Part shown: piece after piece, positions 1-64,000 of the stretch
Position numbering within the stretch: position 1 is the first letter of the stretch
Layout: every line of letters starts with the position of its first letter
Source: Paludibacteraceae bacterium
Lineage (GTDB): Bacteria > Bacteroidota > Bacteroidia > Bacteroidales > Paludibacteraceae
DNA length: 64,000 bases
NCBI GenBank assembly: GCA_017471175.1
Contig: JAFUVS010000015.1
Coordinates: 62,001-126,000, forward strand
Direction of reading: 5' to 3'
Made by a program: the position numbers and the translations under genes
The notes under the pieces: model-generated
Database searches by the model: none
The model's input: only the letters and a program-made list of their open reading frames with translations
What the model was told of the DNA's origin: nothing

Positions 1-698
1 CCCGCATACTTAAAGCCTCGCGATTTCTTGCCTCCTCGTGCCGCAAATTCCCATTGAGCCTCTGTGGGGAGATTAAAACTAAGTCCGGTAATAAGATTAA
101 GACGGCTGATAAAGGTGGTGATGTCTTGATACGATACCAGATTAACGGGCTGATTAACACCAATGAAGAAAGAACGGTTCTCGCCCATAACGGCGTTCCA
201 CAATTCCTGCGTTACTTCGGTTTGCGAAATGTAGTAGGACGAGAGCTTGACCACGTGTGAGCGTTCGTTTTCGGAAGCGTCCGTACCTTGCTCCAACGTG
301 GCTCCCATCACGAACGTACCGCCTTGTACATAGACCATCGTAAAAGAAATACCATTCGCCTCAATCACTTTGGAGAGCGGCATAAGGGTTACTTTGACCA
401 TCACATCGTGGGAGAACTCGCCCCATTCTTTGAGGGCATCCCAATAGACGACATTGTGTCCCTCAATGCTTTGTGAGCCGAAATTACCGCTCAACTCATA
501 AATAGGACGAAAAACATACGAATTGTCAACGGCAACGGAGATGAACGTTTCGATCTGCTCCGTGAGGTCATATTCGATGCGGAATCGGGTGTCTTCTTGC
601 TCTAAAGTAACATTGCTGACGGCTTGCGACCACGCGATAGCGTACACAAAGAAAAGGAGCGAAAGAATGGTCAAACGATGAATGAATGGTCGTTTCAT
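1..698 (-). CDS. FGE-sulfatase (SUMF1) fold protein, 3'-truncated by window edge
   Basis: About 232 codons are visible; the C-terminus lies beyond base 1. The protein opens with a signal peptide (MKRPFIHRLTILSLLFF, then AIAWSQ). A beta-sandwich-type N-terminal domain follows, carrying the Bacteroidota pattern IxYxL...G.FG...V.G.NVVYWDAL. The SUMF1/formylglycine-generating-enzyme fold starts at 'MVYVQGGTFVMG' and runs through 'PTEAQWEFAARGG'. It is a clear paralogue of the 2376-3398 gene (same domain order, many identical blocks). It lies 24 nt after the DUF4384-like gene on the same strand, so it is probably the last visible gene of that transcription unit. Family members without the active-site cysteines act as binding modules, but the diagnostic C-terminal part is not in the window, so catalysis cannot be judged here. 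ATG at 698. Confidence 0.85.
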   Translation of the reverse strand, partial: MKRPFIHRLTILSLLFFVYAIAWSQAVSNVTLEQEDTRFRIEYDLTEQIETFISVAVDNSYVFRPIYELSGNFGSQSIEGHNVVYWDALKEWGEFSHDVMVKVTLMPLSKVIEANGISFTMVYVQGGTFVMGATLEQGTDASENERSHVVKLSSYYISQTEVTQELWNAVMGENRSFFIGVNQPVNLVSYQDITTFISRLNLITGLSFNLPTEAQWEFAARGGKKSRGFKYA

Positions 699-722
699 AA
701 TAGACGTTACGGGCGGGTTGAT

Positions 723-1547
723 TTATTGACGTATCTCTAACAGAATGGACTTGACTTGCATTTCGGCATCGCGTGTACGGCTTTTGGACAGCCATTCCTG
801 GTACTTCTTGAAGTCCAATCCTCGAAGACCGAAGGCTAATTCCTCATCCAACGGGATGGTGAACGGATTGGGCGAAAAGATAAAATGCAGCTGGTTAAAT
901 TCAACGGGTTTAAGGGCAGTCAGAATGATTTCGTTGTTTTTGCTTTGGTCAAGCATATTCCGATAGACCGTATTGGCACGGATTTCCTGAATGCCTTTCG
1001 TATTATACACAGAGGGGAGCAGACGTATTATATTGTTGTCTTCATCTTGGAGATAGACCGCGAGAAAGCCGTCCTTGGGTGAGAGGAAATCGATGTTCAG
1101 CAGATCTTTATGTTGGAATTGCGTGGTCAGGATGCACTTCCCGTTATCGTCACACCGCTTGGTTGTGATTTTGAGTTCCACTTCCACCCGTTTGATTTCC
1201 TGTGCTTTGCCCCAAACTTTGACGAAGATGGCTGTTTCGCCGGAGACGGAGTCGATACGGTATCGCACAAGCGGGGCTTTGGTGTCTTGCAGCCATTTGC
1301 CGTTCACTTCCGAATTGCCGAAGATGGTCATTTTTTCGTTGACGTGTCCGCTGGTTTGGGTGACGGACTCACCAAAGGCTTGACGCATGGCTTTTACTCT
1401 CGCTCCCTCGATGGCTTTTGTGCGTGCTTCCAAGCGCGATTCGGTTTCGGGGATATGGTAAGTAAAGTCGGCACGGACGGTTTTCACCGTCTGTGCCTGA
1501 ATGATACCTGCGCCGGTGAGAAGCAAAAGTATGATACACTTCTTCAT
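723..1547 (-). CDS. DUF4384-like exported protein of the caspase/sigma locus
   Basis: 274 residues with a signal peptide (MKKCIILLLLTGAGIIQAQ). The N-terminal half has a helical 'EARTKAIEGARVKAMRQAFG' segment typical of LPP20/FlgT-N-like domains. The C-terminal half has 'GFLAVYLQDEDNNIIRLLPS', the signature of DUF4384, a small domain often found beside or fused to caspase-family proteases (family knowledge). The start codon lies 44 nt after the LPP20-like gene's stop, and the next gene on the strand is an FGE-fold protein. I infer a periplasmic or surface partner of the caspase locus. No catalytic motif is visible and the molecular role is unknown. Confidence 0.7.
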   Translation of the reverse strand: MKKCIILLLLTGAGIIQAQTVKTVRADFTYHIPETESRLEARTKAIEGARVKAMRQAFGESVTQTSGHVNEKMTIFGNSEVNGKWLQDTKAPLVRYRIDSVSGETAIFVKVWGKAQEIKRVEVELKITTKRCDDNGKCILTTQFQHKDLLNIDFLSPKDGFLAVYLQDEDNNIIRLLPSVYNTKGIQEIRANTVYRNMLDQSKNNEIILTALKPVEFNQLHFIFSPNPFTIPLDEELAFGLRGLDFKKYQEWLSKSRTRDAEMQVKSILLEIRQ

Positions 1548-1591
1548 CGCTGTATGGTCTTATCTGAATGCTTTTTTGTGTCGGGTTGATT

Positions 1592-2263
1592 TTACTTAAC
1601 GCCCCAAATTTCGTCTAACTCTTTGTGGAGTTTCTTACCGTCTTTTTCGAGTTCCTGCTTAACGATTTGTTTGGCGGCTTGCAGGGCTATGTTACGGTCG
1701 TAGAAGATGCGTGTTTGCACTTCATAGAGTTTGCCGTCCATACGATAGACTTCCACTACGGGAATGACGTTGGTGAGGCGTTGTGCGATGAGTTGCTTGC
1801 CAGCCTGAACGGTTTTGGAGATAGAGGCTGCATCGGTAGAAGATATCTGCTCATTGGCGCGTGTGTTCTCCACGAGGGCGGTCACTTCGGTGGCAATCAT
1901 ACCGGCGAGGTCTTCCTTGGCGAAAGCGAGTGCCTGTGCTTTGGCGGCGGCATACGATTCGGCTTTGGCGGTCATCTCACCCATAAAGTATTTGGGCGAA
2001 TTGTCATCGTTGTATTCGTACTGCATCCGCTGCGACTTTTCTATCTGTTTTTCGAGCGAGAGGGCACCCACATTGACCTGCCAACCTTGTTTCTTGAACT
2101 CCTTGGCTTGTTTTTTGATGTCGCGACCTACTTTGGCTTTCAGCTCCTTGTCAGACATCTTGGTGATGGCTTCACGTTCTTTACGTTGGTCTTTGTTGTT
2201 CTGCGCATAACCGGTACTCGTCAGGAGCAACAAACTGAGCGCAAATAAAATAACTTTTTTCAT
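1592..2263 (-). CDS. LPP20-like exported protein
   Basis: 223 residues with a signal peptide ending around GYAQ (residue 21). The body is charged and helical. 'SYAAAKAQALAFAKEDLAGMIATEV' followed by a 'VVEVYRMDGKLYEVQTRIFYDRN' beta segment resembles LPP20-family lipoproteins, though no lipobox cysteine is present, so it should be soluble periplasmic. It is preceded by a 112-nt gap holding an ECF-style promoter (2326-2355) nearly identical to the one upstream of the TPR gene. It is probably the first gene of a unit with the DUF4384-like and second FGE-fold genes. Function unknown. Confidence 0.65.
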   Translation of the reverse strand: MKKVILFALSLLLLTSTGYAQNNKDQRKEREAITKMSDKELKAKVGRDIKKQAKEFKKQGWQVNVGALSLEKQIEKSQRMQYEYNDDNSPKYFMGEMTAKAESYAAAKAQALAFAKEDLAGMIATEVTALVENTRANEQISSTDAASISKTVQAGKQLIAQRLTNVIPVVEVYRMDGKLYEVQTRIFYDRNIALQAAKQIVKQELEKDGKKLHKELDEIWGVK

Positions 2264-2325
2264 AGTTGTACTGATATTTATTGATTTGTTAGTTTCTATT
2301 CAGGCGTTTTCTTGTGCTTTCTACT

Positions 2326-2355
2326 TCTTTATATCCGAAAGGTAAGAAAAGTAAC
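2326..2355 (-). promoter_or_regulatory. Candidate ECF-sigma promoter, copy 1
   Basis: Read on the minus strand: GTTAC, 15 nt, then GATATAAAGA, about 63 nt upstream of the LPP20-like ATG. The same two blocks with identical spacing occur at 3996-4025. The layout (short GTTAC-type -35, about 16 nt, -10 block) is what ECF sigma factors use, and an ECF sigma is encoded at 4053-4604. Assignment to that sigma is inference. Confidence 0.55.
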
Positions 2356-2375
2356 GGGGAAAAGTGATTTTTTTA

Positions 2376-3398
2376 TTATTTTTCGTAATCGGGGTATATG
2401 ACGATACGTAATCCCGTATCCGCCATACGGTTAGCAGGCGAGAAATGGAAGCGTGCATTCACTTGGCTTTCGTTTGCCTTGTATCGCCAACTGCCTCCTC
2501 TTGCTACGCGGTGCTCGCCTTCGACAGGTCCTTGGGGATTAACGGCAAATTCTACTTGGTAGGGAGCGTACCAATCGCGACACCACTCGAGCAGGTTACC
2601 GGTCATATCGTATAGACCGAGTTCATTAGGTTGTTTGTCTGCCACTTGACTAACGGGGTTATAGTCATTATCTTCAGTGGGTGTTCGTCCTACGTAAGCC
2701 ACCTCGCCGACTTTATTGCTGCCTGCAAATCGGTAGTTATGGGTACGGATACCTCCTCGTGCCGCATATTCCCATTCTGCTTCGGTCGGGATAGCGATAT
2801 GAAGGCCGGTGAGTTGGCTCAATTGCTGCACGAAATGCAGGGCATCCTCATAGGAAACAAGACTGACGGGCATTGTTCTTTCGGTTACAACGGGTCGTTT
2901 GTCCGCCACGACGGCTTGCCACTGGCGTTGCGTTACCTCAGTGGTAGCGATATAAAAGGAATTGACCGTTACCCGATGGGGTGTATCGGTAGCGGGAATT
3001 GTCTTGGCATCGCCAGCTCCCATCGTATAGGTTCCCCCTTGCACATAGACAAAGGTGAAAGGCACATCGGCTACCATAAACTGCTTGACCGAATCGGGGA
3101 CGACCACTTTGACGGTAACATCGGCTGTGAACTCTCCCCATTCGCCCAGTGCATCCCAATAGACGGTGTTTCGTCCGGATACCGTCTGCTGCCCGTAGTT
3201 ACCGGTGAGTTGCTTGATGGGTACGTAAGTTCTTCCGGAGTCCTTGGAAGCATAAAAAAACGTTTCCATTTGTGCAGAGAGGGCGTAGTCGATACGCATA
3301 CGCGTACTTTCCTGCGACAATACGACATCGGCAACCGCCTGCGCAGTAAGAGTAACCGCACAGGCGAGAAGACATACGGAAGACAGGAGTCGCTTCAT
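2376..3398 (-). CDS. FGE-sulfatase (SUMF1) fold exported protein, non-catalytic type
   Basis: 340 residues. Signal peptide 1-19 (MKRLLSSVCLLACAVTLTA). Residues about 25-105 form the Bacteroidota N-terminal domain with 'RIDYALSAQMETFFYASKDSG' and 'VSGRNTVYWDALGEWGEF'. Residues about 115-335 form the SUMF1 fold: 'FVYVQGGTYTMG', 'EVTQRQWQAV', 'PVSLVSYEDALHFVQQLS', 'IPTEAEWEYAARGG', 'GNLLEWCRDWY', 'RVARGGSWRYK', 'NRMADTGLRIVI'. The paired active-site cysteines of true formylglycine-generating enzymes are absent near the C-terminus, so it is more likely a binding or structural module, like GldK or the C-type lectin-like SUMF1 proteins. It begins 6 nt after the TPR gene, so the two are probably cotranscribed. 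Confidence 0.85.
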   Translation of the reverse strand: MKRLLSSVCLLACAVTLTAQAVADVVLSQESTRMRIDYALSAQMETFFYASKDSGRTYVPIKQLTGNYGQQTVSGRNTVYWDALGEWGEFTADVTVKVVVPDSVKQFMVADVPFTFVYVQGGTYTMGAGDAKTIPATDTPHRVTVNSFYIATTEVTQRQWQAVVADKRPVVTERTMPVSLVSYEDALHFVQQLSQLTGLHIAIPTEAEWEYAARGGIRTHNYRFAGSNKVGEVAYVGRTPTEDNDYNPVSQVADKQPNELGLYDMTGNLLEWCRDWYAPYQVEFAVNPQGPVEGEHRVARGGSWRYKANESQVNARFHFSPANRMADTGLRIVIYPDYEK

Positions 3399-3404
3399 AG
3401 CTGA

Positions 3405-3989
3405 CTATTTCAGCTGCAAGAGTTGTTCAGCTTGGGTGGCAAATGTACCGTTCTCTTTAGCGATCTGTTTGAGTAGTTTTTTGGCTTTGCGATACTTACC
3501 TTGTCCGAGCAGGTTGAGCGCGTGAAGCCATTGCTGTTCATCGCGTTGTACAAGAAGTATTTGTTCTTCGTCCGCCGTTTCGGGTTTGGTATCTTTGATG
3601 GTGGCGGTCAGTTCTTTGAGGACGCGGTCGGAATCGCGGAACTGGCCGGCGAAGAGGAGTTGGTAGGCATCTTGGAGTTGGTTATCCACTCGGTTATCGC
3701 CGCGTGAGACGTAGATTTGGGTGTTGCTCATTCCTTGCGTAAAGGCGGCATCTGCCCAAGCGGACTGATTGATGTGCAGACCGATAACGAGGGCGCAGCA
3801 AGCCGCAGCGGCTACACAAAGGGAGATAATCGTTTTCTTTTTCATAGTTTTGTTAGGTATTAAGTTAGTATAAATAGTTTGCGAACGTGCGTCTGATTGC
3901 CTTTCTTGCAAGGAGGCTTCAAGTGTTTGCAAGTCCTGCTTTAGGAACTTGGCGCAAACGGCTAATCGTATTTCTTGTTCGGTATTCAT
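3405..3989 (-). CDS. Membrane-anchored TPR-like protein next to ECF sigma (possible regulator)
   Basis: 194 residues if started at ATG 3989. Residues 1-48 are hydrophilic, about 53-73 form one hydrophobic helix (IISLCVAAAACCALVIGL), and the rest is helical with TPR-like pairs ('QLQDAYQLLFAGQFRDSDRVLKEL', 'WLHALNLLGQGKYRKAKKLLKQI'). Started at 3989, the topology (short cytosolic N-terminus, one membrane helix, outside domain) matches anti-sigma-type proteins, and the gene sits directly downstream of an ECF sigma. An alternative start at ATG 3845 would give an ordinary signal peptide (MKKKTIISLC...). That start is favoured by the candidate ECF promoter only 7 nt upstream of 3989, which would leave almost no leader. 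An anti-sigma role is inference. Confidence 0.65.
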   Translation of the reverse strand: MNTEQEIRLAVCAKFLKQDLQTLEASLQERQSDARSQTIYTNLIPNKTMKKKTIISLCVAAAACCALVIGLHINQSAWADAAFTQGMSNTQIYVSRGDNRVDNQLQDAYQLLFAGQFRDSDRVLKELTATIKDTKPETADEEQILLVQRDEQQWLHALNLLGQGKYRKAKKLLKQIAKENGTFATQAEQLLQLK

Positions 3990-3995
3990 TTCATC

Positions 3996-4025
3996 TCTTT
4001 ATATCGTAGGGAACGAAAAGGTAAC
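3996..4025 (-). promoter_or_regulatory. Candidate ECF-sigma promoter, copy 2
   Basis: On the minus strand GTTAC (4025-4021), 15 nt, then GATATAAAGA (4005-3996). Both blocks and the spacing are the same as copy 1 at 2326-2355, and the surrounding 'CTTTT' bases are also similar. It lies between the sigma factor gene and the TPR-like gene and so could make this sigma drive its own neighbours. The -10 block is only 7 nt from ATG 3989, implying either a leaderless message or use of the ATG at 3845. Confidence 0.55.
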
Positions 4026-4052
4026 GACTATTTTTCAGAAAAAAAAATATTT

Positions 4053-4604
4053 TTATTCTAACAACTTGACAAAGACCGCTTTAAGTTTTTGCATACAGCG
4101 GAATTTTTGCATTTTGGCAGCATCAACAGTAGGGAAATTCATTTGAGAAGCGATGGTTTCCAAATCTTTTTGCTCGTAGTAGAAGAGTCGGAGCAGGGTG
4201 TTGCAGGGTTCTATCATTTGTTCGACGGCTTGCGCCATACGGTTTTCGCGATCGGTGTCATAGACATCGGCATCGGGTATGTTATGCAGGTCGGCAAACT
4301 GCTCTGCGTCTAAAGACAGATAGCGATCGGTTTGCCGCGTAGCAGCCAAGTGGCGGTAGATGGCGATAGAGATAACGTAGGTCGAGAGTTGACAAGAAAG
4401 GTTGTCGGGAGTGAGCGTACCGCGCTGCACGTTTTTCCACGTACCGATGACGGCTTCTTGTAGCAGGTCGGCGATGGTGTCGTCATCTAAACGGTAATGG
4501 TTGAGAAAATAGCGGAAAAAAGGTTCGCGCAGTTCCTTGTAGAGCGTATGGATGACGGCGTTGTCGCCTTGCGCAAGGGCTTGTATGTATTCGCAATCGG
4601 TCAT
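4053..4604 (-). CDS. ECF-type sigma-70 family RNA polymerase sigma factor
   Basis: 183 residues, the usual ECF length. Region 2 is visible at about 25-95 ('EPFFRYFLNHYRLDDDTIADLLQEAVIGTWKN', 'STYVISIAIYRHLAATR'). Region 4 is at about 125-180 ('AVEQMIEPCNTLLRLFYYEQKDLETIASQMNFPTVDAAKMQKFRCMQKL'), with the helix-turn-helix 'LETIASQMNFPTVDAAKMQK'. Its ATG overlaps the caspase stop codon by 4 nt (ATGA), so the two are translationally coupled. It presumably directs transcription of the downstream locus through the two GTTAC-N15-GATATAAAGA sites. No classical FecR anti-sigma gene follows; the TPR-like membrane protein takes that position. Confidence 0.9.
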   Translation of the reverse strand: MTDCEYIQALAQGDNAVIHTLYKELREPFFRYFLNHYRLDDDTIADLLQEAVIGTWKNVQRGTLTPDNLSCQLSTYVISIAIYRHLAATRQTDRYLSLDAEQFADLHNIPDADVYDTDRENRMAQAVEQMIEPCNTLLRLFYYEQKDLETIASQMNFPTVDAAKMQKFRCMQKLKAVFVKLLE

Positions 4605-5479
4605 TTTGAGGGCAGCACTTTGTCGGTTTGCAGTTGCTCGGGACCGTCTAATTGCGGTACTTGCAAGAAGGGAATGAGTTGTTTGACCGTGGTGCGTATC
4701 TGCTTTAGTAACTCTACTGCCGTATAGTCGGACAGGGGATTAGGCAGATGACAGAGGGCATAGGTGAGCGAGCCGTTGCCGCGATACTCGTAGTTAGTCT
4801 GCGAATAGAGGCAGGCACTGAAGAAAAGCCAGTCTTCGATATTGGCAGAGTCTATGGTGATTCCTGTAGATGGCGGCAGGACAAAGTAGTCGGCAGAACC
4901 GCGTTCGATCCATTTCTCGCCGGGGATAGTGTCTGATTGTGCACGTGTGCCACCGCTGCTATGACAAGCGTCTGCCACAACTATTATCCTACCTTCTTTT
5001 CCCACCTTGCGGCGCAGGCGTGTCAAGTAGGAATGGAGTTCATCGTCAATGAGGTGGTTCTGTCCCCAATAGATATTCTCTCGGTAGTCTTTGTAGGCAT
5101 CGTATGGAATCCATGCTTCGTCCCATCCGTTGCTTGTTCCTTGTTCATCGCCGTTAAGGTCTGTAATACGCTGTCCGTGCCCTGAGAAGTGGATATAGAC
5201 CACATCGCCTTTTTCTGCGTTTTGGGCGAGCAGGTGAAATGAGCGAAGGATATTGGTTTTGGTGGCTTGTTCGTTGATAAGGGAGAGGATAAACTGTTTT
5301 TGGAAGCCGTTGCGCAGGAGCATATCGGTAACCATCGGCAGGTCTTTGTCTCCGTTAATCTTGTGCCAGCCACGCTCGGCAGGATAATCGCCTATCCCGA
5401 TAAGGAGTGCGCGCGAAGTGGCAGCAGCCGTGAGGCAGAAGACGAAGAGCAAAAGATGTATAAATGCGGCTTTTTTCAT
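4601..5479 (-). CDS. Secreted caspase-family (C14/metacaspase-like) cysteine protease
   Basis: 292 residues from ATG 5479. Signal peptide about 1-23 (MKKAAFIHLLLFVFCLTAAA). Caspase fold from 'RALLIGIGDYP' (about 23) to about 250. The catalytic dyad is visible: His101 in 'IHFSGHGQR' and Cys172 in 'VVADACHSSG'; an acidic S1-type region 'DLNGDEQGTSNGWDEAWIPYD' lies between them. The protein is expected to act in the periplasm or at the surface. A longer reading from TTG 5560 would overlap the upstream glycosidase and lacks a signal peptide, so 5479 was chosen. It is coupled (ATGA) to the ECF sigma gene and begins 31 nt after the GHL10 gene. Substrate unknown. Together with SUMF1-fold and DUF4384-like genes it resembles signalling or conflict modules centred on caspases. 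Confidence 0.88.
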   Translation of the reverse strand: MKKAAFIHLLLFVFCLTAAATSRALLIGIGDYPAERGWHKINGDKDLPMVTDMLLRNGFQKQFILSLINEQATKTNILRSFHLLAQNAEKGDVVYIHFSGHGQRITDLNGDEQGTSNGWDEAWIPYDAYKDYRENIYWGQNHLIDDELHSYLTRLRRKVGKEGRIIVVADACHSSGGTRAQSDTIPGEKWIERGSADYFVLPPSTGITIDSANIEDWLFFSACLYSQTNYEYRGNGSLTYALCHLPNPLSDYTAVELLKQIRTTVKQLIPFLQVPQLDGPEQLQTDKVLPSK

Positions 5480-5510
5480 AGGGGTTGTTTTGGGGCAGCA
5501 AAAGATAATA

Positions 5511-6773
5511 TTAAGGATTTGTGTCGTTATAATAGGTACGCAGGCTGTCGCAGATACCAAGCGGGTTTTTGAGCAGATGGGAGGCAGAGAAGAATACTTG
5601 TCCCTGTATTTGAGGTATTTGCTCGTGGAGGTGGAGTTGGCGCATAATCTCGTTGGGTTTCGCCCAAGCTGTCTTGCGCTTCTTCTGCCATTCGTCGGCG
5701 GACACCTGCTTGCGGTCCACTAACTGGTAGGGAGCCATACCGATGTAGAGTTTGGTATTGAAGCAGTTATGCGCCCACCAGTAGGCTAATTTCTTGTGGT
5801 CAGCGGCCCGGCTGCCTATTGCCCAATAGAGTTGGGGAACCACGTAGTCTATCCACCCTTCTTCCATCCAAAGGCGTATGTCGGCATAGAGTGCATCGTA
5901 GTTCTGTAGTCCGTGGGTATCGCTGCCGAGCGGGTCGGAGGAGAGATTACGCCAGATACCGAAGGGGGAAATGCCAAACTGCACTTCGGGTTTGAGGCTC
6001 TTGATGAGATCGTGCAGTTCGCAGATAATGAGGTTCGTGTTGTTGCGTCGCCAGTCGTCTATATCCTTAAATCCACGCGGGTGGGCACGGAAACATTGGG
6101 CATCGGGCAGGGGTGTCTTATGGTCGGGATAGGGGTAGAAATAGTCGTCCATGTGGATGCCCTGAACATCGTATCGTGTTACGAGGTCGCGCACGATGGT
6201 TTTGAGCCATTCGCGTGTTTCGTCCAATCCCGGTTCGAAGTACCACTGCCCGTTGTACTTCCAGAACATCTCTTTGTGCTGATTGAAAATATGGTCGGGG
6301 GCTAATTCGCTGATAGGAGTGCGCGCCAGATTCACCCTGTAGGGGTTAATCCAGACGTGAACGTCTAATCCGCGTTTGTGGGCTTCGTCTAAGACAAACT
6401 GCAAGGGGTCGTAGGGGATGTCGTTGTTCTGCCCCTGCTTGCCGGTGAGCCAATGACTCCACGGTTCGTATTCAGAGGGATAGAGGGCATCTGATGTGGG
6501 GCGGACTTGGAAGATAATAGTGTTAAAATGGAGGGCAACGATCTTGTCTAAGAGGTCGCGCATCTGCTGTTGCTGCAAGATGGTATGTCCGACCGCTTCG
6601 CCGGTAGGCCAGTCTATATTGGCTACGGTAGAGATCCATACGGCGCGGAACGGTCGCTCGTTGGTATCAGGCTTCGGCGTTTTATTTTGCGCTGTGGAAA
6701 AAACCGAGCCGAAGGATAACAGCACTAAAAGAAGCGTTTGCTTTATTTTCCCGAATCGTAGCTGCATCTTCAT
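5511..6773 (-). CDS. GHL10-family (DUF187/YngK-type) secreted glycoside hydrolase
   Basis: 420 residues, signal peptide about 1-29 (MKMQLRFGKIKQTLLLVLLSFGSVFSTAQ). The catalytic TIM barrel of the GHL10 family spans about 38-370: 'RAVWISTVANIDWP', 'FNTIIFQVRPTSDALYPSEYEPWS', 'DVHVWINPYRVN', 'YDVQGIHMDDYFYPYP', 'VQFGISPFGIWRN', 'WIDYVVPQLYWAIG'. Family members cleave glycan backbones, with peptidoglycan-linked or other polysaccharide substrates suggested. The conserved acidic residues of 'HMDDYFYPYP' are present. There is no extra C-terminal module. It lies between pheS (31 nt upstream) and the caspase gene (31 nt downstream), so it may link the housekeeping operon with the caspase locus. Confidence 0.9.
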   Translation of the reverse strand: MKMQLRFGKIKQTLLLVLLSFGSVFSTAQNKTPKPDTNERPFRAVWISTVANIDWPTGEAVGHTILQQQQMRDLLDKIVALHFNTIIFQVRPTSDALYPSEYEPWSHWLTGKQGQNNDIPYDPLQFVLDEAHKRGLDVHVWINPYRVNLARTPISELAPDHIFNQHKEMFWKYNGQWYFEPGLDETREWLKTIVRDLVTRYDVQGIHMDDYFYPYPDHKTPLPDAQCFRAHPRGFKDIDDWRRNNTNLIICELHDLIKSLKPEVQFGISPFGIWRNLSSDPLGSDTHGLQNYDALYADIRLWMEEGWIDYVVPQLYWAIGSRAADHKKLAYWWAHNCFNTKLYIGMAPYQLVDRKQVSADEWQKKRKTAWAKPNEIMRQLHLHEQIPQIQGQVFFSASHLLKNPLGICDSLRTYYNDTNP

Positions 6774-6804
6774 AACAATACTACTATCTTTTACTACACG
6801 AAAC

Positions 6805-7872
6805 TCAACAACTAACGAATTGGTTGAGGAATCTCAGGTCGTTCTCGGAGAAGAGACGGAGGTCTTTGACGCGGTACTTGAGGTTGGTGATACGCTCTAT
6901 ACCGAGTCCGAAAGCGTAGCCGCTGAATACCTTGCTGTCTATTCCGCAGGCTTCGAGGACATTGGGATCGACCATACCGCAGCCGAGGATTTCGACCCAG
7001 CCGGTCTGTTTGCAGAAGCCGCAGCCTACTCCGCCGCATATATGGCAGGAGATGTCCATTTCGGCACTGGGTTCCGTGAAGGGGAAATAGGACGGGCGAA
7101 GACGTATCTTAGTCTTGTCGCCGAACATCTCTTTGGCGAAGTAAAGAAGTGTCTGTCGGAGGTCTGCATAACTGACGTTTCGGGCGATATACAGTCCTTC
7201 GACCTGATGGAAGAAGCAGTGTGCGCGGGCGGAGATGGCCTCGTTGCGATAGACGCGCCCCGGGCAAAGCACACGAATACTATCCTGTTGTCCGTTACGC
7301 AGCCGTTCGGCGGCTTCGGTCATTACGCGAGTCTGTACGCTGCTGGTGTGTGTACGAAGGAGTACATCAGTAGGACGTTGTTCGCCCTCTTCTTTTTCAA
7401 TGAAGAACGTATCTTGCATATCGCGTGCGGGGTGTTCGGGTGCGAAGTTGAGCAATCCGAACACGTGTCGGTCGTCTTCTATTTCGGGACCGTCAGCTAC
7501 GGTAAAGCCGATTCGGGAGAAGATGTCTATTATTTGTTCGCGCACGAGCGAAAGGGGATGACGAGTACCGAGTTCGATGGGATCGGGTGTGCGGGTCAGG
7601 TCTTGGCGCACTTCGGCTCGTGCCATAGTCTGCTCAACCGACTGACGCAACTGCGCCATACGCTCCTCTGCGGCTTGACGCAAACTATTCATTGCTTGCC
7701 CGAATTGTGCTTTTTGCTCTTTGCTGAGGGTGCGGAACTCGTTGAAGAGTTCGCTCACCTCGCCTTTCTTAGAAAGGTATTTGATACGCAATGCTTCCAC
7801 TTCTTCAGCCGAACCGGCTTGCATCTCTTGTACGCGTTTTTGCAAATCGTCTATTCGTTCTTGTAAAGTCAT
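6805..7872 (-). CDS. pheS: Phenylalanine--tRNA ligase alpha subunit
   Basis: 355 residues, slightly longer than the usual 330-345. It charges tRNA-Phe with phenylalanine as an alpha2beta2 complex. N-terminal coiled coil about 1-95 for tRNA binding ('VEALRIKYLSKKGEVSELF'). The class II core follows with motif 1 ('RTPDPIELGTRHPLSLV'), motif 2 ('GRVYRNEAISARAHCFFHQVEGL') and motif 3 ('YAFGLGIERITNLKY'). 'FTEPSAEMDISC' is the typical substrate-pocket segment. The cysteines in 'CHICGGVGCGFCKQTGWVEILGCGMV' are usual for the bacterial form. pheT is not in the window. The downstream glycosidase starts 31 nt after the stop. Confidence 0.97.
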   Translation of the reverse strand: MTLQERIDDLQKRVQEMQAGSAEEVEALRIKYLSKKGEVSELFNEFRTLSKEQKAQFGQAMNSLRQAAEERMAQLRQSVEQTMARAEVRQDLTRTPDPIELGTRHPLSLVREQIIDIFSRIGFTVADGPEIEDDRHVFGLLNFAPEHPARDMQDTFFIEKEEGEQRPTDVLLRTHTSSVQTRVMTEAAERLRNGQQDSIRVLCPGRVYRNEAISARAHCFFHQVEGLYIARNVSYADLRQTLLYFAKEMFGDKTKIRLRPSYFPFTEPSAEMDISCHICGGVGCGFCKQTGWVEILGCGMVDPNVLEACGIDSKVFSGYAFGLGIERITNLKYRVKDLRLFSENDLRFLNQFVSC

Positions 7873-7903
7873 ATTTTTTAGTTTATAGTTGAAAGTTTAT
7901 AGT
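7873..7903. repeat. Heptad-repeat spacer between pheS and the Wzi-like gene
   Basis: Almost the entire 31-nt gap is a degenerate 7-nt tandem (AACTATA / AACTTTC read on the minus strand). The same kind of spacer recurs between many genes in this window. Confidence 0.7.
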
Positions 7904-9724
7904 TTAGAAGCCAAACGAGAATCCGACCATAGCGGTGAAGTTCCTGCCTTGCAAGTAGGACGGCGCAAAGGCATCGAGATAGCCTTGTGCGGAGCGGAGG
8001 ACTTCGCCTGCTTCGGCATTGGTCATTGCCTTCCCGGGGATGGTATAAACGGACGTATTATTATACCCGCGCGCGTGGTTGTAGGTCAGCTCGGCGCGCA
8101 GGAACATATTATTGAGTACCTCGTAGGTGAGTTTGGCAGCGAACTCGGTGTTACGGAAAATCTTATGGTCGAAGGGTTTTTGCTCTATGGCAGCCCCAAT
8201 GCCTTTGCGCAAGAAGCGGTATTGGTTGAAGCGTATGTCATCGGTAAACGAGAGAGCCACCCACATCCCGCGAATAGGACGGTAGGAGAGTTCGATGTAG
8301 GTACTCTGCGCATTGTCGCCCATATAGTGTCCCATCAGATAGGAATTAGAAGTATATTCAAGAGCATCAATAGAGTTGGTATAACATCCGATGTACGAGC
8401 GCATAAACTCGCCTTTCAGCGATAGTCCTTTGAGCGGCCAACCACCCCAGTCGAAGCCCACGAGATAGGAGATGGGGTTATTGGCTTTATTAGACGGACT
8501 GAAGCGCGACCATTTTATCTCGTCGGCGTAGAGCGAGGTATAGAGTTTGAGGTGCTCTACGGGACGGACGGTGATGGTGGCATAGACCTGCGAGTTCTGG
8601 TTCTGCGTGGCAATACCTTTGGTCAGCAGGTGGTCGAGTGACTTGAAGAAGGCGATAGGAATGAAATAGGCGGCTTGCGGGGTATTCTCGGCATAGACGA
8701 TGGAGTTTCCGATGGAGAAATGCACCCACTTGCAGGGCATAAAGGTGAGCATATTAGCCGCCATATACTTGCTTTGAGGACGGAAGGCCGTGTCCGTAAG
8801 CATCGTGCCGTCCTGGTTAAGTACGTTCTCTACGTAGTAGTCGTTGGGATTGCGCACATTGGATACTAACCACGCGTGGAAATAGTCGAACTGTAGCCAC
8901 CATAGGGGTGTGAGTTGCAAGCTGACTTGCGGCACGGCGGGATTGTGACCGCTCAAGATATTCGAGGCGTGGTAGGCATCGCCCCAACGCACATTCTCGC
9001 GACTCAAACTCAGGCTTCCCCACCAGTCGTAGATACTGATACCGCCTTTAGAGTCAGAGAAGTCGCCTCCGTAGTCGGCTTCCTTGTACTCTACGCCACT
9101 GAGGTTATTGAGAAATCCCGGGCGGGTGAGTTGTGCGCCGGCGCGCTTGTCGGCGGCTGTGGGGTAATACTTCTTGTTCAACCCTATCCGACCGTTGTAC
9201 GAAATGTCGCGCAGCGATCCCCATAGGCTGACGTGGTGTACGATGTCCATATTGAGTTCGGCACCCCACCAGCGTTTGAGGATAGCCCCTTTCTTGGAGG
9301 CATAGACATCCATACCGAGGATGGGACGGATTTGAAGCTTAAAGAGCTTGTTGCGGGTCATATAAGCGAACTGCGGGTCACCGAGCGAGAGGTTGAAGGT
9401 CTGGTGGTCGGTCCACTGAACATACTGCTGCCGCATCGTGTCGCGTTCGAGCGCGAACTCGTTGAGGTAGAAGGCAAGGTCTTTCTGCTGACGCTTGGAA
9501 AGGTCTTGTTCCCGTTCTTGCACCTTGACTAACATATTCGCCACTTGGCGGCGAGTATAAGGACGTGTCGCCTCGTTTATTTCAATGATGCCGTCCGTAG
9601 CCATTTCGTCTATAAAATCATAGAGCCGAGCATAGGTCAAAGGAACGGGTATGGCTTGCGCCCGAAGCGACAATGTACCTGCTAACAAAACTATTGTCAA
9701 TAGACAGAAAAGTCTATGGTTCAT
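7904..9724 (-). CDS. Outer-membrane beta-barrel protein, capsule-assembly Wzi-like
   Basis: 606 residues with a signal peptide (MNHRLFCLLTIVLLAGTLSLRAQ). After it comes 'IPVPLTYARLYDFIDEMATDGIIEINEATRPYTRRQVANML', the helical opening seen in Bacteroidota Wzi-like proteins. The remainder alternates amphipathic strands with aromatic belts ('LSLGDPQFAYMTRNKLFKLQ', 'MWVALSFTDDIRFNQYRF') and ends in a terminal phenylalanine ('AMVGFSFGF'), the usual signal for insertion by the Bam machinery. It probably sits in the outer membrane and may help attach or export surface polysaccharide. The Wzi assignment rests on general resemblance, so a different porin-like role is possible. Confidence 0.72.
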   Translation of the reverse strand: MNHRLFCLLTIVLLAGTLSLRAQAIPVPLTYARLYDFIDEMATDGIIEINEATRPYTRRQVANMLVKVQEREQDLSKRQQKDLAFYLNEFALERDTMRQQYVQWTDHQTFNLSLGDPQFAYMTRNKLFKLQIRPILGMDVYASKKGAILKRWWGAELNMDIVHHVSLWGSLRDISYNGRIGLNKKYYPTAADKRAGAQLTRPGFLNNLSGVEYKEADYGGDFSDSKGGISIYDWWGSLSLSRENVRWGDAYHASNILSGHNPAVPQVSLQLTPLWWLQFDYFHAWLVSNVRNPNDYYVENVLNQDGTMLTDTAFRPQSKYMAANMLTFMPCKWVHFSIGNSIVYAENTPQAAYFIPIAFFKSLDHLLTKGIATQNQNSQVYATITVRPVEHLKLYTSLYADEIKWSRFSPSNKANNPISYLVGFDWGGWPLKGLSLKGEFMRSYIGCYTNSIDALEYTSNSYLMGHYMGDNAQSTYIELSYRPIRGMWVALSFTDDIRFNQYRFLRKGIGAAIEQKPFDHKIFRNTEFAAKLTYEVLNNMFLRAELTYNHARGYNNTSVYTIPGKAMTNAEAGEVLRSAQGYLDAFAPSYLQGRNFTAMVGFSFGF

Positions 9725-9778
9725 AGGGGAAAATATTTTGGAAATAACACAAGAGTCAGCAACAGTCGGTGAGCCTTT

Positions 9779-10378
9779 TTACTTTTTGTATCGAGCGTTC
9801 ATACCGCTGACGATTTCGTTGGTGATGTCGTAGATGTCAGCCGCCATGAGGATATTGTCCTTGGCATTGTTGCTCATAATGATCTGGTAGCGTCCGTCTG
9901 CGTTGTAGTCTTTGAGGAAAGCAGACAGAGAGTCAGAGAGTTGGATATTTAGTTTTTGATTCTCCATCATAATGTCTTGTGCCAATTTGTTCTCCAATTC
10001 CTCGAGATCCTGCTGTTTTTTCTGCAAGCGTTGGTACTCGCTCTGTGCGCGTTCGGCACTGAGGAAGGCGTTGTTCTCGTATTTCTTTTGGAAGTCCGCC
10101 ATCTCGCTTTGGAGGGTGCGTGCGTTTTGGTTGAGTTTGAGGCGGGCATCTTCCTGCTTGCTCATCAGTTTCTCCTGCGCTTCCTGGGCGAAAGTGTAGT
10201 TAGCGAGCAGGCTATCCACATTGAGGTAAGCAATAGGCATCTGCGTGCCTTCGGCGACAGGGATAGCGGCTGATTCACTCGTTGAAGCCTTACCGGAACG
10301 GAAGGCGAACACTAAAATGCATAGCACTACGATGGCTACGGCAAAAACGATGTTGATAATGGTTTGTGTTTTATTCAT
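9779..10378 (-). CDS. OmpH/Skp-family periplasmic chaperone, membrane-anchored
   Basis: 199 residues. Residues about 7-26 form an uncleaved hydrophobic anchor (IINIVFAVAIVVLCILVFAF). The OmpH/Skp core follows: 'IAYLNVDSLLANYTFAQEAQEKLMSKQEDARLKL', a long coiled coil ('YQRLQKKQQDLEELENKLAQDI') and the closing strand 'YQIIMSNNAKDNILMAADIYDIT'. Skp-type proteins hold unfolded outer-membrane proteins in the periplasm; adjacency to a beta-barrel gene fits. A 46-nt gap to the upstream small membrane protein is filled with a TTGAGAG-type tandem repeat. Confidence 0.9.
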   Translation of the reverse strand: MNKTQTIINIVFAVAIVVLCILVFAFRSGKASTSESAAIPVAEGTQMPIAYLNVDSLLANYTFAQEAQEKLMSKQEDARLKLNQNARTLQSEMADFQKKYENNAFLSAERAQSEYQRLQKKQQDLEELENKLAQDIMMENQKLNIQLSDSLSAFLKDYNADGRYQIIMSNNAKDNILMAADIYDITNEIVSGMNARYKK

Positions 10379-10423
10379 TGTTGTTGGTTTTAGTTGAGAG
10401 TTGAGAGTTTTTAGTTTTTCCGT

Positions 10424-10636
10424 TTAGAGTTGTTTTGTATTCAGTTTTTTATAGGCTTTTTGTCGTTCTTTGAAGTCTTCCGACTGCACACAGCCGATGC
10501 CCCTTTCGTGCATAGCGGGGCTTTGGGAAAGGTGCTGCGAAGAGAATGTGCCGTTCTTTTTGAGGATAACCCTAACGGAAAGAAGTATGATTGAAAGGGC
10601 GACTAACAATATGATAATCAAAATAGATTTGAGCAT
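10424..10636 (-). CDS. Small single-pass membrane protein
   Basis: 70 residues. One N-terminal membrane helix (LKSILIIILLVALSIILLSV), then a short basic tail with 'FSSQHLSQSPAMHERGIGCVQSEDF', a pattern I have seen in small conserved Bacteroidota proteins with an 'SSHVSxSPAMRxxGIxC'-type motif. It is divergent from queF and is the first gene of the minus-strand run toward the OmpH gene. Function unknown. Confidence 0.7.
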   Translation of the reverse strand: MLKSILIIILLVALSIILLSVRVILKKNGTFSSQHLSQSPAMHERGIGCVQSEDFKERQKAYKKLNTKQL

Positions 10637-10758
10637 ACTTACTTTTTTATACTATCATTGATTTGCTGTTAGGCTTATTCGTTTGTTTTGCCGAAAGCCA
10701 CAACAAGCGCACAAAAATACGGCATTTATTCGGATTATCCGCAACAATTCGTAAAGAT

Positions 10759-10789
10759 TTTGCATTTTCTGTTTTTCGGTGTATCTTTG
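10759..10789 (+). promoter_or_regulatory. Bacteroidota-type promoter of the que operon
   Basis: TTTG (10759-10762), 19 nt, TATCTTTG (10782-10789): an exact match to the TTTG-N19/21-TAnnTTTG consensus. The queF ATG is 48 nt downstream. The short leader shows no obvious preQ1 riboswitch. Confidence 0.8.
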
Positions 10790-10837
10790 CGGCGCAAAAA
10801 ACAGAATAGCCATTAAGAAAAAACGAAACGGAAAACT

Positions 10838-11308
10838 ATGCGCAGCGAAAAAGAATTGGAAGGGGTAACGCTATTGGGCAATCAGCATACCCAATATGCG
10901 AGCAACTATGACCCTACCCTATTGGAAACATTTGTCAATAAACATCCCGAAAACGATTATGTGGTGACGTTGGACTGCCCCGAGTTCACTTCGCTTTGTC
11001 CGAAGACGGGTCAGCCGGATTTCGGCAGAATCGTAATACGTTATATCCCCGATGAGAAGATGGTGGAATCGAAGTCGCTGAAATTGTACTTGTTCTCATT
11101 CCGCAACCACGGGGATTTTCACGAGGATTGCGTCAATATCATAATGAAAGACTTGGTCAAACTGATGCAGCCTCGCTATATCGAAGTGCAAGGTATCTTC
11201 AACCCGCGCGGGGGGATACGTATATTGCCGTTTGCTTCCTATTCGGACGAGGCACACGAAGTGTTGCGGCAACAGCGAATGGCAGCGCAACTTTCTGAGA
11301 GGCTGTAA
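10838..11308 (+). CDS. queF: NADPH-dependent 7-cyano-7-deazaguanine (preQ0) reductase
   Basis: 156 residues, the length of the short single-domain QueF type. It reduces the nitrile of preQ0 to the amine preQ1 in queuosine biosynthesis. The active-site cysteine Cys54 and Asp61 lie in '[17 protein letters not shown]'; the NADPH-binding QueF motif '[16 protein letters not shown]' is intact, as is 'FHEDCVN'. First gene of a four-gene queuosine operon with its own promoter; queC begins 19 nt downstream. Confidence 0.97.
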
Positions 11309-11327
11309 CTTTCAATTTTCAACTACT

Positions 11328-11981
11328 ATGAAGGATTGTTTATTGGTATTATCCGGCGGATTGGATTCGACCACGATGCTGTATGAATACAAGGAGCGCA
11401 TCGCTTTGTGCGTATCGTTCCATTATGGTAGCAACCACAATGACAAGGAGTTACACTTTGCTTCGCTGCATTGCGAGCGGCTTCATATTCCCCATCGCAT
11501 CATCCGTCTGCCATTCTTCAAGGAGTTGTTCCGCTCATCGCTGTTACAAGGCGACAGTGCCGTGCCGGAGGGTAATTACGATGAGCAGAATATGCGCTCA
11601 ACGGTGGTTCCCTTCCGCAACGGCATCATGCTGAGCATCGCAGCGGGAATGGCTGAAAATGAGGGTCTGCAGTACGTAATGCTTGCCAATCATGCGGGCG
11701 ACCACAGTATCTATCCCGACTGCCGTCCCGCTTTTGTGGAAGCGATGGACAAGGCGGTGGAAGCAGGAACGTACAACGGTGTCAGGTTGCTCACTCCTTA
11801 TACTTTATTGAGTAAAGCGGACATAGCGCGCAAGGGGAAAGCGATGGATTTGGATTACAGCGAGACGTGGAGCTGCTATCGCGGGGGCGAGCACCATTGC
11901 GGCAAATGCGGCACGTGCCGCGAACGCCGTGAAGCTCTGCAAGAAGCAGGGATAGAAGACAAGACACAGTACGAAGAATAA
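11328..11981 (+). CDS. queC: 7-cyano-7-deazaguanine synthase
   Basis: 217 residues from ATG 11328 (an earlier in-frame reading would overlap queF and lacks homology). It makes preQ0 from 7-carboxy-7-deazaguanine with ATP and ammonia. The PP-loop 'VLSGGLDSTT' is at the N-terminus, and the zinc site is at the C-terminus in 'CYRGGEHHCGKCGTCRERREA'. 'VPFRNGIMLSIAAGMAE' and 'DCRPAFVEAMDKAV' are family blocks. It follows queF after a short spacer with a TTTCAA-type repeat. Confidence 0.97.
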   Translation: MKDCLLVLSGGLDSTTMLYEYKERIALCVSFHYGSNHNDKELHFASLHCERLHIPHRIIRLPFFKELFRSSLLQGDSAVPEGNYDEQNMRSTVVPFRNGIMLSIAAGMAENEGLQYVMLANHAGDHSIYPDCRPAFVEAMDKAVEAGTYNGVRLLTPYTLLSKADIARKGKAMDLDYSETWSCYRGGEHHCGKCGTCRERREALQEAGIEDKTQYEE

Positions 11982-12018
11982 GAGGTAAAAACATTCTAAA
12001 AAATAACGATAAATAAAT

Positions 12019-12351
12019 ATGTATTACGTAGAAAAGACGATTGAGATTTCGGCGGCACATAATCTGATGCTCAGTTACGAGAGCAAATGCGAGTCGCTGC
12101 ACGGTCATAACTGGGAAATCAAGGTATATTGCCGTGCCAAGGAACTGAACCAAGACGGTATGGTAACCGACTTCACCATCATTAAACGCATCGTCAAAGA
12201 CGCATTCGACCATAAGTACATCAATGAGGTGATGGACGTTAATCCGAGTGCGGAGAACATGGCGCGCTGGATATGCGACCGCGTGGAGAACTGCTACAAA
12301 GTGAGCGTACAAGAAAGTACCGGCAGCATCGCTATCTATGAGCGCGATTAA
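12019..12351 (+). CDS. queD: 6-carboxytetrahydropterin synthase
   Basis: 110 residues, the short QueD type. It converts 7,8-dihydroneopterin triphosphate to 6-carboxy-5,6,7,8-tetrahydropterin. Zinc ligands His14, His28 and His30 ('SAAHNL', 'LHGHNW') and catalytic Cys24 ('SKCESLHGH') are visible; 'DFTIIKRIVKDAFDHKYIN' supplies the second active-site region. Third gene of the que operon, 37 nt after queC. Confidence 0.97.
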   Translation: MYYVEKTIEISAAHNLMLSYESKCESLHGHNWEIKVYCRAKELNQDGMVTDFTIIKRIVKDAFDHKYINEVMDVNPSAENMARWICDRVENCYKVSVQESTGSIAIYERD

Positions 12352-12388
12352 GAAACTGCGTGGATGGGCGCGACTTACCTGCTAACTG

Positions 12389-13087
12389 ATGGAAACAACT
12401 AAAACATACCGCATCAAGGAAATCTTCTATTCGCTGCAAGGGGAGGGGTTTCATACGGGCAGAGCGGCAGTTTTTGTGCGTTTTGCGGGCTGTAACCTGC
12501 GCTGTCCGTTCTGCGATACGGACTTCTCGGGCGGCGAGGAGATGACGCGAGAGGAAATTATTTCACGAGCATTGGCTGCCGTTACTTCCTCATCAATATA
12601 TGCACCTAATCAGTTAGCCGATTGCTCTGAGATTGAGACCAAGACAGACGATGTTTCCCTTGCTCTTTCCGAGCGAATGCTTCTTGTTCTGACAGGCGGC
12701 GAGCCGTCCTTGCAGGCAGACGAGGCATTGGTGGATGCGCTGCACGAAGTGGGATTTTATATTGCTATTGAAACGAACGGCACTCACACATTGCCCGCAG
12801 GGATTGATTGGATAACCTGTTCGCCGAAGGATGCGCCGGTGGTGTTGAGCAGAGCGGACGAGGTGAAAGTGGTGTATTGCGGGCAGGATGTGGAAGAATG
12901 GTACGGGAAGTTGAAGGCACAGCACTATTTTCTGCAACCTTGCGACCTACGTTTTGAAAGCCGGTCTTCGGGGTCCGATGAGGGTTTGCAATCATATTCA
13001 ACTATTTCAGAAACAATTGCATATATTCTTACGCATCCGCATTGGCAACTTTCTATGCAAATGCACAAAGTAGCGGGAATCCGCTGA
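12389..13087 (+). CDS. queE: 7-carboxy-7-deazaguanine synthase (radical SAM)
   Basis: 232 residues. It rearranges the QueD product to 7-carboxy-7-deazaguanine. The N-terminal 'EIFYSLQGEG' and the 4Fe-4S site with CX3CX2C spacing (Cys35, Cys39, Cys42 in 'GCNLRCPFC') identify it. It is longer than minimal QueE proteins because of two low-conservation stretches, about residues 60-90 ('AVTSSSIYAPNQL...') and about 188-205 ('FESRSSGSDEGLQ'), the second interrupting the usual 'LQPC...ETIxYI' segment. The C-terminal 'QLSMQMHKVAGIR' is typical. It closes the que operon. Confidence 0.95.
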   Translation: METTKTYRIKEIFYSLQGEGFHTGRAAVFVRFAGCNLRCPFCDTDFSGGEEMTREEIISRALAAVTSSSIYAPNQLADCSEIETKTDDVSLALSERMLLVLTGGEPSLQADEALVDALHEVGFYIAIETNGTHTLPAGIDWITCSPKDAPVVLSRADEVKVVYCGQDVEEWYGKLKAQHYFLQPCDLRFESRSSGSDEGLQSYSTISETIAYILTHPHWQLSMQMHKVAGIR

Positions 13088-13101
13088 AAAAGAAGCAAGT
13101 A

Positions 13102-13132
13102 TTGTATGCCTACGATAAAGGTATTACCTTTG
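13102..13132 (+). promoter_or_regulatory. Bacteroidota-type promoter of pfp
   Basis: TTG (13102-13104), 20 nt, TACCTTTG (13125-13132). The pfp ATG is at 13187, giving a leader of about 50 nt. Confidence 0.7.
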
Positions 13133-13186
13133 CGGCGTTCGTGCAAAAACTAAATAACGATACAAACTAATAAAACAATAAAAGCG

Positions 13187-14851
13187 ATGAAAGAATCAGC
13201 ATTACAAATAGCGCATCGGGGTTATCAACCAAAGATGCCGAGTGCCCTGCGGGGCGACGTATGCCTCAAAGAAGGCGAAAAGACACAATCCGTAGCCGAC
13301 CAAGAGGCTATCAAAGAGTTGTTCCCCAATACATACGGCATGCCCGTTGTGGAATTAGTGAATGCAGGTTGCTGCTGCGAGGGGAAAGAATGTACGTGCG
13401 GATGCGGAGAAGGAAAAGAATGTACGTGCGAGAAGGATATGGCTCGTAATGTGGGCGTTATACTGAGCGGCGGACAGGCTCCGGGCGGTCATAACGTGAT
13501 TTCGGGTCTGTATGACGGGCTGAAACGGATGAACCAAGCGAGCAAGTTGTACGGTTTCTTGGGCGGTCCGAGCGGGCTGATAGAGGGCAAGTATATGGAA
13601 CTGACGGGCGAGATCATCGACCAATACAGGAACACGGGCGGATTTGACATCATCGGTTCGGGACGCACCAAATTAGAAGAGACGTGGCAGTTTGACAAAG
13701 GTATCGAAGTATGCAAGCAGTTGGGAATAAGTGCCATCGTTATCATCGGCGGCGACGACTCGAACACGAACGCGTGTGTATTGGCGGAATACTACCTGCA
13801 AAAACAGTGCGGTATACAAGTCATCGGTTGCCCGAAGACGATAGACGGCGACCTGAAAAACAAGATGATAGAGACTTCCTTCGGTTTTGACACCGCCTGC
13901 AAGGTGTATAGCGAACTGATCGGCAATATCCAGCGCGATGCGAACTCGGCGAAGAAATACTGGCACTTCATCCGCCTGATGGGCAGAAGTGCGAGCCATA
14001 TTGCATTGGAGTGCGCATTGCAGACGCAACCGAACATCTGCATCGTGTCGGAGGAAGTGGAAGCCAAACAGATGACACTGAACGACATCGTGGAAGAAAT
14101 TGCGCGCGTGGTAGCCGCTCGCGCTGAGAAAGGGCTGAACTTCGGTACGGTATTGGTGCCGGAAGGACTGATAGAGTTCATACCCGCTATGCGCTCGCTG
14201 ATACAAGAGCTGAACGACCTGCTGGCAGGCGGTAAGGAGTTCGATGTGAACGGGTTGAGCGCGGGAGCAAAAGCGTTGTACGAGTCGCTTCCGACCGCGA
14301 TAGCCAAGCAACTGACGATGGACAGAGACCCGCACGGGAACGTGCAAGTGAGCCTCATCGAAACAGAGAAACTGCTCATCGAAATGGTGGGCAAACGGTT
14401 GGCAGAGATGAAAGCCGCCGGTCAATACAAGGGCAAGTTTGCTACGCAGCACCACTTCTTCGGCTATGAGGGACGCTGCGCCGTGCCGTCGAACTTCGAT
14501 GCCGACTACTGCTACAGCCTCGGTCAGACCGCTTCGCAACTGATACAGGGCGGCAAGACAGGCTATATGGCTACGGTTAGGAACCTGACCCGTCCCGCAG
14601 AAGAATGGATAGCCGGCGGCGTACCCATCACAATGATGATGAATATGGAACGCCGAAACGGCAAGATGAAACCCGTGATACAGAAAGCGTTAGTGGACTT
14701 GAACGGCAAACCTTACCAATACTTGGTTGCGCACCGCGAGGAATGGGCTTTGTCCACCGACACGTATATCTTCCCCGGCCCGATTCAGTACTACGGACCA
14801 GCAGAGGTATGCGACCAGCCGACCATCACCCTCAAATTAGAACACGAATAG
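13187..14851 (+). CDS. pfp: PPi-dependent 6-phosphofructokinase with cysteine-rich insert
   Basis: 554 residues, the long PPi-dependent PFK type. It interconverts fructose-6-phosphate and fructose-1,6-bisphosphate using pyrophosphate. '[18 protein letters not shown]' binds phosphate; '[11 protein letters not shown]' (second Asp rather than Gly) marks PPi specificity; 'PKTIDGDL' holds the catalytic Asp; '[10 protein letters not shown]' is the sugar-phosphate segment. Residues 62-81 carry eight cysteines (62, 63, 64, 69, 71, 73, 79, 81) in a repeated GxGKECTC pattern. The remembered Bacteroides homologues have a short Cys-free linker here. The insert lies just before the N-terminal beta strand of the Rossmann core. 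Its DNA contains a 30-nt tandem duplication (see 13382-13431). Confidence 0.95.
13382..13431. repeat. 30-nt tandem duplication inside pfp
   Basis: The block GAATGTACGTGCG occurs at 13388 and again 30 nt later at 13418, with similar flanks (GGGAAA / GGAAAA). In frame it encodes two GKECTC units of the cysteine-rich insert, suggesting the insert grew by slippage duplication. Confidence 0.75.
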
Positions 14852-14859
14852 GCTGATTG

Positions 14860-15591
14860 ATGCGTTGGGTTCGATGTATCGCATTGATAGCCTTGATGTC
14901 AGCAGGCTGTCTGTCGGTGGCTGCACCCACTGACAGACAGCTATACGAAGCCTATCTGAAGGGCGAAATGGACGAATGGGTGCACTATATTGACGGCGTG
15001 AACCAAGAGACGAGCAATGCGAAAGAACGCGAACGTGTGTTAGTGTATGAATACGGGTTAGTGCCTTACCTGTGGTCCATAGGCGATACAGCCGCCTGCC
15101 GAAAAGCCAATCAGCGATACAAAGGACATATAGCAAGGGCAGAAGGATGGCTGAAAGAAGCAGATTATTTGGCACATAGCAGTGCAGGTGCAATTTATTC
15201 GTTTCTGCTGAAAGAGGTTGGCTTGAGCGGTGCTGTGAACGGTATGCGATACAGTAAAGCCGCCGTGCAAGCCGATAGTGTCAGCCCGTTGGCACTATAT
15301 ATGCGAGGCAACGTGTATTTTCACTATCCGAGGATAGCAGGCGGAAACAAAAAGAAAGCATTGGCTTGCTACCAAAGGGCAGAAAAGATAATGGAGAACG
15401 ATACGAGTTATCGCTACCATTGGATGTATGCGGCAGTGCAATTAGTTGTGGTTCAATGCTATGACAAGACAGGCGAAAAAGAAAAAGCCATCGAACAATG
15501 CCGCAAGATCCTGCGATTGCACCCCCAATTTGCATACGTAAAGACGTATCTACCTACCCTATCAGAAAGAGAAAAGAATGGCAAAGATTAA
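14860..15591 (+). CDS. TPR-type exported protein
   Basis: 243 residues from ATG 14860, 8 nt after pfp. Signal peptide about 1-22 (MRWVRCIALIALMSAGCLSVAA; the Cys could be a lipobox-like position but the -3 to -1 residues are SAG, so lipid attachment is possible). The body is helical with TPR pairs ('ALYMRGNVYFHYPRIAGGNKKKALACYQRAEKI', 'VVVQCYDKTGEKEKAIEQCRKILRLHP'). It overlaps umuD by 14 nt. Role unknown; the operon position between pfp and umuD does not clarify it. Confidence 0.75.
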   Translation: MRWVRCIALIALMSAGCLSVAAPTDRQLYEAYLKGEMDEWVHYIDGVNQETSNAKERERVLVYEYGLVPYLWSIGDTAACRKANQRYKGHIARAEGWLKEADYLAHSSAGAIYSFLLKEVGLSGAVNGMRYSKAAVQADSVSPLALYMRGNVYFHYPRIAGGNKKKALACYQRAEKIMENDTSYRYHWMYAAVQLVVVQCYDKTGEKEKAIEQCRKILRLHPQFAYVKTYLPTLSEREKNGKD

Positions 15592-16012
15592 CGGACTGAC
15601 AGCCGCCGAGCAAGCGGGTTTGGAATTAGAATTCGCAGAGGAGATTCACGCGGGCTTTCCGTCTCCGGCGGCAGAACATGCAGGCGAACGGATTGATATA
15701 GTGCGCGAAATGAGCCGACACCCGGAGACAACGTTTTACGCTATGGTGAGCGGCGAGAGTATGCGCGATGCGGGACTTCAAGACGGGGATATCATCGTGA
15801 TAGACAAGTCGTTGGAGCCAAAGAACGGAGACATCATCGTAGCCGCTATTGACGGGGAGTTCACCATTAAGGAGTTCCGAATGGATGGTTCCGGTCAGTT
15901 TGCGTGGCTCATTCCTCATAACGAAGATTATCAACCGATAAGGGTGACACAAGAAGACAATTTTTCGGTTTGGGGCGTAGTAACGCACTGCATCCACAAG
16001 ACGAGACGGTGA
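15578..16012 (+). CDS. umuD: UmuD-type translesion polymerase subunit (S24 self-cleaving protease)
   Basis: 144 residues. The self-cleavage site is the Ala25-Gly26 bond in 'HAGFPSPAA', equivalent to CG-FPSPA of E. coli UmuD. The Ser61 nucleophile in 'SGESMRDAG' and Lys98 in 'DGEFTIKEF' form the dyad. No DNA-binding domain is present, so it is UmuD and not LexA. In the SOS response, RecA-stimulated cleavage produces UmuD', which joins UmuC as Pol V. Its start overlaps the preceding TPR gene. Unusually, an rSAM/lipoprotein pair separates it from umuC. Confidence 0.93.
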   Translation: MAKINGLTAAEQAGLELEFAEEIHAGFPSPAAEHAGERIDIVREMSRHPETTFYAMVSGESMRDAGLQDGDIIVIDKSLEPKNGDIIVAAIDGEFTIKEFRMDGSGQFAWLIPHNEDYQPIRVTQEDNFSVWGVVTHCIHKTRR

Positions 16013-16052
16013 AAAAAATTCTTTCTTTCGGACAATCTAAATTCTTATACCT

Positions 16053-16496
16053 ATGAAAATTAAAGTGCTTAACAAGATCAATGCAGTTATAGCTTTTTTG
16101 CTGAGCGTGTTAGGGTTCAGCAGCTGCGATTTTACAAAGAAATACGGTGTTCCCGATGAGATACGGAGTATGTACGGAACTCCTTACGCCTATATAGAGG
16201 CTACCGGTAAAGTATCCAATGAGCAGAACGAACCCGTCAGCAGTGCGCGCGTGACGCTGATGGATTCGTATAGTATTGATAGTTACACGGATAAAGACGG
16301 CATCTATACGATTCGCGTAACCAATGAACTTCCCAAGGACTCAATCAGTATCGTTGTCAATGACACGAACGGCGTGTATGAATCGGATTCAGTGCGCATC
16401 AAAGTGGATTATGACCGCAGCGATGCCAAGGAACACAATGACTTCTATGAGGGAAAAGCTTCTATATATCAAGATTTTCAGTTGAAGAAAAAATAA
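16053..16496 (+). CDS. Putative lipoprotein of the rSAM/lipoprotein system
   Basis: 147 residues. Lipobox 'GFSSC' with Cys25 after a hydrophobic N-terminus. Conserved 'MYGTPYAYIEATGKV' follows, then a carboxypeptidase-regulatory-like beta sandwich ('EPVSSARVTLMDSYSIDSYTDKDGIYTIRV'). Haft-type families describe exactly such lipoproteins always paired with one radical SAM enzyme; that enzyme is the next gene, starting 3 nt after this stop. The lipoprotein is presumed to be the substrate of the enzyme; the modification is not known. Located between umuD and umuC. Confidence 0.85.
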   Translation: MKIKVLNKINAVIAFLLSVLGFSSCDFTKKYGVPDEIRSMYGTPYAYIEATGKVSNEQNEPVSSARVTLMDSYSIDSYTDKDGIYTIRVTNELPKDSISIVVNDTNGVYESDSVRIKVDYDRSDAKEHNDFYEGKASIYQDFQLKKK

Positions 16497-16499
16497 GTG

Positions 16500-17567
16500 A
16501 TGGATACACGACTCCAATTAGCACTCCGGTTAGAACGGTGGCGTCGTCATAACCTTCAACAAATCCACCCTCTTCGCCAACTCTTTTGGGAGTCCACGTT
16601 GCGCTGCAATGTGCATTGTCTGCATTGCGGCAGCGACTGTACATCATCGCTTCAGACACCGGATATGCCCGCCGAGGACTTTCTGAAAGTGATTGACACA
16701 GAGATAACTCCCCATGTCAACCCAAACAAAGTGCTGATTATCATATCCGGCGGTGAGCCGCTGATGCGCAAAGACTTGTCGGAAATAGGCAGAGCACTTC
16801 AACAGCGGGGCTACCCGTGGGGTATGGTGACGAACGGGTTGGCAATGACAGCCGAACGCTACCGCGAATTGCGCAAAAACGGATTGCTTACGATGACGGT
16901 GTCGCTTGACGGGCTGAAAGATGACCATGTGTGGCTTCGCCAACACCCGTTGGCATTCGAGGGAGCTTGCCGGGCAATCCGATTATGCGTAGCGGACAAG
17001 GCGATGACCTGGGATGTGGTTACCTGTGTCAATCAGCGCACCATAGACCACCTGCCGGAGATACGCGACTTCCTATGGGATATGGGCGTGCGCGACTGGC
17101 GCATCTTCGGCATAGACCCAATGGGCAGAGCCGCAAGCAATCCTGAACTGCTGCTGACCGATGAACAATTCCGCAAGTTGTTAGACTTTATCGTAGCAGA
17201 GCGTGAAGCCGGTCGGCACGTATCGTATTCGTGCGAAGGGTATTTGGGAACGTATGAGGGGCATGTGCGCGACCATCTGTACCAATGTTCCGCCGGCATC
17301 AGTACAGCATCGATTCTGATTGACGGTTCGATTTCCGCCTGCACCAGCATTCGCGGCAAATACTATCAAGGCAATATCTACAAGGACTCATTCTGGCAGG
17401 TATGGGAAAACGAGTTCAAACCGTACCGCGACCGCACGTGGATGAAAAAGAGCGAACCGTGCAAGGACTGCAAAGCCTTTGCGTTCTGCGAAGGCAACGG
17501 AATGCACCTTCGACGCGAGGACGGCAGTCTGATGCTCTGCCATTTAGACCGAATCGGTCAGAGATAA
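16500..17567 (+). CDS. Radical SAM/SPASM enzyme of the rSAM/lipoprotein system
   Basis: 355 residues from ATG 16500 (a GTG at 16497 is also in frame). The radical SAM cluster Cys36-Cys40-Cys43 lies in 'STLRCNVHCLHCGSDC'. 'IISGGEPLMRKDL' is the SAM-binding GGE region. The C-terminal SPASM-type cysteines include 'YQCSAGISTASILIDGSISAC' and 'CKDCKAFAFCEGN'. SPASM enzymes usually modify peptides, which fits action on the adjacent lipoprotein. The pair is tightly spaced and sits inside the umuD-umuC region, so it might share SOS-type expression (inference). Confidence 0.88.
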   Translation: MDTRLQLALRLERWRRHNLQQIHPLRQLFWESTLRCNVHCLHCGSDCTSSLQTPDMPAEDFLKVIDTEITPHVNPNKVLIIISGGEPLMRKDLSEIGRALQQRGYPWGMVTNGLAMTAERYRELRKNGLLTMTVSLDGLKDDHVWLRQHPLAFEGACRAIRLCVADKAMTWDVVTCVNQRTIDHLPEIRDFLWDMGVRDWRIFGIDPMGRAASNPELLLTDEQFRKLLDFIVAEREAGRHVSYSCEGYLGTYEGHVRDHLYQCSAGISTASILIDGSISACTSIRGKYYQGNIYKDSFWQVWENEFKPYRDRTWMKKSEPCKDCKAFAFCEGNGMHLRREDGSLMLCHLDRIGQR

Positions 17568-17590
17568 CTGTTTTTTTGATTGGAAATCAG

Positions 17591-18862
17591 ATGTACGGAT
17601 TAGCCGACTGCAATAATTTCTTCGTGAGTTGTGAGCGCGTATTTCGTCCCGACTTGTGGAACAAGCCCGTGGTCGTGCTGTCCGGCAATGACGGCTGCGT
17701 GGTGAGTCGGTCGAACGAAGCGAAAGCATTGGGCATCAAAATGGGCGTTCCGCTCTATCAGATTCGCGACTTGGTGGAACAATACGGAATCACGTGCTTC
17801 AGTTCAAATTTTTCGCTATACGGCGACTTGTCTTCGCGTGTGATGTCCATTCTGCGCAAGCATACCAATCGATTTGAGCAATACTCTATTGATGAGGGAT
17901 TTATCAACCTTGACCACGTGCCTGCCAACGAACAGAAAAAGTACTGCGAACAGATTGTCAAAGATATATATCAAGGGGTCGGTATCCCGATTTCAATGGG
18001 GATTGCGCCATCGAAAACGCTCGCTAAGGTGGCGAGTAAATACGCAAAAAAGTACAAAGGGTATCACGGAGCGTGCATCATAGACGACACGGACAAACGC
18101 CGTAAAGCATTGGCAGACTTTGAGATAGGCGATGTATGGGGAATCGGAAGAAAGGCGAAGGCTAAACTGATAGGTGCCGGCATAACAACAGCCTTGCAGT
18201 TTGCGGATTGCAGAGAGGATTTTGCTCGGAATTTGCTTCATAAGACCGGGTTGATGACTTGGCGCGAGTTGAACGGCGAAGACTGTATTGACACGCGTGA
18301 GATTGCTGCTAAACAATCCATTACCCGTTCGCGCACATTTGCAACAGCCATTAGCGACTTGTCCGTATTGGAACAACAGTTGAGCGACTTCTGCGAGGCG
18401 TGTGCCCGCCAGCTTCGTTTGCAACATTCTGTATGTCAGCGGATAATCGTATATGCTATCACTTCGCGTTTCCGAACGGATATAGAGCCGCATCAGTTGG
18501 CGGAAGAGGTCATTCTGCCCGTTGCAACCTCCAATACGGCGGAATTACTGCAATATGCTTTGGGCGCACTACGAAAGAATTTTCGCCCCCATACACTCTA
18601 CAAGCGAGCAGGTATCATACTGACACACATCGCGCCGCAACATACTGCTCTGCAAGACCTTTTTGACGAACGCAACCGCGAGAAAGACAGCCGATTACAA
18701 ACAGCATTAGATAAGATGCACGACAAATTCGGGAAACGCGCCATCGTATTCGGGACGCAAAGCACAGCTGCTTCGGCGAACAATCAACAAGTTTATAAGG
18801 TGGAAAACAGAAGTCCGCTTTACACGACTGACATCAATCAGTTGCTGCAAATACGGGTATAA
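17591..18862 (+). CDS. umuC: UmuC-type Y-family DNA polymerase
   Basis: 423 residues from ATG 17591, matching family length; an in-frame reading from 17402 would overlap the rSAM gene and adds unrelated sequence. 'MYGLADCNNFFVSCERVFRPDLW' contains the first catalytic Asp; 'YSIDEGFINL' has the SIDE catalytic pair. The helix-hairpin 'VWGIGRKAKAKLIGAGI', little finger and C-terminal UmuC extension are present. With UmuD' it forms error-prone polymerase V. It starts 23 nt after the rSAM gene. The 3' end overlaps the convergent glycosyltransferase gene by 25 nt. Confidence 0.95.
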   Translation: MYGLADCNNFFVSCERVFRPDLWNKPVVVLSGNDGCVVSRSNEAKALGIKMGVPLYQIRDLVEQYGITCFSSNFSLYGDLSSRVMSILRKHTNRFEQYSIDEGFINLDHVPANEQKKYCEQIVKDIYQGVGIPISMGIAPSKTLAKVASKYAKKYKGYHGACIIDDTDKRRKALADFEIGDVWGIGRKAKAKLIGAGITTALQFADCREDFARNLLHKTGLMTWRELNGEDCIDTREIAAKQSITRSRTFATAISDLSVLEQQLSDFCEACARQLRLQHSVCQRIIVYAITSRFRTDIEPHQLAEEVILPVATSNTAELLQYALGALRKNFRPHTLYKRAGIILTHIAPQHTALQDLFDERNREKDSRLQTALDKMHDKFGKRAIVFGTQSTAASANNQQVYKVENRSPLYTTDINQLLQIRV

Positions 18863-20013
18863 AGGTCCATTAACTGCTTGGTTACATTCTGCTTGCTTGC
18901 GATGGCAATTACGTGACTGCGAATGGCATCAGGGGCATAAAGATGACAGGTGTCAGCCATTCGGTTGAGTGCTTCAGCGAGCGCGAAAGAATCTTCCACA
19001 GGAAAGCGGATACCGCAAGAGTCGGGCATCTCGTATTCGGGTACGACATCCGATGCCACAACAGGTTTCCCCATAGCCATCGCCTCAAGTACAGCCACCG
19101 GTTCAGCCTCTACTCTACTGCTAATAACAAAAGCGTCAGCACGTAGCAAGCGGTCGCGCACGCCTTCGCGATTGAGTTCGCCGGTAAAGGAAACGGCATC
19201 TTTGTGGCGGCTGGAAGCCCAAATGGCTTGAAAATCGGTTGAATTGAAGTTCTCCCCGACTATTGTTAGATGAACATCTTGCCGCTTATCGCACAGTCTG
19301 TCCCAAGCGGGTAGAAGGATGTCGTATCCTTTCTCGTGGTAAAAGCCGTTGACGCTTACAAAGTGTATGTTCGGTGATTTATCGGTCGTTTCTGTAGCGG
19401 GTGTGAAGAAATCGGTATCCACTATGTTGCTGATAACGCGAATGGGAACATCGCTGTCGCAATAAGATTGGATTTTCGCTATCTGTTGGTCGGAAACGGG
19501 AATGATACAGTCCGCCGAAGAGAATCCTATACGGAAGAACGAGTCAAATTCGGGTCGGAAGAAAGCGCGCGAATATTGAGAACGGCATCCGAACATTCCC
19601 CGATGCTCTGTTACAACATAAGGCACTCCATATTTGCGCTTTATGAGTGCTGCAGCGTATGCTGCCCACGTGGCACTATGGGCGTGAATAAGGTCAGGAT
19701 GACCCAATCGCCGAACATACTCATCGTACATCTGTACTGTTCGACGAGCCCAAAGACGGATATTGAGAACAGTTGCTTTGGGCATGGAACGTGTGTAACA
19801 ACGCATTATCGGCAGACCGTCCTCTTCTGTAAAGAAAGGCAAGATAGGATAAGTGCGCAAATCAAGTGCCTTCCATTTGTACTTATGCCATCCGAGGGTA
19901 ACGTTAGCAAGAATGGAGACATTGACTCCATTTTCGCGAAGTGCAAGTGCCTGATGACGAACGAACTGTCCCCCTTCGGGCAGATACCAAGCCGGAAGAA
20001 GTAAGACGTTCAT
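18838..20013 (-). CDS. Glycosyltransferase family 4 protein
   Basis: 391 residues from ATG 20013, overlapping the previous gene's stop by 4 nt (ATGA). GT-B fold: N-terminal acceptor domain 'LLLPAWYLPEGGQFVRHQALAL', then the donor domain with 'FVSVNGFYHEKGYDILLPAWDRL' and the EX7E signature in 'EAEPVAVLEAMAMGKPVVASD'. It probably transfers a sugar from a nucleotide donor to a surface glycan. Cotranscribed with two FemAB/GNAT-like genes, suggesting one glycan- or lipid-modifying unit. The 3' end overlaps umuC in the opposite orientation. Confidence 0.9.
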   Translation of the reverse strand: MNVLLLPAWYLPEGGQFVRHQALALRENGVNVSILANVTLGWHKYKWKALDLRTYPILPFFTEEDGLPIMRCYTRSMPKATVLNIRLWARRTVQMYDEYVRRLGHPDLIHAHSATWAAYAAALIKRKYGVPYVVTEHRGMFGCRSQYSRAFFRPEFDSFFRIGFSSADCIIPVSDQQIAKIQSYCDSDVPIRVISNIVDTDFFTPATETTDKSPNIHFVSVNGFYHEKGYDILLPAWDRLCDKRQDVHLTIVGENFNSTDFQAIWASSRHKDAVSFTGELNREGVRDRLLRADAFVISSRVEAEPVAVLEAMAMGKPVVASDVVPEYEMPDSCGIRFPVEDSFALAEALNRMADTCHLYAPDAIRSHVIAIASKQNVTKQLMDLYTRICSN

Positions 20014-20969
20014 ACTTGTACACGTTTCCAATAGTATTTATTAGCGAGATAGAGTGCGAACGGAATAATTTTGGATTTAGCGTATAGCCATTCGCCGTTG
20101 TAAGACAGCGCATTACCGTCTATCCCGTTCTTGAAGAGGAAAAGGTTGTTCTTGGTGTGATTAGAGGGAGATAAACGTCCTACATCGAATCGTTTTATCC
20201 CTTCGGATGCAAGATAATCCATATACCCTTTGTAGAGCCAATAGGAAGCGGATAAACGGCGACCTTCCACAGAAGTGAACGAATAAAGAAAACGAGCATA
20301 ATCGCATCTGGAGAAGACGATACCTCCGGCAAGATGATGTCCTTCCGCATCATTCACCCAAGCCAGACGGAAATAGGGATGAGAAAGAAGTGAATGGAGT
20401 TGGCTGCGGTTGATGCCATCGCTAAATCCCTTTCGCTGCTCCATGGCATTGTGAAAGGAGATATAATCAGAAAGATCTGATTCAGCGGGTTCGCTAACAG
20501 ATAGAAAAGAAAGATGATTATCATCTGCTTTCTTCAAGTTGCGCTGCCAACTCTTATCGAAATGATAGGGACAGTCTAACGGTATTTCTTTGCTCAACGA
20601 GGTAGAGAACATACCAACGGGACGCAGGAAACCTGCCTGACGTATGCCTATCTCATATAAGGGTGAATAGACGGAATCGGAATTGAGGTAGATGATGTCC
20701 ACATCCGTATGAGCCACGTAATCAAAAAAATCGAAGACCTGTTTATCGTTGACAGGCAATGCGCGGAAACATTCGCCGGTAATAGAAAGCATACGCCTAC
20801 CCCACTTGCGGCTAATCCACCCGATGCAAGCTATATTCTCGCTCATAAAGCACAACGTGTCAGCCGATTGTAAGAAAGCATCAACCCATCCTTCCGTTTG
20901 GGTATGGGACAGCCATTGCCAATCAGCTGTGGAAGCAAAGAACGTATGGAGGTCAACCTGTTGTACCAT
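20010..20969 (-). CDS. FemAB/GNAT-like acyl- or aminoacyl-transferase (second of a pair)
   Basis: 319 residues. GNAT-fold C-terminal half: 'FRLAWVNDAEGHHLAGGIVFSRCDYARFLYSFTSVEGRRLSASYWLYKGYMDYLASEGIKRFDVG', the FemAB/BioF2 type. 'KSWQRNLKKADDN' resembles the 'RN.KRSLKKA' helix of this group. The start codon abuts the preceding gene's stop codon with no gap. The adjacent 20970-21953 gene is of the same fold but quite divergent. Such proteins attach amino acids or acyl groups to glycans or peptides; the substrate here is unknown. Confidence 0.75.
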   Translation of the reverse strand: MVQQVDLHTFFASTADWQWLSHTQTEGWVDAFLQSADTLCFMSENIACIGWISRKWGRRMLSITGECFRALPVNDKQVFDFFDYVAHTDVDIIYLNSDSVYSPLYEIGIRQAGFLRPVGMFSTSLSKEIPLDCPYHFDKSWQRNLKKADDNHLSFLSVSEPAESDLSDYISFHNAMEQRKGFSDGINRSQLHSLLSHPYFRLAWVNDAEGHHLAGGIVFSRCDYARFLYSFTSVEGRRLSASYWLYKGYMDYLASEGIKRFDVGRLSPSNHTKNNLFLFKNGIDGNALSYNGEWLYAKSKIIPFALYLANKYYWKRVQV

Positions 20970-21953
20970 TTATCGTTTGCGGAACGTGAAGATTCGATAG
21001 AGCCAATAAGGAATGGCAAACCACCTACGATAGAATTTCTCGACGCTGTAATAGGTGGCAGGAGTAGCGCCGAATTGCTTAAAATGCTTGGCTACCCCTG
21101 CTATCATACTGCCCTCGAAATCAAACACTACGCCTTTCTCGCGTGCAAATTTGATACATTCGAGTACGAGCAGAGCCATAGCCCCGCTATCTTCGTGTGC
21201 GTGGTCTTGCGCGGCAATGAGGTAATAGAGCGTGCGATTGTCCCAGACAACAAACGCTTCGGCGTAAAGCGCACCGTCGGCATTGTGAATACTGATTATT
21301 TCGCATCGGTTCAGCCGTCTTGCTTTGCGCTCCAAGACGAGGAAGAACTCGCGTGAATAACTGATAGTCTTATGTTTGTCAGCCAGCACATCGCGGTGGA
21401 ACCGATAGAAATCTTCGGCATTGACTTTTCCGCGCTCAGCGTGCAAAGAGAGTGCTTTTTGCAGTTGGCGTTTCTTGTTTCGCGAAAAGCCGTTGATAAC
21501 CTTATCCAAGTCGGAGAGGTCCTCAAGGCGATAGGTAACGCGTTCTTTGACACGCATTCCCTTGTCTTTCAGCACAGCGGGACATGGATTGCCGATGGCA
21601 AAGTGCTGATAGTAATAGTGGAGATTGAAGTTTTGGAGTTGCTTCAACAGGTCTTCACAGATAGTTTGCAGCGTTTCCTGATCCCACGTTGAGCCGTCTT
21701 CGTTGAGCAATAAACTGTCGAGCCATATACCGCCGACCGGAGTTTCCTGAGGCATCACGATAAAGTGCATCCAATAGCGTTTGCCCGTCAGATAGGGCAA
21801 TGCTGCAAGTATTCGTTCGGTGCGGGGCTGCTCCACTAAAAGCACATCCCATCCCTTGCCGGCACAAACGGCATCCAGCCACCACGGTTGAAAGAAAAGC
21901 GGCATAGCGGGCTGCTTTTCGCACCATTCGGCATATCTTTCCTTGTTGCTCAT
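20970..21953 (-). CDS. FemAB/GNAT-like acyl- or aminoacyl-transferase (first of a pair)
   Basis: 327 residues. 'FFQPWWLDAVCAGKGWDVLLVEQP' is the typical N-terminal opening of Bacteroidota BioF2-like acetyltransferases. 'GFSRNKKRQLQKALSLHAERG' is the basic helix of FemAB-like proteins. The second GNAT half reads 'DGALYAEAFVVWDNRTLYYLIAAQD...SGAMALLVLECIKFAREKGVVFDFEGSM'. It is followed without a gap by its paralogue and then the GT4 gene. The spacer to rlmB is a five-copy ATTACTG repeat. Confidence 0.78.
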   Translation of the reverse strand: MSNKERYAEWCEKQPAMPLFFQPWWLDAVCAGKGWDVLLVEQPRTERILAALPYLTGKRYWMHFIVMPQETPVGGIWLDSLLLNEDGSTWDQETLQTICEDLLKQLQNFNLHYYYQHFAIGNPCPAVLKDKGMRVKERVTYRLEDLSDLDKVINGFSRNKKRQLQKALSLHAERGKVNAEDFYRFHRDVLADKHKTISYSREFFLVLERKARRLNRCEIISIHNADGALYAEAFVVWDNRTLYYLIAAQDHAHEDSGAMALLVLECIKFAREKGVVFDFEGSMIAGVAKHFKQFGATPATYYSVEKFYRRWFAIPYWLYRIFTFRKR

Positions 21954-21962
21954 ATCGGCACT

Positions 21963-21997
21963 ATTACTGATTACTGATTACTGATTACTGATTACTG
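21963..21997. repeat. Five tandem copies of ATTACTG
   Basis: Perfect 7-nt tandem array. On the minus strand it encodes the last residues of RlmB (...AISNQ) and its stop codon, so the array has set the C-terminus of that protein, and it fills the gap to the next gene. Confidence 0.95.
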
Positions 21998-22782
21998 ATT
22001 GCCCGTTGTCTGACGGCTTCGTAGAGCATCACACCCGCCGCCACGGAGACGTTCAGGCTCTCAATTGTTCCCTTCATCGGGATGCGTACCTGCTCGGTAG
22101 CGAGGCGCAGATTGCCCTCGTAGATACCTTTCTCTTCGTTGCCCATCAGGATAGCGAGCGGCAGGGTCATATCGGCTTGGGTGTAGTTCTTTGACGCATG
22201 TTCAGTGGCGGCTACTATACTGAGTCCGCTGTCGCGTATCAGTTGCAGCGCATTCTGCATATTATCCACTTTGCATATCGGTAGCGTATGGATGGCTCCT
22301 GCGCTTGTCTTGACGGCATCGCCGTTGACAGAAGCCGAGCCTCTGGTGCCGATGACCAGACCGTGTACGCCTGCGCAAGAGCAAGTGCGCGCTATAGCAC
22401 CGAAATTGCGCATATCGGTTACGTTATCCAACACTACGAGGAATGGTGTTTCGCCTTTGTCGTAAGCAGCTTGGATAATATCTTCCACGCGGTAGAACTC
22501 CACGGGCGAAAGGAAAGCAATGACCCCTTGGTGGTTACGGTCGGTAAACTGATTGAGTTTTTCCACCGGCACGCGCTGGACGGCTGTCTGCCCTGTTTCT
22601 CCCATTTGTGAGAGTTTGTCAAGCAGTTGCTTCCCTAATGAAGACGACATATCGCGCCGTACAAGAATCTTGTCAAAAGTCTTACCCGCCTCGATGGCTT
22701 CAAGTACTGCGTGAATGCCAAAGATCATTTCTTTTTCCTTCACGCGTTTGGTTTCGTATGGTCGATCGGAGATGTTGCGCAT
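21985..22782 (-). CDS. rlmB: 23S rRNA (guanosine-2'-O)-methyltransferase, RlmB/TrmH family
   Basis: 265 residues from ATG 22782. Substrate-binding N-domain 'MIFGIHAVLEAIEAGKTFDKILVRRD'. SPOUT knotted domain with motif 1 'LDNVTDMRNFGAIARTC', motif 2 'LPLAILMGNEEKGI' and motif 3 'IPMKGTIESLNVSVAAGVMLYE'. It uses S-adenosylmethionine to methylate the ribose of a 23S rRNA guanosine (G2251 in E. coli numbering). It overlaps nothing in frame but starts 8 nt after the HPr-kinase-like stop codon. The C-terminus is encoded in a tandem repeat. Confidence 0.92.
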   Translation of the reverse strand: MRNISDRPYETKRVKEKEMIFGIHAVLEAIEAGKTFDKILVRRDMSSSLGKQLLDKLSQMGETGQTAVQRVPVEKLNQFTDRNHQGVIAFLSPVEFYRVEDIIQAAYDKGETPFLVVLDNVTDMRNFGAIARTCSCAGVHGLVIGTRGSASVNGDAVKTSAGAIHTLPICKVDNMQNALQLIRDSGLSIVAATEHASKNYTQADMTLPLAILMGNEEKGIYEGNLRLATEQVRIPMKGTIESLNVSVAAGVMLYEAVRQRAISNQ

Positions 22783-22790
22783 GGCAATAA

Positions 22791-23687
22791 TCAAGCGTTA
22801 TTCACGTTACTAACAGCCTCCCAGCATACTTTCGCGGCATCGGTATCGGGCAGACATTCGAGCGCGAAGAGCGGTGTGGTTTGTATCATCTTGGAAATAG
22901 TCAGATAGAGTGAGTCCATCACTTCGGGAACGACTTTCAACCCGCTGGCGGAGGAGAGCATATAGGCGTAGGCTTCGGGCAGTTTGAGTCGTCTTGCCTC
23001 GTTATGCGGAGCCTGCGAGAGCTTGACGATAGCACCGACTTCGGCACTGAGGTTCTTGTAGCAGGGTGTCTTACCGCTCCACGGCGAGCCATAGACAACC
23101 AAACGCGAATGACCGTCATGTTCATACAAGCGAAGGATGGGATTGTCGTCATTGAGCAGCCACGCATCGTCAAAAGCCTTGAACCACTGCTGTGCGTGAG
23201 TCGATTTACCGGTGCCCGACTTGCCGAGGAAGAGGTAACCTTTGCCTTTTCTGACCGCTACGGCTGCGTGCATCTCAAGGGTAGAGAGGTGTGCGGTAGA
23301 GAATGCGTACAAGAGCATCGCTGCATTGTTAATGGCAAAAGATGCGTACTGCGTATCAATCTCGAGCCATGCCTGTCGGAAGTCGGAGGTGGTCAATAAC
23401 TTACTGCAAACGGGTGCGTCCTTCGACATAGCTACGCAGAAGAGCCATTTTTCTTTGATTCGATAGACCTCAATACGGGGCATTTCCTGCTCCGATATAT
23501 CGGTGAAAACGTGTTCACGAGCCTCTATGTCTAACGGGGTGATACCTATCGAAAGGCTGAATTGCACTTCGTCGGGCGTATTCCAAACGCGGAACGGTTC
23601 GTAATTGGTCAGGGGGGCAAACATCTGCTCCGGTGCTTCGATAGAGAAGACGTGTTCGGCTACTCTATAATACCTGCATTCAGCCAT
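22791..23687 (-). CDS. HPr-kinase-like P-loop protein
   Basis: 298 residues. The Walker A P-loop 'GKSGTGKS' at 155-162 sits inside 'RKGKGYLFLGKSGTGKSTHAQQW', typical of the HprK/P C-terminal kinase fold. 'WLLNDDNPIL' corresponds to the catalytic acidic segment and 'PWSGKTPCYKN' to the phosphate-binding segment. The N-terminal 150 residues are not the HprK sensor domain. It overlaps the PqqD gene by 28 nt. HPr-kinase-like enzymes next to PqqD-type domains occur in RiPP clusters, for example lasso peptide phosphorylation. No HPr or PTS gene is seen here. Confidence 0.82.
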   Translation of the reverse strand: MAECRYYRVAEHVFSIEAPEQMFAPLTNYEPFRVWNTPDEVQFSLSIGITPLDIEAREHVFTDISEQEMPRIEVYRIKEKWLFCVAMSKDAPVCSKLLTTSDFRQAWLEIDTQYASFAINNAAMLLYAFSTAHLSTLEMHAAVAVRKGKGYLFLGKSGTGKSTHAQQWFKAFDDAWLLNDDNPILRLYEHDGHSRLVVYGSPWSGKTPCYKNLSAEVGAIVKLSQAPHNEARRLKLPEAYAYMLSSASGLKVVPEVMDSLYLTISKMIQTTPLFALECLPDTDAAKVCWEAVSNVNNA

Positions 23688-23929
23688 GTTTCAATCGTTT
23701 TTTGTGAATCTTCCAAAGCCTGCTCACGAGTGACTTCATATTCCTCTGTGAGCCATTGAGCCATTTTCTCTGCGTCAAAGTCTTGACCGTCAGCCACTTT
23801 ACCCCAAAGAAAAGCGGCTGTTTCGTTGAGCGTAATCATCTTGTTGAAGTTGATTTGCTCGATGCTTTCCCCTACGAGGATGTATTCATCGCCTAACGGG
23901 CGGAGTTTGAAACCATGTTTTGCTTTCAT
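23660..23929 (-). CDS. PqqD-family peptide-binding protein (RiPP recognition element)
   Basis: 89 residues, the full PqqD length. 'GFKLRPLGDEYILVGESIEQINFNKMITLNETAAFLWGKV' is the three-stranded beta sheet plus 'LNETAAFLW' helix that binds leader peptides in PqqD proteins; 'WLTEEYEVTREQALEDSQKTIETWLNAGII' is the C-terminal helical pair. It sits between an S24/S26 peptidase (21 nt upstream) and an HPr-kinase-like gene (overlapping), as a three-gene cassette. No precursor peptide is recognisable nearby. Confidence 0.9.
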   Translation of the reverse strand: MKAKHGFKLRPLGDEYILVGESIEQINFNKMITLNETAAFLWGKVADGQDFDAEKMAQWLTEEYEVTREQALEDSQKTIETWLNAGIIE

Positions 23930-23950
23930 CGTATGTAAATGTATTGGTTA

Positions 23951-24400
23951 TTAATAGCATTTGAGAATCGTATGCCGATACACTTTGAGCCAGAACCATC
24001 GTTGGGGAAGCAGGAGTTTCCATAGTCTGCCTTTGGTAACGGGTTTGTTTTTTCCCCACGGGGTTGTGATGCGCACGACCGTACCGATTATATCTTTTGA
24101 TGTGCAGTATTCTTCGCCTTGCAGGTTGCCATCACCCATCAGCACAACCCGTTCGCCTTCGATGCGGATGACGCGGTGAAGGACATACGACTGTTGCTCC
24201 TGATGCGGTCTTGACACCCAAGCAAGACACATATCGCCGACTTTGACATCGTCTTTCTTTTTGAGCAACACGGTATCTTTACCTCCCTCAATAAAGGGGC
24301 GCATACTATTCCCCGAAGGGGTGAACAGGATTTCCTTGCCCTCTTTGAGGAGGCTGTCCATTTCAGGAATCAATATGGCGTTGGCTACAAGATGCGGCAT
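23951..24400 (-). CDS. S24/S26-family peptidase (signal-peptidase-like)
   Basis: 149 residues. Ser32 in 'TPSGNSMRPFIEGGKDTVLL' is the nucleophile motif (GxSMxP). His75 in 'SYVLHRVIRI' occupies the general-base position, as in SipW/ER-type signal peptidases. 'VLMGDGNLQGEEYCTSKDIIG' is the GDxN box. There is no clear membrane helix at the N-terminus. It leads the PqqD/HPr-kinase-like cassette and has its own promoter at 24413-24443, leaving a very short leader. A leader- or signal-cleaving role for a modified peptide is an inference. Confidence 0.82.
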   Translation of the reverse strand: MPHLVANAILIPEMDSLLKEGKEILFTPSGNSMRPFIEGGKDTVLLKKKDDVKVGDMCLAWVSRPHQEQQSYVLHRVIRIEGERVVLMGDGNLQGEEYCTSKDIIGTVVRITTPWGKNKPVTKGRLWKLLLPQRWFWLKVYRHTILKCY

Positions 24401-24412
24401 AATCTACGGCGG

Positions 24413-24443
24413 CAAAGGTACTACAAATTATCTATAAAACAAA
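24413..24443 (-). promoter_or_regulatory. Bacteroidota-type promoter of the S24/S26-PqqD-kinase unit
   Basis: On the minus strand TTTG (24443-24440), 19 nt, TACCTTTG (24420-24413). The ATG at 24400 is 13 nt past the box, so the transcript would have a leader of only a few bases. Confidence 0.75.
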
Positions 24444-24457
24444 AGTTTTCGGGCATT

Positions 24458-25525
24458 TCATATAGCGTGGTCGCAATAACGGCACCGAAGAACGCCGTCT
24501 TTGTCGCGATAAACTTGCTGCTGAACCGGCTCGGTAGCCGTGATACAACGATCGTTGGAGCAACGCTGCCCGCCATCTTCATAAACTTGAATGTCCTTGT
24601 TTGCAGCAGAAACGACACCTTCTTCTTTCCACTTCAGCAGCGTGTAAATCAACGCCATACGGACAAACTTACCGTTCTCCACCTGTCGGAAATAGGCGGC
24701 ACGAGGGTCGTTGTCCACGCCCACGGTAATCTCATTGACACGCGGCAGCGGGTGCAGCACAATCATTTGTTTGCGCCCCAAAGCCATCTTCGCTTCGTCC
24801 AAAATGAACGTATCCTTGAGCCTCTCATACTCTTGCAGGTCAGCAAAACGCTCTTGCTGAACGCGCGTCATATAGAGCACGTCCACCATCGGCATAGCCT
24901 CCTCCAACGTACTGACTTCTACATAATTATCTTTCAGTTCCTGCTTCATATAATCGGGCAGGCGCAACTCCTTGGGGGAAATGAGTACGAAGCGTGTCCC
25001 CTCGTAGCGGTTCATCGCCTTGATGAGCGAGTGAACGGTGCGACCGTATTTCAAGTCGCCGCACAGACCGATGGTCAAATGGTCGAAGTGTCCTAACTCG
25101 CGGCGGATAGTGAGCAGGTCGGTCAGCGTTTGCGTAGGATGGCTGTGTCCTCCGTCGCCGGCATTGATAATAGGGATACGGCTGTAATCGGCTGCCACAC
25201 GCGGTGCGCCTTCCTTGTAATGGCGCATTGCAATGATGTCGGCAAAGCAACTCACCACGCGAACCGTATCGGCAACCGTCTCGCCTTTACTTACCGAACT
25301 GCTGCGCGCGTCCGAGAAACCGAGTACCTGACCGCCCAATTCCATCATGGCGGCGGTGAAACTCAGCCGTGTGCGCGTACTCGGTTCATAGAACAGTGTG
25401 GCAAGTTTCTTGCCGTGGCACGACTCTGAATAGGCTTCGGGACGGGCTATGATGTCCAACGCACGGTTCATCAGGAGGTCAATTTCCTCTATACTGAGGT
25501 CAGTAGGATCTAACAGGTGACGCAT
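24458..25525 (-). CDS. pyrB: Aspartate carbamoyltransferase with PyrI-like zinc tail
   Basis: 355 residues from ATG 25525; ordinary PyrB has about 305-310. Carbamoyl-phosphate site '[13 protein letters not shown]', aspartate and phosphate sites '[17 protein letters not shown]', '[15 protein letters not shown]', '[11 protein letters not shown]' are intact. After the normal end ('RMALIYTLL') comes an extra tail of about 45 residues with Cys322, Cys327, Cys348 and Cys351 in '[13 protein letters not shown]' and 'LRCRYCDH'. This closely matches the zinc-binding C-terminal domain of the regulatory subunit PyrI (CxxxxC ... CxxC). No pyrI gene is seen in the window. The tail may replace the PyrI zinc domain in holding the catalytic trimer together. 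Confidence 0.95.
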
Positions 25526-25545
25526 AGGGATTACGGATTTAATGA

Positions 25546-26193
25546 TTACAGATTGTTGGCTTGCATCCAACTTTCGTCTTGCGGGTTCTGACGGAAACGG
25601 AGCAGACGCTCTTTGTCTTCCTTACGGATATAGCCCTCACTGACAGCCACATCCACCAATACGTCCAAGTTGCTCAGACTATGGTTAATCACATTGGCGG
25701 CAGCAAGCCGGTCGGCGGCTTTCTGCATACCATACGTGAAGATGCTCACGATACCCAACACGTCAGCACCCGCCTCACGCAACACATCCACCACTTCGAG
25801 GCAACTGCCAGCGGTCGAAATCAGGTCTTCAACCACTACCACTTTCTGTCCTTTCTCCAAGCGACCCTCAATCTGATTGCCACGCCCATGGTCTTTTGCA
25901 CCTGAACGGACATATCCCATCGGGAGACTCAGTTTGGTGGCTGTTATAGCCGCATGTGCAATGCCCGCTGTGGAAGTGCCCATCAGTACCTCCGCTTCAG
26001 GATAATAGGTACGTATCAGTTCGGCAAGCCCGTTCTCCACATCTTCGCGAACCTTGACATCGCTTAATGTCAATCGGTTGTCGCAATAAATAGGACTCTT
26101 GATACCGCTCGCCCACGTAAAAGGCTCGTCCGGGCGCAGAAAGACCGCCCGAATAGCGAGCAGGTCATGCGCAATTTGTGATTCTGTGTTCAT
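25546..26193 (-). CDS. pyrE: Orotate phosphoribosyltransferase
   Basis: 215 residues from ATG 26193. It adds the ribose-phosphate from PRPP to orotate to give OMP. The PRPP motif is '[18 protein letters not shown]'; the flexible loop is '[17 protein letters not shown]'; the N-terminal orotate segment is '[16 protein letters not shown]'. pyrB starts 20 nt downstream. It is separated from pyrC-K-D-F by the restriction array and the phosphatase gene. Confidence 0.96.
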
Positions 26194-26201
26194 AGTAATT
26201 A

Positions 26202-26657
26202 TTATTTTTTCTGTCTTGATTTCAAAAAAGCAGTACACCCCGCCAGTACATCGCGATAGGTTGCCTCAAAATCGCCTGTGTACCACGGATCCGCCACATC
26301 GCGGTTTTCTCCTGCCCACTCCTTCAGACGGGACACTTTGCCTTGTGTATCCCCACCCGTAATATAGTTCAGCAGACGGATATTGCTGCGATCCATACAG
26401 ATCAGATGGTCGTAATAGCGATAGTCCTCTGCTGTAACCTGTCGGGCAGCCCGAGAGGAGAAAGGAATACCTTTTTCCCGCAATTTGCGACAGGCCGGCG
26501 GATACATATCGTTGCCTATTTCTTCGGTGGAAACGGCAGCAGAATCAATCTGATAATCGCCGGAGCATCCCGCCTGCGCAGCAAGATACTTCATAACGAA
26601 CTCCGCCATCGGCGAGCGGCATATATTCCCGTGACAAAGAAAAAGTATTTTAGTCAT
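26202..26657 (-). CDS. Low-molecular-weight protein tyrosine phosphatase
   Basis: 151 residues from ATG 26657. P-loop CX5R with Cys8 and Arg14 in 'LFLCHGNICRSPMAE'; the general-acid loop is 'DPWYTGDF'. Family members dephosphorylate tyrosine on proteins, often BY-kinases of capsule export. It is 8 nt from pyrE. Its first two codons (MT) coincide with the end of repeat copy D of the MmeI-like 3' end, so its native upstream region has been replaced by the repeat array. Confidence 0.93.
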   Translation of the reverse strand: MTKILFLCHGNICRSPMAEFVMKYLAAQAGCSGDYQIDSAAVSTEEIGNDMYPPACRKLREKGIPFSSRAARQVTAEDYRYYDHLICMDRSNIRLLNYITGGDTQGKVSRLKEWAGENRDVADPWYTGDFEATYRDVLAGCTAFLKSRQKK

Positions 26658-26708
26658 AATCGGCGAAAAACCATACGCCGCCATCACGGCGCGGGCGTTG
26701 TCTTGGTG
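26652..26708 (-). repeat. MmeI-like 3'-end repeat, copy D (truncated, fused to phosphatase)
   Basis: 19 codons matching the penultimate part of the MmeI-like gene (HQDNARAVMAAYGFSPIMT). It starts 13 nt after the AlbA_2 gene stop. A 30-nt block is identical to copy A. The match ends inside the phosphatase ATG-ACT, where the native copies continue with GAA (MTE). Confidence 0.9.
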
Positions 26709-26721
26709 GGTACGATAGATT

Positions 26722-28083
26722 TTATTCTACTTTTACTATCCAATAACCTGTTTTGTTGGAACCTAAGTGTTCTACTAAATTCAGTTGTTTGAGTATAGAC
26801 ATTTCCCGTTCAACGGTTCGTAGTCCTACCCCCAATAATTTTGCTAATTCTTCTTTTGTCAGTCCTTCTTTTATACCGCCATTTATACCGCCACTTTCTT
26901 TGATGATTGTCAATATATTTTGCTGTCTATTAGTAAGTTGTTGCTTATTTATACCGCCATTCACACCGACATTCTCTGTTATTTTCCGTCGTTGTATGAT
27001 AACTTCTACTCCGCCGAAGGCAGTACGGAAGACAGGCATTGGCAGATTGGATGCCGCAAAACCGTCATATATTTTCTTATATCCGCGTCCCCACGCTTCT
27101 ATAAATCCTGCTTTGTTGAAAACTTCTGCGATATTAAGGTTGCGCGGTTTGGAAGCATGTTTGTGCATAAGTGTTTCTATTGTATAGTCTTCTGGCAGGT
27201 TGCCTTCGTTCCATAGTTCGATATGGTCCTCAAAAATGCGCATTTGAATAGGCGCACCGGTGTATTGTTTGTGGACTATAGCGTTATATAGAATCTCTCG
27301 GAAAGCATCTTCGGGTATTTCCAACTCCTCAACGCGTTGCATACCTTCATAGCGGATGTAAGAATGCAAGTATTTATCCTTAAGCAGTTCAATTACGCGA
27401 TCTGCCATTTGCAGGATATTGCCCTCTATAACATTCTGTGAGCGCAGGTCTGCTTCATCTGTTCCAAAACGTCCTATTTTGAATTGCACTCCTGTTAAAT
27501 AGCGCAATGGATCTTTGGCAAAGAGCAATATGGCGGCATATTTAAGTTTGCCGTCATCCGAAATGAGGCGAAGGTTTTCTAAAACTTCTTGGGGCGTATC
27601 GCCGATAGAACTTGGTGATAATCGTTTTGCGGTTATGCTCTGTTTGACGAAATATGCAATAGCCTTAGGGTCTATGCAATCAATAGTTGCATTGTCGTGA
27701 TAGACATCATCCCACTGTTTACCCATTTTTTTGAGGATAAACTCTTGAAGAGCCGCCCCACGCAATTCTTGCTTGGTAGAGCCTGAGCGTATGAAGTATT
27801 GAGTGTTATACGAAATAGGCACACCGCTTTGCTCAACAACGATGGCGATAATATCTTTGTTGTCTTTACGTTTGTGGCTAACCTCTACAACTATTCCCAA
27901 TGTGTCGCGAACCTTATTTGGCAGTGTTTCCAATAGTTTTCTCACGTCAGTTACTCCCACAGCATTCCCCTTATCATCAATACCAATATAGAGAGTTCCA
28001 CCTTGGGCGTTAGCAAAAGCGCAAATTTCTTTTAGAAATTCGTCTTTCCATAGCGTTTTATATTCGGTATTTTGGTTTTCCAT
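26722..28083 (-). CDS. AlbA_2/ATP-binding (divergent AAA-4 type) protein with winged helix
   Basis: 453 residues. The N-terminal AlbA_2 domain is at about 5-130: 'TLWKDEFLKEICAFANAQGGTLYIGIDDKG' and 'YFIRSGSTKQ'. The central HATPase-like domain is at about 250-370: 'FREILYNAIVHKQYTGAPIQMRIFEDHIELWNEGNLP' and 'AWGRGYKKI'. A C-terminal winged-helix region has 'LTKEELAKLLGVGLRTVEREMSIL', preceded by two GGINGGI-type repeats. Such proteins are common in restriction and other defence loci and are often called transcriptional regulators; the mechanism is not settled. It begins 12 nt after repeat copy C's stop codon and is followed by copy D. Confidence 0.85.
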   Translation of the reverse strand: MENQNTEYKTLWKDEFLKEICAFANAQGGTLYIGIDDKGNAVGVTDVRKLLETLPNKVRDTLGIVVEVSHKRKDNKDIIAIVVEQSGVPISYNTQYFIRSGSTKQELRGAALQEFILKKMGKQWDDVYHDNATIDCIDPKAIAYFVKQSITAKRLSPSSIGDTPQEVLENLRLISDDGKLKYAAILLFAKDPLRYLTGVQFKIGRFGTDEADLRSQNVIEGNILQMADRVIELLKDKYLHSYIRYEGMQRVEELEIPEDAFREILYNAIVHKQYTGAPIQMRIFEDHIELWNEGNLPEDYTIETLMHKHASKPRNLNIAEVFNKAGFIEAWGRGYKKIYDGFAASNLPMPVFRTAFGGVEVIIQRRKITENVGVNGGINKQQLTNRQQNILTIIKESGGINGGIKEGLTKEELAKLLGVGLRTVEREMSILKQLNLVEHLGSNKTGYWIVKVE

Positions 28084-28095
28084 AAGGAATAATTA

Positions 28096-28209
28096 TTATT
28101 TTTCAGTGAGTTTTTGATACATCTTAAACAACTCCGCCACACACTCGCTTTCAGTCATCTTTGGCGAAAGGCCATACGCCGCCATCACAGCGCGGTTGTT
28201 GTCTTGGTG
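28096..28209 (-). repeat. MmeI-like 3'-end repeat, copy C
   Basis: 38 codons including a stop. It reads like the last 38 codons of the MmeI-like gene with few changes (AAYGLSPKMTESECVAELF, ending YQKLTEK). It starts 10 nt after the RhuM gene stop and lacks any upstream MmeI sequence. Confidence 0.92.
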
Positions 28210-28219
28210 GGTTTTCCTG

Positions 28220-29266
28220 TCATTTCTTTCTGTCTTGCACTCTGTCTTGCACTTCTTTTTGCAGGGCAACTAATGTTTCGTTGTCTGAAGCATTGAGCAC
28301 TTTCCTATCCTGTTCGTCTGCTTCAGCGGCAGCGAGAGCTTTGCGACGGGCATTGAACCGGTCGTAGATAGCAGCCACATGCTCCTCCATCTGCTTGTTG
28401 CTAACCGAACCGGCTCCTTGCAACACTGCTTTGTTTTGAAAATTAAGCAGCGAATCGACCGTTTCACGCCAATAGCGCAAAGTCAGGTCTTTCCGCTCAC
28501 GAACGCGTAACTCGGCGGTATCAAGAAATAGGGTTGTCAGTCTGTTAAGTGTGTCTATTTCGTTGTGATGCAAGTAGTTTTTGGCAATGAAGATATCTTG
28601 CTTGCGTACTACACTGCCTTTCCACGAAGTCAGTGCCATATTAGGCTGTGATGCATCTGCGCGACTGACGATTATTTCCGCAGCGGTTTGCCCGGTAACG
28701 GCATAGAGCAGTTTGTTTTGTGTCTCGGCAAAGAACATCTGTGTGGCTTTATCGGTGGCATCATAGTCACTGCTCAATGCAAGCAAGTCGCGGACTTTTT
28801 GGTAGAAACGCTTCTCTGATGCGCGTATTTCTCTGACACGCTCTAAAAGTTCGTCAAAATAGTCGGGTCTGCCGTCAGGGTTCTTGAGTCTCTCGTCATC
28901 CATAGTAAAGCCTTTGACGAGATATTCCTTGAGGTGCTGATTTGCCCAAATCCGGAATTGTGTACCACGCTTGCTGCGCACACGAAAACCAATGGCAAGA
29001 ATCATATCAAGCGAGTAGAATGTAACATTGTATTGCTTACCATCAGCAGCAGTTGTTAAGTAATTCTTAATAACTGAATCTTGCTTTAATTCTCCATCTA
29101 ACAGCACGTTAGCAATGTGCATACTTATGTTTGGTATGGAGGTATCAAAAAGTTCAGCGAGTTGATTTTGGTTCATCCACACGCTCCCGTCGCGGGCATA
29201 GAGCACTACACTTGCTCGTCCGTCAACGGAGTTATAAATAATGATACTACTTTCTTCTTTTGGCAT
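28220..29266 (-). CDS. RhuM-family (virulence/defence-associated) protein
   Basis: 348 residues, the usual RhuM length. The opening is 'VVLYARDGSVWMNQNQLAELFDTSIPNISMHI', a helix-turn-helix-like region, followed by 'YSLDMILAIGFRVRSKRGTQFRIWANQHLKEYL' (the RhuM signature, related to phage KilA/Bro-type N-domains) and a helical C-terminal part. RhuM genes are frequently embedded in type I and type IIG restriction loci, with a suspected toxin or regulatory role. It begins 16 nt after repeat copy B and is followed by copy C after 10 nt. Confidence 0.9.
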   Translation of the reverse strand: MPKEESSIIIYNSVDGRASVVLYARDGSVWMNQNQLAELFDTSIPNISMHIANVLLDGELKQDSVIKNYLTTAADGKQYNVTFYSLDMILAIGFRVRSKRGTQFRIWANQHLKEYLVKGFTMDDERLKNPDGRPDYFDELLERVREIRASEKRFYQKVRDLLALSSDYDATDKATQMFFAETQNKLLYAVTGQTAAEIIVSRADASQPNMALTSWKGSVVRKQDIFIAKNYLHHNEIDTLNRLTTLFLDTAELRVRERKDLTLRYWRETVDSLLNFQNKAVLQGAGSVSNKQMEEHVAAIYDRFNARRKALAAAEADEQDRKVLNASDNETLVALQKEVQDRVQDRKK

Positions 29267-29282
29267 AATATAGAGTATCCTT

Positions 29283-29402
29283 TTACTTTTTGCTATTCAC
29301 TATTTCTTGATACATCTTGAATAACTGCGCCACGCACTCCGATTCGGTCATCTTCGGCGAAAAACCATACGCTGCCATCACCGCGCGGTCGTTCTCTTGG
29401 TG
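29283..29402 (-). repeat. MmeI-like 3'-end repeat, copy B
   Basis: 40 codons including a stop. It matches the MmeI-like C-terminus up to 'LFKMYQ' and then diverges (EIVNSKK). It starts 13 nt after the DUF1016 gene stop codon. Confidence 0.92.
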
Positions 29403-29415
29403 TGGGTTAAAAAGT

Positions 29416-30492
29416 TTAAGAATTATTGTTATGTGCTAACAGGAAGTGTTGTTTTTGTTGTTCTATTTCACGTCTTAATTCTTCTTGTGTTGGCAAATAT
29501 GTAAGATATTTAGCAGCAAAAAGTTGGTCATTACTATTAAGAGTTGAATAGCGTGCTACATCTTCATCCGTATCTGCGCATAAAAGTATTCCAAGAGTTG
29601 GATTATCTCCATCAGTACGTTTCAGTTCGTCATACATCTTTACATACATATCCATCTGCCCCACATCTTGATATCGGATTTTAGATGATTTCAAATCAAT
29701 GAGTACAAAACACTTGAGCAAATAATTATAAAAAACGAGGTCTATATAATAATCCTCTTTTTCAGTCTGGATATGCTGTTGTCTCGCTACAAAAGCGTAC
29801 CCTTTGCCTAATTCGATTAAGAATGTTTGCAGATGGTTGAGAATAGCTGTTTCTAATTCCGTTTCGGTGTATGATGAGTTGTTTGTAAAGCCTAAAAATT
29901 CGGCTATGACAGGACTTTTGATGTATTCAAACTTATCTTGCAAAGGCGCGGTAATCGCTTGCATCTCTCGTTCTACGACTTCTTTATTATGAGAGGCTAA
30001 TCTGCGATAGTAATACTGCGAACTTATGTTCCGTTGCAATGTACGCGATGACCATGCTTGGGAAAGAGTTTCGTGAGCATACCACTCCCTTGCATCTTTA
30101 TCTTCCACTTGCATAAGTACACGGTATTGAGTCCAAGACAATAGGGCGCGAGATTTTCCACTCACTGCGTGGAAAATGTCAGGGAAAGCTCTGTAAAATT
30201 GTAAAAATGTGTAAAGATTTGATTTTGTAAATCCTTTACCATACTTTTGTGTAAGTTCAATGGATAATTGAGTAATTAGGCTTTTTCCATAGTCTGCTCT
30301 ATTGCCTTTGAGAATCTCATTTTCCATTCTCTGACCTAATAACCAGTTACGTTGTACTAAAACCGTGTTAACAACTGTATATGCAGCCGACTGCGCCGTT
30401 TCAATAATCATACAAGAATCATTGAAAATATTCTCAGTCGGTTGAATATCCGTCAATTCATTTTTTATACTTATTCGTTCCATTGTGTCCAT
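29416..30492 (-). CDS. DUF1016/YhcG-type PD-(D/E)XK nuclease-domain protein
   Basis: 358 residues. The N-terminal DUF1016 helical domain includes 'QRNWLLGQRMENEIL', 'YGKSLITQLSIELTQKYGKGFTKSNLYTFLQFYRAFP' and 'LSWTQYRVLMQVED'. The C-terminal nuclease fold has 'DYYIDLVFYNYLLKCFVLIDLKSSK', with catalytic Asp, then Asp-x-Lys. Members accompany restriction-modification systems. Its ATG overlaps the last base of the MmeI-like stop codon (TAATG), so it is translationally coupled to that gene. Repeat copy B lies 13 nt after its stop. Confidence 0.9.
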   Translation of the reverse strand: MDTMERISIKNELTDIQPTENIFNDSCMIIETAQSAAYTVVNTVLVQRNWLLGQRMENEILKGNRADYGKSLITQLSIELTQKYGKGFTKSNLYTFLQFYRAFPDIFHAVSGKSRALLSWTQYRVLMQVEDKDAREWYAHETLSQAWSSRTLQRNISSQYYYRRLASHNKEVVEREMQAITAPLQDKFEYIKSPVIAEFLGFTNNSSYTETELETAILNHLQTFLIELGKGYAFVARQQHIQTEKEDYYIDLVFYNYLLKCFVLIDLKSSKIRYQDVGQMDMYVKMYDELKRTDGDNPTLGILLCADTDEDVARYSTLNSNDQLFAAKYLTYLPTQEELRREIEQQKQHFLLAHNNNS

Positions 30493-30605
30493 TATTTTTG
30501 AGTAAGTTGTTGATACATCCTAAACAACTCTGCCACGCACTCCGATTCGGTCATTTTCGGCGAAAAACCATACGCCGCCATCACGGCACGGTCGTTGTCT
30601 TGGTG
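30492..30605 (-). repeat. MmeI-like 3'-end repeat, copy A (genuine gene end)
   Basis: Last 38 codons of the intact MmeI-like gene (HQDNDRAVMAAYGF...YQQLTQK, stop). The homology with copies B, C and D begins sharply at CACCAAGA. Confidence 0.95.
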
Positions 30606-33605
30606 CGCTTTCCGCAGTTCAGGGGGCATCGTTACTTCATCGTAGAGGTCTGCAAGGCTGCTGTCGGGGTATTTGGCACGAGCATCCAAAATGGCTTGCG
30701 CTGTTTGCTCTATTTTGGTTTTCTGCTCATCGGTCGGCTGACACCACGGGAAGTTGTTATAGACAATGTCTTTGCTATAGCGGTAGTCTGATTTCAATCG
30801 TCCACACACTACACGCATCCAAGCCATGTGTACATTACTCGTCAGCACACCGAAATGATACAGCGTGGCGGAGGGGATGAACTGCATCGCATCGTTTACC
30901 ATTATGTCGGGCAATAAAAAGCCTATTGGGACATAGCGTCTTCTCTCACTGCTAACTCTCGGAATTACAATATAATCCGATTGTGAATAACGCACTTCTT
31001 GAAAAAGCCATGCTGTATTAGCACTTTCTCTTGTTGCTGCTTTGGGACTTGCAAGTCGATATTCTCTGACTTTGTTTATTCGGTCTAATAAGAATGGGCT
31101 TTTGCGTATTTCGGCAGGAGATACGCCAACTAACCATAAACAATATCGCATTTTGTTGTTTATAAACTCTTCAGAACCATATATGCGTTTAATATATTTC
31201 GCTATTTCAGGTTCTCTCGTAATTATTTCATTATATTCATCTTCTTTGAGGAATAAAAAACCTCCATCTGTCGGCTTACTGCCATATATCATTTCCGGCA
31301 CATCGCATAAAGGCTTATTTCTGCTCTCTATCCACACATTCTGCGCGTCAATAAGATAGGGATTGATATTGGCGGCTTGTATCACTTGGTTGTCGGAGAG
31401 GTAGATTTTCTTTTCGTATCCCTTCGGTATCCCTATAGTATCCGTATAGTTGGAAACCGCACTCGGGGACGAGTGCGTACCCACCGAGAAACCTATAATC
31501 ACGCAATGCACATGGGCTTTGATATCCGCTTCGCTGTCCCAGCGGAATGTACGATAGGCGAAGTCAATCTGCAAGCCGAATCGCTCAAACAGCGGTTGCC
31601 AGATGGCTGCCACCTGTTCCCCTTGGGTGATGGAGTTGGTGCTGACAAGGGCGGCACGGACATGCTTTGCGGGTGTGTTTGCAGCAGCCGCACTCGGGGA
31701 CGAGTGCGTACCCTGTGCCACGCGCATCAACTCGGCGGCTTTCCAATACCATGCGGCCACATAGTCTATCTTGCCTGCTGTCTTGTATGGTTTACCTTTC
31801 TCGTCCACATAGATAGAGAGCATTTCTTCTTTCTGCTCTTTCGATTGAAGACTATACCCCACAAATGGCGGGTTGCCGATGATATAGTCGGGGTAATTTA
31901 TTTGTCCACAATTATCATCAATTATTCCACAATTATTTTCTTGCTCTAATTGTTGGTTAATTGTTGGTAATTGTTGACCAAACAGCCTTCCCCAATCCAT
32001 ACGCAGGGCATTCCCCTCCACGATATTAGCGTTGGTCTTGAGCGGCAGAAAGTCCATTGCTTTGCCCGCAATCGCGGAGGTCTGCTGCATCATCTGGTTC
32101 TCCGCTATCCACAACGCCGTCTTGGCTACCGTACAAGCAAAGTCGTTGATTTCTATACCATAGAACTGACTGATATGCACCTTTATCAGCGTGTCGAAAG
32201 TCAGTATGTTCGCTCCGCCGTACATCGCCCGTATCACCTCGTTCTCCAATCGCCGTAGCGACAAGTACGTCTCCGTCAGGAAGTTCCCCGAACCGCAGGC
32301 AGGGTCGAAGAAAGTGTGCGAAGCCAATTTGTCTTGGAAGGCGGCGAGGGCTTGTCTTGTGGCGGGCGATAGTGGCGAACGATTCCGATCGTTCGTATTT
32401 GTTCCGGAATGTTTGGAAACGTTCTCTACTATCCCCTCAAACTCCGCCCGCAGGTCATCGAGGAACAGCGGATCAATCACCTTGTGGATGTTCTCGATAC
32501 TCGTATAGTGCATACCGCCGCTGCGACGCGTTTCAGGGTTCAGAGTCGATTCAAACACCGCTCCGAAGATAGTCGGACTAATCTCACTCCAATCGAAATC
32601 GGCAGAGGCTTTGTCGAGTAGCAGTTGTTTGAGTTCGTCGGTGAATTGGGGGATGATAATAGGTCGTGCACCCCGTGCATTGGAACGATTGAAACGATTT
32701 TTATCTTCACAATCGTTCAAATCGTTCAAATGTGGCGCAGCATCACGACTTTCTCCAAATAGTCCGCCATTGACGTATGGAAACGCGGCGAGGTCTTCGT
32801 CCAAATACGGATCGCGCTCGTTGAGTGGGGTGTCCAGCACCTCAAAGAGGTCAATCAAGGCTTTGCGGATATGCTTGGGTTGGAATTGAGCAAGATAGTC
32901 GTGAAAGGCTGTTTTGGATTGGAATAGCCCCGAATCTTCAGCATAGAGGCAGAAAACCAACCGCACACAAAGTATATTGAGACTGCGCAGGATGTCGTCC
33001 GTAATAAGGCTTTCGACTTTTGACTTTTGACTTTCGACTACTCCGTATTGCTCCAACAGTTTATCGTAGATAACACCCACCAACTCGCCCGCCTTGACCG
33101 ACACTTCCATCTCGCGTTTGAGATGCTCATTACCCTCATCCACAAGGAACTGCAAGCGGTAGTATTCCTTGCCAAGATTGGCAAGGGCTATCTTCTGCGG
33201 CTCGCCGTTGGGTTGCTCCATATCATACACCCAGAACTCGCGGAAATTGCAGGTTACGATCCACCGCGGACGCTGCGAGTAGGGCAACTCGGCGGCATAG
33301 CGTTTAGCTTGTTGGAAGGGATTGAGAAGCGAGCCGTCTGACTGTTTGATAGGTGTACCGAGGTCTTTCTCTATGCTTTTCTGCTCAATCATCACGTGCG
33401 TGCGGGGGATATAGGCATCAATAAAAGAGGTATGGTCAAGCCGAACCTGCTGCTCAAAGTGCAGCCATTCGTCCACGTGTTCCACACCAAAGACCTCCGC
33501 CAATAGGGTAGTCCAAAAGATTTGGCTATCTCCTTTCTCGTAGCCTTTGCCTTGCCATCTTGCGGCAAAGGCTTCGGCGGCACGTTGTTGCTGAGTAGTC
33601 GTCAT
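30492..33605 (-). CDS. MmeI-like (type IIL/IIG) combined restriction endonuclease-DNA methyltransferase
   Basis: 1037 residues from ATG 33605. The N-terminal nuclease has Asp63, Glu74 and Lys76 ('FIDAYIPR...IEQKS'), the D-x10-ExK pattern of MmeI-type enzymes. A helical connector follows; then a gamma-type N6-adenine methyltransferase with motif I 'FFDPACGSGNFL' (about 432) and motif IV 'IIGNPPFVGYS' (about 575), a target-recognition region at about 700-950, and a C-terminal domain ending 'PPELRKAHQDNDRAVMAAYGF...'. One chain would both cut and protect DNA. Several in-frame low-complexity or palindromic inserts interrupt it (see repeats). It lies 49 nt after pyrF, and its 3' end is duplicated three times downstream. 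Confidence 0.92.
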   Translation of the reverse strand: MTTTQQQRAAEAFAARWQGKGYEKGDSQIFWTTLLAEVFGVEHVDEWLHFEQQVRLDHTSFIDAYIPRTHVMIEQKSIEKDLGTPIKQSDGSLLNPFQQAKRYAAELPYSQRPRWIVTCNFREFWVYDMEQPNGEPQKIALANLGKEYYRLQFLVDEGNEHLKREMEVSVKAGELVGVIYDKLLEQYGVVESQKSKVESLITDDILRSLNILCVRLVFCLYAEDSGLFQSKTAFHDYLAQFQPKHIRKALIDLFEVLDTPLNERDPYLDEDLAAFPYVNGGLFGESRDAAPHLNDLNDCEDKNRFNRSNARGARPIIIPQFTDELKQLLLDKASADFDWSEISPTIFGAVFESTLNPETRRSGGMHYTSIENIHKVIDPLFLDDLRAEFEGIVENVSKHSGTNTNDRNRSPLSPATRQALAAFQDKLASHTFFDPACGSGNFLTETYLSLRRLENEVIRAMYGGANILTFDTLIKVHISQFYGIEINDFACTVAKTALWIAENQMMQQTSAIAGKAMDFLPLKTNANIVEGNALRMDWGRLFGQQLPTINQQLEQENNCGIIDDNCGQINYPDYIIGNPPFVGYSLQSKEQKEEMLSIYVDEKGKPYKTAGKIDYVAAWYWKAAELMRVAQGTHSSPSAAAANTPAKHVRAALVSTNSITQGEQVAAIWQPLFERFGLQIDFAYRTFRWDSEADIKAHVHCVIIGFSVGTHSSPSAVSNYTDTIGIPKGYEKKIYLSDNQVIQAANINPYLIDAQNVWIESRNKPLCDVPEMIYGSKPTDGGFLFLKEDEYNEIITREPEIAKYIKRIYGSEEFINNKMRYCLWLVGVSPAEIRKSPFLLDRINKVREYRLASPKAATRESANTAWLFQEVRYSQSDYIVIPRVSSERRRYVPIGFLLPDIMVNDAMQFIPSATLYHFGVLTSNVHMAWMRVVCGRLKSDYRYSKDIVYNNFPWCQPTDEQKTKIEQTAQAILDARAKYPDSSLADLYDEVTMPPELRKAHQDNDRAVMAAYGFSPKMTESECVAELFRMYQQLTQK
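31457..31482. repeat. 26-nt palindromic insert, copy 1, in MmeI-like gene
   Basis: Contains GCACTCG-GGGA-CGAGTGC, a 7-bp stem with a 4-nt loop, followed by GTACCC. It is identical over 26 nt to 31688-31713 and encodes GTHSSPSA in the same frame at both sites. Confidence 0.9.
31688..31713. repeat. 26-nt palindromic insert, copy 2, in MmeI-like gene
   Basis: Exact copy of 31457-31482, also read in frame as GTHSSPSA, next to an alanine-rich stretch (AAAANTPA). Confidence 0.9.
32377..32394. repeat. Short palindrome in MmeI-like gene
   Basis: GAACGAT-TCCG-ATCGTTC, 7-bp arms, inside a non-conserved stretch of the gene (SKHSGTNTNDRNRS). Confidence 0.7.
32683..32727. repeat. Inverted repeat with 17-nt arms in MmeI-like gene
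   Basis: Arms 32683-32699 and 32711-32727 are reverse complements except for two bases, each containing two CGATT/AATCG units. The product segment is the polar LNDLNDCEDKNRFNRSN, inserted without a frameshift. Confidence 0.8.
33011..33040. repeat. TTTTGAC heptad repeat inside MmeI-like gene
   Basis: Degenerate 7-nt tandem (TTTCGAC/TTTTGAC) encoding VVESQKSKVES in frame. It has the same style as the intergenic heptad spacers elsewhere in the window. Confidence 0.75.
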
Positions 33606-33654
33606 AAAATACAAAAATCCGTTATCTATCGATATGTTTCGGGAGCGGGAAGGT

Positions 33655-34350
33655 TCATACGCCAAACTCTTCGCAGCAACGGCGGTAGGCTGCCACAGGA
33701 TCCGGTGCTGCCGTAATGGGTCGTCCCACCACGATATAGTCGCTGCCTATCTCTCGCGCCATAGCGGGCGTGGTAACACGCTGCTGATCGCCTTTATCAC
33801 CATCGGCAAACCGTATGCCGGGCGTAACGCATAGGAAATCACTGCCGCACGCTTTCTTGACCATCCCTGCTTCAAGGGGCGAACAAACGACTCCGTCCAA
33901 ACCCGACTGCTTGGCGCAACGAGCATAATGCTGTACGCAATCTGCCACTTCACCCGGCACAAGTATGTCGCTATTCATACGCTCTTTGTTCGTGGAGGTG
34001 AGTTGCGTTACCGCCAATAGGATAGGTCGTGTCCCGTCCTGTCGCGTCAGTCCTTCCAACGCCGCCGTCATCATCTCACGCGTACCGGCAGCGTGCAGAT
34101 TCACCATATCCACATCCAAGTGCGACAAGACCGCCATTGCCTTACGAACCGTGTTCGGTATGTCGTGCAACTTCAAGTCAAGGAAAATCCGATGCCCGCG
34201 CGCCTTAAGGCAGCGGACAATCTCCGGTCCCTCGGCATAGAACAGTTCCATACCAATCTTTACAAACGGCTTCTCGTCCGTGAACCGGCTCAAAAAGTCA
34301 TACGTCTGCGATGCCGAAGCAAAATCGCACGCAATAATCACATCTTTCAT
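33655..34350 (-). CDS. pyrF: Orotidine-5'-phosphate decarboxylase
   Basis: 231 residues, the short (type 1) OMP decarboxylase. It turns OMP into UMP. The catalytic segment '[14 protein letters not shown]' carries the Asp-Lys-Asp triad; 'VTPGIRF' and 'YIVVGRPIT' are the phosphate-binding ends. It starts 1 nt from the pyrD stop codon. The next gene on this strand is the MmeI-like restriction gene, so the pyr unit is interrupted here. Confidence 0.96.
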
Positions 34351-34351
34351 A

Positions 34352-35281
34352 TTAACAGCAACCTATTATATCTTCTATTTTTTCTATCTTCAATTCTTTC
34401 AACAAAATCGGCAGACGCTCAATGATATACGGGCATACCATCGGATTATGCAGATTAGCCGCGCCAATCTCCACCGCCGAGGCACCTGCCATCATCATCT
34501 CCACCACATCTTCCGCTGTTTCGATGCCTCCGCAACCGATAATGGGCACTTGCCCATTGAGGGCAACAGCCACTTGATTGACCATTCTTAGGGCAATGGG
34601 GAAGATACCTTTGCCGCTGTAGCCGCCATATCTGTTGGCTATGACCGGTTGGCGGCGGCGGATGTCGATGCGCATACCGAGCACCGTGTTAATCAGACAC
34701 AACCCGTCCGCACCGGCTTCCACGCAAGCGCGCGCTATGGACACAATGTCTGTCACATTGGGACTGAGTTTGATATAAATCGGTTTAGTCGTTACTTTCC
34801 GAACGGCACGCGTTACTTCGGCAGCCGCTTCCGCAGTCGTGCCAAACGCCATACCGCCATTGTGTACATTGGGGCAGGAGATATTCACCTCAATGATACG
34901 GACCCGCTCGCGGTCGTCCAAACGCTGACACACATACTGATAGTCTTCAATGGAGAACCCGCTCACGTTCGCTATTATCGGACCGCCATACAGACGCTCC
35001 AGCATCGGCAACTGATTGAGCAGCACCTCTTCGATACCGGGGTTTTGCAGCCCCACGGCGTTAATCATCCCGTAGTTGCCGCACTCGGCTATGCGGGGTA
35101 ACGGATTGCCGTAGCGTGCCTCGCGGGTCGTTCCCTTGAAAGAGATAGCCCCCAAACAATTCAGGTCGTACTGCTTCGCCATCTCCTCGCCAAAACCGAA
35201 CGTTCCGCTCGCGGGAATAACAGGATTAAGCAATTCTACCGAACCTAAACGCGTTTGCAAGATATGTTTACTATCCGTCAT
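34352..35281 (-). CDS. pyrD: Dihydroorotate dehydrogenase B, catalytic subunit
   Basis: 309 residues. FMN-dependent class 1B enzyme: '[15 protein letters not shown]', 'GAISFKGTT', '[11 protein letters not shown]', '[13 protein letters not shown]' with the catalytic cysteine, '[13 protein letters not shown]', '[29 protein letters not shown]'. It works with PyrK, the neighbouring gene, and passes electrons to NAD+. The order pyrK-pyrD-pyrF is tight. Confidence 0.96.
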
Positions 35282-35309
35282 CGTATTATCCTTTCACAAA
35301 AAACATCAA

Positions 35310-36074
35310 TCAGAGTAACAATTCCCCTGCCTTGAACACAGGACCTTCGGTACAGACGCGCTTCGCGCCGGATGCCGTCTGAATCGAACACCCCATGCAT
35401 ACGCCGAAGCCACAGCCCATACGCTCCTCCATACTTATTTCGCCGTTGGTTCCTAAAAGACGCACCACTGAGCGCAACATCGGCAGCGGACCGCAAGCGT
35501 AATAATAGGGATATCCATCTTTTTGTTCCAATATGCGAGGTATCACATCCGTTACAAAACCTTTTGTACCTAATGAGCCGTCTGCCGTCGTTACATACAC
35601 GGTGCACCCCAATGCCTCAAATTCACGGATATAGAACGCCTCCGAAGCCGTATTGAAGCCTAACACGACCTGCACGTTTTTTCCTGCCGCACGCAGTTGG
35701 CGAGCCAACAAATAGAGCGGCGGTATCCCTACCCCGCCCCCGATAAGAAGCGGATGCTCTCCTGCCCTACTCAGGTCGTAGCCGTTGCCCAATGGCGCAA
35801 GCACATCCAATTCCGTTCCGATGGCGAGTTGCGACATCTCTTTTGTGCCGCCGCCTACCACCTTATAAATCAGTGTCAGCAACGTCATCTCTTGACCATC
35901 CTTCACTACTGTTTCCGCATCGCACACCGAAATGGGACGACGCAAAAAGAACGAAGGTAACTGAATCTCCACGAACTGCCCGGGACGAAAATCCGTCTTC
36001 TCACCCCGCAACTGCATACGCCAAACCTGCCCGGTCAGCGGCTCATTGCTAACTATCTCACTTCTCACTTGCAT
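35310..36074 (-). CDS. pyrK: Dihydroorotate dehydrogenase B, electron-transfer subunit
   Basis: 254 residues from ATG 36074. FAD domain 'FRPGQFVEIQLPSFFLRRPISVCD'; NAD domain 'LLIGGGVGIPPLYLLARQLR' and 'YYYACGPLPML'. The 2Fe-2S site is in the C-terminal 'MGCGFGVCMGCSIQT...KRVCTEGPVF'. It carries electrons from PyrD FMN to NAD+. It follows pyrC after a spacer rich in CAACTTT-type repeats. Confidence 0.95.
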   Translation of the reverse strand: MQVRSEIVSNEPLTGQVWRMQLRGEKTDFRPGQFVEIQLPSFFLRRPISVCDAETVVKDGQEMTLLTLIYKVVGGGTKEMSQLAIGTELDVLAPLGNGYDLSRAGEHPLLIGGGVGIPPLYLLARQLRAAGKNVQVVLGFNTASEAFYIREFEALGCTVYVTTADGSLGTKGFVTDVIPRILEQKDGYPYYYACGPLPMLRSVVRLLGTNGEISMEERMGCGFGVCMGCSIQTASGAKRVCTEGPVFKAGELLL

Positions 36075-36078
36075 AAAA

Positions 36079-36135
36079 ACTTTCAACTATCAACTAAACA
36101 ACTTCTTCCAACTCTAACCTATCAACTTTCAACTA
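36079..36135. repeat. CAACTTT/CAACTAT heptad-type spacer, pyrC-pyrK
   Basis: Degenerate TTTCAACTATCAACT-type repeats fill the gap and extend into the 3' end of pyrC, where they encode the last residues VVES and the stop. Confidence 0.7.
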
Positions 36136-37210
36136 CGCCATACACTTCCCAACCGTCGAACGGTGTGGCTTTGCCTTTGCTCAAGAACTGCAAGGAGTCA
36201 ATGGTATAACGCGCCTCCAAATCCACCATGATAAAGTCTTTCGGTTCGCCGAGACGCATTATCTCGCGGGGACGAAGAGCCATCAATTCGACCAATCGCT
36301 CCAACGAAATGACATTTTTCTTCACCAAATAGGTATAGAGCAGCGGGAAAGCCGTTTCCAATCCGACAATGCCGAACGCGCTCTTCTCCAAGCCTTTGTT
36401 TTTCTCCTCTTCGGCGTGCGGCGCGTGGTCGGTGGCAATGACATCGATAGTGCCGTCCTTTACACCTTCTATCAAGGCTTCCTTATCCTGACGACTGCGA
36501 AGCGGCGGATTCATCTTCCATCTGCCGTCTTCGCGCAAATCCTCATCGCATAGTAACAGATAATGCGGAGCCGTTTCACACGTTACGGGCAGACCTTTGC
36601 GCTTGGCCTGACGCACTAATTCAACGCTCTCGCGCGTAGAGATATGGCAGACATGAAAGCGGCAACCTGTCTCTTCCACGAGCCGTATATCGCGTTCTAT
36701 CTCACGCCATTCGCTCTCCGAACAGATACCTTTGTGATGATGCGTGTGCGCATACACGCCATCGTGGATATATCCGCCGTGAAGCAGACTATCCACCTCG
36801 CAATGCGCCACGATGATACTGCCTGCCTCACGGCAGCGCACCATCGCCTCGCGCATCAGCCCCTCGTCCTGCACCCCTCTGCCATCGTCCGAGAAACCTG
36901 CCACGTGAGGGGCTAACAGCTCGAAATCAACCAATTCGCCTTTCCCTTTCTGCCCTACCGTAATCGAAGCATACGGATGCACACGCACGGCGGCATCACG
37001 CCCGATGATGTCCAATTGCACTTGCAGATGTTCCAACGAATCGGGAACGGGATTCAGATTGGGCATCGTAAACAAATCGCTGTAACCCGCACGTTTAGCC
37101 GCACGGGTGCCGGAATAAATAGTCTCTTTGTAAGAAAAACCCGGCTCTCGAAGATGGACATGCATATCCACAAAAGCCGGAAGACGAACTGCATTTTTTA
37201 CTTGTTCCAT
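36122..37210 (-). CDS. pyrC: Dihydroorotase
   Basis: 362 residues from ATG 37210. It cyclises carbamoyl-aspartate to dihydroorotate. Metal-binding 'FVDMHVHLREPGFSYKET' opens close to the N-terminus. 'FTMPNLNP', 'HCEVDSLL', 'FHVCHISTRESVELV', 'CETAPHYLLL', 'DVIATDHAPHAEEEK' complete the binuclear zinc amidohydrolase site. It is shorter than the 420-450-residue dihydroorotases because the N-terminal beta domain is reduced. First gene of the pyr unit, with a divergent promoter region shared with rarA. Confidence 0.94.
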   Translation of the reverse strand: MEQVKNAVRLPAFVDMHVHLREPGFSYKETIYSGTRAAKRAGYSDLFTMPNLNPVPDSLEHLQVQLDIIGRDAAVRVHPYASITVGQKGKGELVDFELLAPHVAGFSDDGRGVQDEGLMREAMVRCREAGSIIVAHCEVDSLLHGGYIHDGVYAHTHHHKGICSESEWREIERDIRLVEETGCRFHVCHISTRESVELVRQAKRKGLPVTCETAPHYLLLCDEDLREDGRWKMNPPLRSRQDKEALIEGVKDGTIDVIATDHAPHAEEEKNKGLEKSAFGIVGLETAFPLLYTYLVKKNVISLERLVELMALRPREIMRLGEPKDFIMVDLEARYTIDSLQFLSKGKATPFDGWEVYGVVES

Positions 37211-37241
37211 ACAGGTACAAAAATCATTTTCATACAGCGCA

Positions 37242-37273
37242 CAAAAGTAGTACATCGCCGCTTTTTGTGCAAA
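37242..37273 (-). promoter_or_regulatory. Bacteroidota-type promoter of pyrC-K-D-F
   Basis: On the minus strand TTTG (37273-37270), 20 nt, TACTTTTG (37249-37242). The -33 element lies within the first of two 14-nt direct repeats (37261-37297). Confidence 0.75.
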
Positions 37274-37297
37274 CCCTACCGCGCTTTTTGTGCAAAC
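37261..37297. repeat. Two 14-nt direct repeats in the pyrC/rarA promoter region
   Basis: CTTTTTGTGCAAAC at 37261-37274 and 37284-37297, 23 nt apart (about two helical turns). They overlap the pyrC -33 element, which suggests an operator site. Confidence 0.65.
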
Positions 37298-37309
37298 ATC
37301 AAAACGTTT

Positions 37310-37340
37310 TTTGCCGATTTTGATAAATGTGCTACTTTTG
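37310..37340 (+). promoter_or_regulatory. Bacteroidota-type promoter of rarA
   Basis: TTTG (37310-37313), 19 nt, TACTTTTG (37333-37340), about 37 nt before the rarA ATG. Divergent from the pyrC promoter. Confidence 0.8.
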
Positions 37341-37376
37341 CGCTCGCATACAGAATAAGTATTGACGGAATACATT

Positions 37377-38666
37377 ATGTTACCTCTTGCAGAAAGAATG
37401 CGTCCCAAATCGCTGGACGAATACATTGGTCAAAAGCACCTCGTGGGTAAGGATGCCGTTTTGCGGCAGATGATAGAGAGCGGCAACCTGTCCTCGTTCA
37501 TCTTATGGGGACCTCCTGGCGTAGGCAAAACGACTTTGGCGCGAATCGTGGCGCATACCCTCAACCGCCCTTTCTATACCCTCAGTGCCGTAACGAGCGG
37601 CGTGAAGGAAGTGCGCGATGTTATCGACAAAGCCAAACGCACCGCTGCCGCTAATCAAGGTATGTTCGCCGATGGCGACGACCACTCGCCCATCCTCTTC
37701 ATAGACGAGATTCACCGTTTCTCCAAGTCGCAACAGGACAGTCTGTTAGGTGCTGTGGAAGACGGCACTATCACCCTTATCGGAGCTACCACCGAGAACC
37801 CGAGTTTTGAAGTCATCAACCCGCTCCTGTCTCGCTGCCAAGTCTATGTCTTGCAGCCGCTTGGTAAAGAAGACCTCTTGGAACTGCTTCATCGCGTCCT
37901 CACGCAAGACGAGCATATACGCACACTATCTATCGAAGTCAAAGAGACCGACAGCATCATACGATACAGCGGCGGAGATGCACGCAAACTGCTCAACATT
38001 ATCGAATTAGTTACTAATTCCGGCATTCGCGTCATTGACAACGAAACAGTGACCCGCCAACTCCAGCAAAACCCTGTGGCTTACGACAAGGACGGCGAAC
38101 TGCACTACGACATCATCTCCGCTTTCATCAAGTCCATTCGCGGCAGCGACCCTGATGCCGCCATCTACTGGTTGGCGCGTATGGTGGCAGCTGGCGAAGA
38201 CCCCAAGTTCATTGCCCGTCGGTTGGTTATTTCCGCCAGCGAAGACATCGGGTTGGCTAATCCGAACGCTATGCTCGTTGCCAACGCCTGCTTTGATACC
38301 CTGCAGAAAATCGGCTGGCCCGAAGGACGTATCCCACTCGCTATGGCGACCATCTACCTTGCTACCTCGCAGAAAAGCAACTCCGCCTATCTTGCTATCG
38401 ATACAGCCCTTGCGGAAGTCAAACAAAGCGGCAATCTGCCCGTCCCGCTGCACCTGAGAAATGCGCCGACCTCCCTGATGAAAGACTTAGGCTACGGCGA
38501 CGGCTATAAGTATGCCCACGACTTTCCCAACCATTTCGTACACCAGCAGTATATGCCCGATGAATTGGCAGGTACACACTTCTGGCAACCGCAAGGCAGC
38601 AAGCAGGAGCAGAAACTTGCCGAATGGATGAACCACTTGTGGAACGATTCGAACAATCAGCAGTAA
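37377..38666 (+). CDS. rarA: Replication-associated recombination protein A (AAA+ ATPase)
   Basis: 429 residues from ATG 37377. Walker A '[13 protein letters not shown]', Walker B '[12 protein letters not shown]', sensor '[13 protein letters not shown]', and the RarA C-terminal part '[38 protein letters not shown]', '[17 protein letters not shown]'. RarA/MgsA acts at stalled replication forks. A TTG reading 15 nt upstream is possible but less likely. hemW follows at 37 nt. Confidence 0.95.
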
Positions 38667-38703
38667 CGAGCCAATCCTTTCACCTTTCATTTTTCACCTC
38701 ACT

Positions 38704-39798
38704 TTGCACTACTACGTCCATATCCCTTTCTGCAAAAGCCGCTGCGCCTACTGCGACTTCTTTTCCACCACGCAGTTAGCACGACGCGAAGCCTACGTGG
38801 ATGCACTGCTATGTGAGATAGCACTGCGACGGAACGGCACAGCCTCTACTATCTATCTTGGCGGCGGCACGCCGAGTGTTCTTCCGCCTGATGCCATCCG
38901 GCGTATCATACAGGCGATTGATTCGTCACCATCCCCGTCTGTCGAAATCACGATGGAGGCTAATCCGGGCGACCTGACGCTTGACACCCTCAACGCCCTG
39001 CGCGCTGTCGGCATTAACCGATTGAGTATCGGAATCCAGTCGTTTCAGGACGACCTGCTTCGGATGATTGGCAGACGACACAACGCGCAACAGGCGCAGC
39101 AAGCGGTACGGGACGCACAGCAGGCAGGATTTAGCAACATCAGTATCGACTTGATGTACGGCCTACCCGGACAATCATTCGAGCAATGGAAAACGGACAT
39201 CGAAACCGCCCTATGCCTTAACGTGCAACATATATCCTGCTACTGCCTTAGTTACGAGACTGGTACACGTCTCACCCGCCTGCTGCAACGCGGCGAGATA
39301 AAAGAACAGGACGACGACACCCTCAACACGATGTACGACTATCTTTGCGAGCAATTGAAAACGCACGGCTACGAGCACTACGAAGTGAGCAATTTTGCCC
39401 TACCACGTTTCCATTCGCAGCACAACAGCTGTTATTGGGCGGACAAGTCCTATATCGGATTTGGAGCAGGTGCACATAGTTATGATGCTGAAAGACGCAT
39501 ACGGAGTTGGAACGTCAGCGACCTTGAACCCTACATTGCCGCGATGAAAAGCACCAATCAAGGACTCGCCGCAGATCAAGTCTATGAAGAAGAACAAATC
39601 AATGATGAGCAGCACCGTATGGAGCAGATTATGTTAGGTTTGCGCACGTCATCGGGAATTCCTCAAACCCTTATCATAGACTCGCCCGCCTTGCATCGCT
39701 ACCTTGAGGAGGATATGATTCGCCTTGCCAATCAGCACTACATCGCCACACAAAAAGGGATACATCTTCTCAACCGCATCATAGAAGACTTAGTTTGA
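38704..39798 (+). CDS. hemW: HemW-type radical SAM protein (heme chaperone)
   Basis: 364 residues. 'YVHIPFCKSRCAYCDFFS' has the HemN/HemW cluster CX3CX2C. 'IYLGGGTPSVLPPDAI', 'RLSIGIQSFQDDLLRMIGRRHN', 'SIDLMYGLPGQSFEQWKTDI' and 'CYCLSYETGTRLTRLLQRGEI' are HemW blocks. HemW inserts heme into respiratory proteins, whereas HemN oxidises coproporphyrinogen; length and the short N-terminus favour HemW. No ATG is available in frame near the homologous start; TTG at 38704 fits best. The spacer before it is a TTTCAC-type heptad repeat. Confidence 0.9.
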   Translation: MHYYVHIPFCKSRCAYCDFFSTTQLARREAYVDALLCEIALRRNGTASTIYLGGGTPSVLPPDAIRRIIQAIDSSPSPSVEITMEANPGDLTLDTLNALRAVGINRLSIGIQSFQDDLLRMIGRRHNAQQAQQAVRDAQQAGFSNISIDLMYGLPGQSFEQWKTDIETALCLNVQHISCYCLSYETGTRLTRLLQRGEIKEQDDDTLNTMYDYLCEQLKTHGYEHYEVSNFALPRFHSQHNSCYWADKSYIGFGAGAHSYDAERRIRSWNVSDLEPYIAAMKSTNQGLAADQVYEEEQINDEQHRMEQIMLGLRTSSGIPQTLIIDSPALHRYLEEDMIRLANQHYIATQKGIHLLNRIIEDLV

Positions 39799-39833
39799 AG
39801 CGAATAGCCTATCATTCAGAAAAACAGATAGAA

Positions 39834-39872
39834 TAAACAGAGGTTATCTGATGGTCAGATAACCTCTGTTTA
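39834..39872. terminator. Bidirectional terminator, hemW / lipoprotein gene
   Basis: Perfect 18-bp inverted repeat (39834-39851 with 39855-39872) and a 3-nt loop, A-rich on one side and T-rich on the other, between two convergent genes. Confidence 0.85.
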
Positions 39873-39900
39873 TAGCATCAAAATAACTTATTCGGCTCAA

Positions 39901-41304
39901 TTATTCAGCCAACACGCCGGTATAATTAGCAGCATACTCATACACCTGTTTGGTGTTCGGGTCGGTATAGACAACGGTGAAGTTAATAGTCATCGTCTTG
40001 GTATCCGTGTCCACCGTACCTTGCATATTTACAAAGCGGGCATCCTCGAAAGCCACTTCTTCATTCCCTGCCACTACATAAGGTATCAGTTCATTGTTAC
40101 TGAAGAAGGTATATACGTTACCGGATTTTTGGAGTTGCAAGCCGTGATTCTTCACGGTTAATTCGGGCATATCGTCCATATACGTGAATGCATAGAAAGA
40201 CACGTCCGCCGTCATAGCGTTCAAATCCACGTCCACACCAATCATACGGTTTTCCACCTCATATTGATCGGCTGTGAATACACCCGTTGCCAAAAAATCG
40301 TTATTATACATTATGTTATCAACCGGTTCTTCTACCTCTTCGGGGTCAATCATAGAGCCGAAGAACGCAGCGGGATACTCGTGCGTTACGCCCGTTTGCG
40401 GATCTACATAGACGAATATAAGATCCACTTGAATGGTCTCATAGTACGTGTTAATCATACCATCCACTTGACGGAACGTGCAAGAGGGGAAGTAGATGCT
40501 TTGAGCACCTGTTTCAAGCGTCGGGATGACCGATTCTGCCGAGATTTGATAGCCTTGTGCGGCTTGAGCCACGCTCAGGTCTTGTGCCTCAAGCGTTACG
40601 AAATTCTTACCGTTATCCAACGAAAGGGTAGCGAAATACATCACTGCCTTCATATCGTCCTTGTCGATGGCAATGCGAACCTTGTTGTTCGGAATAACCT
40701 TGCCGTCCACTTTCAGCACACCCTTTGCAGCATATTCAGCCTCATAATCCACTGTTTTCTTAGCATCTTCGGGAATGACTTCTTCGGCTTTGCTACCCTC
40801 AACCAATTTGCCGTTAAATACAACGGGGATGTCTGTCTTCTGCATCATCGGATTGATATAAGCAAGCGTAAACTCAATGACCATCGTCTTGGCTTCGGCA
40901 TCAATCGTGCCGCTCACTTTAGCCATCGGGCAAATGGTCAAAAGAATGTCCTTATCACCTGTCTTGATAATCGGAATAACGGTATCAATAGTAAACACGC
41001 AAGTCGTCTTGGTGCTTTCAATGTGCAGATTCTCAGCCTCGACAGTCATCGTATTCACGCCGTCTAACGAGAAGTTATAAAGCGTCATATCTGCCTCGTG
41101 GTTCTTCAGATCCACGTCCACTGCCACCGTTTTGCCCGTCAGGGTCATTTGCGGAGATGTAAAGTCGCCAACTGCTACATACGTGTCATCATCGCTGATA
41201 ACATTCGGATTGTCAGCATTGTTCTTGTTGATTGCGCCACACGAAGCGAAGAGAATTGTTACGATACTCATCAAGAGTAACGACAAACTGGAAAGTTTTT
41301 TCAT
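39901..41304 (-). CDS. Lipoprotein with three internal repeats (calycin-like candidate)
   Basis: 467 residues. Lipobox 'LFASC' (Cys22). Three homologous units of about 130-140 residues follow: each begins with a 'xxGxF/L...VDVDL' strand pair, has 'SxVIPxxxTGxxxIxx' in the middle and ends with a 'TMxIxFTxxYxxPxxxxxxYxAxFxGxL' strand. The units fall at about 40-170, 190-325 and 335-465. All-beta composition suggests a lipocalin/calycin-like barrel at the cell surface. Not in an operon: terminator downstream, own promoter upstream. Function unknown. Confidence 0.8.
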   Translation of the reverse strand: MKKLSSLSLLLMSIVTILFASCGAINKNNADNPNVISDDDTYVAVGDFTSPQMTLTGKTVAVDVDLKNHEADMTLYNFSLDGVNTMTVEAENLHIESTKTTCVFTIDTVIPIIKTGDKDILLTICPMAKVSGTIDAEAKTMVIEFTLAYINPMMQKTDIPVVFNGKLVEGSKAEEVIPEDAKKTVDYEAEYAAKGVLKVDGKVIPNNKVRIAIDKDDMKAVMYFATLSLDNGKNFVTLEAQDLSVAQAAQGYQISAESVIPTLETGAQSIYFPSCTFRQVDGMINTYYETIQVDLIFVYVDPQTGVTHEYPAAFFGSMIDPEEVEEPVDNIMYNNDFLATGVFTADQYEVENRMIGVDVDLNAMTADVSFYAFTYMDDMPELTVKNHGLQLQKSGNVYTFFSNNELIPYVVAGNEEVAFEDARFVNMQGTVDTDTKTMTINFTVVYTDPNTKQVYEYAANYTGVLAE

Positions 41305-41346
41305 ACGTTTATTGTTTTAGGTTGTTGATTTACTATAAAATCGCGG

Positions 41347-41377
41347 CAAAGGTACTATCTATTAACCGAATGCACAA
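41347..41377 (-). promoter_or_regulatory. Bacteroidota-type promoter of the triple-repeat lipoprotein
   Basis: On the minus strand TTG (41377-41375), 20 nt, TACCTTTG (41354-41347); ATG 43 nt downstream. Confidence 0.7.
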
Positions 41378-41396
41378 TTTATTTTATCATTTTTTT

Positions 41397-42170
41397 TCAG
41401 AGTCGCAGCACATCCATCCCGAAAGCGGCGGTAAAGGCGTTATCCGCTTGCAACGCAGAGGGCGTATCCAAACGGGCAGGAATATGGTTTCGAGACTGCT
41501 TGGAGAGCAGCAGTACGCGGTCGGCTACACGCAAAGAAAGGTCTAATTCGTGCGTGGATATAAGAATTGTCCTGCCTTGATTATGTGCCAATTCGCGCAG
41601 AAGATGGAACGTCCGAATGCGTGAGGGCAAGTCCAAATGAGCCGTCGGTTCGTCCAAAAGGATAATGGGTGTCTGCTGCGCTATCGCCTTGGCTATAAGC
41701 ACGCGCTGTTTCTCACCGTCGCTCAACGCATTGAACATTCTATCCATAGACAAAGAATCTTCTTCCGATTCACTCACCATCCGTAGAGCGTCCCTTATTA
41801 TCCGCTCGTCTTCATCGCTCAGTCCGCCTAAAAAAGACGTATAGGGATACCGTCCCATCGCTATGACATCGTGCACCGTGGTGTTCTCCACAGACGTGTT
41901 CTCCGTCAGCACTAACGCCAAGCGTTTCGACAATTCGGAGGCGGACAAACCGAATAGATTGCATCTTCCCGAAATGGCAGGTTGCAAACCCGCTAACGTG
42001 CGCAGCAAGGTGGACTTGCCGCTACCGTTCGGACCCAATAAAGCCACCAACTCGCCCGCATAGAACGAGAGAGTCAGTCCGGTCTGCACGGTACGCGAAC
42101 TTAGGGCGCGCCCCGACTCGGCACGATAGCCGACCGACAAATCAATGGTAGATATACTGACGTTGGACAC
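41397..42170 (-). CDS. ABC transporter ATP-binding protein (FecE/BtuD-like)
   Basis: 257 residues from a GTG start at 42170, overlapping the end of the upstream gene by 29 nt. Walker A 'LLGPNGSGKSTLL', Q-loop region 'LALVLTENTS', signature 'LSDGEKQRVLIAKAI', Walker B 'IILLDEPTAHLD', switch His 'ILISTHELD'. 'VIAMGRYPYTSFLGGLSDED' is typical of iron-siderophore, heme and B12 importers. No permease or binding protein is nearby, so it is an orphan ATPase or pairs with genes elsewhere. Last gene of the rseC-rnf-murF/alr run. Confidence 0.9.
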   Translation of the reverse strand: MSNVSISTIDLSVGYRAESGRALSSRTVQTGLTLSFYAGELVALLGPNGSGKSTLLRTLAGLQPAISGRCNLFGLSASELSKRLALVLTENTSVENTTVHDVIAMGRYPYTSFLGGLSDEDERIIRDALRMVSESEEDSLSMDRMFNALSDGEKQRVLIAKAIAQQTPIILLDEPTAHLDLPSRIRTFHLLRELAHNQGRTILISTHELDLSLRVADRVLLLSKQSRNHIPARLDTPSALQADNAFTAAFGMDVLRL

Positions 42171-43989
42171 GGCGGGAAACAGATGTTAGTATTTCATACG
42201 GAATAGTTCCCAATCGGGCAGCAAAGTCCTGCAACGGTATGTCCTCACCGAAAACCGTGGCAAAATCGCCTTCGTGCGCATCGGTGTCGGTAACGTCAAT
42301 CATCGTCTGATCCATACACACATTGCCCACCACGGGACACCGTCTGCCGCGCACCATCACAAAACCGTTGTAGTTGGACAGACGGCGGTCAAAGCCATCG
42401 GCATATCCGATAGGAATGACGGCTATACGGCGCTCAGAGGTCAGTTGCGTGCGCCTGCCGTAGCCTACCGTCTCGCCTTCCCGAACGATTTTGATAGAGA
42501 GGATAGTGGTTTTGAGGGTGCATACATTCTTCAGTTGCAAATCGGACAGCGTGCCTAACGTATCGGCTACCGACAAACCGTATAACCCGATGCCCAAACG
42601 CACCATATCCATCTGACTTTCTGTAAATCGCTCTATGCCTGCCGAGTTAAGTATATGTTTGATAACAGAATATCCGATTCCCATCTCCAACGTGGCAGCA
42701 GCATTTTTGAAGTACGCAATCTGCTGCCTTGTGAAGCGATCCCATTGCGGCTCATCAGCGGCAGCAAGGTGGGAAAAGACACTCTGAACGCGTACCGTCT
42801 TCTGATTGCGCAGACGCTCAATGAGTTGCGGCAAGTCTTCCTGGTAGAAGCCCAAGCGATGCATACCCGAGTCTATTTTGATGTGAATCGGATAATACTC
42901 CAATCCTTGCCTTGTAGCAGCGTCCATTACCATCTGCAAGCAGGAAAACGAATAGACATTCGGTTCAAGATTGTTGGCAAAAATCTGCTCAATGGCTGCC
43001 TCTTCGGGGTTCATTGTCAGAATAGGCAGCGTGATACCGGCACGGCGCAACTCTTCGCCCTCATCTGCCACTGCCACAGCGAGATAATCCACCAAACCGC
43101 TGCGCTGCAAGGCTCGGCTGACCTCGACACTGCCCACTCCGTATGCAAAAGCCTTCACCATAGCGGTGAGTTTCGTACCGGGATTGAGCAGACGTTTGTA
43201 TGCCGCCACATTGTCAATTAGCGCGTTCACGTCCACCTGCATCACCGTCTCGTGGGTCTGGCGCAGGATACGGTCTGCAATGGTTTGCTCATCGTAACCC
43301 AACTGACGCATCACCGCTGCACAGGTTCTGACATTCTGGTGGGTAGGGTCTTCTATCACGATGGGGCAATGGTCGAAAAGCCGCATTTTTTCTGCGCGCT
43401 TCTCTTCTAACGAACGGAACTCGGCATCGCGCTCTTCGCCGATGTACGTGATTACGCCTATCGTCGGGCGGATAATCGGTTCCAACCGCTCCATTTCGCC
43501 CGCGCAAGAAATACCTGCCTCAAAGATAGCCAATTCGGGTTTATCCTTCGTTTCGACGGAATTGTTGTCTTCGCCCAATTGCCACACGGACAAGGGGACT
43601 CCGATTTGCGAGTTGTAACTACGTGGCGAACGTGTGATACGATAGTCCTCGCGAAGCAGTTCGTAGAGCCACTCCTTGACCACTGTCTTACCGTGGCTGC
43701 CAGTGATGCCGATGACCTCACCCTTGAAGAGCGAACGTTTGTAAGCAGCCAAAGCCTGCAATGCCTCCAAGGCATTCTCGCGAACAAAAGCCTGCACACC
43801 TTTGCTTTTCAACTCTTCTATATAGTTTGCCCCATCGTCTTTGTTAGTGCGAAGCGCAAAGAAAAGCGTCTGCTCGGGATGACTGCCCAACTGCCGCGAA
43901 TCGGTCAGCAGATAGTGAATATCAGCAGCCCCCGCACATTCTACGGGGGCTATGCCTTGCAATACTTTGCGAATTGTTTCTATGTTCAT
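42142..43989 (-). CDS. alr: Alanine racemase fused to a degenerate MurF domain
   Basis: 615 residues from ATG 43989; known Bacteroidota MurF-Alr fusions are about 820-840. Residues 1-245 are MurF-like with the ATP loop 'GITGSHGKTVVKEW' and 'SYNSQIGVPLSVW'. The 'IGxAHxExF' segment is 'IGEERDAEF', without the histidine, and the rest of the central domain and the whole C-terminal ligase domain are missing. After residue 245 the racemase is complete: PLP lysine 279 in 'MVKAFAYGVGS', 'HIKIDSGMHRLGF', 'MVRLGIGLYG', 'GNVCMDQTMIDV'. Alanine racemase activity (L- to D-Ala) is likely; the MurF ligase activity is doubtful. It starts 7 nt after rnfA. Confidence 0.9.
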   Translation of the reverse strand: MNIETIRKVLQGIAPVECAGAADIHYLLTDSRQLGSHPEQTLFFALRTNKDDGANYIEELKSKGVQAFVRENALEALQALAAYKRSLFKGEVIGITGSHGKTVVKEWLYELLREDYRITRSPRSYNSQIGVPLSVWQLGEDNNSVETKDKPELAIFEAGISCAGEMERLEPIIRPTIGVITYIGEERDAEFRSLEEKRAEKMRLFDHCPIVIEDPTHQNVRTCAAVMRQLGYDEQTIADRILRQTHETVMQVDVNALIDNVAAYKRLLNPGTKLTAMVKAFAYGVGSVEVSRALQRSGLVDYLAVAVADEGEELRRAGITLPILTMNPEEAAIEQIFANNLEPNVYSFSCLQMVMDAATRQGLEYYPIHIKIDSGMHRLGFYQEDLPQLIERLRNQKTVRVQSVFSHLAAADEPQWDRFTRQQIAYFKNAAATLEMGIGYSVIKHILNSAGIERFTESQMDMVRLGIGLYGLSVADTLGTLSDLQLKNVCTLKTTILSIKIVREGETVGYGRRTQLTSERRIAVIPIGYADGFDRRLSNYNGFVMVRGRRCPVVGNVCMDQTMIDVTDTDAHEGDFATVFGEDIPLQDFAARLGTIPYEILTSVSRRVQRQYIYH

Positions 43990-43996
43990 AATCGTC

Positions 43997-44596
43997 TTAT
44001 ACCACGCCGCTGAAGCCCATAAACGCCATCGCAAGAAGACCTGCTGTCAATAGTGCGATAGGCGTACCTTCCATTGCTTTCGGCACTTTGTTCATAGCCA
44101 ATTGCTCACGAATACCGGCAAAAAGAACCAGCGCAAGCGCAAAACCGACCGCGGTAGCGAAAGCATACACCGTGCCTTGCAGCAAGTTGGCTTCCGCGCC
44201 GGGAACTTTGGCTGCCCACGTTCCGTCTGCCACAAGGATAGCAACACCGAGAATACAGCAGTTAGTCGTAATCAGAGGCAGGAACACACCCAACGCCTGA
44301 TAGAGCGAGGGCGACATTTTCTTGAGCACAATCTCAATCATCTGCACCAAGGCTGCAATAACGAGAATGAACAGAATCGTTTGCAAGAACTCCAAGCCGA
44401 AGGCTGCAAGCACGTATCTCTGCAACAGATACGTAACGATAGTGGCAAGCGTGAGCACGAACGTTACCGCCGCACCCATACCAACCGCTGTATTGATACG
44501 CTTACTTACGCCGAGGAACGGGCAAATACCCAGGAACTGGCTGAAAACGATATTATTGACAAATATCGCAGATATGATAATCAAAAAGTAAACCAT
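43997..44596 (-). CDS. rnfA: Rnf electron transport complex subunit A
   Basis: 199 residues, six membrane helices. 'NNIVFSQFLGICPFLGVSKR' and 'LPLITTNCCILGVAI' carry the conserved cysteines that ligate the membrane-embedded iron-sulfur centre shared with RnfE. Rnf couples ferredoxin oxidation by NAD+ to Na+ or H+ export. The subunit order here is rnfB-C-D-G-E-A. Confidence 0.97.
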   Translation of the reverse strand: MVYFLIIISAIFVNNIVFSQFLGICPFLGVSKRINTAVGMGAAVTFVLTLATIVTYLLQRYVLAAFGLEFLQTILFILVIAALVQMIEIVLKKMSPSLYQALGVFLPLITTNCCILGVAILVADGTWAAKVPGAEANLLQGTVYAFATAVGFALALVLFAGIREQLAMNKVPKAMEGTPIALLTAGLLAMAFMGFSGVV

Positions 44597-44605
44597 AGCA
44601 GATAA

Positions 44606-45190
44606 TTATTTACGAAGTTTATTAACAGCCGCCATCAAGAATGCGAGGGCAATGAAAGCACCCGGCGCAAGAACAAAGATGAGCATTCCGTAGTTGTCGG
44701 GATAAACGGTCATTCCGAAGAATGAGCCGGTACCCAACAGTTCACGAACGGCACCTAAAACGGTCAGCGAGATGGTGAAACCTAATCCCATTCCTAATCC
44801 GTCCAAGAGCGAGAGACCGACATTGTTCTTTGCCGCAAACGCCTCGGCACGACCCAGTACGATGCAGTTCACTACGATAAGCGGGATGAACAGACCGAGC
44901 GTCTCATAGATAGCCGGTACGTATGCCTGCATCAGCAGCTGCACCATTGTTACGAACGAAGCAATCACCACGATATAAGCGGGTATATGCACCTTATCGG
45001 GAATCAGATTGCGAAGGAGCGAAATAACTACATTGGAGCAGACCAACACAAACATCGTTGCCAACCCCATAGACATACCGTTGACGGCACTCGTGGTCGT
45101 AGCGAGCGTAGGACACATACCCAAAACCAACCCGAACGTCGGGTTCTCGCGTACCAAGCCGTTGGTAAATGTATTTAATGCTTTACTCAT
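44606..45190 (-). CDS. rnfE: Rnf electron transport complex subunit E
   Basis: 194 residues, six membrane helices, a pseudo-mirror partner of RnfA. Conserved cysteines in 'LVLGMCPTLATTTSAVNG' and 'IPLIVVNCIVLGRAEAFA'. It sits between rnfG and rnfA with short gaps (9 and 23 nt). Confidence 0.97.
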   Translation of the reverse strand: MSKALNTFTNGLVRENPTFGLVLGMCPTLATTTSAVNGMSMGLATMFVLVCSNVVISLLRNLIPDKVHIPAYIVVIASFVTMVQLLMQAYVPAIYETLGLFIPLIVVNCIVLGRAEAFAAKNNVGLSLLDGLGMGLGFTISLTVLGAVRELLGTGSFFGMTVYPDNYGMLIFVLAPGAFIALAFLMAAVNKLRK

Positions 45191-45213
45191 AATTAGAAGT
45201 TTAGATGTTAGTG

Positions 45214-45816
45214 TTAATTGACTTGTTGCGACGCGCCTGTAGCGGCTTCCACGGGTGAGGCGGCTATTACAGCATAAGCGTTATTGACTGCTTTAAGGAA
45301 CGCGCGCGAAGATATAGTAGCAGCCGTAATTGCATCCACTTCACCGCCGTCTTTCGACACAACGAACTGACGGTCAGCGGGGTTGCTGCCGAGGATATTC
45401 TGACCCTGTTTGTCTGCGTTCTTGAACCAGAAAGTCATCTTGTCACCCAAGCCGGGAGTCTCTTGATGCTCCAATACCTCGTAATTGACCACGTTGCCTT
45501 TTTGGTCGAAGCCAATCATCACTTTGAACTTACCGCCAAAGCCGTTTTCTGTCGTTTCAACGGCAGTGGCTACCCATTCGCCGTCTTTGTATGCCTTGTA
45601 CAAAGTCATACCATCCGCCTTTTCCGGCTCGGCTATGGTCATACCCTCTATTTGAGGCAGAACGGAAGTGATGGCAGCTTGTTGCTTCTGCTGCTTCTGA
45701 AGTTCAATCGGTGCCTTGGTCAACACATACAGACCGCCGAGCAACGCGGCTGCCACTAACGCAACAAGCGTGAGTGATAGCACCATATTGGTAAGATTTG
45801 ATTCCAATCGTTTCAT
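45214..45816 (-). CDS. rnfG: Rnf electron transport complex subunit G (FMN-binding)
   Basis: 200 residues. One N-terminal membrane helix (NMVLSLTLVALVAAALLGGLYVL), then a periplasmic FMN-binding domain. The covalent FMN threonine lies in 'DAITAATISSRAFLKAV' (usually SGAT; here TAAT, with Thr retained). 'HQETPGLGDKM' is the second conserved block. Confidence 0.95.
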   Translation of the reverse strand: MKRLESNLTNMVLSLTLVALVAAALLGGLYVLTKAPIELQKQQKQQAAITSVLPQIEGMTIAEPEKADGMTLYKAYKDGEWVATAVETTENGFGGKFKVMIGFDQKGNVVNYEVLEHQETPGLGDKMTFWFKNADKQGQNILGSNPADRQFVVSKDGGEVDAITAATISSRAFLKAVNNAYAVIAASPVEAATGASQQVN

Positions 45817-45828
45817 AGCCTGTCCTCC

Positions 45829-46815
45829 TTATTTCTTTTTCTCCCCAAAGCGTTTGGGACGGATATACATATTAAGCAATGGCGTAACGGCGTTCATAAT
45901 CAGGATGGCGAACGACATTCCTTCGGGATAAGCACCCCAAGTACGAATAACCATCACAATGAAACCGATACCGATACCGAAGATGATTTTTCCCCACGCA
46001 GTCATCGGGCTGGTCACATAGTCGGTTGCCATAAAGAAAGCACCTAACATTGCACCGCCGGTCAAGAGCGTATATGCTACATACTGACCTGCCGTCATTC
46101 CTTCCGGGCAACCGATGCAGGCAAACAGAGCCATCGTGGCGAGGATGCTGACCGGGATATGCCACGTGATAACGCGCATACAAATCAGGAATACACCGCC
46201 TACGAGCAAAGCCAAAGCACAAACCTCACCGAGCGAACCGCCCATCCGGCCGATAAAAGCGTCCCAAAGGTCAGGCAGTTGGCTTACCATATCGCTTTGC
46301 CCGTTCTTGACAATCTGCTTCATCGCAGCTAACGGGGTGGCACCCGTCTCAGCATCCACGTAAGAGCCGGCAAAACTTAATGGTCTGGGCCAAGTGGTCA
46401 TCTGTACAGGGAACGAGATGAGCAGGAACACACGTCCTACCAAAGCGGGATTGAAAGGGTTCTGTCCCAGACCGCCAAACGACATCTTGCCCACGCCTAT
46501 GGCCAACAATGCGCCGATGACCACTATCCACCACGGCAGGTTGCTCGGCAGGTTGAAAGCGAGCAACAGACCGGTCAGTATAGCCGAGCAGTCGCCGATG
46601 GTCGGTTGGGTCTTAAGTATATACTTGGCTATCAGCCACTCAAACAGCACGCAGGCTGCTATACTGATGCAAGCGGTGATGAGTGCTCCCCATCCGAATG
46701 CCACTACCGACATAATGTACGCCGGCAGCAACGCCACGATGACAAGCAACATATTGCGCCGTACACTATCGCCGCTGTGAACGTGCGGTGCAGGGGCTAC
46801 AATCAGTTTATTCAT
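45829..46815 (-). CDS. rnfD: Rnf electron transport complex subunit D
   Basis: 328 residues, multiple membrane helices. The covalent FMN threonine is in 'DAETGATPLAAM' (TGAT). 'GGLGQNPFNPALVGRVFLL' and 'ATDYVTSPMTAWGKIIFG' are typical RnfD/NqrB blocks. 12 nt before rnfG. Confidence 0.97.
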   Translation of the reverse strand: MNKLIVAPAPHVHSGDSVRRNMLLVIVALLPAYIMSVVAFGWGALITACISIAACVLFEWLIAKYILKTQPTIGDCSAILTGLLLAFNLPSNLPWWIVVIGALLAIGVGKMSFGGLGQNPFNPALVGRVFLLISFPVQMTTWPRPLSFAGSYVDAETGATPLAAMKQIVKNGQSDMVSQLPDLWDAFIGRMGGSLGEVCALALLVGGVFLICMRVITWHIPVSILATMALFACIGCPEGMTAGQYVAYTLLTGGAMLGAFFMATDYVTSPMTAWGKIIFGIGIGFIVMVIRTWGAYPEGMSFAILIMNAVTPLLNMYIRPKRFGEKKK

Positions 46816-46859
46816 AGATTTAATGATTTAAGATTCAAGAAATTGAAGATTCATTGATT

Positions 46860-48203
46860 TTACTTCTTCTGTGCGGCTTGGCGGGCGCGAATGATACCGC
46901 CTACTTGCGCTTTACCCATACGGATATAATCCAACAGCGGACGATGACTCGGGCAAGTGAACAGACAGCAACCGCAGTCGATGCAGTCCATTACGTCGTG
47001 CTGCTCCATCTCGTCCCACATCTGCAACTCAGCCTGCTTGGCGAGCAAGTAAGGCTCCAATCCCATCGGGCAGGCACTCACGCACTTACCGCAACGGATG
47101 CAGTTCTCCGGCTCTACGCGACGGCTCTCTGCCTCAGGCAAGAACAAAAGACCGCTCGTGCGCTTGTTGGCAGGCATATCGATGTTGGTCATAGCGCGTC
47201 CCATCATCGGTCCGCCACCTATGATCTTACCCGTGTCTTCGGGTACACCGCCCGCTAATTCAACCACTTGCGAAAGAGGAGTTCCAAAACGAACCAAGTA
47301 GTTGCCCGGTTTCTTCAGACTCTTACCCGTAACAGTCATCACGCGCGAAATCAGCGGTTTATGTTTCTGTACCGCCTCATAGACGGCATAGATGGTAGCC
47401 ACGTTGTCCACCACGGCTCCTACCTCGATAGGCAATGCGCCGGAGGGGACTTGACGACCGATACAAGCGTCAATGAGTTGCTTCTCACCGCCTTGCGGAT
47501 ATTTGAGTTTGAGCGGACAAACCTCCACACCGAGCGTCTTCGCTGCCAACTCCTGCATACGCGCAATAGCATCGGGCTTGTTCATCTCAATGCCGATAAC
47601 GGCTTTCTGTATATTGAGCGCGCGCATGAGCAACTGAATACCAATCATAATCTCTTCGCCGTGCTCAAGCAACAACTGATGGTCGCAAGTCAAATACGGT
47701 TCGCACTCTACACCATTGACCACCAGTACTTCGGCTTTCTTTCCGGGAGGTGGCATCAGTTTGACTTGGGTCGGGAAACAAGCACCGCCCAGACCGACTA
47801 TACCGGCTTCGGCGATACGGTCGATAATCTCCTTGGGTTCGAGATTGAACTCGCGAATCACGTCCGGCGTGCGGTCAATGGTTTCAAGCCATTCGTTGCC
47901 CTCCACGTCCATAAAGATTGCGGGCATACGCATTCCCCACGCATCAATGGTGGAGTCTATTTTGGTAATCGTACCGCTGAACGGCGAATGGATATTGGCA
48001 CTCACGAATCCGCCCGCCTTGGCAAGCAGTTCGCCTACTTTCACTTTTTGCCCTTTCTCCACTACCGGCTGCGCGGGTGCACCGATATGCTGCACCAAAG
48101 GAATGATGGCTTTTTCGGGCAACGGACATTCGGTGATGGGTTGATGCGCCGAATAGATCTTATTATCGTGCGGATGAACACCGCCTATACGAAAGGTCTT
48201 CAT
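46860..48203 (-). CDS. rnfC: Rnf electron transport complex subunit C
   Basis: 447 residues. It binds NADH and FMN: 'GIVGLGGACFPTQVKL' and 'VLVVNGVECEPYLTCDHQL'. Two 4Fe-4S motifs: 'CIRCGKCVSACPMGLEP' and 'CIDCGCCLFTCPSHRP'. Its start overlaps the rnfB stop by 4 nt (ATGA). Confidence 0.98.
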   Translation of the reverse strand: MKTFRIGGVHPHDNKIYSAHQPITECPLPEKAIIPLVQHIGAPAQPVVEKGQKVKVGELLAKAGGFVSANIHSPFSGTITKIDSTIDAWGMRMPAIFMDVEGNEWLETIDRTPDVIREFNLEPKEIIDRIAEAGIVGLGGACFPTQVKLMPPPGKKAEVLVVNGVECEPYLTCDHQLLLEHGEEIMIGIQLLMRALNIQKAVIGIEMNKPDAIARMQELAAKTLGVEVCPLKLKYPQGGEKQLIDACIGRQVPSGALPIEVGAVVDNVATIYAVYEAVQKHKPLISRVMTVTGKSLKKPGNYLVRFGTPLSQVVELAGGVPEDTGKIIGGGPMMGRAMTNIDMPANKRTSGLLFLPEAESRRVEPENCIRCGKCVSACPMGLEPYLLAKQAELQMWDEMEQHDVMDCIDCGCCLFTCPSHRPLLDYIRMGKAQVGGIIRARQAAQKK

Positions 48204-49135
48204 GCTTGTTCCTCCTTCTTTTCTATGGGTTTCTCTATCGGAGTATTCGGATTACTCGGAGTATTCTGTACAGTCGTTGCAGCGGGTTTAGCAGCACTCT
48301 CTGCAGGTTTAGCAGGACGCGGCGGGAAATTGACTGCGTGGATGGCACCGGTAGGACATACAGCCTCGCACTTGCGGCATAGACGGCACTTTTCGGGGTC
48401 GATGTACGCCACGTTATTCTCCACCGTGATAGCATCGAAAGCACACTCTTTCTGACATTTAGCGCAGCCGATACAAGCGTTCAGACAAGCTTTGCGAGCC
48501 ACTGCACCTTTGTCTTTGTTCACGCACTCTACCACCATACGTCTGCCCTTCGGACCTTTCTTTCTGAGTTCGATAATGTTCCTCGGACAAGCCTTGACGC
48601 ACTTGCCGCAAGCGGTACATTTCTCTTCGTCCACTACAGGCAGCCCCGTCTTCGGATCCATAGACAACGCGCCGAATTGGCATGCCGCCACACAGTCGCC
48701 GCAGCCTAAGCAGCCGAACGGACAAGCCGTCTCGCCGACATAGAGGCTGTGCTCAATACGGCAACTGCGTACCCCGTCGTACTCGCTGGTGCGGGGACGC
48801 GCTTCGCATACGCCGTTGCAGCGAACGACTGCCACTTTCGGGTCGGCAGCCACCGCTTCCATACCCAAGATAGCACCTACTTTCTCCATCGTAGGCGCAC
48901 CACCTACAGGGCAGAGCAGACCGTCCAGCGACGTGGCTTTCACGCACGCCTCAGCCAACGCACGGCAGCCCGCAAAGCCGCAACCGCCGCAGTTAGCCCC
49001 CGGCAAAACCTCCTGAACAAGGTCAATGCGAGGATCTTCCTCTACCTTGAATTTTTGGGCTATCCCATAGAGCAGCAAAGCCGCTACCAATCCCGTGATG
49101 CCCAAAACCAGTAAAGCAATCAAAATTAAGTCCAT
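48200..49135 (-). CDS. rnfB: Rnf electron transport complex subunit B (ferredoxin-type)
   Basis: 311 residues. N-terminal membrane helix (LILIALLVLGITGLVAALLLY), the NqrF/RnfB cluster 'GANCGGCGFAGCRALAEAC', then several CxxCxxCxxxC ferredoxin sites ('CPFGCLGCGDCVAACQFG', 'CTACGKCVKACP', 'CIGCAKCQKECAF', 'CRLCRKCEAVCPTG'). The C-terminal Pro/Ala-rich tail (PPRPAKPAESAAKPAATT) is a flexible extension. It is the entry point for electrons from ferredoxin. Confidence 0.98.
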   Translation of the reverse strand: MDLILIALLVLGITGLVAALLLYGIAQKFKVEEDPRIDLVQEVLPGANCGGCGFAGCRALAEACVKATSLDGLLCPVGGAPTMEKVGAILGMEAVAADPKVAVVRCNGVCEARPRTSEYDGVRSCRIEHSLYVGETACPFGCLGCGDCVAACQFGALSMDPKTGLPVVDEEKCTACGKCVKACPRNIIELRKKGPKGRRMVVECVNKDKGAVARKACLNACIGCAKCQKECAFDAITVENNVAYIDPEKCRLCRKCEAVCPTGAIHAVNFPPRPAKPAESAAKPAATTVQNTPSNPNTPIEKPIEKKEEQA

Positions 49136-49181
49136 AAAACGTTTTGATTTTTGATAGTATTTTGTGAGTTTATTATGCTTT

Positions 49182-49607
49182 TCAGTTGTCAGCTTTCTTC
49201 ACTTTGAACGTAAACACCTTATTCAGTTTCTTGGAGGCAAAGCCCAAGATAAGGAAATAGCCGGCAGCGGCACCGAGTGCCACTATACCGGCTATCACTT
49301 CTTTGCCTATATAATGCGTCAGGAAAGACAGCGTAACAATCAATACCACAAAGGGAAGAACGTATGCCAACAGAACGGCTTTCATACCGAGTTGCTCTTG
49401 TACGAACACCTCTACCTTTTCGCCTTTTTGATACGTTTCGCCTTCGGCTGTACAGTCAATCAGTTTCTCCTGCGCTTCGGCGGAAGAGCAGAAACCCTTT
49501 GCCTTGCAGGAGGAGCAAGCACTTGCCTGTTCGATTCTTACGCGGACGATGTCGCCTTGTTGGAACACCACCTCGCCGCTATGACGTATGTATTCGCTTT
49601 CAGACAT
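49182..49607 (-). CDS. rseC: RseC/SoxR-reducing system protein
   Basis: 141 residues from ATG 49607. Cysteine-bearing N-terminal part 'ASACSSCKAKGFCSSAE', then two membrane helices ('AVLLAYVLPFVVLIVTLSFL', 'AGIVALGAAAGYFLILGF'). RseC is standard as the first gene of Bacteroidota rnf operons, where it is thought to help the complex's redox function. The promoter box lies only 7 nt upstream of this ATG. Confidence 0.93.
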   Translation of the reverse strand: MSESEYIRHSGEVVFQQGDIVRVRIEQASACSSCKAKGFCSSAEAQEKLIDCTAEGETYQKGEKVEVFVQEQLGMKAVLLAYVLPFVVLIVTLSFLTHYIGKEVIAGIVALGAAAGYFLILGFASKKLNKVFTFKVKKADN

Positions 49608-49613
49608 TCGCGG

Positions 49614-49644
49614 CAAAGGTACGGCTATTTAGCCATTCGACAAA
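49614..49644 (-). promoter_or_regulatory. Bacteroidota-type promoter of rseC-rnf operon
   Basis: On the minus strand TTTG (49644-49641), 19 nt, TACCTTTG (49621-49614). The ATG is at 49607, so the message should be nearly or fully leaderless. Confidence 0.8.
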
Positions 49645-49660
49645 ACATTTTTTCGGCTAA

Positions 49661-52600
49661 TTATCTATTGAGCCGTTTCCCTGTCATATCGTAGCGTTCT
49701 CCGTTGCGAATGATAATGACATTGCCGTTTTCTACTGTCTTGTACACACTATCCGTTTCTTGACTGATAATCAGCCGCACGGGCTTTTGGAGCGTCCCGA
49801 TATGACTATCTACAGCGTATTGCACCGCACGCACGGGCTTTTTTCGGTTGTTGTCCGAATCTTCGACTGTGCGAAGCGGCGTACCGTCTTCCAATTCAAA
49901 GTGCAACTGCCCCACTCTGTCAGACTGAATGGTGAGGAAGTAGAAGTGTTCTTCACCTACGCGCATCGGCTCGGCTATACCGGCCAGTTCACCGCCTACA
50001 TAAACATGCACCGACTGCTTGCTTGCAGTATCCGCACTTTGAGAATCTGAAAGGTCAAGCGTGGCTATCAAAGTCATATTGGTAGCCGCAGCGGGGTTAC
50101 TGTATAGTTTGTGCGCTACTGATGAAGCGGCAGATTGTCCAAGACTGCTTATTCTTCCCCGTTCGGGTGCCGCAACAGCAGAACGGTTGTAGAAATGGAT
50201 CGTAACCTTTCCCGGATCCATACGTCGGAAGAGGTATCCTTCACCCGGATACAGGGCTGTGAGATTGCCTTCCCATTTTTTGTCCGCCGAGAAATACGCA
50301 AAGCGGTCGTGTGCCTTAATCATATCGCCTTGCACAGCCTTGTCAAAATAGTCAGAAAGGGCTTCCATAACGGGTGTTGCCTCACTGAGCAGGCATGGCA
50401 TCGGACTCCACTGTCCGTTACCACGGACGGTAACAGCCATTGAGTCGGCGTGCAAACGTTTGCCGGACACGCGAATAGCATTCCCATACGCTGAATAAAC
50501 CATATACATCTGGGAGTAATGCAGCCGGTTGAGCGTACCGACAAAATTTTCGGACTGCTCGTCATACGTGCAGAATGATTTATCAACGGGGTTCTTGATA
50601 AGATCGCCGTTATTCCACGTCATCTTAGCAGTTACGGTGGAGGCTATCTCGCCTTCGGTAGCCGACATATCCATTCCGGCGGATACCCAATTCCACCCTG
50701 AACACAATTCAATGTTCATTGACTCGCCGCCGGAAGCGGTCAGCAGGACGGGTTCACCCTCATCGCAGCCATACACAAAACCGTGCGTAAAGATAACATT
50801 GCGCCCGGCGGCGAGGTCAAGGAGTTTGCCGGTAGAAGCCTGCCATAGTTGGAAATGAACAGGTTGACGGTTCATCGATTCGTTCCCATAAACGGTAAGG
50901 AAGACTTTGGATTTGTTCGTCTGATTGTCAAAGGAAACATTTGCCATTCCGACACACTCGTTTCGATACAGCGCAATAACTTTGTCGTTGGGGTCAGTGT
51001 CGTATTCATCGCCGATACGCACCAATCCGCAGAGCGACATATTATAGGGATATTCGGGTGTGTAAGGTTCCGTCCACGGACATTCTGCTTTCATATTATA
51101 GTTCACGCGCAACGGTTCGCTCAATCCGTTCTCGTCCGTCAGGTAAATAATATCTGTATAAGAGCCTACCGGCAGTGACGGGTCAAAGAAGAGGCGTACA
51201 CTTCCATATCCGGCAGGTTCGACCGAGCCGGTTGGAGCGTCCACAGCGAGCCATAGCGGTAAGGACTCAAAGGTGTACTGATGCGCACGACCGCTATGGT
51301 TGGTAAATGAGACGTCCATGTAATTCGGTTCATTGAACGAACTGTCGTAGATACGCTCGTGTTCCACTTGGCGGTCATCCCATTTGAGTGCATTATGATC
51401 CACATACGCCATCCACATCACGGGTGAGGGCATCGGGTTACCGTTGAGGTCTTCCACGTCACGCACCGTCATACAGATGACCTTCTTGTTGATTTCGCGG
51501 TCTTCCATATTGAGGTTGATGAGCAATTCGTCTTGATTGAATGCCCAGTCAAATTTCAGTTTGGACAGCAGTCCAAATCCGTGTACGGGGGCATAGTTAG
51601 TCTTGTCCGCCATACTTTTCAATTCTGTCGCAGAAGGCATAGTTACGAGCGTTACCTGCTTATTTATTACGTTGCCGTTCAGGTCTTTGAATACACGTTG
51701 GTCATCTGCCGAGAAGACGAGTTCCAGGATGCCGTTAGCGTTCTGTACCTGCTTTTGGAAGGGCAGATAGGCTATCAATCCCATCTCTTCACCGGAGGGG
51801 GTGCGGTTGCCAAAATCTTCGATAAGCGTCTTAGGCAGAGCCTGCTCAAATACGACAAACTCGTCCACATTGCCCTCAAAGCCGTTGCCGCCAAGGTACA
51901 TATCGCCGCTAATGCCTGTCATACGCGTAGCAGGATACGTATCCACCAACTTTCCATCGAGATAAACAGCTGTGTTGTTGTACGTGCGATTGACCGCCAA
52001 CACGAAGTGATGCCATTCGCCGGAACGGATGGTTCCTAACGAATGAGCCGTACTATCGTTCAGCAGCCACTTCAATTCACCGCCTGCTAAAGCTAACCGT
52101 TTGTCCGCCGCGCGGAAAACAGTTCCTTGCGAACTTGTATTGCGGAACCAGACCATATAGGTAGCGTCATACACCTCAGAGCGCGCAAGCAGGTCTTGAG
52201 CGAGTGCAACGCTATCGTTGTTAGTCAAGGCAAGCGAGATACCGTTAGGCAGATTCCACGATGTACCGTGCAACTGCAAGGTTGCGCCTGACGCAGGGTC
52301 AGTTACCGTTGAACCCGAGCCTTCGTTCATCTTGTAGTATGCCGCCAATTCCTGCTCGTAGCCGGTGAGGTAACGCAAGTAGGTGGCATCAACCTCTGCT
52401 TGCGACAAGGCTTTTGTCCAGAGACGAACCTCCAACATATTGCCTTCTAATCCTCGTCCGAAAACGAGCGGTGCATTCAGGGAATACGGAATATCGGGTA
52501 CGGGTTTGGCATTCGGGTCGGTGATGTCCAGCGTTCCGACATAGAAACGCAATGTATTGTTGTCATAGTTATAAGCGAGTACTACGCGCGTGAAGTCAAG

Positions 52601-55600
52601 CAGCGGTTCGGGCAGCGGCAGGGAATAGATGCTGTACGTGCCGAATTGCAGTTGCAAGCGGTTGTCTGCCGTCATACCGAACACCACACCCGTTCGTTCA
52701 AATCCGTGTTCGAAGAAGGTAACCTCCTTATTGGGCGATGACGGTTTGAACATCAAGTCAATCGTGTACGACCTCGCTTCTAAACTGCGGCTTACTTGTG
52801 TGGATGCATACGAATTGAACGAGCCATCGAAGTGCAGGGACGAATTGGTTGTTATGCCCGCCTCGTTGGTAACGCCCACGAGTTGGAAGTTGTTGTCCTC
52901 GTCCAGATAGTTGCCGGCAATCGGTTCGTTGAAGCGCAGGCGGAGATGTTCGCCCACTCCGAGTATTGCATTCACCGGTTCGGGTTCACCGAATACGCGT
53001 GGCGGTCGTGTGTCCTTCGTTCCGCTAATGACGGGCGAAGATTTGGTTACGAATCCTGACCCGTATCGGCAGAACGCAACGGCGCGCAAGTCGTATCGCT
53101 GCTCCATCGGGTCGCGCTCGCCGTAGAAGCGGAAAGGAACGATGCGACCGTTCTCAATCATAGCCTTATTGCCGGAAGCAAGGGCATAGAGCGAATCAGA
53201 AGCATAGAACGAGCATTGGTTTACCCACATCTCCTCGCTCTCGGTACTCAACTTGTATTGGAACTCAATATGGTCGAAGTTCTTATGGTGAATGTCGAAG
53301 CCGTCAATCTCCACAGGAATGTAGTAGCCCACCGAATCGTGTTGGGAAAGCGTGTTCATAATCCAGTTCTGACGCGGCATAGAAATCGTAACATCAGATG
53401 AAACGGGCAGGAAATGCACCGAGAAACTGAGTTTACTATTTGTCTTAGGGCAGTCGGCAAGCGCAAGTCCGAGCGCAAGATTATTGTAGTCATCCACCGT
53501 TCCGCGCTCCACCTCAATGGTCTTTACTACGGCTTGTCCGGGTACTAAGAACACGGGGATGGCATTGATAAGCGGTGCGCCATCCACATACACTTTTGCT
53601 CCATCGGGATTAGAGTCCGCCCACAGCGAAAGGTTGAACAATGTGCCGTTAGCACCTAAACCTGCCTGCACTTGTCCGCTGTTCATCAGCGTCACGCGGA
53701 ACGTGGCACGTTTATCGGGGTGTACGCCGGTTTGCTCATAGGTGTCGATGGACATTTCAGGTTTGTCCACCCATTGCGTTTCGTTATTGAGTATGGTACC
53801 TTGATTATAGAACTGCGTTTTTTCCTCTGCTTCGTGCGGGCAATAACTGCTTCCCGCCACAGTGTAAAATACATACGAGCCGTAGAGCAGGTCTTTGTTG
53901 TTGGCTTGGTTCACATTTTCGCGGATAAACTCGCTCTGCGTTTCCCATACGCTATCCAACTGAGCGCGATAAACGCTTACAGTGATATCGCCGTGACTGT
54001 CTGCACCAAGGGTGAAACCGCTCGCTTTCTTGGAGGTTTGATCTTGAGAGGCATTGATATTATTGTCGTAAGAGAATATCGGATTGTAGGCAAGCGTGAA
54101 CTTCGAGGTGTTGGTTTTCGTACCAAGTTCTTGCTGTCTTGCCTCGTTGGTAGGATCGACATATCCGCCATTGCCTTTTGAGCCTAATTGTTCGAGTACA
54201 TTCCCTACGGTAGTTCCTATTTGAGGATTGGACATACTCTTGAAAAAGCCGACTATGTTTTTCATATCTTTCAACAGCTTCTGACCGGCTTTTGCACTAT
54301 TGCTTGCCCAGAAAGAGCCGACGAGGTCGCCGCCTTGTGGCATTTCGTTGTACTGCGCCGAGGCGGAATAACTATCCGTATGCGTTATAGTCGCACTGCT
54401 GCTTACCGACCAAGTACCGACCAAAGACCCCATCATTCGCGCCATCACTTTCTCTTTCTCGTTTTGATAGAGAATAGTTATCCATTGCAAAATCATATTA
54501 TCAAGTGCCGCTACGCGGTTAGCAAATGCCTTATTAGAGTTGGTTGGCACAATCATATCGTAAGAGTTGTAGGGCAACGAGTCGATAAGACTTACTTTGT
54601 CGCCTGCCGAATGATACCAATAGACCGCCTCATCGGTTTGGTTGGCATAGTCTTGCGCCGCTTCTTCGCTATCGAAGTTCATAAGCAGGTTCTGACGCTC
54701 TAAAGCGAGTTTGGGTATCAGCGTGTTCAGGATATAGTGCTGCGTATAGACAAATGTACCTGCCACGTGGGAGCCGAGTACCACTTTCTGACCTGTCACC
54801 AAATAGTATTTCTTGCCGTCTGCACCTGTGCCTTGTCCGAGTACTTTCATCAAGCCTGCATTAATAGCAGGCTGACGGGCTATATACATACTATCGCTAA
54901 TGATATCCACCGTCTTGGCTTTGCCTGCCACCTGACTTACGGTTGTTCCGAGGAAAACGTCCGCATTGCTGCCTACGTTGTCCTTCGCTTTGCCGCTGCT
55001 CGTAGAGATGCGGTCAGTAGTAGTAAATGTATAATTGTATTTATACCCCCATTTCCATTCGTGCGTGATAGGCAGCGTGAAACTCAACTGACGGCTGCTC
55101 TCGTAGGTCGAGCCCAGGTACGAACCGGCTCCTTCAGGTGCTGCTACGGCACCTATATCCTGCGAGATGCTAACGCCAAACTTCGGAGTGAGTTCTATAC
55201 CTATCTTCCAATCGTAATTTTCCGTATAGGCGAAGTTGTACGTTGTTCCGCTTTCCACCCAAGCCGATGAGCCGTTGCCTCCCGGATCACGGACTATATC
55301 TAAAAGCACCACTTCACTTTCGGTGGATGTCAAGTCGCCGTTTTGTATGTCGGTGCCGCTCACAAAGGCTTGGAACACATCAGTTTCTACATAATTGTCT
55401 TCCACTTGCAGGGCAGCACTGACGGTGCGAAGAGCCTTCTCACCGCTGTTCTCCGTATCAATATCCTCCACCTCCAGCATCACCGACTTGTTCTGTCCTT
55501 TGCTGTCAAGGGTATAGTCTTGATACGTGGTTGCGGATTTCAGTCCGTTATGTATTCTGACACTGCCGCCGCGCTGTGGCACTTCGTCCACCTTGCCCGA

Positions 55601-58600
55601 CTGCGGGTCGTTATTGTAGTAATAACGCTCATAGGCTTGGGCTGTAAACTGATATTTGCGCTTGGCTATGAATACCGGATGACCTAACAGATAACTTATC
55701 GAACCGTCAGCCTGCTCCTGGTAGAGTCTCACTTTCTGCTTGTCGGTGAGGCTCATACTGCTCACTTCCATCTCTTCTTCACCAAAGCCGGATTTGTCCA
55801 TACCGTATAGCACCTGCTTGAGGCTGACGATAACCGGCGCGTGATAAATACGGTCATATACAGCGTTGTAGTGTATTGAGTCACCGTCAGATAATCCTCC
55901 CTGCGAGGCTATACCGCCACGATAGGGATAGGTATTGCTTTCGGTAAGGACATTATCGGTTCGCTGCTCTACCGTTATTTTTTCCGCTGTCTTATTGCAT
56001 ATTCCGACATATTCTGTCAGCGGTGCATTGGTCAGGTCGAAGGTCTCTGACCCTTGTCCCGATCCGAATAGTGTGGCATAGCCGTTGGCGGTAGCCTGTA
56101 CGACCTTGTATTTGACAGGAAACAGGTCAACTGCGAACTCTCCCGTAGTGGGGTCGGGCTGAATGGTGATGCGCTTCTTCTCGAACAACGTGTGCGTAGT
56201 ACCGACTATCGTGCTATCAGCCAAGATTGGCTGATACACTATATGCAGGGTTGTTTGTCGGATCGTGTCGCGAGTCAGATCATCCGGGTCGTGTACGATT
56301 TGCGCGGTGTTGTCGCCTTCGAGCTGCAGAACGAGTTGCAGGTTATCGCCAAGGTTATTATTGCCTAATCCGAAAGCGCGCGGCAAATCACGCTGGTCGT
56401 TACCTCCTGCCACACGACCTACAAGACGCACTTTGGTCATATCGTAGAATCGGACACCATAACGCGGTTGAGTCAGAGCAAATTCTTCCTTGTCGCCTTC
56501 CAAACGTAAGATGCCGTTTCCTTCAAAGACGTGTCCTTGTTTGAACACTTGCAGGCGGCAAGGCTGATGCAAGGGCAAGATCAACTCGAAGTTGCCGTCA
56601 ATGCCGCTCATGACGGGTGTGTTGTCTCGACGGACGGTATCGCCATTTAGGAGGAACATCGCGCCGCTCACGGGAATTGTACTATTCTTGTACAACACCC
56701 TACCCGTCAGCCTTGTGGCGGACGTATTCATAAAGTCTATCCCCGAAGCCACCGCATTGTTATGCGACAATGAAACGCTTGCCGTACCGGCACTCGTGTT
56801 GTTGAACGAGAAAGTACCATACGAATGGGTCGGCACAACTTCATAACTTGATAGATGAGTTTGTTCACATTCACAATCTGACTGCTCGTCGATTGTAGCA
56901 TTGAAACTGTACTTGTAGTTCGTGCCGTTTTTCTGGCGACTATAGTAGCAGTTTATGGCGCAATGACCGTCTATCGTAAACGAGTGGATGGCACTCGAAA
57001 CATTAGGAAATTCGGATTTCACTTGCAGCACCGTACCTACGGGATATTCGTATGTTCCTTCGTCTTTGTTGCTCCAGTCTTCCAATACATTCCCGCTTGC
57101 GTTCAATACGCAGAACTGCGTTTGTCTTTCGGGTGCCCAGATACTGAAATTGTAGGAATACGATATTTTCACTTTCGCTTTTTCGCACTTGTAAGCGATG
57201 TACTCCAAACTATCAAATTTATACTCGCCGCTTGCATCGGTAGTCATCGTGCGTATGACATTCTTATTTGCGTCTTGCAGTGCCACCTTGACACCCGCCA
57301 TACCGCTGTTGTCAGGCATAAGAATTCTGCCGCTTATCTCTCCGAAAGGTGTACGCCAACCTTCTGCGGTAGCATAATTGCTTGTTGCTTTGCCGTTACA
57401 CAAATAGTTCGCAACAACGGTATATTCGTAGTGTATGCTCGGCACGGCACTATAGTCAAGATAACTATTGTCATTGCCGCGATAGATAGTATCCGCAGCC
57501 GTGTCACTATTCTTTGCTCTGCGAAGTAAAATAAACTCATCCACGGCATTACTGCTTGCCTCCCAACGCAGCAGCACACCCGATTTCATAGCAGTACTTG
57601 CATCCTCTTGCGTAGCCGTAAAATTACTTATCGTGGCAGCCTCGTCGAAATAGAGCGACGGACCGCTTATCGCAATGGGACGCAAGGAGGCAGAGTCCTG
57701 TACATGCAAGTCTGAGCGCGATTGGTCAATTCGTACGGAATACCTATAGTGCGAGCAGCCTTGATTGGCAACGTCAGAATACGAGGCTATCCACGAACCG
57801 TCTGCCTGACGGCGGATGCTGTCTTGCGGAATGATGAACTCCATCGTCTGCCCCGTCTCCTCTATGGTACGCTGCAAAACGAGTTGCGCTGTCCTATCCC
57901 ACATACACCGCCCCAATTTTATGTCAGATTGATTAAGATAGTAATCCGTTGCCAATTCATACAGGCTGTCTTTCAAATGACTCTGCAGCTGTTCGGTCAT
58001 ATACTTGGACACATTATCCGGCGTATAGCCTTCAAAATTGATGGAGGTGATTTCAAACCATCCGCTCATATATGCGGCATGCGCCTCGGTATTGAACCAT
58101 ACTTTACTGTTTACGAACAAATTGTAGGTTCGTGTATTACCCTTTTTGGTTGTGGAGTCATAGGTAACGGTTAGTATAGACCCTCTGGGTACCTTGAATT
58201 CTTTGGGGTCTGTTATTCGTTCGTCTATAATCTTCTCGCCTATTGTATTATAAATCGTTACAAAAACATCGCTATATCCCGTAATAACTCCCATATACTG
58301 GGTGTAATCAATTTTCACTTCCACACTATCCGGTGCCGCATTGCGTATATATTGGTAGGAAAAATTCCAATCACCTATGGGCAATCGGGAATAACTCACC
58401 TCTCTGTTATCGAGTTTGATTCTGAAATTCACCTTACGATTGTTCTCAAAATCTTTATCTAAAGAATAATTCTCTTGTGTTGTAGCCAAAGGTGCAAGGA
58501 AATTATGCAAGTCTAATCGCGCCGTCTTAGAAAACTCGTCATCCCATCCCCAAACCGAAGATGATGCCCTGCGAATACGATAATATACAGGTACCCTGGG

Positions 58601-59881
58601 ATAGTGCATTTTGTCGGTTGTCATATTCAGTTTCAACTCATATACAGGTACGCCATCCGGGTCTTTCAGTATATAACTCGGGATAGTATATGAAACATTC
58701 AACTTACTCCGGACCGTATCAACTACTATATCCGCATTGCCCGTCCATATCTCACGGTCGCTGTCCTTAATGGTATATTCGCCCGATTCATCGCGTACCA
58801 TTTGCACTACTTTGATACGCTGCGCATCGCTAAAATCGCTCTCCAAGCCACGCTGAATCTCGAAATAGTCATTGTCAAGAATGTCTTTCAATTGCGCGTT
58901 TTTAATGTTCCAAGACAATATATTGCTGCCGGTAAAAGTGCCGGTAGAATCTGTTTCTTCGCGCACGGCAAAGTCATATATCCTGTGATAGGGCGGGATG
59001 TCAATAGCCGTAGTAGTTACATCCATTGTCGAGCCTGTTTGGGCACTGCGCACCACCTTGAAAGTAGCTGTGAGTTGCTTCTGAATCGTGTCAGTGGTCG
59101 GTATATAGATGGTGCCGGATCGTTCCACATCCTTGCTCACCACTTCGGTCGGATGGAAGGACGTATAATAACTGACCGGGTCTTGGAACACCATATAGGG
59201 TACGGCAGCGTAGCCGTAGCCTGCCACGCCTTTCTCATTCAAAGTATAGAGATAGGGCGTATGCAATTGAGGTGCAATCGCATTATTCTGATACGTCAGG
59301 TCTTTCTGAAGAGTCCAAGTATAGTTATACCACTCGTTTTCCGACTTTGACCAACGTATGGACACCGTTACGCCCACATTAAAAGTGTCCTTTTCCAAAG
59401 CCAAAGGCGGATACCAGTCGAACTCAAGAAAGGTAACATGGTCATGGCCGTCATCCTCTTTCTGCGTAACTATCAACTTCTCAGACCACGCACCATTGTC
59501 GTGTATCTGATAGTTGACACCATTCGCCATAGAGGTAACAATGATGTCCCCCATTCCTTGATGCAGATTGATATACGCTGTTCCTTTGTCGGAGTCTTTC
59601 TCGTTTTCATCGTAGCGGTCCGAACGGAAGTTGGCAAAAGTCGTTTTGGTACTGCTGCCTTTTTTCTGATACCAGACAGTACTGGACTCGTGGATATAAA
59701 AATCATAACTCCTGCCATACGACCATACCGGCAGAATAAAATGCACATGGTCTGCCCCCGTGGGATAGGCTTTGTAGTGGTATTCTTTTTCCAAATAGTC
59801 GTTGGCTTGCACCTTATGCGGCGCAAAAAGCAAAACACCTATCGCTGCAATCAGAGCGACATATAATTTCGATAACTTCAT
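49661..59881 (-). CDS. Giant secreted multidomain protein (LamG, CarboxypepD-reg, C-terminal tail)
   Basis: 3406 residues. Signal peptide 1-26 (MKLSKLYVALIAAIGVLLFAPHKVQA). The first 750 residues are beta-rich with no recognised fold. About 750-845 is fibronectin-like ('LLRWEASSNAVDEFILLRRA'). About 848-905 and 1060-1120 are carboxypeptidase-regulatory-like ('GRILMPDNSGMAGVKVAL', 'GRVLYKNSTIPVSGAMF'). Two LamG/concanavalin-like domains lie at about 2345-2500 and 2540-2695. A module around 2950-3060 ('NDKVIALYRNECVGMA') is shared with the neighbouring lipoprotein. The C-terminus 'NVIIIRNGERYDMTGKRLNR' is like the tail of the 60505-61920 product, probably an export or anchoring signal. A cell-surface or adhesin-like role is inferred. 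Confidence 0.88.
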   Translation of the reverse strand: MKLSKLYVALIAAIGVLLFAPHKVQANDYLEKEYHYKAYPTGADHVHFILPVWSYGRSYDFYIHESSTVWYQKKGSSTKTTFANFRSDRYDENEKDSDKGTAYINLHQGMGDIIVTSMANGVNYQIHDNGAWSEKLIVTQKEDDGHDHVTFLEFDWYPPLALEKDTFNVGVTVSIRWSKSENEWYNYTWTLQKDLTYQNNAIAPQLHTPYLYTLNEKGVAGYGYAAVPYMVFQDPVSYYTSFHPTEVVSKDVERSGTIYIPTTDTIQKQLTATFKVVRSAQTGSTMDVTTTAIDIPPYHRIYDFAVREETDSTGTFTGSNILSWNIKNAQLKDILDNDYFEIQRGLESDFSDAQRIKVVQMVRDESGEYTIKDSDREIWTGNADIVVDTVRSKLNVSYTIPSYILKDPDGVPVYELKLNMTTDKMHYPRVPVYYRIRRASSSVWGWDDEFSKTARLDLHNFLAPLATTQENYSLDKDFENNRKVNFRIKLDNREVSYSRLPIGDWNFSYQYIRNAAPDSVEVKIDYTQYMGVITGYSDVFVTIYNTIGEKIIDERITDPKEFKVPRGSILTVTYDSTTKKGNTRTYNLFVNSKVWFNTEAHAAYMSGWFEITSINFEGYTPDNVSKYMTEQLQSHLKDSLYELATDYYLNQSDIKLGRCMWDRTAQLVLQRTIEETGQTMEFIIPQDSIRRQADGSWIASYSDVANQGCSHYRYSVRIDQSRSDLHVQDSASLRPIAISGPSLYFDEAATISNFTATQEDASTAMKSGVLLRWEASSNAVDEFILLRRAKNSDTAADTIYRGNDNSYLDYSAVPSIHYEYTVVANYLCNGKATSNYATAEGWRTPFGEISGRILMPDNSGMAGVKVALQDANKNVIRTMTTDASGEYKFDSLEYIAYKCEKAKVKISYSYNFSIWAPERQTQFCVLNASGNVLEDWSNKDEGTYEYPVGTVLQVKSEFPNVSSAIHSFTIDGHCAINCYYSRQKNGTNYKYSFNATIDEQSDCECEQTHLSSYEVVPTHSYGTFSFNNTSAGTASVSLSHNNAVASGIDFMNTSATRLTGRVLYKNSTIPVSGAMFLLNGDTVRRDNTPVMSGIDGNFELILPLHQPCRLQVFKQGHVFEGNGILRLEGDKEEFALTQPRYGVRFYDMTKVRLVGRVAGGNDQRDLPRAFGLGNNNLGDNLQLVLQLEGDNTAQIVHDPDDLTRDTIRQTTLHIVYQPILADSTIVGTTHTLFEKKRITIQPDPTTGEFAVDLFPVKYKVVQATANGYATLFGSGQGSETFDLTNAPLTEYVGICNKTAEKITVEQRTDNVLTESNTYPYRGGIASQGGLSDGDSIHYNAVYDRIYHAPVIVSLKQVLYGMDKSGFGEEEMEVSSMSLTDKQKVRLYQEQADGSISYLLGHPVFIAKRKYQFTAQAYERYYYNNDPQSGKVDEVPQRGGSVRIHNGLKSATTYQDYTLDSKGQNKSVMLEVEDIDTENSGEKALRTVSAALQVEDNYVETDVFQAFVSGTDIQNGDLTSTESEVVLLDIVRDPGGNGSSAWVESGTTYNFAYTENYDWKIGIELTPKFGVSISQDIGAVAAPEGAGSYLGSTYESSRQLSFTLPITHEWKWGYKYNYTFTTTDRISTSSGKAKDNVGSNADVFLGTTVSQVAGKAKTVDIISDSMYIARQPAINAGLMKVLGQGTGADGKKYYLVTGQKVVLGSHVAGTFVYTQHYILNTLIPKLALERQNLLMNFDSEEAAQDYANQTDEAVYWYHSAGDKVSLIDSLPYNSYDMIVPTNSNKAFANRVAALDNMILQWITILYQNEKEKVMARMMGSLVGTWSVSSSATITHTDSYSASAQYNEMPQGGDLVGSFWASNSAKAGQKLLKDMKNIVGFFKSMSNPQIGTTVGNVLEQLGSKGNGGYVDPTNEARQQELGTKTNTSKFTLAYNPIFSYDNNINASQDQTSKKASGFTLGADSHGDITVSVYRAQLDSVWETQSEFIRENVNQANNKDLLYGSYVFYTVAGSSYCPHEAEEKTQFYNQGTILNNETQWVDKPEMSIDTYEQTGVHPDKRATFRVTLMNSGQVQAGLGANGTLFNLSLWADSNPDGAKVYVDGAPLINAIPVFLVPGQAVVKTIEVERGTVDDYNNLALGLALADCPKTNSKLSFSVHFLPVSSDVTISMPRQNWIMNTLSQHDSVGYYIPVEIDGFDIHHKNFDHIEFQYKLSTESEEMWVNQCSFYASDSLYALASGNKAMIENGRIVPFRFYGERDPMEQRYDLRAVAFCRYGSGFVTKSSPVISGTKDTRPPRVFGEPEPVNAILGVGEHLRLRFNEPIAGNYLDEDNNFQLVGVTNEAGITTNSSLHFDGSFNSYASTQVSRSLEARSYTIDLMFKPSSPNKEVTFFEHGFERTGVVFGMTADNRLQLQFGTYSIYSLPLPEPLLDFTRVVLAYNYDNNTLRFYVGTLDITDPNAKPVPDIPYSLNAPLVFGRGLEGNMLEVRLWTKALSQAEVDATYLRYLTGYEQELAAYYKMNEGSGSTVTDPASGATLQLHGTSWNLPNGISLALTNNDSVALAQDLLARSEVYDATYMVWFRNTSSQGTVFRAADKRLALAGGELKWLLNDSTAHSLGTIRSGEWHHFVLAVNRTYNNTAVYLDGKLVDTYPATRMTGISGDMYLGGNGFEGNVDEFVVFEQALPKTLIEDFGNRTPSGEEMGLIAYLPFQKQVQNANGILELVFSADDQRVFKDLNGNVINKQVTLVTMPSATELKSMADKTNYAPVHGFGLLSKLKFDWAFNQDELLINLNMEDREINKKVICMTVRDVEDLNGNPMPSPVMWMAYVDHNALKWDDRQVEHERIYDSSFNEPNYMDVSFTNHSGRAHQYTFESLPLWLAVDAPTGSVEPAGYGSVRLFFDPSLPVGSYTDIIYLTDENGLSEPLRVNYNMKAECPWTEPYTPEYPYNMSLCGLVRIGDEYDTDPNDKVIALYRNECVGMANVSFDNQTNKSKVFLTVYGNESMNRQPVHFQLWQASTGKLLDLAAGRNVIFTHGFVYGCDEGEPVLLTASGGESMNIELCSGWNWVSAGMDMSATEGEIASTVTAKMTWNNGDLIKNPVDKSFCTYDEQSENFVGTLNRLHYSQMYMVYSAYGNAIRVSGKRLHADSMAVTVRGNGQWSPMPCLLSEATPVMEALSDYFDKAVQGDMIKAHDRFAYFSADKKWEGNLTALYPGEGYLFRRMDPGKVTIHFYNRSAVAAPERGRISSLGQSAASSVAHKLYSNPAAATNMTLIATLDLSDSQSADTASKQSVHVYVGGELAGIAEPMRVGEEHFYFLTIQSDRVGQLHFELEDGTPLRTVEDSDNNRKKPVRAVQYAVDSHIGTLQKPVRLIISQETDSVYKTVENGNVIIIRNGERYDMTGKRLNR

Positions 59882-59893
59882 ATTGCTCTACAT

Positions 59894-60367
59894 TTATTTT
59901 TCTACTATAAAATTAGGAGTGTAGGGTTCGCTAACCGTTCCCAATCGGGTATCGTTTCTGAATGGTATCAGCTCCGAAACATAGATATGTTTGAGCCGGG
60001 AAGAGTAATACCGAATCGCTATCTGTTCGTCTGCTGTCGGCGCACAGATAAAGAGGAAGAACAACCCGTTGATTTGCTCCGCAGTGCCGACACATTCGTT
60101 TCCTGCGAATGCTGCCACCACATCGTCTGCCGTCAGTTCATAGTTAGCCGCGAACAACTGTTCCCCCGTATAGAGGGTAAACATATCTACGGCTATAACA
60201 GCAGTCATAGAAGATGCAGGGTCGTGATCTTCAGGAGCTGTCCAATCGACATTGGTCACATTGCCCGTAACTGAACGGGAAACAGGTTCTTTGTCTTTAT
60301 TCTTGCATCCGACAAGGGCAATAAAAGACAATGCACAAAGTGCAAAGAGATACATTTTTTTCATCAT
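59894..60367 (-). CDS. Small lipoprotein sharing a module with the giant protein
   Basis: 157 residues. Lipobox 'FIALVGC' (Cys about 21). The body contains 'TADDVVAAFAGNECVGTAEQ' and 'LFFLFICAPTADEQIAIRYYSSRLKHIYV', the same layout as a module near residue 2970 of the downstream giant ('NDKVIALYRNECVGMANV'). It ends 'EPYTPNF', and the giant has 'EPYTPEY' just before its module. It starts 21 nt after the 39-residue ORF and ends 12 nt before the giant's ATG, so all are one operon. Confidence 0.8.
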   Translation of the reverse strand: MMKKMYLFALCALSFIALVGCKNKDKEPVSRSVTGNVTNVDWTAPEDHDPASSMTAVIAVDMFTLYTGEQLFAANYELTADDVVAAFAGNECVGTAEQINGLFFLFICAPTADEQIAIRYYSSRLKHIYVSELIPFRNDTRLGTVSEPYTPNFIVEK

Positions 60368-60388
60368 ATCGGGATTGTTTTGTGGTAA

Positions 60389-60508
60389 TTACCAAGCGTT
60401 GATTTGTCTGTCGCCGTCCTCATTAACAGGCATACGGCTTTGAACCAGCAATGTTTTTTGCAGCAAAAGCGGAGATATATCCGCTCGCGGGGCGTTGTAG
60501 GGTTTCAT
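60389..60508 (-). CDS. Small 39-residue ORF, coupled to upstream gene
   Basis: ATG 60508 overlaps the upstream gene's TGA by 4 nt (ATGA); stop TAA at 60389-60391. The peptide begins MKPYNAPRADISPLLLQKTL and continues 'LVQSRMPVNEDGDRQINAW'. The KxYxAPxxxxxxLxL...S pattern is like the very short proteins often seen beside Bacteroidota secreted-protein genes. Coupling and placement between two secreted-protein genes argue that it is translated. No homology search was possible. Confidence 0.6.
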   Translation of the reverse strand: MKPYNAPRADISPLLLQKTLLVQSRMPVNEDGDRQINAW

Positions 60509-61920
60509 AATTTTCGTCCTTCTAAAGTGTATTGATTTCCGTCTTTTACTATGATTATATGTCCGTTAAGCAATAACTTGCTTATCCCGGCACTCTCTAT
60601 TGCATAAGATGTTTGCGGTATGTCGGTAGGCGTGGAGCGTATCCGCAGCGCAGCAGGCATCCCTTTGCGAACAGGCATCGAAACAGAGCCTGCCGTTACT
60701 TGAAACCAAGCACGAAAGCCTAACATCTTGGCATCGGGATTGTCGCCGTCCGTAGGCCAATAGAGTTGGTTGCCTCCCTCAAGGAAGAGATTGAGATGCT
60801 GCTCATTGCGGGTGGCATCGGCAATATGCGTCTTGCCGTAAAAGCCGTGGAAGACAACATCGCCCGTACCGGCATCATCGGCAGTGGCATCATTATCAAA
60901 ACGGGCATCGGTAAAATGCATCAGGGTAAGCACCTCGCCCGTATTCGCCCATTCGATAAGATAAGGTGTACCGCCGACAAGCGATGAACCCGTCAGAGGT
61001 TCTACCTCCAAAATCAAGGTATTATTTTCAACCGTAGCAGACGTAAAGGTATAGACATCGGCATCCTTGAGCGGTGAAGACTGTATATCGGGTACGCTGA
61101 AAGGCAGGGTCAATGTATTGAAACAGCCTGCTTTACGAAGTGTGCGGTAGAGATACACATCCTCCTTGTCCGCTGCACGAAGTGCATCCAATTTGTCCGC
61201 TACTGTAGCCTGCTCATCGTTCTCGGAGAGCATAATCACATCGCGAACTAAACAGACAGCAAAATAAGTTGTCTTACGCTGGTAATTAAAATCATGGATA
61301 CCTCCGAAAGCATCTTCTTGAAAACGAATACAGTTGGCATACGTTGCGCTGTATTCATCTTTCGCCCAATACGAGCCTTGATCAGCCGCATCTTCTACGA
61401 CATAATCGCTTCCGTCCATATAGCCGTACCCGCCGCAGGGCAGAAAAACCGCACCGGCTGCTGCCATCAAGAGCCACTGCTCCTGCGTATAGGTATTGCC
61501 CGCATACGTCATACCGCTCCTTACCGTCTGAAAGTCAGGTACTCCTGCGGGCTGTACCCAAAAGTCAGGCAAGATAATCAGACCGTTCTGATACGTGGCA
61601 GGAGAAGTGCCGGTCTGAATACGTCCTAACGCATTGAGGCTATTGGCATTCGTCCGCCCGCTTCCCTCTGCGTCCACCAACAGGTACATCCACTCATCGC
61701 TTGTCAGCACCCGCCAACCGCCGGTTTCCAACGAAGGCAAATCCGCCCACGGGTACAACGTTGGTTCTACCAGCTCGTTGCTCGCCTTAAACTCCACATA
61801 TACACCCGGTCCAACGGAAAAAACAGATGCATCAATCTGTTGCACAGAGCTATAAAACAGAAATAAAAAAGGCAAAAGCCATCGTGAGATATGACCTATT
61901 GCCCGTTTGTTTGGTTTCAT
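60505..61920 (-). CDS. Secreted protein with conserved C-terminal tail
   Basis: 471 residues from ATG 61920. Signal peptide about 10-34 (ISRWLLPFLFLFYSSVQQIDA). The N-terminal half has 'GWRVLTSDEWMYLL', 'YAGNTYTQEQWLLMAAAGAVFLPCGGYGY', 'GSYWAKDEYSATYANCIRF', resembling the FISUMP/major-paralogous-domain type of gut Bacteroidota. A beta-rich middle follows ('AGCFNTLTLPFSVPDIQSSPLKDADVYTF'). It ends 'LLLNGHIIIVKDGNQYTLEGRKL', the same kind of tail as the giant protein. First gene of the secreted-protein operon. Confidence 0.8.
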   Translation of the reverse strand: MKPNKRAIGHISRWLLPFLFLFYSSVQQIDASVFSVGPGVYVEFKASNELVEPTLYPWADLPSLETGGWRVLTSDEWMYLLVDAEGSGRTNANSLNALGRIQTGTSPATYQNGLIILPDFWVQPAGVPDFQTVRSGMTYAGNTYTQEQWLLMAAAGAVFLPCGGYGYMDGSDYVVEDAADQGSYWAKDEYSATYANCIRFQEDAFGGIHDFNYQRKTTYFAVCLVRDVIMLSENDEQATVADKLDALRAADKEDVYLYRTLRKAGCFNTLTLPFSVPDIQSSPLKDADVYTFTSATVENNTLILEVEPLTGSSLVGGTPYLIEWANTGEVLTLMHFTDARFDNDATADDAGTGDVVFHGFYGKTHIADATRNEQHLNLFLEGGNQLYWPTDGDNPDAKMLGFRAWFQVTAGSVSMPVRKGMPAALRIRSTPTDIPQTSYAIESAGISKLLLNGHIIIVKDGNQYTLEGRKL

Positions 61921-61962
61921 ATTTTTATATTTGATTATCCGTTGATAAGTATATTCAAGCGG

Positions 61963-61994
61963 CAAAGGTATCATAATTTTTGGCATACTTACAA
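61963..61994 (-). promoter_or_regulatory. Bacteroidota-type promoter of the secreted-protein operon
   Basis: On the minus strand TTG (61994-61992), 21 nt, TACCTTTG (61970-61963); ATG at 61920. Confidence 0.65.
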
Positions 61995-62059
61995 TAGGTC
62001 ACCCTATTTTTTTCTTCAATTTGCAAAATGAGAAAAGCATATCTATTCAGATTTTGTCG

Positions 62060-62067
62060 TACCTTTG
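62060..62067 (+). promoter_or_regulatory. -7 element upstream of thioesterase gene
   Basis: TACCTTTG, 46 nt before ATG 62113. No good TTTG is found at the expected distance upstream, so the promoter is weak or needs an activator. Confidence 0.45.
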
Positions 62068-62112
62068 CGGCGATTTTTTGTATCACATATTATTGAAATC
62101 AAACAAGACGCT

Positions 62113-62907
62113 ATGGACAACTATACGCATCGCTATTCACTCACGGCAGCGGATATGGACACCCGCTATCGTATGACTTCTAACGCAGTACTGCTCTACT
62201 ACCAAGACTGTTGGGCTCGCTATATGGCTTGTCTTAACCTTGCCGCCTTCGATGTCGTCAAAGAGCAACGATTATGGGTTATAACGGAGTTTAATGCATG
62301 GTTCACTCAACAGACAGCCCTATGGTCGGACGACATTGAGGTGATTGTATGGAACAGCGAGATTAGCAATTTGCGCTTGTATGCAGACTTTCGTATCCGT
62401 CGGCAAGACGGCATTGAAGTGGCACACGGTTACGGCTGCTGGACGCTATTGGACACCGAAGCACACCGTCCCGCTCCTATCACGCCGTTTCTGTCCAGGA
62501 TTCCTATCCTACCGGAATTAACCTGCGACTCACACAAAAAACGCCGTTTTGCAACAGAAGGCTCACTGCTACAGCAATTTGAGCATACCGTTACGTCAAT
62601 CGATCTCGACTTCAACGAACATACCAATAACCGTACCTACCTCCACATTGCTATGCAGTCTGCCAACGAGACTTTTATGGACACGTATGCGCTCAGCAGT
62701 CTGACGATTCGCTGGCAAAAAGAATCATTCTTCGGCGACACGCTGCAATGCCGGTTGCTTCAACTTCCGAGCGAATCAGCAGAACAGCCTATTCGCTACC
62801 TGCATACCATCACCTGCAATAACGACAAAACGGCAGCACAGATATACTCCGAATGGCAGCCCCGCACCGAGCATATTGACATCTCGACCTACGCGAAAAG
62901 AGAATAA
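62113..62907 (+). CDS. Acyl-ACP thioesterase
   Basis: 264 residues from ATG 62113, two hotdog domains. First: 'HRYSLTAADMDTRYRMTSNAVLLYYQDCWARYM' and 'WVITEFNAWFTQQTALWSDDIEVIVW'. Second: 'SIDLDFNEHTNNRTYLHIAMQS' with the Asp-x-Asp-x-Asn-x-His segment of acyl-ACP thioesterases, then 'LTIRWQKESFFGDTL'. It releases fatty acids from acyl carrier protein. Stands alone between a divergent and a convergent gene, with a terminator right after it. Confidence 0.93.
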   Translation: MDNYTHRYSLTAADMDTRYRMTSNAVLLYYQDCWARYMACLNLAAFDVVKEQRLWVITEFNAWFTQQTALWSDDIEVIVWNSEISNLRLYADFRIRRQDGIEVAHGYGCWTLLDTEAHRPAPITPFLSRIPILPELTCDSHKKRRFATEGSLLQQFEHTVTSIDLDFNEHTNNRTYLHIAMQSANETFMDTYALSSLTIRWQKESFFGDTLQCRLLQLPSESAEQPIRYLHTITCNNDKTAAQIYSEWQPRTEHIDISTYAKRE

Positions 62908-62916
62908 TCCAACGAA

Positions 62917-62949
62917 AAAAAGACCGACTCGTATGAGTTCGGTCTTTTT
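62917..62949. terminator. Bidirectional terminator after the thioesterase
   Basis: Stem AAAAAGACCGA / TCGGTCTTTTT extended by CTC/GAG with a one-base bulge and a short loop; runs of A and T on the two sides. It lies between convergent genes. Confidence 0.85.
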
Positions 62950-62969
62950 CTTTACTATATCAAGGCTGA

Positions 62970-64000
62970 TTAGTGCCAAAATCCGCCGCCACCCGGATTA
63001 TTGCCACCACCGGGGAAATTTCCGCCGCCTGTATTGCCTCCCGAATAAGAAGACAGGCTGACGTTACTGCCTCCCGATACGGTAGCGGGATAATAAGCCA
63101 CACCGCCGAATATACTTGTTCCACTTGCCGTTATGCCGCTCTTCAGGGTCGGGGTGGACGCACCCGAAACGACCATACCCGTACCGCCGCTTGACGGAGT
63201 CTTGAACGCAAAGACGTTGTTTCCAACCGTCAAGGCATACCACGTATTCTGACTCCACGAAGCACTATAACACGTCTGCGTCAGGCTTGCGCCTTTTTCC
63301 AGTCCTCCGATAGCCACAAGCGTACCGCCCGATACATACAACTGCTTCTGATCCTCCGAATTGGCATCAATAGCCACTTCCGCACCGGAAGCGCCAATAG
63401 CATAAACCAAACCGCCCTGAATGTAGCAGTTGCCATTGGCATCAATAGCATCGTTGTTCGTTGCGCGCGCATAGACATAGCCGTTGCTGATTGTCAGGTC
63501 TGAAGCCGCATTGATAGCATCATCGTATGCATTCACGGCTATTTCACCACCCGAAATGACCAACGTACTCTTACTCTCAATGCCTTCGCCGTTCGTACCC
63601 GAAGTGGAAACAGTGATAGTACTGCCGCTGATAACGATACCGCCGTAGTAATTATACGTAGTTTTGTTGTTTTGTTTGCCTGCTTCCACTTTGGTGCCTG
63701 CCTTGATACCTTTGGGCGATGAGTAGTAGTCGCTGTCAACGTTGTCGGTATTGCCGGTATAGTTGGTATATTCTTTCGTTCCGTTGTTGTAGTACAAGCC
63801 GCCTGTGGTGGTAACGTCAATAACGGCACTACCGCTAATAGTGAGCAACGTGTCGCATTTCAGTCCTTTGCCTCCCGATCCGGTGCTTTTAAGGGTGATT
63901 GTACCGGCTGAGATGGTGATGTTCGCATCGCTTGAGATGCCGCAAGCCGATTTCGTTTCGAGGTCATCGGAATCCCATTCTCCGCTACCGGTAGTGGTAA
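62970..64000 (-). CDS. Carbohydrate-binding (Cthe_2159-like) beta-helical protein, 5'-partial
   Basis: The reading frame runs off the window at 64000, with no start codon in view; 342 codons plus stop. Repeats of the type 'ITISAGTITLKSTGSGGKGLKCD', 'GIVISGSTITVSTSGTNGEGIESKSTLVISGGEIAVNAYDDAINAASDLTISNG' alternate 'xISxGxIxVxxxxDGI' units, typical of the calcium-dependent, pectin-binding Cthe_2159 beta-helix family. The C-terminus is glycine-rich and ends 'GGGNNPGGGGFWH'. Probably a surface glycan-binding protein. Signal peptide and N-terminus are outside the window. Confidence 0.85.
   Translation of the reverse strand, partial: TTTGSGEWDSDDLETKSACGISSDANITISAGTITLKSTGSGGKGLKCDTLLTISGSAVIDVTTTGGLYYNNGTKEYTNYTGNTDNVDSDYYSSPKGIKAGTKVEAGKQNNKTTYNYYGGIVISGSTITVSTSGTNGEGIESKSTLVISGGEIAVNAYDDAINAASDLTISNGYVYARATNNDAIDANGNCYIQGGLVYAIGASGAEVAIDANSEDQKQLYVSGGTLVAIGGLEKGASLTQTCYSASWSQNTWYALTVGNNVFAFKTPSSGGTGMVVSGASTPTLKSGITASGTSIFGGVAYYPATVSGGSNVSLSSYSGGNTGGGNFPGGGNNPGGGGFWH

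Follow-up and report, generated by a model that had tools for sequence, protein, structure and literature searches.

Behind an MmeI-like restriction gene in a 64,000-nt stretch of DNA (the window), whose host is probably an uncultured ruminant-gut Paludibacteraceae bacterium, the gene's last ~38 codons recur after each of three downstream genes (DUF1016/YhcG, RhuM and SLFN/AlbA_2), with the final copy shortened to 57 nt. How did the end of a restriction gene come to be repeated in this way, and does it mark a place where genes are exchanged? The original prediction, made from the window alone, was that the conserved 3' end is a recombination or integration site that lets single defence genes be stacked. 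We examined this possibility in the window and in related loci, all of them from draft metagenome assemblies.

Layout of the array and predicted gene functions

The repeat scan and the protein matches reproduced all four coordinates that had been predicted for the repeated MmeI 3' end (Table 1). One repeat family comprises three copies of 123 nt (D1; the two non-reference copies are 74% and 85% identical to the reference) and a second comprises four copies of 64 nt (D2; 83-86%). Besides two unrelated pairs at 31-3176, these are the sole direct-repeat families of at least 55 nt in the window. As protein, the copies match the native end with E = 1e-20 (C2), 4e-19 (C3) and 2e-6 (C1), and the Pfam MmeI_C family matches C2 and C3 (E = 1e-4 and 5e-5) at 22.7 and 23.8 bits, under its 27-bit cut-off. 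As had been proposed, the copies carry no recognisable MmeI body sequence: a tblastn search of 26200-30490 with the whole MmeI protein returned the three copies only, the rest having E > 0.5.

Table 1. Features of the array and its flanks (window coordinates)
Feature	Position	Strand	Evidence or remark
MmeI-like (type IIG/IIL) restriction-methyltransferase gene, predicted	30492..33605	-	all five Pfam MmeI domains; PADLOC type IIG, 1110.5 bits
Native 3' end D, CACCAAGA to stop (96-nt core + tail)	30492..30605	-	stop overlaps YhcG start
First array gene, DUF1016/YhcG PDDEXK nuclease	29416..30492	-	Pfam PF06250/PF17761; PADLOC PDC-S02
C3, displaced MmeI 3'-end copy behind YhcG	29283..29402	-	tail like MmeI-RhuM loci of other species
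Second array gene, RhuM	28220..29266	-	PF13310; PDC-S05; C3-to-C2 94.6% to L027
C2, displaced MmeI 3'-end copy behind RhuM	28096..28209	-	repeat scan, protein matches, blastn vs L027
Third array gene, SLFN/AlbA_2 - HATPase_c_4	26722..28083	-	PF04326/PF13749
C1, terminal copy, truncated, 57 nt	26652..26708	-	last 6 nt = start of LMWPc gene
LMWPc, low molecular weight phosphatase, flanking host gene	26202..26657	-	PF01451
pyrF, flanking host gene upstream of MmeI	33655..34350	-	PF00215

The copies start 10 nt (RhuM to C2) or 13 nt (AlbA_2 to C1 and YhcG to C3) after the preceding stop, and the distance from the stop to the start of the next gene is -1 nt for the native end, 16 nt for C3 and 12 nt for C2, in keeping with the predicted 10-13 and 0-16 nt. 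The predicted fixed start at CACCAAGA did not hold to the same extent, as the border is not invariant and junctions in other species, judged by eye, reach 6-10 nt further upstream. The MmeI stop and the YhcG start overlap (TAATGG), and in our reading the end of C1 (ATGACT) doubles as the start of the LMWPc gene at about 26657. The MmeI-like frame is open to a TTG at 33665, and we take the ATG at 33605 as its likely start. Elsewhere in the same genome, a second long-frame MmeI lies on contig C18 and an MmeI 3' fragment lies near a tRNA-Pro outside the window.

Judged by its domains, the MmeI gene of the window is an MmeI-like type IIG/IIL restriction-methyltransferase: PF20464, PF20465, PF20473, PF20466 and PF20467 all score above cut-off, placing N-terminal, helical spacer, methyltransferase, TRD and C-terminal domains in one protein, and PADLOC labels it REase_MTase_IIG. 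The Pfam matches agree with the module identities in the original prediction. YhcG, RhuM and the BroN protein of a related locus (L028; PDC-S13) match PADLOC profiles of single-gene phage-defence candidates, AlbA_2 has weak pAgo-type matches only, and the RAYT-like protein of other arrays has no PADLOC match. In one of these (L036) the RAYT-like protein falls below the curated cut-offs (NCBIfam NF047646, 42.8 bits against 80; Pfam Y1_Tnp, 21.3 against 23), and in another (L031) it has no Pfam match. If these predictions are right, the array would let candidate single-gene phage defences accumulate behind a restriction gene.

Arrays and cassettes in other genomes

The MmeI 3' end is present in 76 of the 178 genomes of the host genus. 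Arrays are uncommon, with at least two ends on one contig in 6 of the 178 (6 of the 76 that have the end). Absence of the repeat from other loci had been named as an outcome that would weaken modular insertion; instead, the repeat recurs on array contigs of six species, and the number and order of modules between successive copies differ between loci. The orders are MmeI-YhcG-RhuM-AlbA_2 (window), MmeI-BroN-YhcG-RhuM (L028), MmeI-RhuM-RAYT and MmeI-RAYT. Displaced 3'-end pieces lie between downstream genes in the window, L027 and L028, and L011, L036 and L031 have one displaced copy each.

Outside the genus, PF20467 matches occur in 69 of 393 genomes of the order. Among these 393, only the window's own genome has at least two short-frame copies on a contig with a full MmeI; in G436, short-frame PF20467 matches lie at the ends of two other contigs, and rescanning 15 regions from this search revealed no array. 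Among the best 80 loci of at least 406 relatives in the named genome collection, two ends were seen in L089 (which shares a contig with L011), in Treponema (L111, second copy 340 nt past MmeI), in Ruminococcus (L131, second copy longer) and in L127, where two MmeI genes converge at contig ends. All 24 plasmid records have the MmeI end at one place each, a second copy is absent from all 15 loci on viral contigs, and a search of phage DNA in near mode gave a single weak match.

Cassettes are shared between species. When the window array was compared by blastn with 18 chosen other loci, positions 28096-29402 (C3-RhuM-C2) matched L027 at 94.6% over 1307 nt, and the borders of the match are exactly the outer ends of C3 and C2. 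In the window this cassette lies between YhcG (upstream) and AlbA_2 (downstream), in L027 between MmeI and a RAYT-like gene. Two further loci, both with MmeI upstream, match from the start of C3 into RhuM (L011, 94.7% over 399 nt; L060, 93.9% over 821 nt). L028, which has BroN upstream, is 96.5% identical over 1460 nt, from within D across YhcG and into RhuM, up to the contig end. L028 and the window thus resemble a before/after pair for an added module, but in different species; as BroN sits between MmeI and the YhcG-RhuM pair, a placement of the newest module beside MmeI would be read across species and not from a strain series. While the cassette DNA is 93.9-96.5% identical between species, the MmeI proteins are 56-78% identical over the parts compared: identity to the window's protein is 66% in L011, 67% in L036 and, by tblastn, 56% in L060, and the partial values are 78% in L027 (last 100 aa only) and 58.5% in L028 (last 217 aa only, which include the variable recognition domain). 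At the window's right edge, the neighbours of LMWPc are not conserved across the 6 relatives examined, so no empty site can be defined there.

Tail, core and the origin of the array

The tail of each MmeI end follows the downstream gene, and the core does not. The comparisons use 11-15 hand-picked, related copies, for which the shuffles do not give probabilities. Across 13 ends or copies, the 60 nt that precede the next gene show 88% identity in the 15 pairs with the same downstream gene and 51% in the other 63 pairs (0 of 5000 label shuffles), and grouping by upstream gene gives p = 0.62. Past the MYQ codons, the tail is 97% identical for the same downstream gene (12 pairs) versus 40% (43 pairs; 0 of 5000), whereas the 96-nt core is 90.3% versus 89.3% identical (p = 0.22); both sets leave out L019 and L032, which have other RAYT and BroN subtypes. 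Over 15 copies, with a ~36-nt copy (L011b) left out, the core tracks neither the locus (p = 0.40) nor the upstream gene (p = 0.95), a non-tracking of limited statistical power, and core identity is 0.882 within and 0.879 between loci. Because the tail belongs to the downstream gene, the predicted travelling unit of a gene plus the copy behind it needs amending: the unit reads as an MmeI end plus the following gene, not only as a gene plus its copy.

Shared cassettes bordered by repeat ends, together with the differing number and order of modules and the shuffled core, support the MmeI 3' end as a recombination point, and suggest that the MmeI tail may be a place where genes are swapped in and out. 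Core crossovers that leave displaced MmeI ends fit these observations best, and we judge it probable that the array of defence-type genes, with the MmeI-like 3' end as its anchor, was built without an integrase by such crossovers with sequential displacement. Incoming DNA from another MmeI locus would bring a conserved 3' core with its own tail and one downstream gene, and would recombine with the resident array by a homologous crossover within the core of ~96 nt. This would give the resident MmeI body a new terminus and a new downstream gene, and the old terminus, with its own downstream gene, would be pushed one place on as a displaced copy. We infer this order of events, with RecA-type recombination as the presumed agent. 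The first joining of a gene's 3' side to the core would have occurred about once per gene family by illegitimate joining, possibly as homology-facilitated illegitimate recombination. Most differences between copies of one locus are synonymous (pN/pS is 0.00-0.50 over 11 pairs and no higher than 0.29 in 9 of them), as expected if every copy had, until recently, formed the terminus of a working MmeI.

Against this explanation, the displaced copies have 5' borders of a regularity not expected from random illegitimate joining. By eye, homology in six upstream gene families starts at -6, -6, -6, -10, +3 and +13 relative to CACC, so that the border recurs near the Lys-Ala-His-Gln codons. In a post hoc simulation, at least four of six starts fall in one 5-nt window with p = 0.012 even with a 72-nt target. 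Such regularity could reflect a portable attachment site at the MmeI 3' end. An enzyme, either a nicking nuclease or the RAYT-type Y1 protein that is a frequent neighbour of MmeI in the genus, would cut at these codons and so determine where most displaced ends begin on their 5' side; homologous recombination would then shuffle cassettes between species. We regard this as doubtful; if true, it would amount to an integron-like platform on coding sequence, without an integrase.

In a related but unlikely scheme, the core would be the att site of a site-specific cassette system, in which one-gene cassettes would be inserted by an unseen enzyme, either an integrase or a HUH (RAYT-type Y1) transposase, that cuts at the same codons. 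Besides the recurrent border, the RAYT-like gene speaks for it: in the genus loci examined, it is the longest ORF starting within 400 nt past an MmeI end or copy in 19 of 85 cases with such an ORF (12 of the 19 within 60 nt), and REP-like palindromes lie beside it in L010, L014 and L016. A search of the window's assembly (78% complete) for Phage_integrase, Resolvase and Y1_Tnp placed the sole integrase (PF00589) and resolvase (PF00239) matches on other contigs (C17 and C20) and none on the array contig, where the surrounding ORFs are biosynthetic and metabolic in our reading, some confirmed by Pfam. No Y1_Tnp match was found at E 0.01, which slightly lowers the weight of both cutting schemes, although RAYT-like proteins score near or below the cut-off and one may escape. 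The core was not conserved as a structured DNA site: its synonymous divergence (pS) is 0.15-0.46, and its hairpin, somewhat stabler than synonymous shuffles in two of four copies, gives inconsistent z-scores (-1.6, +0.4, -1.1 and -2.0). The borders, moreover, range over 23 nt. The recombination point of the original prediction is supported, and the unseen site-specific recombinase it allowed for is unlikely because the contig lacks integrase and resolvase matches and the core's synonymous sites have diverged. Separately, we rejected a hairpin reading of a Y1-transposase left end: the third positions of two Ala codons pair in 45 of 69 cases versus 32 in shuffles, but this count ignores kinship and reflects mostly two codon haplotypes, and folding energies are inconsistent.

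Insertion with long target duplication, in which the entry of each gene at the MmeI end would have doubled ~115 nt of target sequence, is quite unlikely. The target-gene-target geometry fits, and published comparisons suggest that target duplications of considerable and variable length accompany the insertion of restriction-modification systems (PMC3031569). Yet the cores of one locus average only 88% identity, no more than between loci, their divergence is biased to synonymous sites, the tails differ (in the 60 nt preceding the gene, with the spacer counted, D-C3 0.44, C3-C2 0.55 and D-C2 0.56 in the window), and cassettes with their flanking repeats are common to several species. It is improbable, too, that full-length MmeI genes once stood in tandem, each with a downstream gene, and that deletions removed their bodies. 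In seven genus loci (L007, L009, L010, L035, L046, L047 and L050), MmeI remnants whose left borders are scattered would suit such decay. Tandem full-length genes, which the original prediction had named as evidence against itself if they decay in place, are present in L198, a locus from a different family of the order; none was seen in 80 genus regions and the window, no body sequence is recognisable between the window's copies, and copies start at nearly one place in four of the six upstream gene families. Finally, retention of the copies as a regulatory or translational leader that moves with the following gene would suit the tails and spacers and the TAATGG overlap, but is highly improbable, as the core is present too and untied to the downstream gene, and an MmeI 3' copy was undetectable in 14 regions around the closest non-array RhuM, YhcG and AlbA_2 relatives (L167-L180; 20 regions scanned, best E 0.24).

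Comparison with known systems

Integron gene cassettes are ordered one-gene modules that come with an integrase. The array resembles them in its ordered one-gene modules, the newest presumed to lie beside the anchor gene, and differs in that its contig has no integrase match and its repeat is coding, with synonymous sites not conserved as nucleotides. In Rhs loci the tails encode variable toxins, whereas the MmeI tail is conserved and it is mainly the following gene that varies. Strings of orphaned 3' regions at Rhs loci are named in PMC5361080. Like Rhs and CDI loci, the array has a constant 5' part with displaced 3' ends strung behind it.

Defence genes are clustered next to restriction systems. 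Gene addition or exchange there has so far mostly been inferred from co-occurrence, and these arrays keep scars of the exchanges, from which order, possible donor and breakpoint may be read. Among the matches listed from the open-licence PMC literature, we found no report that links genes of the MmeI type to RhuM or to repeats of their 3' end. Kobayashi's group (Nobusato et al. 2000) reportedly described insertion of restriction-modification genes with long target duplication. The array shares with such insertions, as discussed in PMC3031569, a gene between long direct repeats of target at a restriction-modification locus. Unlike fresh duplications, however, its repeats are divergent and shuffled. 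A 2024 preprint by Payne et al. is said to treat defences embedded within other immune systems. DarTG2 between hsdS and hsdR is one such embedded defence, at a potential recombination hot spot (PMC12255303). There, too, a restriction locus hosts candidate defence genes, but DarTG2 lies between subunit genes, whereas here the guests stand behind a system made of one gene, with copies of that gene's 3' end between them.

Among the closest likenesses are T6SS effector-immunity arrays, which PMC5361080 (Kirchberger et al. 2017) compares with integrons. According to that text, modules enter at the main gene's end by recombination and push older downstream genes back; the arrays are mosaic between strains and use no specific integration sites, and one described case keeps the displaced gene's 3' end. 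The presumed entry at the main-gene end and displacement of older genes, the displaced 3' ends, the mosaic arrays and the presumed recombination independent of specific integration sites are features in common. The differences are that here a restriction enzyme is the main gene and its body can stay in place, that the repeat is a short conserved tail and not a toxin domain, and that the kept genes are unrelated single-gene defence candidates and not cognate immunity genes. The original claim that no described cassette system uses a coding 3' end in this way has to yield to close precedents, the Rhs orphan 3' ends and the T6SS immunity arrays (PMC5361080). If the pattern is general, restriction genes would host a recombination-driven library of defence genes, analogous to the T6SS immunity arrays.

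The repeat array and its counterparts in the genus

In the window, the genes pyrF, MmeI-like, DUF1016/YhcG, RhuM, SLFN/AlbA_2 and LMWPc follow one another in this order, all on the minus strand. All five Pfam MmeI domains are present in the MmeI-like gene. PADLOC assigns its protein to type IIG, YhcG to PDC-S02 and RhuM to PDC-S05, PDC presumably standing for phage-defence candidate. The last ~38 MmeI codons recur behind each of DUF1016/YhcG, RhuM and SLFN/AlbA_2, as the original prediction had located them, and no copy carries upstream MmeI sequence; beyond these 3' ends, no recognisable part of MmeI was found between the copies. The presence of MmeI-end copies behind three array genes is held with very high confidence. 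Among direct repeats of at least 55 nt in all 64 kb, we found, besides the MmeI-end families, just two pairs, which are unrelated to them and lie close to where the window begins. A 26-nt identical direct repeat also lies within the MmeI-like gene (31457-31482 and 31688-31713, starts 231 nt apart).

MmeI 3' ends in the window array
Feature	Position (nt)	Strand	Basis
Native MmeI 3' end (D)	30492-30605	-	repeat comparison
Copy behind DUF1016/YhcG (C3)	29283-29402	-	repeat comparison
Copy behind RhuM (C2)	28096-28209	-	repeat comparison
Truncated copy behind SLFN/AlbA_2 (C1)	26652-26708	-	repeat comparison

The 43-residue MmeI end is matched in 76 of 178 genomes of the genus, and six have at least two matches on one contig: the window's genome (G000), G018, G065, G080, G109 and G201. 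Their arrays read MmeI-RhuM-copy-RAYT-copy-host in G201, MmeI-BroN-copy-YhcG-copy-RhuM (contig end) in G109, MmeI-RAYT-short copy-host in G080, MmeI-RhuM fragment-RAYT-short copy-host in G018, and MmeI fragment-RAYT-another ORF-copy-RhuM-like in G065. Host genes 3' of the arrays, with ORFs judged by reading, are unlike one another between genomes. The regions scanned, 80 from the genus plus the window, cover part of the places matched in the 178-genome search. In the named collection, the nearest loci (best 80 of at least 406 relatives) come from MAGs labelled Paludibacteraceae or Bacteroidales, with ruminant samples as the source of many. A Treponema locus (L111, 6950-7650) may be an array in another phylum: it has two MmeI 3' ends, and behind each lie a similar GTGGTATA(A)T stretch and the start of a small gene.

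Among the 85 ends or copies in genus loci with an ORF that begins in the following 400 nt, 19 have a RAYT-like gene (REP-associated tyrosine transposase-like) as the longest such ORF. The RAYT-like proteins tested score under curated cut-offs, and the gene may be just another cassette gene. REP-like palindrome arrays adjoin RAYT-like genes directly after MmeI ends in L010, L014 and L016. A CoiA-like gene, assigned from a weak Pfam match for L070, lies 5 nt past the MmeI stop in five loci (L039, L066, L069, L070, L072), and an ADP-ribosylglycohydrolase-like gene lies at the stop in L008, L040 and L075.

Cassette sharing and probable exchange within the core

When the window array was compared by blastn with 18 chosen loci, match ends coincided with repeat ends. 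The C3-RhuM-C2 block is shared with L027 (94.6% over 1307 nt); C3 with part of RhuM is shared with L011 (94.7%) and L060 (93.9%); and part of D, YhcG, C3 and part of RhuM are shared with L028 (96.5%). Across the repeat from the matched block, the neighbours in these four loci are unlike the window's, and the MmeI proteins of the matched loci share 56-78% identity with the window's across the compared stretches. Judged from these sequences, cassettes are transferred among differing MmeI backbones. The closest genus relatives of RhuM, YhcG and AlbA_2 are single genes at other sites; no MmeI 3' copy was detected in 20 regions around such relatives (best E 0.24), so these genes also travel by other routes.

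We distinguished two parts of the repeat, a core of 96 nt that runs from CACCAAGA to the MYQ codons and a tail reaching the next start codon. Among 13 ends or copies, identity over the 60 nt immediately preceding the next gene was 88% with the same kind of downstream gene (15 pairs) versus 51% otherwise (63 pairs), an effect reached in 0 of 5000 label shuffles and absent for the upstream gene (p = 0.62); with copies few, hand-picked and mutually related, shuffle probabilities here are indicative only. In the 11 ends or copies left after removing L019 and L032, which carry other subtypes of RAYT and BroN, same versus different downstream genes gave 97% versus 40% for tails and 90.3% versus 89.3% for cores (p = 0.22). 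In 15 copies, truncated ones included, the core tracked neither locus (0.882 within, 0.879 between; p = 0.40) nor upstream gene (p = 0.95). The 5' junctions followed the upstream gene (0.83 for seven same pairs, 0.61 for 29 different pairs). Since tails track the downstream gene, 5' junctions the upstream gene and the core neither, both flanks are stable partners and the core is the place of exchange. Partners would swap by recombination within the core, the displaced MmeI ends remaining. We regard such recombination with displacement as probable, with appreciable room for doubt.

Other origins of the copies

Between same-locus copies, pN/pS was 0.00-0.50 in 11 pairs and at most 0.29 in nine of them; the two highest values both involve truncated C1. 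We read these copies as having diverged while each served as a working MmeI terminus. If they were instead remains of a decaying tandem MmeI gene, a long-decaying pseudogene would have lost its protein sequence, and the low pN/pS disfavours this origin. Deleted-MmeI remnants with scattered left borders do occur elsewhere in the genus, so that deletion takes place alongside the probable core exchange.

Several MmeI fragments were seen. In G166 (L035, 7745-7957), an MmeI gene has an internal deletion whose two sides meet, as judged by eye, at a repeated AAAGCCCAC; a RAYT-like gene comes directly after it. Two species (L046 in G144, L047 in G198) share a 3' fragment, the truncated upstream ORF to which it is fused, and the type of 326-aa gene that comes next; the L046 protein of this type had no match in Pfam, PADLOC or NCBIfam. 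Outside the window, a 3' fragment (L007 9674-9763; G000:C21:131673-131762) lies between an LptC-like gene (by reading) and tRNA-Pro, with a short ORF next; the ORFs listed nearby include no MmeI gene.

Site-specific insertion by an integrase is likewise disfavoured, although the copies' 5' borders cluster near CACC. Relative to this motif, homology starts (by eye) at -6 for RhuM, YhcG and AlbA_2, -10 for RAYT, +3 for L031 and +13 for BroN; four of six borders fall within 5 nt (post hoc p = 0.012 for a 72-nt target, 0.0002 for 300 nt). The second Treponema copy also starts close to the clustered-border codons, its alignment uncertain by several bases, and MmeI-end conservation continues past the clustered border. 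Against an integrase, the sole Phage_integrase and Resolvase matches of the window's assembly (78% complete) lie on other contigs (C17 and C20), Y1_Tnp has no match there at E 0.01, core synonymous positions have diverged, and ORFs flanking the array look biosynthetic, some confirmed by Pfam. The proposed recombination site at the MmeI end gains from the cassette borders at repeat ends and the core untied to its neighbours, while the off-contig integrase and resolvase matches and diverged synonymous sites disfavour the unseen recombinase offered with it. Fresh duplication of the target is disfavoured too, as it predicts near-identical flanking copies and same-locus copies have diverged.

Comparison with known arrays

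In the T6SS arrays described by Kirchberger et al. (PMC5361080), older immunity genes are pushed back as new effector-immunity modules enter. As the mechanism these authors propose a combination of homologous recombination and homology-facilitated illegitimate recombination; they compare the arrays to integrons and point to Rhs loci, where orphaned 3' regions occur in strings. Set against this account, the MmeI arrays appear to operate similarly, by sequential displacement; they differ in that the anchor is a restriction gene and the cargo consists of single-gene defence candidates.
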